IMG/VR virus record: IMGVR_UViG_3300001460_000112
Span: 1-30,841 of that record
From: a virus
Length of the DNA: 30,841 bases
Direction: 5' to 3' (one strand)
In this document: positions 1 through 30,841 of the stretch, in pieces
Position numbering within the stretch: position 1 is the stretch's first letter
Layout of the letters: every line of letters starts with the position of its first letter
The notes under the pieces: model-generated
Told to the model about the DNA's origin: nothing
The model's input: only the letters and a program-made list of their open reading frames with translations
Database searches by the model: none
Made by a program: the position numbers and the translations under genes

Positions 1-198
1 TACAATGGCTTATCAGTATTGCCTTATGATGGTGGTACATATACTCAAGCACCTTTTGAGGATATAAGTAAAGTTCAATATGATACAATGATGTTGCATC
101 TTAAAGATGTTGATCTAACTAAGATCATAGAAACAGAAGATGAAACAGATCTAGCTGGAGAATTAGCTTGTGTTGGTGGAGCTTGTGAAATAACATAA
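1..198 (+). CDS. nrdJ: Class II (adenosylcobalamin-dependent) ribonucleotide reductase, C-terminal end, 5' partial
   Basis: Reading frame 1 is open from the first base to a TAA at 196-198 and encodes the last 65 residues of a longer protein. It begins YNGLSVLPYDGGTYTQAPFE and ends ELACVGGACEIT. The 'LPYDGGTY.QAPFE' block and the closing C-V-G-G-A-C pair, with cysteines five apart, match the C-terminal tail of monomeric class II ribonucleoside-triphosphate reductases. In that family the two tail cysteines pass electrons to the active-site disulfide after each turnover. The enzyme makes deoxynucleotides for phage DNA synthesis and depends on host or environmental B12. The catalytic barrel lies outside the window. 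Many aquatic phages carry such an enzyme. It is probably co-transcribed with the small + strand genes and the tRNA that follow. Confidence 0.85.
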   Translation, partial: YNGLSVLPYDGGTYTQAPFEDISKVQYDTMMLHLKDVDLTKIIETEDETDLAGELACVGGACEIT

Positions 199-213
199 TT
201 TAAAATAAATATA

Positions 214-336
214 ATGGCAAAAAAATTTAAACCTCATATGATGTATTCTAAATCTGGTAAAGGCACTATGGCTAATACTTATAAAAAACATTTAGAATTA
301 AAGAAAAAAGGACATAGTCACAAAAAACCTAAATAA
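214..336 (+). CDS. Small basic protein, 40 aa, unknown function
   Basis: The ATG at 214 lies 15 bases after the reductase stop and opens 40 codons ending in TAA at 334-336. The leader is purely A/T (taaaataaatata), as for other genes here. The protein (starts MAKKFKPHMMYSKSGKGTMA) is rich in lysine and histidine and ends in KKKGHSHKKPK, so it is strongly basic and could bind nucleic acid; that is inference. It has no signal peptide, membrane segment or cysteine. The tight spacing and shared strand suggest one operon with nrdJ. I do not recognise a named family. Confidence 0.6.
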   Translation: MAKKFKPHMMYSKSGKGTMANTYKKHLELKKKGHSHKKPK

Positions 337-342
337 TATACA

Positions 343-537
343 TTGAGACAGTCTTATATAAATGCTTATAAATTAATGGTAGGTGAAACTACTTACAATA
401 AATTATCAGAACAACACGAGTTCTATTTACCTGTAGATCATGAAGATCCAAAAGTATTATTAAATTACTTTGAAGGTGAAGAAGAATACGAAAAATGTCA
501 AACAATAAAATTAAAATTATGTGCGGATTATGTCTAG
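343..537 (+). CDS. Small acidic hypothetical protein, 64 aa, probable TTG start
   Basis: The frame is open from a TTG at 343 to a TAG at 535-537. It lies in the same frame as the preceding 40-aa gene, separated only by that gene's TAA and two codons. The first ATG in frame is at 376 and would give 53 residues. I prefer the TTG because residues 1-11 (RQSYINAYKLM) look like a genuine amphipathic start. The protein is acidic in its second half (FEGEEEYEKC) and resembles small Y/E-rich hypotheticals seen in aquatic phages, but I cannot name a family. Its 3' end overlaps the possible four-cysteine microprotein at 495-566 in another frame. Confidence 0.5.
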   Translation: MRQSYINAYKLMVGETTYNKLSEQHEFYLPVDHEDPKVLLNYFEGEEEYEKCQTIKLKLCADYV

Positions 538-566
538 GCGGTATTTGTGAATACTGTAATAACTAA
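495..566 (+). CDS. Possible 23-aa four-cysteine microprotein
   Basis: An ATG at 495 opens 23 codons to TAA at 564-566, with a second in-frame ATG at 519 that would give 15 residues. The product ends IMCGLCLGGICEYCNN, so its four cysteines form C-x2-C-x4-C-x2-C, a spacing that could hold a metal ion. It overlaps the end of the 343-537 gene by 43 bases and stops 5 bases before the tRNA. The dense cysteine pattern is the only positive evidence. An ORF this short can occur by chance. Confidence 0.35.
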   Translation: MSNNKIKIMCGLCLGGICEYCNN

Positions 567-571
567 ATGAT

Positions 572-645
<74 letters not shown>

Positions 646-655
646 CTACCAAATA

Positions 656-688
656 AAAAGGGGACCTCATTACGAGATCCCCTTTTTT
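656..688. terminator. Bidirectional intrinsic terminator between converging operons
   Basis: AAAA followed by a hairpin (660-668 with 674-682, one mismatch, loop ATTAC) and TTTTTT. The A tract and the T tract flank a GGGGA..CTC/GAG.TCCCC stem, so RNA from either strand gets a GC stem followed by U residues. It lies exactly where the + strand tRNA operon and the - strand structural operon meet. Confidence 0.88.
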
Positions 689-694
689 GGTTAC

Positions 695-733
695 AGGAAC
701 TTTGGGTATGGTGCCCATTTCTTTTTTGTTCCT
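695..733. repeat. Nested inverted repeat in the convergent intergenic region
   Basis: AGGAAC (695-700) pairs with GTTCCT (728-733), and inside it TGGG (703-706) pairs with CCCA (714-717). The outer arm touches the stop codon of the 732-1037 gene, so it would form a 3'-end stem on the leftward transcript just before the main terminator. It may stabilise or pause that RNA; the stem is imperfect. Confidence 0.35.
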
Positions 734-1037
734 AGCTTACATTACTTTTAGAAGATCTTCTTCTTCCCATGCCCGCTCTTTTCTTTGCTCTAGTTACTTT
801 TCTTTTTTCACTACTAGACATCTCACTCCAAGGTTTTGGAGAGTCTGAGTTAACTCTTTTTGATGGTCTACAAACTTTTGTATTTTTATTTTTATCAGAT
901 CCACACTCATTACCTTTCTCATCTTTCCAACTTTCTTTAAACCATCTCTTTAAAGAAGCTCCTTTTTTAGTTTTTCTTATTGCAGCTAGCGGAGATCTAG
1001 ATGTAGATATATCCCAAGAATCTTTTTCTACTTCCAT
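732..1037 (-). CDS. Small basic protein, ~101 aa, aquatic-phage/virus hypothetical (possibly DUF5872-like)
   Basis: The frame is open from 1055, but I place the start at 1037. There the ATG overlaps the TAA of the gene before it (TAATG), the usual form of translational coupling; the longer version would add six residues (MQKKEI). The core GASLKRWFKESWKDEKG, followed by C..D..KNT..VCRPSKRV and later PKPWSEMSSSEKRKV, matches a pattern I recall from small proteins of aquatic phages and large algal viruses: W-F-K-E-x-W, two cysteines, 'CRPSKRV' and 'P..W.EMS..EK'. The Pfam name DUF5872 is from memory and unchecked. The C-terminus is a run of Arg/Lys (RAKKRAGMGRRRSSK). Function is unknown; it is the last gene of the structural operon. 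Confidence 0.65.
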   Translation of the reverse strand: MEVEKDSWDISTSRSPLAAIRKTKKGASLKRWFKESWKDEKGNECGSDKNKNTKVCRPSKRVNSDSPKPWSEMSSSEKRKVTRAKKRAGMGRRRSSKSNVS

Positions 1038-1183
1038 TATTTCTTTTTTCTGCATTTAGCTATCATACCACTAGCGTAAGCTGATGGAAATACTTTATGT
1101 GCTTTTTTTGCCTTATAATAACAAGCATCTTTTAATGCTACAGGTGTTTCATATTTATTGAAAGGTGTTTTACATTTTCTCAT
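1037..1183 (-). CDS. Tiny cysteine-containing basic protein, 48 aa ('PSAYASG' type)
   Basis: ATG at 1183-1181, two bases after the stop of the giant gene, and TAA at 1039-1037. The 48 residues start MRKCKTPFNKYETPVALKDA and contain ACYYKAKKAHKVFPSAYASG, then MIAKCRKKK. The pattern D-A-C-Y-x-K...K-V-F-P-S-A-Y-A-S-G-x-I-x-K-C-R-K recurs, to my knowledge, in many aquatic phage and giant-virus proteins of unknown role. The spaced cysteines (C4, C21, C44) and strong basic charge suggest a small nucleic-acid-binding or packaged protein; that part is inference. It shares bases with the start of the next gene (TAATG). Confidence 0.75.
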   Translation of the reverse strand: MRKCKTPFNKYETPVALKDACYYKAKKAHKVFPSAYASGMIAKCRKKK

Positions 1184-1185
1184 GT

Positions 1186-4100
1186 CTATCTTTTTGATTT
1201 TCTTCTTGAACCACCTCTTCTAGTAGTAGGAGATCTTTTATTATTTATAGCTTCTCTTTGCTTTTGTTCTAGCTGCCATTTTGGCCAACCAAGTATCATA
1301 GCTACACTTTGCCACCACTCTGTTTCTTCTTCAAGAGCTCCTTTAACATTATCATACTTTAACATTGCTCTATCTAAAGGTACATTTGTAGCTGCTGATA
1401 TTACCTTTGCACCAGCTAAATAAGCTGGGTTATCTAATGACAAACCTTTGTCATACATTTCTTCTCTTCTTTTCTTACTATCAAACTGCCAAGCTGCAGC
1501 TCTAAGTCTAGATATTTTAGAACTTATTGGAGGTGAAAATTGTAGTAGTTTCCATATAGAATCTACATACTCAGGTCTTGATCTTTTAGATCTTTCGTAT
1601 AAGTCTAATAATAAATTCTTAACAACAGACACAGCAGCTCCTCCTATACCTAAACCTCGTAACATAGAGTCAGACATTCCATTCATTGTTCTATAAGCTT
1701 TTTTAGCATCATCTTCATCGTCATCATCACCATCAAATCCTAAAGCAAATAAACCTTGTTGAAGTGAATTGAATATAACGTTTTGAACAAAGCCATAATA
1801 AGCAACTTTACTAACATTAGACTTCCAATCACCTCTACCTGCTATTAAATCTTGTATAGATCTTTTTTGTATTCTAGCATACTGCATAGGTGTGTTTGCA
1901 AACATAAGTATTAATCTACCATAGTCACTAGCTTGTTGCTGCGATATTTTATCAGGCCTACTAGACTGTTGGTTTTCCTCTGATATTTCTTTCCACTCTA
2001 ATAATGCTTGATCTTTAGCTTGAGCCTCTGTCATACCACTATTTTTCATCAAATCGTTTATTCTATTTCTGTAAAACGTTGCACCACCAGAAGCTATAGC
2101 AAAACTATCAGCAAACTGAGTAGGAGCGTAACCTTTTGCCATTATATATGCTAAAGCACCTTTAGCTTTATTCTTAGCCGTCTTAGCAGCGTCAGCAACT
2201 TCAGACTCAGTTACGTTAATCCTTAAACCGTTACGTCTATCTTTAAGGTAGTCAGAATTCATTAACGTCATAAAGTCAGACCAGTATTGTGGTTGATTAG
2301 CAAAAGCAGCTCCAGCTTTTAAAGGATTGTTAAAACTCCAATTTACAAAGTTTATAGCAGATATAGTTTGAAGTACAGCTGATCTAGTATTTAAGAACAT
2401 TATAGCCGCATTGGATCCGTTTATATAATCAAGTATTCTATTGCTTAACCTACTTCCTGAACTAGTTCTATTTTTGCCAGAGTACATTCTCTTTAACATT
2501 CCCTCTAAAGCTTCTCTATATTTAGAACCATAAAGAGCTTCTAGTTTATTAAGATTAGCTTCATTATATATCTTATCAGCATTTTGTTTCCAGTCTTCTA
2601 AGTACTTAGGTCTTTTAACTTCAGTAAGAATATCTTGTAAGTCTGTGCTTATAGTACCAGCTAGCCAGTCTGATTTTGGTTGAGCCCATCCATCACCTTT
2701 AGTTATATCTAATAATTGATTAGCAAAAGTTATAAGTTGAGCATCTGATTCAATAAGATCATTCATTTCTTTTAAATCAGATTCACTAACACCTGGTATT
2801 TTAAATCCATTCTTAAAATATAAATAAGCTCTAACAGCTTGCTCTTTAGTAAAACCATTAGATGTTTGTTTATTTAAATCTTTAGGTATTTTTAAATCTT
2901 TTTTAAGTTTTCTAAAGTCATTCATGACTTGTAGTCTATCTTTTCTTAAATTCTCATCAGCTACAGCATAAGGATCTAGTAAATGTTTCTTATACCAAGC
3001 CATTTGTAAATTACCTAATGGTCCTTTAGATAAAGTAGAATATATAAGACCAGTAAAATCTTCAGCTGAATATGGTATAAAGAATTTAAAAGGATTTTTA
3101 CCTGTTACTTTAGCTTTTGCAGCGGATATTTCTCCTTGAAACTTAGCTCCTTTCTTAGCAGATATTATACTATCAAACTCTTGATCTAATCCTTTAGAAA
3201 ACTTTAGTTTAGCTTGTTGAACTTTAGACTTAACATCTAACACAGACATAGCGTCTTGAACAGCTTTAACATTTTGTAATGCATCATCTGCAAAATAAAA
3301 ATCATTATAACCTTCAGCAGCTTTATTAACTAACCAATTTGCTTTTGCTTCACCTGTAGAATTACCTAAACCAACTATGTTTTCTTTTTTAAATTCTAAA
3401 CCTTCAGACTTTAAGAATTCAAATATAGCATCTTGAGATAGTGGTGATCTAGCTGTTAAAACAAAAATATCTTCATTACCTCTAGCGTCTTTAATTTTCT
3501 TAGCTAATTCAAACATTGGACCACGAGCTCCATCTCTTACTATATCAAAGTCTGTAAAATCCATTACAGCACCTTGTTCAACAAGATCAGCTCCTTGCTC
3601 TGCAAATTGCTCTGCAGTTAACTCTCCTTGAACACCGTCTTGTGTTGTATAAAAAACTAAACTATTGCTAGTTGCTAAAGTGTCATCAAAATCAAACACT
3701 CTAATCTTTTTAATAGGTTGGTCTAACTTTCTAGCTAATCTTAAAGCTTCGTCTATACCTGCAGCTTTACTTAGTATGTCTTGAGAAGTCATGCCTTCTT
3801 CAACACTTAAAACTCCAGATGTTTTTAAATCATTTATATTTACTCCTTTACTTTTCTTTAAACCTGGAACTACTTTAGTAAATTCAACTAATCTTTGACT
3901 AGCTATAGCCTCTGTCATGCTTTCATTTGAAAATATTTCAAACAATAACTCTTGTTGTTTAGCTATAGCTGATGGAGTTCTTAATTCTACTGGTAATCCT
4001 ACTCCATACTGCTCAGCAACTGATTTACCATTTGGTAACATTAAAACATTTGGATCTATACCAACAAAAGTTTTACCAGTTTCTTTATCTGTTCTTACTT

Positions 4101-7100
4101 GTTTATTAACAAAAGGATTAAAATATCTAATCCAAACAGGTATAGTTCCATTTAATACACCTTCTCTATACTTTGGATCTACGGCTTGTGTATAATTAAA
4201 TCCTTCACCTTTCAGCATAGTATCAAAGACTAAAGGTAAAGCTCCTTGAAAAAAGTTTTCTAAAGCGTTATCTACGTTTAATTCAAAAGTTCCTTGTGCC
4301 ATTCTATTAAACAAATATTTACCTAAGTCACTAGCTGGTTGAGAGTGTTCTTCAACATTTCTTAAACCTAACGTATTTAAAAAATCTATTATAGCACCTT
4401 TTCTCATAAAATGACCTTGACCACCACTGATAGATGATAACAAAGCAGCTACGAAAGGTAAGTTTGTTTTTCTATCCTCAACAACTAACTCATTTAAAGT
4501 TTTTAATATATCTTTTAAACCCTTTCTTTTAGCTTTTTGTTCACTAACAAATAGATCTGTAAAACCTTTTTTAATTTTACTATACGCAGTTCTTTTAACA
4601 GAATTTTCAATATCTACATTTTCTGGAGCAAATGCTTCAACGCCTTCTTCAGCTGCTAAAAACTCAGCATCTTCAATAGCTTTATTTACTTGCGCCGCGT
4701 TAGCAAACATAAAGTTATTTTTTGAATTATTTTTTCCTCCAGGCATTATTTGAAGTTGTATTTCTTTATCATTAAAATTATCAGCTGTGTTAAGAATAGT
4801 TTTACCATTCATTAACTTATATTCTTTTAACGTTTCGTTAGCTTTTAATTTATTTTTAGAAATTTCTTCTATACTTAATTTTATAGGTACTCCATTTTCT
4901 AATACGCTTTGATACATGCCTCCATTAGCAAAAGTACCTTTGTTTTTTGTTATAAAACTTTTAGGAATTTTTCTTATTACTGGTGGTTTACCTTCGCTTC
5001 CTTCAAAAAGTATTGACTTAGCTTTTTGCTTACCTTTTAAATCACCCATTAATATTGGCTTTAAGCCATATTCTTTAACACCCTTATTCCAATTAGTCTC
5101 ATCAGCTTTTTTACCGCTTTCAAATAATTTTCTAGTTCTATCTATGTTTTTCTGTTCTTTAGGTGTTATTGGAATACCTAAACCTGCAGAATACATTAAA
5201 TTGTTTTTACCTTCAACTAATGCTTGAGGTATGTTTCTACCTTTATTTTCTAAAGACTCTCTAACTTCTTGATTAGTTAGCATTCGTTCTGTTTGTGCAA
5301 CTAAAGCTTTCACTCTAGCGCTTGTATTTCTATCAGATAAATTAGGTTGACCTGCTGGTGTTATACCAAACAACTCTTTAAAGTCTGCTGAAGTTATATC
5401 ATTTCTTTTTTCATAAATAGCTAATCCAGCTTTGCTACCTGTCTTAGACATTTTAACTCTATCAGTTTTTCTATAAAACTTATCTAATAAAACTTTTTGA
5501 ACTCCAGTTGATGTACCACTTGGAGTAGCGCCTTCTGGTAACATTGATATTAAAGCATCAGCATTTTTATTTATATACTGTTGTGCGTTTCTTACATCGT
5601 CTTTAGTTAAGTTACCTGGTTTAGGTTTTATACCAAACAACTTTTGAACTTCATTTAAAGCTATATTTTTTAATGATTTAAAATCTAATTGATCTATAGG
5701 TAGATTATTTATTTCTGACTTAACCTTGTCTAAAGATTCTTTAATATCTCCTGTTAATCTAGTTTTTAATTTAATCTTTCTTTTTGGTTGATCTACAACT
5801 TCATTATCAGATTCTTCTGTAGCAGCTAAACCAACCTGCTCAGTAACATCATCTGTAAACTCTTCACCTAAAACTCTTCTTGATGCTTCAATAGCTCTTG
5901 AAGGTAAAAATTTATTTATATAAGCGGCGAGTGGAACACCTGTAGATGGGTCATAAGATTTAATTAAATCAAATATACCACGTTCTCCTGTTTCTATTTC
6001 ATCAGTCAACAACTGTCTATCAAAGTCAGGTGCATCTCTTCTTCTTTCTACTATTTTACTAGTTATTGGTTTGAACTGTTCTATTATGTCAAAAGCTCCA
6101 TCAGAACCTTGTTCTTCATATATTTTCTGTACTTCTTCACTAGCTCCTTTAGAAAGCTTCTGATTCCTTCCCTCTCCAGTAACAGCGTTAGGAAGTTCTT
6201 CTTCTTCCGGATCCATTACAGCTTCAGATTTTACAACTGAATTTTGGAAGCTTTTAACATAGCTATATACATCATTACCATCTTTAAGAGGATATAAAAA
6301 ACTAGTGTTTTTACCAGCGAACTTATTAACCATGCCTTTAAGCATAAACCTAAGGCCGTATATTTTATTAAAATCATACTGACTTAATATTCCTGAAGCT
6401 GTCATATCTCCAAACAGGTTTAAAACCTCCTCAACGTCAACACCATTATTTTTTCTTAAGTCTTTAGCTTGCTCTGGTGTTATTGATCCTTCACTTTCTT
6501 GAAAATCTATTTCTTCATTACTAGAAGTATATTGTTCTTTTCTTTTTACAAAATCATTATACTGCTCTTGAGTTATCTTGCCAGTCTCTAATTTTATTTT
6601 TAATTGACCTTCTGCTTCTTCTATAGCTTGTTGAGCAGCTTCAACTACTACACCATCTTTTACTATTCCAGATTTTCTATTTTGAATATGCATTAATTCA
6701 TGCAATGGTGACACTGCTGAAATTAAAGCTGTATTTTTATTAACACTTTGAGAAAGATTATTTTGAGCATTGTCTGTAAATAAAACTATATCATCACCTA
6801 CAAATGTAGCATTAGCACCTTCTGATCTAGCATTTAGTAATGCTTGTGAATCTTTATCATCAAGACCTTGTTCTTTTAAATCTTCTATAGTTGTTTCTGA
6901 ACTTACACGAAGGGTTTTATTACCATTTAATTCTTGCTGAACACCAACTATATTTCCATAAAAATCATATAGCCCTTGATTATAAGCTGCTAAAGCTGGG
7001 TCAGCAGAGTCTTTATGTTTTTCTTTATTGTTTGTTTTTCTTTTGTTTAATAACTTTTCAGCTTGAACATCTAAAGCTTTGAACTCACTTACTATAGTTT

Positions 7101-9846
7101 GTTTTTGTTTTTTAACAGAATTACTACCAGCATCTCCTCTACCACCAAGTTCATTTAATTGCTTTAGCTTTTGTTTTTTCTGTCTTTGTAAATCAAACAA
7201 ATCAGTCTTTTCTTCCATAGATAAAGCTGTTAACTTCTCATAGTCTTGTATACTATTCATGGCCGCTCTATCCATTATAGCTTTCTTTTCTTTCTTTAAT
7301 ATTTTTCTTTGTTCGTTGTTTATTCCTACAGGATTTTTAAGCTGACTTTCTATATCTACTACTCTTTTTAAATCAGCAGCACTAGCCGCAGCATCTGCTT
7401 TGGTTCTAACTTGATCACCCATCATACTATATAGGTTTTGGCCTATGCTAGGTCCTTGTATAGCTAAAGATGTTATTGCTGTGTTTACTAAAAAATCTGA
7501 GTCAATACCATCTATCATAGATTTATCTTCACCTAGTATGAATATATCAGATATATTATTACCTATTTGAGCAGCTGTCTCTTCTACTAATTCAGTACCT
7601 ACATTTATACTAGCATTTAAACCTTGATACATCATCTTCTTAAATAATCCAGAATTTACTGGAGCTGCTATTTTATTTAAGTTTTTCATATATCCTAAAG
7701 TACCTAACTTTTCTGAATACATATCTATACTTCCAGACAGTAATTGAGATCCTACTTTTTGATACCAAGACAGGTCTTCCACTCTAGACAGATCTTCTTT
7801 TTGTTCTATAAGCTCTTGTCTTTCAAATACTGTTAAAGGTCCTTTTAATTTTTCTTCTATTTTAAGTATCATGTCAGGTGCATCTCTTTGAGCTATGTTT
7901 AATTCAGCTCCTTTACTACCGTAACTAGTTGTAAAAAATATACCTTGAGCTAGCTTACTTGCTTTTTGAGAAGCTACTAGTTGTTGAGCTCTAAGCGTTG
8001 TTGCAAGTGCTTTGTTACCTGCAACTTCTGCAGCTTGTATAGCTTTACTACTAGGTCCAAATAGTTTACCACCAAAACTTGTCATTAAAACAGTAGCTAT
8101 ACTAGGAGCTCCTTGAGCAAGACTATGACCTACAAAACTACTTACATTACCTAATTCTACGTCTTTAAGTTTTAACATTGGCGCTAGTTCAGTTTGTCTC
8201 TGGTTATTCAAACTAGCTACATAATCTAATGAAGCACCTTCTACGTTGTTTAAAAAGCTAGATAATTTATTAGCATTTTCTTCGTCATTAACATTATCTA
8301 TAACCTCTCCTACTACACCTAAGGTTGTCCCTATCGCAGCGTAAGTTCCTCCTAAGAAAAAGCTTTCCATTTCTAATTTAGCTCTATCTAACGCGGAATA
8401 GTTTTTAACACCTAAGTCCATGACTAAAGCTACATCGTTTAATTCTGCTGCATCTTCTTGTAAAGCATCTCTTTCTTTATTCCAAGACTCTACTCTACTT
8501 ACTAACTCTTGTCTTTTGTCATTGAATCCTAATCTTTTAAAATCAGCCTGTACAGCTTTATAACCTTCAAGAGCTGAATTATATTCTTTAATTTTTTCTG
8601 GAGAAGAAGAAGAACTTATACCTTGCTGTTGCATAAACTCTAGTTGTTCTTGAAATTCTTTAGCCTGCTTGTTAAGATCGGCCATTTCTTTATTATCTTT
8701 AAAACTTTTATTAGCTTCTTCTATAGCAGCCATTTCATCTACTATAACTTTAGACCTAGCATTGTTTTTTTGAACTTCTAAAGCCATTAATTCTGGGTTG
8801 TCAGCCAGTCTTCTAACATCTTCTTGAGTTAACCTACCTTTTATTTGATCACTCATTAAAGCTGTTAACTTAATTCTATCTGTATTACTTAAATCTGAAT
8901 TAGCATGAAAGAACTTGTTAACCATGTTTGTCTTAAGCTCACCTAATTTTTTACTTTTTAAATCATCCGAAGCTGAATTTATAATTTCATCAGGAGCTAA
9001 ACCTGTTTCTTTGAACTGTGTAATTGTTCTCCATTTTTCTTCTGGATACCAATCAGGTTTCTTTTCCCATCTACTAGCTACTTCAAATTGCTCATTAGGA
9101 GAAAGCCAGCCAGTGAATTTACCATCAGCATCTTTATTCATCATAGATTGCATTTCTACAGGCATTTTAGCAGCTGGTGTTTTACCGTTTAATGCCTTAG
9201 CAATATCTTCAGAGCTAGAAAATAAATTTTCATTTTCTAAAGCTTTTTCAGACTCAGTAGAAAACATTACGTTTTCATTGTAGAAAGATACAGATTCTTC
9301 TACTAAGCTATTTTTAAATTCATCAGAGTCTACGTTTAAATTATTTAAACTATGTCTTAACTCTTCTGATTTTGGCTTTAGTACTTCTTCATTTCTTTTT
9401 TTAGATTCTTCTACACCTAGTCCAGAATAGTCTAATTTTTCTACATAACTTAATCTATCGTACTTATCTTGCTCGTGAGCTATTGCAGCTGCTTTTACAG
9501 GGCTTTTATCAGCCTCTTCAATTAATTGAGTTGCTTGATTTAATTGAGGGTTTTTATTTTGATCAGATACAACAGCAACATCAAGCTCGCTTTCATACTC
9601 GTCAGGTTCATTTTTTCTAGCTATATTATCAGACATTTGTTTAGCCATTTCAAAATTTATACCTCCAGTTTCTGTACTTTCTACAGGTAATTTATCTATT
9701 GCTATTGAGTTATCTATAGCTTCTTGTTCGGGTATAACTGTAGCCATCATCTCTCTAGCTCTTCTAACAACTTCCTTTATTTTTTCATCAGGCTCGTTGT
9801 TGTTGATCATTTCTTGAACTATACTTCTTAGCTTCTCTTCATTCAT
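1186..9846 (-). CDS. Giant polyvalent virion protein, 2886 aa (metallopeptidase-like, sigma-2-like and HAD regions)
   Basis: A probable internal virion protein injected with the DNA. Regions in order: a hydrophilic N-terminus of about 500 residues; short hydrophobic stretches around 560-640; an HExxH motif, HELMH at 1049-1053, in the context SPLHELMHIQNRK, resembling zinc metallopeptidases; a segment around 1260-1335 with GIFDLIKSYDP..GVPLAAYI and then RAIEASRRVLG, similar to sigma-70 region 2; and a HAD phosphatase module with DFDDT at 2052-2056, T2131 in FVLTARS, K2168 and DD at 2187-2188. The C-terminal region from about 2490 has LQTISAINFVNWSF, an acidic run 2705-2713 and LRGLGIGGAAVS, and matches what I recall of the LPD38-type domain of polyvalent proteins. 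The start ATG lies 7 bases after the 538-aa gene. No RNA polymerase DxDGD motif is visible, unlike the giant cargo proteins of gut crAss-like phages. Being last of the large genes fits a DNA-delivery role. Confidence 0.8.
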   Translation of the reverse strand: MNEEKLRSIVQEMINNNEPDEKIKEVVRRAREMMATVIPEQEAIDNSIAIDKLPVESTETGGINFEMAKQMSDNIARKNEPDEYESELDVAVVSDQNKNPQLNQATQLIEEADKSPVKAAAIAHEQDKYDRLSYVEKLDYSGLGVEESKKRNEEVLKPKSEELRHSLNNLNVDSDEFKNSLVEESVSFYNENVMFSTESEKALENENLFSSSEDIAKALNGKTPAAKMPVEMQSMMNKDADGKFTGWLSPNEQFEVASRWEKKPDWYPEEKWRTITQFKETGLAPDEIINSASDDLKSKKLGELKTNMVNKFFHANSDLSNTDRIKLTALMSDQIKGRLTQEDVRRLADNPELMALEVQKNNARSKVIVDEMAAIEEANKSFKDNKEMADLNKQAKEFQEQLEFMQQQGISSSSSPEKIKEYNSALEGYKAVQADFKRLGFNDKRQELVSRVESWNKERDALQEDAAELNDVALVMDLGVKNYSALDRAKLEMESFFLGGTYAAIGTTLGVVGEVIDNVNDEENANKLSSFLNNVEGASLDYVASLNNQRQTELAPMLKLKDVELGNVSSFVGHSLAQGAPSIATVLMTSFGGKLFGPSSKAIQAAEVAGNKALATTLRAQQLVASQKASKLAQGIFFTTSYGSKGAELNIAQRDAPDMILKIEEKLKGPLTVFERQELIEQKEDLSRVEDLSWYQKVGSQLLSGSIDMYSEKLGTLGYMKNLNKIAAPVNSGLFKKMMYQGLNASINVGTELVEETAAQIGNNISDIFILGEDKSMIDGIDSDFLVNTAITSLAIQGPSIGQNLYSMMGDQVRTKADAAASAADLKRVVDIESQLKNPVGINNEQRKILKKEKKAIMDRAAMNSIQDYEKLTALSMEEKTDLFDLQRQKKQKLKQLNELGGRGDAGSNSVKKQKQTIVSEFKALDVQAEKLLNKRKTNNKEKHKDSADPALAAYNQGLYDFYGNIVGVQQELNGNKTLRVSSETTIEDLKEQGLDDKDSQALLNARSEGANATFVGDDIVLFTDNAQNNLSQSVNKNTALISAVSPLHELMHIQNRKSGIVKDGVVVEAAQQAIEEAEGQLKIKLETGKITQEQYNDFVKRKEQYTSSNEEIDFQESEGSITPEQAKDLRKNNGVDVEEVLNLFGDMTASGILSQYDFNKIYGLRFMLKGMVNKFAGKNTSFLYPLKDGNDVYSYVKSFQNSVVKSEAVMDPEEEELPNAVTGEGRNQKLSKGASEEVQKIYEEQGSDGAFDIIEQFKPITSKIVERRRDAPDFDRQLLTDEIETGERGIFDLIKSYDPSTGVPLAAYINKFLPSRAIEASRRVLGEEFTDDVTEQVGLAATEESDNEVVDQPKRKIKLKTRLTGDIKESLDKVKSEINNLPIDQLDFKSLKNIALNEVQKLFGIKPKPGNLTKDDVRNAQQYINKNADALISMLPEGATPSGTSTGVQKVLLDKFYRKTDRVKMSKTGSKAGLAIYEKRNDITSADFKELFGITPAGQPNLSDRNTSARVKALVAQTERMLTNQEVRESLENKGRNIPQALVEGKNNLMYSAGLGIPITPKEQKNIDRTRKLFESGKKADETNWNKGVKEYGLKPILMGDLKGKQKAKSILFEGSEGKPPVIRKIPKSFITKNKGTFANGGMYQSVLENGVPIKLSIEEISKNKLKANETLKEYKLMNGKTILNTADNFNDKEIQLQIMPGGKNNSKNNFMFANAAQVNKAIEDAEFLAAEEGVEAFAPENVDIENSVKRTAYSKIKKGFTDLFVSEQKAKRKGLKDILKTLNELVVEDRKTNLPFVAALLSSISGGQGHFMRKGAIIDFLNTLGLRNVEEHSQPASDLGKYLFNRMAQGTFELNVDNALENFFQGALPLVFDTMLKGEGFNYTQAVDPKYREGVLNGTIPVWIRYFNPFVNKQVRTDKETGKTFVGIDPNVLMLPNGKSVAEQYGVGLPVELRTPSAIAKQQELLFEIFSNESMTEAIASQRLVEFTKVVPGLKKSKGVNINDLKTSGVLSVEEGMTSQDILSKAAGIDEALRLARKLDQPIKKIRVFDFDDTLATSNSLVFYTTQDGVQGELTAEQFAEQGADLVEQGAVMDFTDFDIVRDGARGPMFELAKKIKDARGNEDIFVLTARSPLSQDAIFEFLKSEGLEFKKENIVGLGNSTGEAKANWLVNKAAEGYNDFYFADDALQNVKAVQDAMSVLDVKSKVQQAKLKFSKGLDQEFDSIISAKKGAKFQGEISAAKAKVTGKNPFKFFIPYSAEDFTGLIYSTLSKGPLGNLQMAWYKKHLLDPYAVADENLRKDRLQVMNDFRKLKKDLKIPKDLNKQTSNGFTKEQAVRAYLYFKNGFKIPGVSESDLKEMNDLIESDAQLITFANQLLDITKGDGWAQPKSDWLAGTISTDLQDILTEVKRPKYLEDWKQNADKIYNEANLNKLEALYGSKYREALEGMLKRMYSGKNRTSSGSRLSNRILDYINGSNAAIMFLNTRSAVLQTISAINFVNWSFNNPLKAGAAFANQPQYWSDFMTLMNSDYLKDRRNGLRINVTESEVADAAKTAKNKAKGALAYIMAKGYAPTQFADSFAIASGGATFYRNRINDLMKNSGMTEAQAKDQALLEWKEISEENQQSSRPDKISQQQASDYGRLILMFANTPMQYARIQKRSIQDLIAGRGDWKSNVSKVAYYGFVQNVIFNSLQQGLFALGFDGDDDDEDDAKKAYRTMNGMSDSMLRGLGIGGAAVSVVKNLLLDLYERSKRSRPEYVDSIWKLLQFSPPISSKISRLRAAAWQFDSKKRREEMYDKGLSLDNPAYLAGAKVISAATNVPLDRAMLKYDNVKGALEEETEWWQSVAMILGWPKWQLEQKQREAINNKRSPTTRRGGSRRKSKR

Positions 9847-9853
9847 GTTATGG

Positions 9854-11470
9854 TCAATTTAAATATTCATCAACTGTTTTTCCACCGCTAGTGGCTTTCC
9901 AATTATCGAATTCCTTCTTTTCAATCTTATAAGCACTATAACCTCCTTTATTCTTGTAAAGACCATTACTTCCTCCAAACGCTAATTCTTGTAAAGCTTG
10001 TTCTAGCTTTTCGTTAGAATCTACCCAATCATAATCTTCTCCACTAATACCAGCAAACTGACTCTGAGTATTAAGATTTTCTCTAAACCTTTTTAAAGCA
10101 TCACCTCTTAGTTGTTGTTTAGGCATTGCCATATCAATCTCTGCCTCAAACTCCATACCTGTTTGTATTTGAGTTGAATTTAGTTTGCTACCGCCTGAGT
10201 CTGTAAGTTTTGTAGAAGCACCATTTACATTTTGAGAATCGGTTGGTGGTGCTTGTATTGTACCTCTAGCAATTAATTTACCTATACCATCAGAATCTAC
10301 ATTGTCATCAAAAGCTTTTTGAGCTATATATTTTTTACCGACTAGGTCTTGATATTCTTTTAGTTTACCTTCTTGATCAGGTGTAAGACCTGAAGGCGAT
10401 TCGTGCCAAGAAGAATTAACCATTTGCTCCATTGTAACCCCAGCTTCAGAAAGTAATGTAGCCTCATCTATACCTGCAGCTGTTAATATACCAGCTATTG
10501 AATTAGTAGCTGTTGGGTCTATTTTACCATTAGCATATCCATCTGGTATCTCATCTTGAAATACAGATAACATTCTTTTATCATCTTTCATTATAGTCTG
10601 AGTCATTGGGCTATTTTCCATTTCAGATATATAATCTCCTCTTTTGTCTTGTTTTAATGTTTGATAAGTATACTCTTCACCTTCTGGTATATTCTCAATA
10701 GTAGCACCTGGATGAAAAGGATCTGGATCACCTTTCTTAAGTTTTATAGTTTCATAGTAACTACTTGGACCATCAGGTGTTCCTACTTTATTTGCTAGTG
10801 TAGATGTTAGTTGTGATATATCAGCTTTATGATTAAATAAATCTTGTTCTTGGTTAGCCATACCTATCATTTCCTTACCATTTAAAAAAGAGTTTTTAGT
10901 TTGATCAAAACCTTCTTCACCTTCGTTTGGTTTAAAGAAATAAATATCACCATTAACTTCTGATAATTGAACATCACCTTTCTCCATAAGTGTTTGTATC
11001 ATTTCTTTATTTTTCATAGAACCAGTACTAGACAAAGTGCCATTTTTAAGAGCTGTAGCGTAGTCATTAGTTTGTTGACTAAGATACTGCACTTGTTGCT
11101 TAAACTGAGGAACTAAACCTTGTATCTTAGCTAATGCTAGATTACCTTCTTGTCTAGATAATTTACCATCTTGCATTTGGTTTTTTATTTGAAAATACTC
11201 ATCAACCTTTCCATTCCAAAAACCATTAATATTAGTATCTAATTTATCATCGCCAGTAGATCCAAATGTGTTAGCCATACTATACATGCTTTGCATTTCA
11301 TTATCTACAATAGCTTGTTGCTTAGCAACTTGTTCTTTTTGTGCTTTAATGTGTGCAGTCATTTCTTTAGCTGTGCCAGCTATGGTTCTAGCTATACCAC
11401 TCTTGCCGCCTGACTGAATCATGCCCTGCATTCTTTTATCTACTATTCTTTTTGGATTATCGTAACTCAT
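9854..11470 (-). CDS. Putative internal virion / DNA-ejection protein, 538 aa
   Basis: The product starts MSYDNPKRIVDKRMQGMIQS and has a long helical, Gln- and Lys-rich N-terminal part (about 25-145). The rest is mixed, with several acidic and Asn/Gly-rich linkers and no signal peptide, membrane span or catalytic motif I can identify. Its position between a small alanine-rich ejection-type protein and the giant polyvalent protein parallels the internal core genes of podoviruses, where three proteins of rising size are packed in the head and ejected before the genome. The assignment rests on position and composition. The start ATG follows an 18-base A/T-rich stretch after the -1 frame tail of the preceding gene. 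Confidence 0.55.
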   Translation of the reverse strand: MSYDNPKRIVDKRMQGMIQSGGKSGIARTIAGTAKEMTAHIKAQKEQVAKQQAIVDNEMQSMYSMANTFGSTGDDKLDTNINGFWNGKVDEYFQIKNQMQDGKLSRQEGNLALAKIQGLVPQFKQQVQYLSQQTNDYATALKNGTLSSTGSMKNKEMIQTLMEKGDVQLSEVNGDIYFFKPNEGEEGFDQTKNSFLNGKEMIGMANQEQDLFNHKADISQLTSTLANKVGTPDGPSSYYETIKLKKGDPDPFHPGATIENIPEGEEYTYQTLKQDKRGDYISEMENSPMTQTIMKDDKRMLSVFQDEIPDGYANGKIDPTATNSIAGILTAAGIDEATLLSEAGVTMEQMVNSSWHESPSGLTPDQEGKLKEYQDLVGKKYIAQKAFDDNVDSDGIGKLIARGTIQAPPTDSQNVNGASTKLTDSGGSKLNSTQIQTGMEFEAEIDMAMPKQQLRGDALKRFRENLNTQSQFAGISGEDYDWVDSNEKLEQALQELAFGGSNGLYKNKGGYSAYKIEKKEFDNWKATSGGKTVDEYLN

Positions 11471-11488
11471 AATTTTTATTTAATATTT

Positions 11489-11638
11489 TTAAGGCCAGCT
11501 ATAAGAACTGGTACTTCCAACACTTGGTCCAAGTCCTGTTACTTGTGGTCCAGCTCCAGGAGTAAGTGCAGTCCCACTAGTTATACCTGGATCAGTAGGC
11601 ATTACTGTTGTAGGAGTATTATTGCCGCTCCCGGCTAC
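11489..11638 (-). CDS. Candidate -1 frameshift extension (49 aa) of the ejection-type protein
   Basis: Directly past the TAG of the 231-aa gene, the -1 frame is open for 49 codons to TAA at 11491-11489. It reads VAGSGNNTPTTVMPTDPGIT, then a Gly/Pro/Thr/Ser-rich tail ending SYSWP. Slipping back one base on C_CCG_GGG (11644-11638) would join it to the upstream protein and give 280 residues. The space up to the next gene is otherwise unexplained. It could instead be the original C-terminus separated by an indel, either real or a homopolymer sequencing error in CCCCGGGACCCC. A third option is a separate 37-aa ORF from an ATG at 11602. Confidence 0.5.
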   Translation of the reverse strand, partial: VAGSGNNTPTTVMPTDPGITSGTALTPGAGPQVTGLGPSVGSTSSYSWP

Positions 11639-11645
11639 CCCGGGA
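11629..11645 (-). promoter_or_regulatory. Perfect hairpin holding a slippery heptamer and stop codon (possible recoding site)
   Basis: On the coding (-) strand the sequence is TCCCGG-GGTAG-CCGGGA: a perfect 6-bp GC stem whose 5-base loop contains the in-frame TAG. The heptamer C_CCG_GGG (11644-11638) has the X_XXY_YYZ form and ends right before the stop. No U tract follows, so it is not an ordinary terminator. The GC-rich stretch stands out sharply from the AT-rich surroundings. In a standard frameshift signal the stem begins 5-9 bases downstream of the slip site; here it overlaps it, which weakens the case. Confidence 0.45.
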
Positions 11646-12330
11646 CCCCAAACGCGCCAGAAGCTATTGAAGCTCCTTGAGCAACAGAATCACCAATACC
11701 AGCTATAGCAGCTGATCTTGCTGCTTGAGCATCTTTTTGGTTTTGTTGTGCATTCTCCATTAAACCAGCAGCTCTATTCATCTTCTTTTCATGAAAATTA
11801 ATAGCATCGCTTTGTTCCATAGCGTTTCCTTTGGCTCTCATCTCGTCTACTCTCTGTGCTCCTTGAGCTTTAGCCATCGCAACTGAAGCGGCTCCTTGAG
11901 CAGCCATTTTTCTATTTTGAGTTTCTTGAGCTTGAATACTAGCAGCTATACCTCTTTTACTTTGTAATGCAGCTTGAGCTAAAGCGGTTGCTCCACCAGC
12001 AGCTTGACCTGTCTCCATCATTACATCTAAGCTATTTGCTAATGCTTGATCTGCTTGTTCGGCTTGCATGTTAAAAGCTTCGGTAGCTACAGTTAAATTA
12101 GCATAAGGATTATTTAAATCTTTAAACTGATTTTGCATATTTTCATAAGGATTTTTAAACTCAGGTCTACTTTTTTCTAAATCTGCTAACATCTCTGCTT
12201 GAGTATTAGCTATTGACTCTTGTCTGTACCCTTCTTTCTTTGCTCGATTAGCATTGATTGCACTGGTTGTAACACCTGCCGCTGCTGCAACTCCAGCTGA
12301 AATCAATATTGCTCCTGCTATAAAACTCAT
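11635..12330 (-). CDS. Alanine-rich internal virion / ejection-type protein, 231 aa (zero frame)
   Basis: The N-terminus (FIAGAILISAGVAAAAGVTT, residues 3-22) is one hydrophobic segment, followed by long Ala/Gln-rich helices. These include GATALAQAALQSKRGIAASI around 113-132, a block I recall from small internal proteins of podoviruses and Bacteroidota phages. By analogy with the small T7-type core protein, it may insert in the host membrane and help form the ejection channel; that is inference. Its ATG overlaps the stop of the cupin gene by four bases (ATGA), so the two are probably translationally coupled. It stops at TAG 11637-11635 in a slippery hairpin, and a -1 shift would add 49 residues. 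Confidence 0.65.
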   Translation of the reverse strand: MSFIAGAILISAGVAAAAGVTTSAINANRAKKEGYRQESIANTQAEMLADLEKSRPEFKNPYENMQNQFKDLNNPYANLTVATEAFNMQAEQADQALANSLDVMMETGQAAGGATALAQAALQSKRGIAASIQAQETQNRKMAAQGAASVAMAKAQGAQRVDEMRAKGNAMEQSDAINFHEKKMNRAAGLMENAQQNQKDAQAARSAAIAGIGDSVAQGASIASGAFGVPG

Positions 12331-12917
12331 ATGTTCTCTTTTATTAAGTTAATTTGATCTAATGTTATTTCAGGATCTTTATAGTTATCAGCTATAACTT
12401 CCTTTTCAATTTCTTCTATGTTTGTATTTTCCGTAGCGTGTACAGTAACAAATTTACAACCTGTTTTAGAATAAATAATTCTTTGAGTGCCAGGCTCTGT
12501 TATACCATAATGGGGTGCGGTTAAAGTTTCTATACCTTTGTCTGTTAATACCAACATCTCACCTTCCATTAAAAAAAATGGATGTTTCTTTTTATGTATT
12601 TTAGTTAACAAAATCTGACCTGCTGGATTGTATATTTCTCTTATATAACAACCATCAGCAAACATGTGCTTTAAAGGATTTAATTTTTGAACTTTATCAC
12701 CTGTTATGAAATTTGGATTTTTATGTAATTCACTACTGAGCTCTTCCATTTTTACTCTATAATGTTTTTTACGTTGTAGCTCTTTACCTATATCCCATGC
12801 TTCTTCAAAGTTAAATGCATGTTTCAAACCTAACTCTTTGGTTTTTTCTTCAAACTGTTTCTTAGCTTGCTCTTTAGTTATTGGATTATTCTTAATTTGA
12901 TTATTTATTTCTTCCAT
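12327..12917 (-). CDS. Cupin-domain phage protein, 196 aa
   Basis: Residues 1-80 are helical and charged. Residues about 86-175 form a cupin-like beta barrel: LLTKIHKKKHPFFLMEGEML, APHYGITEPGTQRIIY and TVHATENTNIEEIEKE. H108, H112, E118 or E120, and H160 could be metal ligands, although H108 and H112 are four apart rather than the H-x-H of classical cupins. The same arrangement ('H..HPFF...G...V...G.....AP..GIT.PGT.R..Y....TVH.TE....EE.E') is familiar from phage genomes, where its function is not settled. It lies between tail nozzle genes and the ejection-type genes, so a structural or assembly role is as likely as an enzymatic one. It ends by overlapping the next ATG. Confidence 0.72.
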   Translation of the reverse strand: MEEINNQIKNNPITKEQAKKQFEEKTKELGLKHAFNFEEAWDIGKELQRKKHYRVKMEELSSELHKNPNFITGDKVQKLNPLKHMFADGCYIREIYNPAGQILLTKIHKKKHPFFLMEGEMLVLTDKGIETLTAPHYGITEPGTQRIIYSKTGCKFVTVHATENTNIEEIEKEVIADNYKDPEITLDQINLIKENI

Positions 12918-12923
12918 ATTAAA

Positions 12924-14843
12924 TTACATTGATGATACATTATAGTTGAGGCCTATTGAATATAGTTCTTTCATACCACCTGGATCAGTTGCTGTATCAG
13001 TAGTAAATGTTACATCCATATAAAAACCTTTTATACCTGACATTTTATTTCCAGATATAATTTCGCCACTAGCTATAGGTGTATCATTAACTATGTTAGC
13101 TACATATTTATTTTCTTTTCTATTGAAACCAGCATAAAATATTGGTTGATTTATTGGGTTAGCAGCTAAACCTGTATTGTTTAAACTATCGTAAGCACCT
13201 TCTAAATAACTATGTATTTTTTTACCTTGATCTCTTCTAGCTACCCAGTCACCAGTCCAAACACCAGCAGTAGATCTTTTTGCATCAAAACCAGTTCTGT
13301 CTGAAGCTAGTATAGTTGCTTCCCATCCATTAAAACCTTCATAGTCTATAGTTAAAAAGTTTTTTTGTACTGATGGTTGAGAGTTTGCTATTATAGATAC
13401 TTCACATCCGTTATCAATAGAATAAAACTGAGAATGTGGAACAGACGTAGAGTAGTGTTTGTATAAACCTAATTTTATAGGTGTGTATACTTTACTTGGA
13501 GACACTGAATACCAGTCTGAGTTAACGCTATAAAAGTTACTTTTTAAACTACCTATTTGAGTCGGTTTAAAAGAATAAAAACTAGGCCAACCCTGAACCT
13601 GTTCATCATAACCTAAAGTAGCGTAATTGTTACTAAACTTAGGAATTACTTGAGTAGTTTTTTGAATATATGTAGAAGTTTCATTTGGTTGTAAAGATAA
13701 AACATACTGCTTGTTGTATCCATCCCAACCTCCATATATTCTACTTCTATTATAGGTTAAAAGTTGTATACTAGTAATATTATTTTGTTCACTAGGCGTT
13801 AATGTTCTACTTACAACTATAAAACTAGCGCTAGAAAATGATTGAACACCAACAAAGAATATATTTAAATCTACATAACTACCACTATTGTTATATTCAA
13901 CTAATATTCTAGAACCAATAGTACCATACTGAATAGTATTACCAATACCACCAGGAGTTGCAGTGCCATAACCTATAAGGTTTTGATTAAAATTAGCAGA
14001 ACTAGAGCTTGAACCAACAATTGGAATAACTGTTCTTATGTAGTTATAATCATCTGTTAATTCTTTAAATTTATCTCTAAAATAATCTCTCATACCATAT
14101 TCTGATATCTCTGTTATACCATCATGAGATAATCTTAATACTGCATTTCTATTTCTATCAACAAAGTATTTTCTAAAAGCGTATATAGCAAAGCTTTCTG
14201 GATTTTTACTTATACCGTATTCTCCAGTATAAGGAACTATTTCACCTAAAACCTGATTAGTAGTAGTTACACTACCTCCACCTTCAGCATTGTATATAGC
14301 GCTTTTGTCTATCAAAGCTCTACTACATTTATTTTCCTGAAGAACTATTAAGTTGTTTTCTTCTGCATATATCTTTTGTATACTAGCATACTGAGGATTT
14401 GCTGATCTAGTTATATTAGTTCCAATAGGGAATTCGTTAGTTCTATTAATACCAGTTCTAGAATTGTATATACCAGAATATATTAATGTATTAAATCTAT
14501 GCTGCTGTAATGGCTCGTCTTCATCTAAATAAGCTCTAACACCATAAGACATAGATGCATCGTTAAAACCTCCTCTAAGGAACATTTCTTCTATGTAGAA
14601 ATTCTCTTTAACTACAGAAGCATTACGATCACTAACTGGTGAAGGAGCTGGCACTATATTTATGTTCAAAGGCGGAGCATAAACTATATTCAAAGGCCAA
14701 ACACCATAACGGGCACTAACACCAGTACCACCTGGTACAGTATTGTTTCCGGTTTGAGCTTTAGCTTGTGGACTTAAAACTCTTTTATTCCACATACAAT
14801 TGTAATAGTCTACTTCTAAAATTGGTAAGTTTACTTGTCCCAT
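12924..14843 (-). CDS. Tail nozzle ('muzzle')-like structural protein, second component, 639 aa
   Basis: Rich in Tyr, Asn, Ser and short beta segments. The block around residues 200-252 (PYTGEYGISKNPESFAIYAF, RKYF.D..RNAVLRLS.DGI, ISEYGM.DYFRDK) is the most distinctive part and resembles what I recall of the tail nozzle or muzzle proteins of crAss-like and flavobacterial short-tailed phages. The start MGQVNLPILEVDYYNCMWNK lacks any leader peptide, and no enzymatic motif is seen. It follows the 1617-aa gene by 34 bases. The two may form one nozzle that is a single chain in relatives; that is inference. It would act at the distal tail, in contact with the cell surface or holding the channel closed. 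Confidence 0.6.
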   Translation of the reverse strand: MGQVNLPILEVDYYNCMWNKRVLSPQAKAQTGNNTVPGGTGVSARYGVWPLNIVYAPPLNINIVPAPSPVSDRNASVVKENFYIEEMFLRGGFNDASMSYGVRAYLDEDEPLQQHRFNTLIYSGIYNSRTGINRTNEFPIGTNITRSANPQYASIQKIYAEENNLIVLQENKCSRALIDKSAIYNAEGGGSVTTTNQVLGEIVPYTGEYGISKNPESFAIYAFRKYFVDRNRNAVLRLSHDGITEISEYGMRDYFRDKFKELTDDYNYIRTVIPIVGSSSSSANFNQNLIGYGTATPGGIGNTIQYGTIGSRILVEYNNSGSYVDLNIFFVGVQSFSSASFIVVSRTLTPSEQNNITSIQLLTYNRSRIYGGWDGYNKQYVLSLQPNETSTYIQKTTQVIPKFSNNYATLGYDEQVQGWPSFYSFKPTQIGSLKSNFYSVNSDWYSVSPSKVYTPIKLGLYKHYSTSVPHSQFYSIDNGCEVSIIANSQPSVQKNFLTIDYEGFNGWEATILASDRTGFDAKRSTAGVWTGDWVARRDQGKKIHSYLEGAYDSLNNTGLAANPINQPIFYAGFNRKENKYVANIVNDTPIASGEIISGNKMSGIKGFYMDVTFTTDTATDPGGMKELYSIGLNYNVSSM

Positions 14844-14877
14844 ATTATAATCACTTATTGTTTAATGATTTTTACTA

Positions 14878-17800
14878 TTAAGGTAGAAATCTTATTATAA
14901 AATCTGATATATTAGTTTTTAAACCAAATCCATTATTGTCTATAGCATTTATTTTAACATTTATGTTTTCATCTATTATAATGCTATTACCAGTTGTAGC
15001 TAAAAGTATCTGACCTGGTAATTGACCTGAGTCTGATAAATACAAACCAGACTGTTCTACTGAGTTTGCGTTAACATCAGTACCTCCTGAGTAAGTCAAT
15101 AACATCTCGAACACAAGTTCATTAGTATTAGCTCTTTGAGCAGTGTTGCTTGAGTTACCACCATTACTTGCGCTATTCAACGTGGTGTTATCACCATTAG
15201 CATTATCCCATTCTTGCGTAGAAGTTCCATTTGCTAGATAAGCTGGTGGATTTACATACGGTTGGTCATTCTTTAAATAATACACTGAAGTGCTATCATC
15301 AATATGATCGTCTAATTTAACAGGTGCTGAATTATCTATGAATAATCTAACTGGTATTGAATAATTATTATATATATCAGCCGCAACACCTAGATCAACT
15401 TTGTATTCTAAGTTTATATTAAAATATATATTATTAATATTAAAATATTGACTATTATAACCTGGAAAATCCTTAGTTACTCTTATTAAAAATCTCATGT
15501 TTGCGTCAGTAGCATTTACTTTAATTAAAGTTATTGAATCAGTACCACCTAAAGTAGCACCACTGGCATATTGAGGTTCTGATATTGTAATATTTTTTAT
15601 GTTCTGACTAGCACCATGGTAATTTAATAAATTACCTTTTTGATCCCTAAGCTGTATAGTTGCTATATTTTCAAAACCAGAGCCAGCATCAAAAGCAGTT
15701 GACTCATTAAGCACTATTCTTTGTAAAGCACTATCACCAGGGTAAGAACTAATATATGCAGGATAATTTAAGGTTGATCTAATAAAGTTATTTAATTCTT
15801 TTATAGAACCTGCTGTACTTGTTTCATAAAATATTTCTAAATTAGATTCTGTAGGTGATGTTTCATATATTGCAGGCACTTGCTCTACTTCAGAACTAGG
15901 TTTTGCTATTTGAGAATCTTGACCCATATTAAAACCATTTTTAATTATAGCTGTTGGTGGATCTGTATCTGCTGCGTATAAGCCATTGTAACTACCTCTT
16001 TTAAATAAAGCCTCAAAATTACCTATAGTCTGAACTTTTAATTTTGTTTTAAGAGGAAATATAGGCATCGTATGGTCATTGGTAGTATAGAAAGGAGAAT
16101 TAGCAGTTGAAGTCCAATTAGTTTGCTTAGCTGTTCTAGGTATTAAATCTATTTCACTAGTAGAATAATTTACTTGAACTGGTGAAGCTTCTTCTAAAGC
16201 TGGTGGTATTTTATTAGCATTATCAGTTAATAGAGTTGTAGTGTTTAAAACACCAGTACTAGATTGAGTACTGAAATTAGTTGATGCAGTTTCTAAATTA
16301 CCAGTAGTTATTATAAACTCTATTTGTGGATAAGCGCTACTTCCACCAGAAACTGTTTTTGCAGGTATAGTAAGCTTATCTCCTATAGCATAATTAACAC
16401 CAGCTGATGTCATTGCTATTATTAGCTTTTTAGTAGCACCAACACCTGAAGTATCAACTATGGCACTTACTTTACCACCTGAACCAGTACCTCCACCCGT
16501 AGTTGCATTTACTAGTGAAATATTAGTAACTATACCTCCAGCCGTCATATCAGCTTGAGTAGGTTGAAAATATCCAAATCCCATATCTTTTAACGGCGCT
16601 GGAGTTGCTGAGTAATTAGCTAAAGCTTTTGTTGTTAGTTCAAACTCTGTGTAGTTTATAATATTTTGTATAAAATAAGTGTTAGAACCTGCGACTACTT
16701 TCATACCTTCTATCAAAGGGAAAGTTCTATATTCTATAGTTCCTATTGGATCTACTGTGGCTGTGGTAGAATTTTTTACAAAAGTACAATTTAAATCAAA
16801 TGGTTTCACTACAGGAGTACCATCTAATAAGCTTGGCATATAAACATTGTAATAATCTTGCTCTAATTGTTTTACAACAACCTTGTAAGAATCAAAACCT
16901 AAAACTTTATCTGAAAAAGAAAAAGTAACAGGAATACCTATATCGGCAGAATTGTAACTTGGTAGTTCAGCCGATTGAACACCATATGTTCCAGCAGATG
17001 AATTTGCGTTTTCTCTTGTAACTGTAATTAAGTTTTGACTAGATCCGTTTAAAACTCTTAGAACACGAAAATCATAACTAACACCGGTTGATTTTAGAGT
17101 ATAAGTAACTTTCATACCAGTGGTTATATTATCATTAATACCACCAGATGCAATAGGAATATAAAAAGCATTGTTACTTCCAGCGTTTTGACTGGGTGTT
17201 GTAATTATTGGATCATCATAAAGACCTGGATAACCTTTTATTAAAGGTAAGTCATAAGGTATAGCTCTAGTAAATAGCATTTTTAAAGAATCACCAGGCC
17301 AATCAATTATTCCAGACCTAGTATTTGGACTTTGAGCTATTTGTGAGAAAGGAGTTAAAGGGTTCATTGTACTATCTTTATAGCCATGAAAAATAGTTGA
17401 ACCTCCAAACCTTATAGGGTTTAAGGAATACGTAGTACCAGGACCATCTAGCAAAAAGCTTTCATCTTCAACATTTGATATAATAACATCTGAAGATCTA
17501 CCGTATCTATCTTGTAATATTAAACCTACTTGATAAGTTCTATTTTGTTTTAAACTGTGGTTCTTATAAGCAACAAAGCTATTTTTATTAAAAGGAGCTG
17601 GTTTTAAATCATCACTAGTAGTAGAGCCAGTTGGATTAACAGGTAGTTCTGCTGGTTGAAATTTAGAACTAGCTCCAACATAATAATTTAATCTACCTGG
17701 AGAACTGTGTCTGTCATAGAAGTTACCTAATATTATTCTATTACCTGAAGAAGCTAGTGTTTTTGCTCTTACTGGTATTTGGTCATAAACCCTAGTCGTT

Positions 17801-19731
17801 TCTGCAGATCTTAAAGTTCTAATAGGTTCTTTAGAATCGTATGAGTATTCTAAATAATTAGTAGTATTATTAGCTACACTTGCATCATTAACATCTATAG
17901 ACTCCACTAACATTATATTACTACTCATAGATTCTTTATATAAGATATCTATTTCATTTACTTTTAATTGATCTACGATTTTATTTAAAGGAAACTGACA
18001 AGGTATTTTTAACTTAACTTGAGTAATTTCATTTTCCATTATCTCATCATTAATAGTAGTTTGCCCAGCTTTATTTAATTGATCTATATAATTATTTTGA
18101 TCGTTGCCTTTTGATTTTATTTTACCAATTTCTTTTTGGAAATAACCACCTTGCTTAGGCATGAAAACTTCTTGAGTAAATGGAGATATCAAAGAATGTT
18201 GTCCATCATCATACCTAAATCTATAAGCAAATCTAACAAACTTATCTTCTAAGTATATAGGATCGCCAGCAAAATTAGCATCATAATTTTTATTAGGCCA
18301 ATGTATAGATACAATATCGCCAGTTGATAAAAGTGCATTCATATTAGCTACATTTGTCATAGTACCACCATTTTCTAATGAACTCATTATAGCTGTACCA
18401 AAGTATCTACCAACAGTATTACCAGCAATTGGAGACGTGCTAATAACAACATAGTATATGTTAGGGTCTAATTTAGGATGCATTACTCTACAATATGCGT
18501 TTTGAGCTGTTCCTATATTTGTTGGAAATTTACCTTGTAAATTATAAGCTTCAAGACCTACTATTGGATTTGCTCTTCTACCTTCTTGGTATATTGAAGT
18601 TGCAACATTATCAATATACGATCCAGTTAAAGTAGTATTAGTATAGTAAGCATTTTGATTAGTATTAACTTGACCTAGTTGTAGTTTAACTTGTGCCTCC
18701 TTTAACCAAGGCGAGCTAACGTCTTTAGAAGTTTCTTCTATAAAACCTATAGTTATTGGTGAAGTTGTTCCGTATGGCGTTGTTAAATTAGTAGCAAAAT
18801 TGCTTAAATCTCTATCAGCGTGTATTAACCAACAGTTATACCATATTCCTGGAAAAGAGGTTGCGCCACCTGGTGTTTGATAAGCGTCAGCAACTGTAAA
18901 ATTTATTACATCATTAATTCTTGAACCGGCTGTTGCTATTATATAAGCTTTTAATCCAGTTGAATTAGTTAGTAATGATTTTTGAGCTTCTGTTAAATCA
19001 GAAAGTTGAACCATTAAAGGTGGATATATACTATTGTAATATAAGTCACCTGCTGCTTTTGGACCTGTGGTAGTAGTGAGTGTACCTTGAACTGTAGTTG
19101 TTTGTGAAAGTTCTATAGGTTTACTAGGATAGTATTTAGCTTGAGAAATGTGATCTTCTGAGAAATAATAATCTGTATTAGCTTCTGCTGTATTAACGTT
19201 TATGCATCTTGGTTGGTTTCTATTATCAGTCCAAAATAATATATCTTCTAACATTACAGAATCTAGTATAGGACTATTTATTGAAAAATTTAAAAACCTA
19301 CCCTCTACTATAATAGAAGTATTTGATGTTAAAGTGTCTACTAATACAATTCTTTGTACTGACTGTATTGCACAGAAGTTATCTAATTGATTATCTGAAT
19401 TGTCTTGGTAGTTTGTTATAAATAAATATATCTTACTAGTATTTTCATTTATATTCCAACCTATTATTCTACTCATTAAGTTCTGAATACTTGACGTATT
19501 AGTTCTCGATGTTGGAAGAGCAGCTAAGTTAGTTACTGGTATATTGTTAACTCCTAAACTACTAAGTATTTCATTACCTAGTATATTTTCTAATGCTCCA
19601 ACATCATCAGCCTCTGCTCTTGACACTGCAATATTTATTCCGTCCCTGTACTCATCAGCACCAAGAAGTCTAGCATCTAAATCCTTATTCATCTTGGACT
19701 TAGTAAATGTGTGTTGAAACTTTCTTTGCAT
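14878..19731 (-). CDS. Large tail nozzle ('muzzle')-like structural protein, 1617 aa
   Basis: The N-terminal block (MNKDLDARLLGADEYRDGIN, then A.DVGALENILGN, residues 14-53) is a recurrent start of large tail proteins in aquatic short-tailed phages. The rest is beta-rich with many Thr, Asn, Ser and Tyr. Residues about 1070-1145 hold a Gly-rich stretch (TTGGGTGSGGKVSAIV and GVNYAIGDKLTIP) like the small beta modules repeated in phage baseplate and fibre proteins. The C-terminal part is fibre-like and may reach the receptor. It starts 4 bases after the ring gene, as in a continuous connector-to-tail gene series. The protein is longer than the nozzle of T7-type phages, in keeping with large crAss-like muzzles. 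Confidence 0.65.
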   Translation of the reverse strand: MQRKFQHTFTKSKMNKDLDARLLGADEYRDGINIAVSRAEADDVGALENILGNEILSSLGVNNIPVTNLAALPTSRTNTSSIQNLMSRIIGWNINENTSKIYLFITNYQDNSDNQLDNFCAIQSVQRIVLVDTLTSNTSIIVEGRFLNFSINSPILDSVMLEDILFWTDNRNQPRCINVNTAEANTDYYFSEDHISQAKYYPSKPIELSQTTTVQGTLTTTTGPKAAGDLYYNSIYPPLMVQLSDLTEAQKSLLTNSTGLKAYIIATAGSRINDVINFTVADAYQTPGGATSFPGIWYNCWLIHADRDLSNFATNLTTPYGTTSPITIGFIEETSKDVSSPWLKEAQVKLQLGQVNTNQNAYYTNTTLTGSYIDNVATSIYQEGRRANPIVGLEAYNLQGKFPTNIGTAQNAYCRVMHPKLDPNIYYVVISTSPIAGNTVGRYFGTAIMSSLENGGTMTNVANMNALLSTGDIVSIHWPNKNYDANFAGDPIYLEDKFVRFAYRFRYDDGQHSLISPFTQEVFMPKQGGYFQKEIGKIKSKGNDQNNYIDQLNKAGQTTINDEIMENEITQVKLKIPCQFPLNKIVDQLKVNEIDILYKESMSSNIMLVESIDVNDASVANNTTNYLEYSYDSKEPIRTLRSAETTRVYDQIPVRAKTLASSGNRIILGNFYDRHSSPGRLNYYVGASSKFQPAELPVNPTGSTTSDDLKPAPFNKNSFVAYKNHSLKQNRTYQVGLILQDRYGRSSDVIISNVEDESFLLDGPGTTYSLNPIRFGGSTIFHGYKDSTMNPLTPFSQIAQSPNTRSGIIDWPGDSLKMLFTRAIPYDLPLIKGYPGLYDDPIITTPSQNAGSNNAFYIPIASGGINDNITTGMKVTYTLKSTGVSYDFRVLRVLNGSSQNLITVTRENANSSAGTYGVQSAELPSYNSADIGIPVTFSFSDKVLGFDSYKVVVKQLEQDYYNVYMPSLLDGTPVVKPFDLNCTFVKNSTTATVDPIGTIEYRTFPLIEGMKVVAGSNTYFIQNIINYTEFELTTKALANYSATPAPLKDMGFGYFQPTQADMTAGGIVTNISLVNATTGGGTGSGGKVSAIVDTSGVGATKKLIIAMTSAGVNYAIGDKLTIPAKTVSGGSSAYPQIEFIITTGNLETASTNFSTQSSTGVLNTTTLLTDNANKIPPALEEASPVQVNYSTSEIDLIPRTAKQTNWTSTANSPFYTTNDHTMPIFPLKTKLKVQTIGNFEALFKRGSYNGLYAADTDPPTAIIKNGFNMGQDSQIAKPSSEVEQVPAIYETSPTESNLEIFYETSTAGSIKELNNFIRSTLNYPAYISSYPGDSALQRIVLNESTAFDAGSGFENIATIQLRDQKGNLLNYHGASQNIKNITISEPQYASGATLGGTDSITLIKVNATDANMRFLIRVTKDFPGYNSQYFNINNIYFNINLEYKVDLGVAADIYNNYSIPVRLFIDNSAPVKLDDHIDDSTSVYYLKNDQPYVNPPAYLANGTSTQEWDNANGDNTTLNSASNGGNSSNTAQRANTNELVFEMLLTYSGGTDVNANSVEQSGLYLSDSGQLPGQILLATTGNSIIIDENINVKINAIDNNGFGLKTNISDFIIRFLP

Positions 19732-19735
19732 TTAA

Positions 19736-20968
19736 TTATGATTTAATCCACTTAGATTGACCTCTAAAAACTTGAACTATTTCGTCTAGTTTAAGATTAG
19801 ATAGTCTTATTTTTGCATTTCTTGTTTTGGCATAAGAATCTCTTTTGAAAAAAGCTTTACTACCGCCATCTACATCCATCCTTGTTAAACAAATTCTATT
19901 TAATATTTGAGCGTACATAGCTTCTTCTATCATTTTAGGTATTATAGAATTTAATGTGTAAGACAAACCATCTGATATATAACTTAACTGTATTACTCTA
20001 TTAACTAAACCACTACTAAAACTAAAAGTGCCTGTTCTTTCGTTTATACTAAACCAGCCATTTGTTTGTGATACCTCAGCATCTAAACCATATCTTTGAC
20101 CGTAAGCTTGTTTCCACCAAGCATAATCAAATACACCTGTAGTACTATAAGCATCGTAATCTCCTGTTATATTGTTAGAATTTGCATCAGCCCATCTATC
20201 TTCTATTATAGATTGAGCCGCTTCTAAATTAGTACCGTAGCTACTTTGTGAAGGTATTCCAGTTTTTCCATCTATTATAGGAAGTTCGTAAGGATTGCCA
20301 CTAAGACCATTAAGAGGATATATAGTATGTAAAACACCGTTGTTATCAGCATAAGCTACTCTAGTGTAATTAACATAATCTTTAGGTATAGGAACACTAA
20401 GCCCTGTAGGTACTGTTAATTCTTGAGATTTAAAAGATTTTAAAGTATCATAAGATAATTCTTGAACTGCTCTTCTAGCATGAAACAAAACGGCAGTTCT
20501 CTTTACTCTTGTTAAAATTTGATCTTGTCCAGTGTAAGCAACTATAAAATTATTTATTATATCATTTAAAGTTAAATAGCTATAGCTACCCCAATTATCT
20601 CCTCTAGCAATATCAGTTAATTGTAGAAAAATAAATTGATTATTTGGTATAACTGAACCGTTAATATTTTTTAATTCAATAGTGTTGTTGGCAGTATTAG
20701 TTACTATTATATTTTGACTAGGAATTTGGTTACTAAGACTAGGGATTGTTGTCGAAGTGGCTAGTAGATGTGCAGTAAAATTACCTGTATCTCTAACTTG
20801 AACTCCAAATGCTAAACTATCGTAGTTACTAATTAAAACAGTATTTAAATCAGGAAATGACCATTTTGTTTGATTTCCACCACTTGAATTTTTTAAAGGT
20901 CCATATTGTCCTGCATAGTATTGTGCGTCACTTTCTGTTATTGGAATATTTGCTGCTGTTTTAGTCAT
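19736..20968 (-). CDS. Head-tail connector/ring protein, family B copy 2, extended, 410 aa
   Basis: Residues 131 onward (YLTLNDIINNFIVAYTGQDQ, then RT.VLFHARRAVQELSYDTLKS) align with residues 10-57 of the 200-aa protein at 21705-22307; about 25 of 48 positions are identical by hand. Both also share a C-terminal helix pair (IPKMIEEAMYAQILNRI here, IPKLAEQALYACMIYAIL there). This copy has about 130 extra N-terminal residues and a longer middle (about 230-320) with many Tyr, Trp and Asn. The shared domain resembles the tail-tube or stabilising ring proteins below the portal of crAss-like and related podoviruses. The N-terminal addition could form a collar or decorate the ring; that part is inference. 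It starts 3 bases after its partner gene. Confidence 0.65.
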   Translation of the reverse strand: MTKTAANIPITESDAQYYAGQYGPLKNSSGGNQTKWSFPDLNTVLISNYDSLAFGVQVRDTGNFTAHLLATSTTIPSLSNQIPSQNIIVTNTANNTIELKNINGSVIPNNQFIFLQLTDIARGDNWGSYSYLTLNDIINNFIVAYTGQDQILTRVKRTAVLFHARRAVQELSYDTLKSFKSQELTVPTGLSVPIPKDYVNYTRVAYADNNGVLHTIYPLNGLSGNPYELPIIDGKTGIPSQSSYGTNLEAAQSIIEDRWADANSNNITGDYDAYSTTGVFDYAWWKQAYGQRYGLDAEVSQTNGWFSINERTGTFSFSSGLVNRVIQLSYISDGLSYTLNSIIPKMIEEAMYAQILNRICLTRMDVDGGSKAFFKRDSYAKTRNAKIRLSNLKLDEIVQVFRGQSKWIKS

Positions 20969-20971
20969 ATC

Positions 20972-21694
20972 TTATTGTTTTGAATTATTTTCTTCTTTAG
21001 CAATTAGAGTAGAAGCAGCTTGAGTTATCTCGGCGTCTCTTACTATAACTCCTGAATATTTTAATATTTCTAATATAACTTCAGTCTGCTGGCTATCGCT
21101 TATTTCAAAATCCTTACTAACTCCATTAGATACTGGATCAAATACATATTGACCTACAGCTCCAACTGTATAGTTCCAAACAGGATCTATAGGTTTTCTA
21201 ATATAATTAAAAACAACATCAGTGTTAGCATAAACTCCTGGATCTGGAAAAACTGTTAATTTATTTTGATTATACTTGGCTACAGGAAGATTTTTAGAAG
21301 GTTGTGTAAGATCAGATAGTTTTATCTGATTGTATACTTTATTACTTATTATCTCTATAGGCGGTGAGTTTGTGCCAACAGTCCAAGAAGCAGAACCAAA
21401 TCTATGTAGATCAGTTGGTTGTGTGTATTCATTTGTTGTTGGAGCATTAGAAGCGTTAGCACTTTTTTCAAATATTTGAAACTCTTCCATTGTATGGTCC
21501 ATTCTTGAAGCAAACTCCACGTCTGTTTGTGGCATTCGTATATATTGATTGTAGTCTTGAAAAAACTTTTCAAATATATCTAATTGAACTTGAGTAGCTA
21601 CTTGGTTAAACTCAAAAGGTGTTAAATAGCCACGCTGCTCTTTGTTTAATATACTTAATACCGTAGTATATACTGTGTTTACATTTATAGCCAT
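20972..21694 (-). CDS. Head-tail connector/ring protein, family A copy 2, 240 aa
   Basis: The start MAINVNTVYTTVLSILNKEQ and the following RGYLTPFEFNQVATQ, IF..FF and PQT match the 239-aa protein at 22311-23030; about 35 of the first 64 residues are identical by hand alignment. The C-terminal halves also correspond (FNYIRKPIDPVWNYTVGAVG against LNFLKYPSDVKWGFTIDTEL, followed by DFE...SDQ or ISDSQQ). I read it as a small ring or adaptor of the portal-tail joint. Its two-residue stop-to-start spacing with the 410-aa gene repeats the order of the first pair, so the pair duplicated together. Confidence 0.62.
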   Translation of the reverse strand: MAINVNTVYTTVLSILNKEQRGYLTPFEFNQVATQVQLDIFEKFFQDYNQYIRMPQTDVEFASRMDHTMEEFQIFEKSANASNAPTTNEYTQPTDLHRFGSASWTVGTNSPPIEIISNKVYNQIKLSDLTQPSKNLPVAKYNQNKLTVFPDPGVYANTDVVFNYIRKPIDPVWNYTVGAVGQYVFDPVSNGVSKDFEISDSQQTEVILEILKYSGVIVRDAEITQAASTLIAKEENNSKQ

Positions 21695-21704
21695 ATTGTT
21701 TTTT

Positions 21705-22307
21705 TTAATCGAAGTTAGTAAATACTAGTCTTGACTTGGCTTTTTCTAGTTTGTCAGTTTTTTCTATAAGTAATCTTTGTAATACATCTGGTCTAGTGCT
21801 TTCTCTATTAGCAAGTATAGCGTAAATCATACAAGCATATAAAGCTTGTTCTGCTAATTTAGGTATAGCAGCAGATTCGTCTGTAGTAAGCGCATTTGAC
21901 AAATACGTAACCTTAACAGCACCACCAGAGCCGTATATTATTTGCCTTGGTGAAGTTGTATAGTTTATATAAAATTGACCATTTACTGGTGGAGGAGTAC
22001 TTACTTCTACTAATTCATCGTTTGGATTTGGAGATGTAGCTGCTGTAACACCTATTACAGCTACAAAATCAGCTGGTAAAGTATCTGTGTATGGTAGAGA
22101 TCCTAGTCCAATATTACCAGCATCATATACGAATTGACTTTTTATAGTTTCATACGCAAATTCTTGTAAGCATCTACGAGCGTGAAATATAACTTCTGTT
22201 CTCACTGCATCCGGAATTAACTTTCCCATACCAGTATAAGAAATTAAAAAGTTGTTTATAATATCATTAAGTGATATAAAAGCGTTTGATAAGGTTGTTG
22301 TTGCCAT
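21705..22307 (-). CDS. Head-tail connector/ring protein, family B copy 1, 200 aa
   Basis: Residues 10-57 hold the family core (FISLNDIINNFLISYTGMGK, RTEVIFHARRCLQEFAYETI), and helix IPKLAEQALYACMIYAILAN lies in the C-terminal third. The core also appears, with a large N-terminal addition, in the 410-aa protein at 19736-20968. This compact form is close to the usual size of such ring or stabilisation proteins. It probably forms a ring between the portal and the nozzle. Spacing to its family A partner is 3 bases, and to the second pair 10 bases. Confidence 0.65.
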   Translation of the reverse strand: MATTTLSNAFISLNDIINNFLISYTGMGKLIPDAVRTEVIFHARRCLQEFAYETIKSQFVYDAGNIGLGSLPYTDTLPADFVAVIGVTAATSPNPNDELVEVSTPPPVNGQFYINYTTSPRQIIYGSGGAVKVTYLSNALTTDESAAIPKLAEQALYACMIYAILANRESTRPDVLQRLLIEKTDKLEKAKSRLVFTNFD

Positions 22308-22310
22308 AGT

Positions 22311-23030
22311 TTATATTTTATTAGCATTTTCTAATTGTTGTTCTTTACCAGCTGCAAATTGTAAAGCTAGCTGATCTCTAGTCATGACACCTGCATACCC
22401 TAGTATTTTATCTATTACCATTGGTTGATCTGATTGATGGAGTTCAAAGTCTACAGAGCTTTGTGCATTATAAATATAATTACCTAATTCTGTGTCAATA
22501 GTAAATCCCCATTTAACATCCGATGGATATTTTAAAAAGTTTAATTGAATATCATTTGTTCCACCTGCGATAGTTGATGGATACAGTTGTAAAACATTAT
22601 TTTCATATGTATATACAGGGTAAGTTTTAGTTGGCGTAGTTAATGGAGCTTGATTAGTAGTATATACTTCATGTTTTTGTATTCTTTGAACTTCTCTACC
22701 TGGGCTGACATTACTCTCAAAATAAACAACATCACCAAGTTCTTGTACTGCAACAGTTGGTGTTACAGTTCCAGTAGCAGATGTATTTAATGTTTCTACT
22801 CTTTTAAATATCTGTATTTTTTCGTCTAGTAAAGCATATCTATCAGCGTATGCTAGACTTGTTTGAGGTTGTCTCAATAATTGATTTAGTTCATCAAAAT
22901 ATTCTATGAATATTTCTTGCTGCGCTTGTGTAGCAACTTTGTTGAATTCAGTAGGTGTAAGCACGCCTCTTTTTTCTTGTTGTAATACTACAAGTACAGA
23001 TTTGTATACCTGATTTATGTTTATAGCCAT
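22311..23030 (-). CDS. Head-tail connector/ring protein, family A copy 1, 239 aa
   Basis: Starts MAININQVYKSVLVVLQQEK, followed by RGVLTPTEFNKVATQAQQEI, a helical N-terminal domain shared with the 240-aa protein at 20972-21694. The middle is beta-rich (residues about 85-175) and the C-terminus is helical. The family resembles small adaptor/ring proteins of crAss-like and flavobacterial podoviruses; the exact ring position cannot be told from sequence alone. Its ATG lies only about 15 bases beyond the U tract of the terminator at 23046-23075, so it must be expressed by read-through or from a promoter inside that hairpin region. Confidence 0.62.
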   Translation of the reverse strand: MAININQVYKSVLVVLQQEKRGVLTPTEFNKVATQAQQEIFIEYFDELNQLLRQPQTSLAYADRYALLDEKIQIFKRVETLNTSATGTVTPTVAVQELGDVVYFESNVSPGREVQRIQKHEVYTTNQAPLTTPTKTYPVYTYENNVLQLYPSTIAGGTNDIQLNFLKYPSDVKWGFTIDTELGNYIYNAQSSVDFELHQSDQPMVIDKILGYAGVMTRDQLALQFAAGKEQQLENANKI

Positions 23031-23045
23031 TTTGTTTTATTTTTT

Positions 23046-23075
23046 AAAAAAAAAGGTGGTGATTAAACCACCTTT
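23046..23075 (-). terminator. Intrinsic terminator after the 275-aa gene
   Basis: On the - strand AAAGGTGG (23075-23068) pairs perfectly with CCACCTTT (23059-23052) around an 8-base loop, followed by a run of T residues down to 23046. The stem is 8 bp with 5 G/C pairs. It lies in the 58-base gap before the first connector gene and faces the same direction as that gene, so it would tune rather than end the operon unless a promoter follows. Confidence 0.8.
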
Positions 23076-23088
23076 ATATAATCACTTG

Positions 23089-23916
23089 TTAATTTAGTTT
23101 TTTATCTATCGATCTATAAACTTCTAAACCTTCATCTGTCTTAAACCAAGCAGCCATTGCTGAATATGGGTTTTCATCAAAAGGAACATTCATTAATTTA
23201 CGACCATTGCTTGCCCAAGTAAATGATCTATTATCAGGACTTATGCTTATTATACTTTCTTCTACAGCTCTTATTGCAAAGTTTCTAAGTATGACATTAT
23301 CATCATTAGCTAAGTCAATAAATAAATCTGGATTAGATTTAGCAAATAGTATTAAATCTCTTCTTAATTCTTTAGAAGATAATTTAGTAACATCTGAACC
23401 AGCTTCAACTCTTAATACAGCTTCTGCTTGATCTATATCCATTTCATAAGCCATATTCATAGCTTCTATTTCTTCTTCTAAGTCTTCAAATTCGTCTATA
23501 GCTTCTTCAACAGGGTCAAATTCACTAAAAACTTTATCATTGTGAGGGTGTTTTTCTAAAAACTCCTGTAAGTTTCTTTTTTCTTTAGGTACATATAAGT
23601 GACCATTTTCAAATACAATATGCTTTAAAGTTATTTGTCCATCTTGTTGATCTACAAAAACGCTTTTTTGATTAGTAGCATACCTTAACTCTCTCTCATA
23701 ACCTTCTTCATTATCAAACCAAACCAATGGATATCTAGCAGAGTGCTTACAAGGTAGTGTATATGTTAATGGTGTTTTATTACCTATAAGATAATAATTT
23801 CTATCTTTATATTGCCAGTTATCTACTGGTGCTTTAATTTGCACTTTAGCCTTTGGCTGTGCATTTTTAACAGTCACTTCTTTTTTAGGTGCTGCTTTTT
23901 GTTTTGTTTCTTCCAT
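23089..23916 (-). CDS. Capsid- or neck-associated protein of unknown function, 275 aa
   Basis: The first 30 residues are a Lys/Ala/Pro-rich basic tail (KQKAAPKKEVTVKNAQPKAK). Residues about 48-125 form a beta-rich domain with TPLTYTLPCKHSARYPLVWF, ERELRYATNQKSVFVDQQDG and LYVPKEKRNLQEFLEKHP. I associate the 'RELRYATNQ.S.FVDEQ' type block with structural genes of crAss-like and marine phages, but recall no defined role. Residues 131-155 are a strongly acidic coil (EEAIDEFEDLEEEIEAMNMA), and the C-terminal 100 residues are helical. It stands alone between two terminators, as a one-gene expression unit, and starts with the same 20-base leader as the scaffold gene. Confidence 0.55.
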   Translation of the reverse strand: MEETKQKAAPKKEVTVKNAQPKAKVQIKAPVDNWQYKDRNYYLIGNKTPLTYTLPCKHSARYPLVWFDNEEGYERELRYATNQKSVFVDQQDGQITLKHIVFENGHLYVPKEKRNLQEFLEKHPHNDKVFSEFDPVEEAIDEFEDLEEEIEAMNMAYEMDIDQAEAVLRVEAGSDVTKLSSKELRRDLILFAKSNPDLFIDLANDDNVILRNFAIRAVEESIISISPDNRSFTWASNGRKLMNVPFDENPYSAMAAWFKTDEGLEVYRSIDKKLN

Positions 23917-23933
23917 AATATAATATAATATAA
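23914..23933 (-). promoter_or_regulatory. TA-rich 20-nt leader, copy 1
   Basis: TTATATTATATTATATTATG on the - strand, four TTATA-type units ending in the ATG of the 275-aa gene. An identical copy precedes the scaffold gene at 27099-27118. It lies between the U tract of the terminator and the start codon. It may be an unstructured translation enhancer, which suits hosts that do not use Shine-Dalgarno pairing, or an AT-rich late promoter element. Confidence 0.45.
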
Positions 23934-23938
23934 TAATT

Positions 23939-23964
23939 AAAAAAGACCCCGCCGAAGCGGGATC
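23939..23964 (-). terminator. Strong UUCG-loop terminator after the capsid genes
   Basis: On the - strand GATCCCGC (23964-23957) folds with GCGGGGTC (23952-23945) around a TTCG tetraloop and is followed by TTTTTT (23944-23939). One pair is G-U on this strand and would be a C-A mismatch on the other, so the hairpin is built for leftward transcription. It lies 13 bases after the stop of the 135-aa gene. Confidence 0.9.
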
Positions 23965-23977
23965 TTATTATTGTGTT

Positions 23978-24385
23978 TTAACTATATGTTTCAATAGTAG
24001 GCGCGGCGCTTGAAATAAACGTCTCGTTTGGGTACGATGGTACGTAATTAGCAACACTAAGTAAACCATCAAAGTCTACTGTAACAACTAAACCTTCTGC
24101 TTGAGCAGATTTAATTATAGCATCGTTAACTGCTTGTTCCATTACTAAAGCAGCAGTAGTAGTAGCAACGTCTTGTGTGTTGCTTCCAACTACGACTTTA
24201 CTAGCTAGTAATTTTCCTGTAGAATCTACAGTTCCATAAACTACTTCAACAAATGGAGATAATCCATCTAGTGATCCAGCACCGCCTGTTTCAGCAGCAC
24301 CTTCTGTTCCTTTAACATGTACGATATTATCAGCCGGTATCAAGTCAAAAGACGTGGCTGATTTCATTAATTTTAAATAACTCAT
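23978..24385 (-). CDS. Small capsid-associated (possible decoration) protein, 135 aa
   Basis: The product starts MSYLKLMKSATSFDLIPADN, is rich in Ala, Val, Ser and Thr, and is predicted mostly beta with no cysteine or membrane segment. It follows the major capsid gene by 28 bases and precedes a strong terminator, so both share the most productive transcript of the block. Small proteins in this place are often capsid decoration or head-completion proteins. I cannot name a family; the role is inferred from position, size and composition. It is acidic overall (ETGGAGSLDGLSPFVEVVYG). Confidence 0.55.
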   Translation of the reverse strand: MSYLKLMKSATSFDLIPADNIVHVKGTEGAAETGGAGSLDGLSPFVEVVYGTVDSTGKLLASKVVVGSNTQDVATTTAALVMEQAVNDAIIKSAQAEGLVVTVDFDGLLSVANYVPSYPNETFISSAAPTIETYS

Positions 24386-24413
24386 TTTCTTATTTTTAAA
24401 TGTTAATAATTAA

Positions 24414-25904
24414 TTATGCTCCTTTGAATAACACGAAGTTATTAGCAGCTTGTGTAACTAAACATCTTTCAGATAAGAAATTGACTCTCATTGTATCAAG
24501 ATCAGAAGTATAAGCACCTCCAACTGAACCAGTGATCCAAGCTTTGAATCTTCTATCTTCAGTTTCAGAAGCTCTAAATCTTACGTGTAAGAAAGGTCTT
24601 CTAATGTTTGATCCTAACATTTGATCGTATACTGTAGATGTTCCAGCTGGTATCATAACACCATCAATAGCGTTAGACATACCTCTTGTAGTAGCATCGT
24701 TTAAGTATTTCCAATCAGTCTTATAGAAGTCATAAGAACCTCTTCTAAAACCTGAAAAACCAAAGTTCATAGCCATTTCAGCTTCGTTATCAAATAAACC
24801 GTAAGAAGCAGACTGAGTAGATGCATATCCACCACCAGCTTGTGCACCGATCATATCATCAAAATCAAGAGCAGTAGCTCTAGATAAGAATAACATGTTT
24901 TCTTCAATAGCACCTTGCTTATCTAATTGCTTTAAGATCTCATCGAAATCTCCTAATGCACCAGCTCCAGGAGCAGCAGCACCAGCAAAACCAGAGTATA
25001 CATTACCTCTTGATTCTATAGCAGCAAATAAACCTTCAGTACCTTTGATATTAGAACCATTTGCTCCTGTTGGACCAAATCCTGTTCCGAAAGTACCAGC
25101 GTTGGCATTAAGTTCACCTTCAACCATTGACATCTCTAAGTAATCTTCAAATCTTAATCTTGTTTCAGACTCAGCTTTTAGATACCATAAGTATCCTGAT
25201 GTACCATCTTCAGTAGCAACTTCGATCCAGCCAATTTGTGCTGTATCAGAACCACTTAATTCATAATTATCTTTAAGGATAATTGGTGAATTAGCAAAAG
25301 TAGTTACATTAGGTTCGATAGCTTGCTTCATTCCATCACTTCCTTTAGGAAATTCAGAACCGTAAACAAATAAACTATTAGTACCACTTAAATTAGTTAA
25401 AGCAGCTCCTTCATAAGCGTGACATTCTAATGTATAACCATCAGTAGTACCGTTATCAGTGTTACTTAATACTAAAGCTTTAAGAGTTACTAAACCTGTA
25501 GCATTATCAGAAATTAAAATTGTGTTACCAACTCTAATACCTGAAGTATCTGGGTTATTAGCTCCTTTAGTTATTGTTACTCTAAATTTAGGAAACACTT
25601 TACCACTAGCAGTAACAGCAACTGTATCATAAGCTACGTGTAATCTATTTTGTTCAGTCCAAATTACTTGATCCGAAGTCATAGGCATTTCAGCTCCTAC
25701 CATTCTCAAGAAACCAGACAAAGTCCTATTTCCGTATCTTTCTACCTCTTGCTCATAAAGCTCTGGTAGGTATTGTTGTGCCCATTGTCCACCTGCTACT
25801 GTATTAAAGTCGATATAATTGTCTTGGACAACTACCTGACTTGGCATAGGTGTAATTGAGGCAGGAAACGCACCGTTTCCACCTGGGTTTGTTACAAAAC
25901 TCAT
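24414..25904 (-). CDS. Major capsid protein, 496 aa
   Basis: Forms the icosahedral shell. The protein has the size and location of an HK97-fold capsid protein, downstream of terminase, portal and scaffold. Visible blocks are QWAQQYLPELYEQEVERYGN (about 39-58), an insertion-like stretch with NNPDTSGIRVGNTILISDNA (about 115-134), then IGWIEVATEDGTSGYLWYLK and RLRFEDYLEMSMVEGELNAN in the middle. The last block, with an 'E.R.RFEDYLEM.MVEG' helix, resembles what I recall from capsid proteins of crAss-like and flavobacterial podoviruses. The C-terminal FRASETEDRRFKAWITGSVG is also typical of a conserved capsid end. No N-terminal protease-cleavage region is evident. Codon use is like its neighbours but with fewer rare codons by eye. 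Confidence 0.82.
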   Translation of the reverse strand: MSFVTNPGGNGAFPASITPMPSQVVVQDNYIDFNTVAGGQWAQQYLPELYEQEVERYGNRTLSGFLRMVGAEMPMTSDQVIWTEQNRLHVAYDTVAVTASGKVFPKFRVTITKGANNPDTSGIRVGNTILISDNATGLVTLKALVLSNTDNGTTDGYTLECHAYEGAALTNLSGTNSLFVYGSEFPKGSDGMKQAIEPNVTTFANSPIILKDNYELSGSDTAQIGWIEVATEDGTSGYLWYLKAESETRLRFEDYLEMSMVEGELNANAGTFGTGFGPTGANGSNIKGTEGLFAAIESRGNVYSGFAGAAAPGAGALGDFDEILKQLDKQGAIEENMLFLSRATALDFDDMIGAQAGGGYASTQSASYGLFDNEAEMAMNFGFSGFRRGSYDFYKTDWKYLNDATTRGMSNAIDGVMIPAGTSTVYDQMLGSNIRRPFLHVRFRASETEDRRFKAWITGSVGGAYTSDLDTMRVNFLSERCLVTQAANNFVLFKGA

Positions 25905-25922
25905 ATTTTGTTTTTTATGTTA

Positions 25923-27101
25923 TTATGATTTTTTTTTAATTGTCAACTTAGTAGCATCAGCTCCTGTGACAGCTCTTACTTTCCAACCGTTGGGCATAGA
26001 CTCGCTAGTAGCCATTGGTTTTGGATCTGTATTAATGTTTTTAGATTTAGCTATAATATTCTTAGTAGCATCGGCTTTACCTTGCTCATAAAAATGTTGT
26101 GCTAATCTATCTGCATTTCTAGCAGCGTAAATAGCTTTATGATATCCATCTAAGTCTACTATGTTACCTGTGTTATCAGTAAATTTACTAATAACTTTAG
26201 AAACATCAGACTGAGCGTTAATCATTTCACTAGGATTAGAAACTGTATATCTAAACGCTTTTTCTCCTACGCTAAATTCAAAACCTTTGAATTTTTTCTC
26301 GAAGAAGTCTTTAGTGTTGTTTACAAATTCAGTTCTTTTCTCCTGTATGAACTGCTGTTCTTTGTTGTATTGTTGGAAAAACTCCGTAGCTTTTTTCTGC
26401 TCATTAGTAACAGATGGCCTCAACTTGATTTCATCATAATATTTACCTTTCATTTGCTCTAAAAAGTTCTTGGCTTTAGCAACCTCTTCTTTGTACGCTA
26501 ACTTTTGTTTACGCACAAATCTTTCTTCGTCCGCATCTTCATCAAATTTAAAATTATCTTCCATTACGAATCCAATTTCTTCATCATTAAGATGTGGTCT
26601 AGTTTTTTTATAATATTCTTTAACAAGTAGGTTGTCATCAAATTTACTGTAATCTTTATTTAGAGTTACGTAATCTTCAACATTACCACCTGTTTCTTTC
26701 ATAAAGTTAACTAACTTCTCTATATTTTCTGGTAATTCAACACCTGTTACTTTTTCATCTCTAATAGCTTCATTAGCTTTTTTATGTAGTAATTGTGCTT
26801 CCTTAGTAGTTGGTGTTTCATTAATTATAGTTACCTCTTTTTTCTCGTCATTGTTTGGTTTTTCTTCAATGGTAAGTTCTTCAAGTTTTGTTTCGGGTTC
26901 TCTTTCCTCCACTTTTTCCACATTTTCGGTTTGTTTATTTTCATCCACGACGATTGCTTTTTGCTCTTGAACGGCATCTTCTTCTTTTTTAGTTAAATCT
27001 ACTTTTGCTACTTTATTAGCAGGTGCTAATTTTTTTGGCCTACCTGCTTTTCTTTTCATTTTAAATTCCCCTTCTTGAGGGACTTCTTTTTCTTTTGACA
27101 T
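25923..27101 (-). CDS. Capsid scaffolding protein, 392 aa
   Basis: Located between the portal and the major capsid gene and almost entirely charged helix. The first 130 residues are Lys/Glu-rich and low-complexity (DLTKKEEDAVQEQKAIVVDE), residues about 185-280 are coiled coil (KLAYKEEVAKAKNFLEQMKG, KEQQFIQEKRTEFVNNTKDF), and the C-terminal 100 residues carry AARNADRLAQHFYEQGKADA and a basic end (KLTIKKKS), the usual capsid-binding part of scaffolds. Residues 16-26 contain a KRKAGRPKKLA stretch like an AT-hook, which might touch DNA; that is inference. It would guide procapsid assembly and leave before or during packaging. Confidence 0.75.
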   Translation of the reverse strand: MSKEKEVPQEGEFKMKRKAGRPKKLAPANKVAKVDLTKKEEDAVQEQKAIVVDENKQTENVEKVEEREPETKLEELTIEEKPNNDEKKEVTIINETPTTKEAQLLHKKANEAIRDEKVTGVELPENIEKLVNFMKETGGNVEDYVTLNKDYSKFDDNLLVKEYYKKTRPHLNDEEIGFVMEDNFKFDEDADEERFVRKQKLAYKEEVAKAKNFLEQMKGKYYDEIKLRPSVTNEQKKATEFFQQYNKEQQFIQEKRTEFVNNTKDFFEKKFKGFEFSVGEKAFRYTVSNPSEMINAQSDVSKVISKFTDNTGNIVDLDGYHKAIYAARNADRLAQHFYEQGKADATKNIIAKSKNINTDPKPMATSESMPNGWKVRAVTGADATKLTIKKKS

Positions 27102-27118
27102 AATATAATATAATATAA
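27099..27118 (-). promoter_or_regulatory. TA-rich 20-nt leader, copy 2
   Basis: Exactly the same 20 bases as at 23914-23933, ending in the ATG of the scaffold gene. The two copies are about 3.2 kb apart and the sequences upstream of them differ, so the match is confined to the leader itself. Confidence 0.45.
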
Positions 27119-27131
27119 ATTAATAAAAATA

Positions 27132-29552
27132 CTACAACCCTTGTGGCAGTATGTTATTCATTGGATCTTGTAAATTCTCAATTGACGATGGATCCTCAAA
27201 GTCTATTGCATCTGATTTATTTTGTTTCTGATTAGCTATAGCACTTTGTTGAGTACCAACAATTCTAGCTCTTTTATCTTTACGTTCTTCTATTTGACTT
27301 TCTCTATCAGCTTCTATACCTAGTTTTTGTTCTCCTAATTCTTTGTTATAAGTAAACTCTAGTTCCATTAGCTCTCTTTTTATTTGAGCTTCAACTCTCA
27401 TTTTTTCTATTTCAAAACCAGATTTACCTTTTTCAAACTTAAGTTTAGTATCTAGTATAGCTTGTTGCTTTTGAACTTCTGCCATAGCAGCTGCATTACT
27501 AGCTTGTGCATTTGCTTCTCCTTGAGCGGCAATGTTAGATTCAGATGCTTTTTGTGCAGCTTCAGAAGCTTTCTTTCTTTTTAGCTTAATCATTTGATTA
27601 GCTAATTTAAGATTATTGATTTGCCTAATATCTATAGCATCTTCTAAATTTATACTACCACTTTGTAAAGCAGCTTGTATATTCATTTCTAATTGCTCTT
27701 TCTCTTGTTCATCAGGTACTAGATCCATAAATAAACCAAAGTCATATAAATGTATTTCAGATAAATCCTGAAGTTGACCAACGTTCCATGTTGATATGCT
27801 ATTCTTTAAAGCTTCTTCAGTTAAATCAAACTCTATACTATCTGCAGTTCTTAATACTATATTTTCACAAGTTCTAACAGTTAAATACAAATAACTATTT
27901 AATATGTGTTTAGTGGCTGTGTTTGATGCTGCTGCTGCAAGTTTTTGTAAACCAACTAATGAATCTGAATTAGGAACACTTCCGTCTCTAGCTTCATTAA
28001 GTCCAGTAACATCTCTAATCATTTGTAAATAATATTGGTAAGTACTTATTAATGAATTAATTTTATTACCACCATCACTTTTAACTAACTCTTGTATAGG
28101 AACTGCACCTGGGTTTTGATCACCCTCAGTAGTCATAGATCTACCTAATATACTTCCAGTTTGAAAGTACATATTTAAAGCTTCTTTAGCGTTATAATTA
28201 GTACCATTACCTAGATCAACTTCTGCTAAACCATCTACATCTAAATAAACACCATCAGGTATTATTTTAGTTATTACTTGTTGAATTTTTAAGTGAGTTA
28301 ATTGTATCATATCAGCAAAACCCATCATTCTGCTAACTAAACTTTCTATTCTACCATGATACATTTTAGGAGCACAAATATTATAGTTCATGTTTACTTT
28401 AACTAAATTAGATTTTGGTCTAGTCATATTCTCAGACATCTTCCATTCTAACATCATGTCATAACCTAAAACCTTAGCACCACTATATAAGACTTCTATT
28501 GATCTAGAAACCCTATCAAAATTATCATTTTCTGTAGGATTAAAAGTATCAGGCTTTTCTAAAGCTTTTTCTAAACCTGTAGATGTTTTTTTAATTTTAA
28601 ACACTTGCTCACTATAGGTCTTATATTCAAAATATAATATGTATATAGCATTGCCATCTCTTCTGCCATTAAAATTGTATAAAAAATTACTATTACCCTG
28701 ATATTGCTGTAATTTTTCTAATTCGTCATTAGTTAAATTAGGAAATTCTTTTTTAGCTTCGGCTAAAGTAATTGCTTTAACTTCACCAACATACCAAAGA
28801 TCTTCAAAGTTAGGATCTTCGCTATATGAATAAACCATTCTAGCTGGATCAACGTAGTCAACAGTTACTCCTTCAGCTTTATTCCAACTGGTTTTCACCG
28901 CACTCATGCCTAGTATAACTAAATCTTCTATTAATCTTTTCTTAGTTAAGTTAAATCTATTTAGTTCTAAAGTATTATTAACCGCTTCTTCACAGGCTAT
29001 TTCTGAAGCTTGTTTATAACTCAATTGCATATGCAGATCAAGCTCATCTTTGTTTTCAGGTAAAGACTCTGGATCATCTGTATTAAACAAGTCCATACCT
29101 AAAGTATCTTGTATTTGAGTTAAAAACTCTCTAGCTTGCATATCTCTCATTATATCCTCAGCGTACTTAGATCTTTTATGTCTAGACTCTGGATCTTGAG
29201 CAAATGCTTTTATGTCATAAACTTTATCATCCATACCATTAACTACTATATCAACAAACTTAGGTATAATAGGTACTGGTTTCCAGTCTAAATTAAGATA
29301 AGATAAATCACCGTTTATAGACATTTCATCTTTATACTTCTGTACTGGTTGTTCAGCTCTAGCGTATAGCCTACGCATTCTAAAGTTATTAAAATTAGTA
29401 TTGAATCTATTTTCAACACCAGATCTTGTTCCACTAAACCAATCACCCTCTATAGCCATTGCAACATTGCGACCATAATCCATGCTTTGTTTAACTTCAT
29501 CAGGTACAACCTGATCAGGAAAAGAGCTATAAGTGTTTGTAATCTTACTCAT
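27132..29552 (-). CDS. Portal protein, 806 aa
   Basis: Forms the dodecameric ring at the packaging vertex. The size, near 800 residues, and the order terminase-portal-scaffold-capsid fit the large portals of crAss-like and P22-like podoviruses. Recognisable blocks are RMRRLYARAEQPVQKYKDEM and LNLDWKPVPIIPKFVDIVVN near the N-terminus, VTVDYVDPARMVYSYSEDPN in the middle, and IRDVTGLNEARDGSVPNSDS followed by LVGLQKLAAAASNTATKHIL (about 515-555), the conserved stem/clip region. The last 170 residues are a long Ala/Gln/Lys/Glu-rich coiled coil (IEKMRVEAQIKRELMELEFT), which suits a barrel reaching into the head. The ATG follows the terminase TAA with no spacer, so the two are translationally coupled. 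Confidence 0.85.
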   Translation of the reverse strand: MSKITNTYSSFPDQVVPDEVKQSMDYGRNVAMAIEGDWFSGTRSGVENRFNTNFNNFRMRRLYARAEQPVQKYKDEMSINGDLSYLNLDWKPVPIIPKFVDIVVNGMDDKVYDIKAFAQDPESRHKRSKYAEDIMRDMQAREFLTQIQDTLGMDLFNTDDPESLPENKDELDLHMQLSYKQASEIACEEAVNNTLELNRFNLTKKRLIEDLVILGMSAVKTSWNKAEGVTVDYVDPARMVYSYSEDPNFEDLWYVGEVKAITLAEAKKEFPNLTNDELEKLQQYQGNSNFLYNFNGRRDGNAIYILYFEYKTYSEQVFKIKKTSTGLEKALEKPDTFNPTENDNFDRVSRSIEVLYSGAKVLGYDMMLEWKMSENMTRPKSNLVKVNMNYNICAPKMYHGRIESLVSRMMGFADMIQLTHLKIQQVITKIIPDGVYLDVDGLAEVDLGNGTNYNAKEALNMYFQTGSILGRSMTTEGDQNPGAVPIQELVKSDGGNKINSLISTYQYYLQMIRDVTGLNEARDGSVPNSDSLVGLQKLAAAASNTATKHILNSYLYLTVRTCENIVLRTADSIEFDLTEEALKNSISTWNVGQLQDLSEIHLYDFGLFMDLVPDEQEKEQLEMNIQAALQSGSINLEDAIDIRQINNLKLANQMIKLKRKKASEAAQKASESNIAAQGEANAQASNAAAMAEVQKQQAILDTKLKFEKGKSGFEIEKMRVEAQIKRELMELEFTYNKELGEQKLGIEADRESQIEERKDKRARIVGTQQSAIANQKQNKSDAIDFEDPSSIENLQDPMNNILPQGL

Positions 29553-30841
29553 TTATTTTATTATTTGTGAAATAGATCCTTGATTATCGTATCTATGTAT
29601 ATCTAATTTTACTTTTGTTCTAATTGAAATAGCATGTGGCCTATACTTGTTCTTATTACAAGCCATAATAGCTAAGCCAGAACTAATTGAAGCATCGTAC
29701 TTGGTTCTGTTATTTATATTAAACCTAGCCCAATCGTCTAGTGTTCTTTGAAAATACATATTACCATGACCTGTTTCTATTTGTCCAACAAAGTTTTCTA
29801 TATAATATTCTATAGCAGCTGCGTGAGCTTGCTTAATGTCTTCACTTGAATTAGGTATTCCACCTATTTCTCTTTCAGTTAATGAAAGTTTTGAATAAAT
29901 CTTATCAGGTCTATTCATACTAAAGCCTCTATAACCTCTTCTTTTTAAATAATATAATAAACGAGGTTTATTATTCTCTGCTAATATAGGCATACCGTAA
30001 AAAGCTAAAGCCATTAAAACATCTTCAAAAAATATTTCAGCAGTTGGAGGTCTTGATACGTATTCTAAAAAAAATTGATTAACCGGAGAATCCTCCATGC
30101 TAAATTTAGTTAATCCGTGTAATGCTCCTTTAGAACCTTTACCATCAACAGTACCGCTGATATCGTAAGAATCACAGCCAAAAGCTCCAATATGTTCGTT
30201 GCCAGGATATCGTATTCCATTTTTTATTATTATGTTATTTTGAATATTTACTGGAGGAACCCAAGAAACAAAAAATCTACCCTTATCATTTGGATAAAAA
30301 GATACTTTTGTATCTACAACTCCATTGTCCCAAGCAAAATTACCTCTAGTTACACTTATACTATTATTAAGTTCTTCGTTGAAGTCTATTTGTTGATATA
30401 TTCTTGTTAAATTAAACAAGCTATCTTTAGTCTCATCTCTGAAAGCATGCTTTGTAGTTCTTGGAAACTGCCTATAGTATTCATTTAATGCGTCCTGATC
30501 ATGCTTTAATCCTTCAACCTCGTTTTCCCAGTGTTGGATAACTCCAGTTGTAATTGTTGAACCATCAATTGTTTTGACTGGACTTGATCCTGCAACAAAG
30601 ATAGGTGATCCGAAAGTATCCATGAATCCTTCGTAGTTCCACTCCATAGGTATGAACAAGCTATAGAGTCCAGAAGCTGTTTGTCCGTTTTTATTTCTTT
30701 CGTTAACGTCTGAATTGTAGTATAGTTTTTTGAAATTGTCTCCACCTTTATCTAATGCGTTTGAAGTTGAGCCCATCATACACTTGCCTACGATTCTTGA
30801 TCCTAGCCTTAGTGTTGTTTTTGTAACTCGCCAATTGTTTA
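29553..30841 (-). CDS. terL: Terminase large subunit, C-terminal nuclease part, 5' partial
   Basis: The - strand frame is open from the window end, through KTTLRLGSRIVGKCMMGSTS, to TAA at 29555-29553, so the ATG at 30779 is internal and about 428 residues are visible. GSTSNALDKGGDNFKKLYYN followed by GLYSLFIPMEWNYEGF is a typical terminase segment linking the ATPase to the nuclease. The RNase H-fold nuclease is marked by HIGAFGCDSYDISG (Asp in GCDSYD near 30170) and by DASISSGLA near the C-terminus, which supply metal-binding acids. The enzyme pumps DNA into the procapsid through the portal and cuts concatemers. The Walker A/B motifs are outside the window. Strong match in kind to crAss-like and flavobacterial podovirus terminases, by memory. 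Confidence 0.87.
   Translation of the reverse strand, partial: NNWRVTKTTLRLGSRIVGKCMMGSTSNALDKGGDNFKKLYYNSDVNERNKNGQTASGLYSLFIPMEWNYEGFMDTFGSPIFVAGSSPVKTIDGSTITTGVIQHWENEVEGLKHDQDALNEYYRQFPRTTKHAFRDETKDSLFNLTRIYQQIDFNEELNNSISVTRGNFAWDNGVVDTKVSFYPNDKGRFFVSWVPPVNIQNNIIIKNGIRYPGNEHIGAFGCDSYDISGTVDGKGSKGALHGLTKFSMEDSPVNQFFLEYVSRPPTAEIFFEDVLMALAFYGMPILAENNKPRLLYYLKRRGYRGFSMNRPDKIYSKLSLTEREIGGIPNSSEDIKQAHAAAIEYYIENFVGQIETGHGNMYFQRTLDDWARFNINNRTKYDASISSGLAIMACNKNKYRPHAISIRTKVKLDIHRYDNQGSISQIIK

Follow-up and report, generated by a model that had tools for sequence, protein, structure and literature searches.

In the window, by which we mean the 30,841-nucleotide stretch of virus record IMGVR_UViG_3300001460_000112 analysed here, a 231-aa gene ends in a slippery heptamer followed at once by its stop codon, and the −1 frame stays open behind it. 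Does this gene end give one protein or two? Our comparison with related sequences reveals that the stop, a slip motif and a −1 coding tail are conserved together in one clade, and that codon usage of the tail is coding-like. Programmed −1 ribosomal frameshifting, which would give two C-terminal forms of a probable internal or ejection-type virion component, is in our judgement the probable explanation, and we hold it with good confidence on the basis of sequence comparison.

Gene end and −1 tail in the window

The last codons of the 231-aa ORF are GTC CCG GGG TAG on the minus strand. The −1 frame, entered at the slip point, continues as GTA GCC GGG AGC GGC AAT AAT ACT CCT ... AGC TGG CCT TAA. 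The features of this region are:

11635..12330, minus strand: 0-frame gene, short form, 231 aa, predicted mostly helical
11638..11644, minus strand: slippery heptamer C_CCG_GGG, in frame, abutting the stop
11635..11637, minus strand: 0-frame stop TAG, from reading of the sequence
11489..11638, minus strand: −1 frame tail VAGSGNNTP...SYSWP, 49 codons plus TAA, with a predicted long form of 280 aa
9854..11470, minus strand: next gene, 538 aa, whose position matches a structural gene of Cellulophaga phages

Direct reading confirms the coordinates and the description of a 231-aa gene ending in C_CCG_GGG and TAG that a preliminary description of this DNA had given, and the −1 continuation of 49 codons that it had described is exactly of that length. 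The tail, VAGSGNNTPTTVMPTDPGITSGTALTPGAGPQVTGLGPSVGSTSSYSWP, stops with TAA at 11491..11489, and the 538-aa gene starts at 11470, 18 nt beyond the tail stop. The GC peak reported for this AT-rich genome is also found, with 49% GC in the tail vs about 32% in the genome. Both codons of the slip site are very rare in the window (CCG 2.5% of Pro codons, GGG 1.3% of Gly codons) and could slow decoding there. An X_XXY_YYZ heptamer lies in frame at 0.9% of codon pairs. Such a heptamer at the very end of one given gene is unusual and not decisive alone; two other window genes also have one near their end.

With programmed frameshifting, most ribosomes would stop at TAG, yielding the 231-aa protein. 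A smaller share would re-pair one base back on the slippery codons, from C_CCG_GGG to CCC_GGG, helped by the stop codon, the rare codons and a downstream hairpin. The slipped ribosomes would read 49 more codons, and the resulting 280-aa protein would carry a flexible Gly/Pro/Thr-rich tail. We infer both the slippage and its efficiency. In virions the long form would be a minority species, and its tail would contact another component.

Conservation and coding signal of the tail

Protein searches of IMG/VR and GTDB genomes gave about 30 related sequences, and 28 were aligned, the window included. In most relatives the gene has no tail and simply stops, between a few and some tens of bases ahead of the next gene. 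A 0-frame stop followed by a −1 tail is present in the window and in three others, L001 (= L002), L003 (= L004) and L005. L001/L002 and L003/L004 are separate contigs that are identical across this region, giving four independent tail-bearing sequences, which form one clade with support 100/99. The 0-frame stop is TAG in the window, L001 and L005, and TAA in L003. The starts of the tails are related (VAGSGNNTP in the window, VAGSGVDNTP, VKTGSGDNTS and VGAGSGKDNTP in the others) and follow the motif V..GSG.(D/N)NT. The tails of the three relatives, VAGSGVDNTPIIADNEFDKFDSNSPMYGLS, VKTGSGDNTSAGNDYDDLDLGSFDSSNPMYGIG and VGAGSGKDNTPVIAKNEFDNYDMNNPMYGIS, have a common end, PMYG(I/L)(S/G)-stop, while the window tail beyond NNTP (11492-11611, minus strand) is unrelated to them. 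It is also richer in GC (49% vs 36-38%), as if replaced or rewritten. In none of the about 30 related sequences was the tail found in the same frame as the body. The frameshifting into 231- and 280-aa forms proposed in the preliminary description is therefore supported by a stop and a −1 tail in three further independent sequences.

The codon usage of the tails was scored in bits, with the codon usage of the other window genes as reference. The window tail scores +15.8 bits in the −1 frame, −34.7 in the 0 frame and −47.0 in the +1 frame; 35-codon pieces of real genes fall between 0.8 and 25.5 (5-95% range). The −1 frame scores of the four sequences are +15.8, +8.8, +13.5 and +6.4, with the other frames at −21 to −47. 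In all four sequences, then, the codon usage of the tail resembles that of genes in the −1 frame and in no other. Four stops are found in the 0 frame and four in the +1 frame of the window tail region. At random composition, 49 codons in a row are open with a probability of about 0.014, and inside the genes of the window the −1 frame is nowhere open for as long. Openness of the −1 frame is nevertheless weak evidence alone, because in simulations about 60% of trials left a neutral tail open. For the two pairs that have diverged more, the −1 frame gives dN/dS values of 0.35 and 0.44, with few substitutions.

Looser DNA patterns were used for more tail-bearing contigs, and the gene was in none of the at least 149 new loci listed. 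A 13-codon −1 stretch, VGGNNTNDSRPAF, follows a TAG in L009 (5690-5731) and shares GTAG/GCGGCAATAATAC with the window. L009 is without a good slip motif or the common hairpin and belongs to a neighbouring, different clade. Its stretch may be a relic or chance.

Slip motifs, hairpins and alternative readings

L001 has A_AAA_AAG one codon ahead of TAG, L003 has G_GGA_AAG directly ahead of TAA, and L005 has TCA_AAG_TAG with the A_AAG tetramer only. All four sequences thus carry a Z_ZZN or X_XXZ_ZZN slip motif in frame before the 0-frame stop. Among heptamers, C_CCA_AAG, G_GGA_AAG and A_AAA_AAG are the most efficient in E. coli; among tetramers, A_AAG far surpasses the others (PMC4066793). A count over 32,185 codon pairs of these phages gave just 5 copies of these three heptamers, of which 2, in L001 and L003, stand at the end of this gene. 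The swap of one good motif for another at a fixed place is the strongest argument for selection on slippage. The motifs of L001, L003 and L005, with a hairpin 5 nt downstream, are the same as those of IS3-family elements, IS1222 and E. coli dnaX, which also have a downstream structure. In contrast, the C_CCG_GGG of the window is unlisted among the motifs efficient in E. coli, where variants ending in GGC or GGU are called poor (PMC4066793). A 0-frame stop directly after the motif has been reported for some bacterial dnaX genes (PMC5009743).

Three RNA elements overlap the gene end of the window:

11629..11645, minus strand: TCCCGG-GGTAG-CCGGGA, perfect 6-bp stem with 5-nt loop, window only
11624..11635, minus strand: conserved hairpin GCCG-GGAG-CGGC, probable stimulator
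11613..11641, minus strand: outer stem GGGGUA/UACUCC around the conserved hairpin, its 5' arm overlapping the slip site of the window

The preliminary description had placed the stop in the loop of the first hairpin. This hairpin is real in the window and absent from L001, L003 and L005, and was rejected as the stimulator for this reason. A slip motif persists across the clade with changed identity, and the hairpin originally named is confined to the window. Folds of the downstream stretch favour GCCG-GGAG-CGGC enclosed by GGGGUA/UACUCC, and an element RCCG-GRAG-CGGY is common to all four sequences. This conserved hairpin is a probable stimulator. It starts 5 nt past the motif in L001, L003 and L005. 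In the window it starts after 2 nt, compared with a usual spacing of 4-10 nt, so the geometry of the window remains unusual. The hairpin is short and only mildly stable, its folding energies lying mildly below those of shuffled sequences (z −0.6 to −2.2). The outer G-C pair is replaced by A-U in L003, a double-sided change that is not significant on four sequences. The outer stem is GGRGUA/UACUCC in the window and L001, AAGUA/UACUU in L003, and weak in L005. The hairpin codons of the window are rare within their synonymous sets (GCC 4%, GGG 1%, AGC 9%, GGC 8%), and the encoded AGSG does not demand these rare C- or G-ending codons. A pseudoknot between the loop GGAG and a downstream CUCC was rejected, since the pairing breaks in L001. 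The Rfam search gave no match except a chance miRNA hit.

Several other explanations of the open frame have to be weighed. The −1 frame could be the fossil of a once in-frame tail that the ancestor of the clade lost to a frameshift mutation long ago and that is now decaying. That most relatives manage without a tail, that the end of the window tail is fully diverged and that neutral tails often remain open at this divergence would all agree with such a remnant. However, two of the three strongest bacterial slip motifs mark the stop, one in each of two lineages, all four tails retain gene-like codon usage, dN/dS is below 1, and three tails have a common end motif; we regard decay as unlikely. 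A sequencing or assembly indel, with body and tail in one frame in the real genome, is suggested by the GC-rich CCCCGGGACCCC run within an AT-rich genome and by the window being a single metagenome assembly. An indel in one assembly cannot explain the design, because the stop and the −1 tail recur, with different local bases, in three further independent sequences, two of them seen identically in separate contigs (L001/L002, L003/L004), and because no relative has an in-frame tail. Such an error is very improbable.

Short, tightly packed genes are found nearby, for example a 48-aa ORF with its own ATG behind a 2886-aa gene, and by analogy the tail may be a separate small gene with own or coupled initiation. 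No common start exists for it, however. The first starts are at tail codon 13 in the window (ATG), 6 in L001 (GTG) and 23 in L005 (ATG), while the first start of L003 is a GTG three codons ahead of the stop junction; furthermore, the starts of the window and L005 would omit the best conserved residues. We see hardly any chance for a separate gene. Even less credence is given to the GC-rich conserved element as another RNA signal, a processing site or regulator, beside which the open −1 frame is incidental. The conserved hairpin, the rare codons and the one compensatory change would fit such a signal, which leaves unexplained the slip motifs as well as the 30-49 codons past the hairpin, with their conserved residues and codon usage like that of genes, and apart from the chance hit Rfam offers no candidate.

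Three more readings were rejected. Readthrough of TAG is contradicted by a 0-frame codon score of about −21 to −35, by differing lengths and by the TAA of L003; a +1 shift meets many stops in the +1 frame; and transcriptional slippage as a common cause would rely on a six-base run that is found in L001 only.

Protein identity, comparable systems and neighbouring genes

The 231-aa protein has no match in PHROGs, Pfam or PDB, and a tblastn search of the family in INPHARED gave nothing useful. Its structure model, considered with the fold of T7 gp14-type ejection proteins in mind, is all-helical with low confidence (mean pLDDT 60, pTM 0.23). The genes for portal and terminase have matches in known phage families. 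For the portal, the nearest named relatives are phages infecting Flavobacterium, Cellulophaga, Maribacter and Tenacibaculum, and a relative of the 231-aa protein sits in a Flavobacteriaceae MAG; the host therefore probably belongs to that group, and the virus is probably a podovirus of Flavobacteriia.

In phages of Cellulophaga, Flavobacterium and Maribacter, genes in the syntenic position carry the annotation of virion structural proteins. In particular, the gene at the same place bears this annotation in Cellulophaga phi38:1 and phi13:2, Elemovirus and Maribacter phage Panino. These phrog_13764 proteins share the gene neighbourhood of the window protein, standing before a ~500-aa and a giant structural gene, and are similar in size. 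Several have in-frame C-terminal stretches rich in Gly/Ser/Asn/Pro, so a flexible C-terminus seems usual at this place. They differ in that their C-terminus is in frame, without a downstream −1 tail. Neither the window protein nor any A3 member matched the phrog_13764 profile, and hhalign of the window family against phi38:1 gp099 gave a weak similarity (probability 34%, E 4e-4). In crAss001, genes after the muzzle gene encode cargo proteins that are thought to be ejected with the genome (PMC10172136). From gene order, together with the weak remote similarity, we infer that the 231-aa protein is probably an internal or ejection-type virion protein.

A close known parallel is gene 10A/10B of T7 and T3, where a −1 slip near the gene end adds a C-terminal extension and one virion gene gives two products (PMC5009743). 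That gene encodes the major capsid protein, whereas the 231-aa protein lies in the ejection/cargo block; motif and stimulator also differ. The capsid-type gene of the window is elsewhere, at 24414..25904 (phrog_13704; weak Crass_capsid match). In the lambda-type G/GT tail assembly chaperones, too, a −1 frameshift takes place close to where a phage morphogenesis gene ends. The window differs from them in having a podovirus-type block with portal, capsid, ring-like, muzzle-like and giant cargo-like genes, and no pair of major tail protein and tape measure was seen among the neighbours.

The mechanism proposed is ordinary bacterial −1 frameshifting, applied to a gene for which no earlier report was found; our literature search on frameshifting in crAss-like phages, internal virion proteins or ejectosomes found none. 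If true, −1 frameshifting extends to a probable podovirus ejection/cargo protein, and marker peptides become available for two forms of one virion component. More tentatively, a group of marine Flavobacteriia phages may make an ejection-type protein in two forms from a frameshift site at which near relatives use different slip motifs yet keep the product, with C_CCG_GGG as a natural motif directly before a stop and a long form that might set stoichiometry or docking in the ejection apparatus. The clade is a small natural experiment, with the same stop place, the same tail start and four different slip motifs; the effect of motif and spacer is therefore measurable on Bacteroidota ribosomes. For annotation there is a warning, as the gene would be called 231 aa and the tail missed.

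Other genes of the window are worth describing. Paralogous structural gene pairs lie side by side, 20972-21694 / 22311-23030 and 19736-20968 / 21705-22307, with 37% identity over their length and 51% over a 51-aa stretch. They are probably ring or tail-barrel proteins duplicated as a block. Two more features lie beyond the 538-aa gene:

1186-9846, minus strand: giant protein, 2886 aa, with a weak DUF2608 match at residues 2050-2157
1037-1183, minus strand: 48-aa ORF MRKCKTPFNKYETPVALK..., own ATG, directly after the 2886-aa gene

The −1 frame is open for 50 codons behind the 2886-aa gene as well, and this stretch is an ordinary small ORF with its own ATG. The 48-aa ORF has no Pfam match; the next ORF after it, 732-1055, matches DUF5872. 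The DUF2608 stretch of the 2886-aa protein holds FDFDDTL, as in HAD-type phosphatases.
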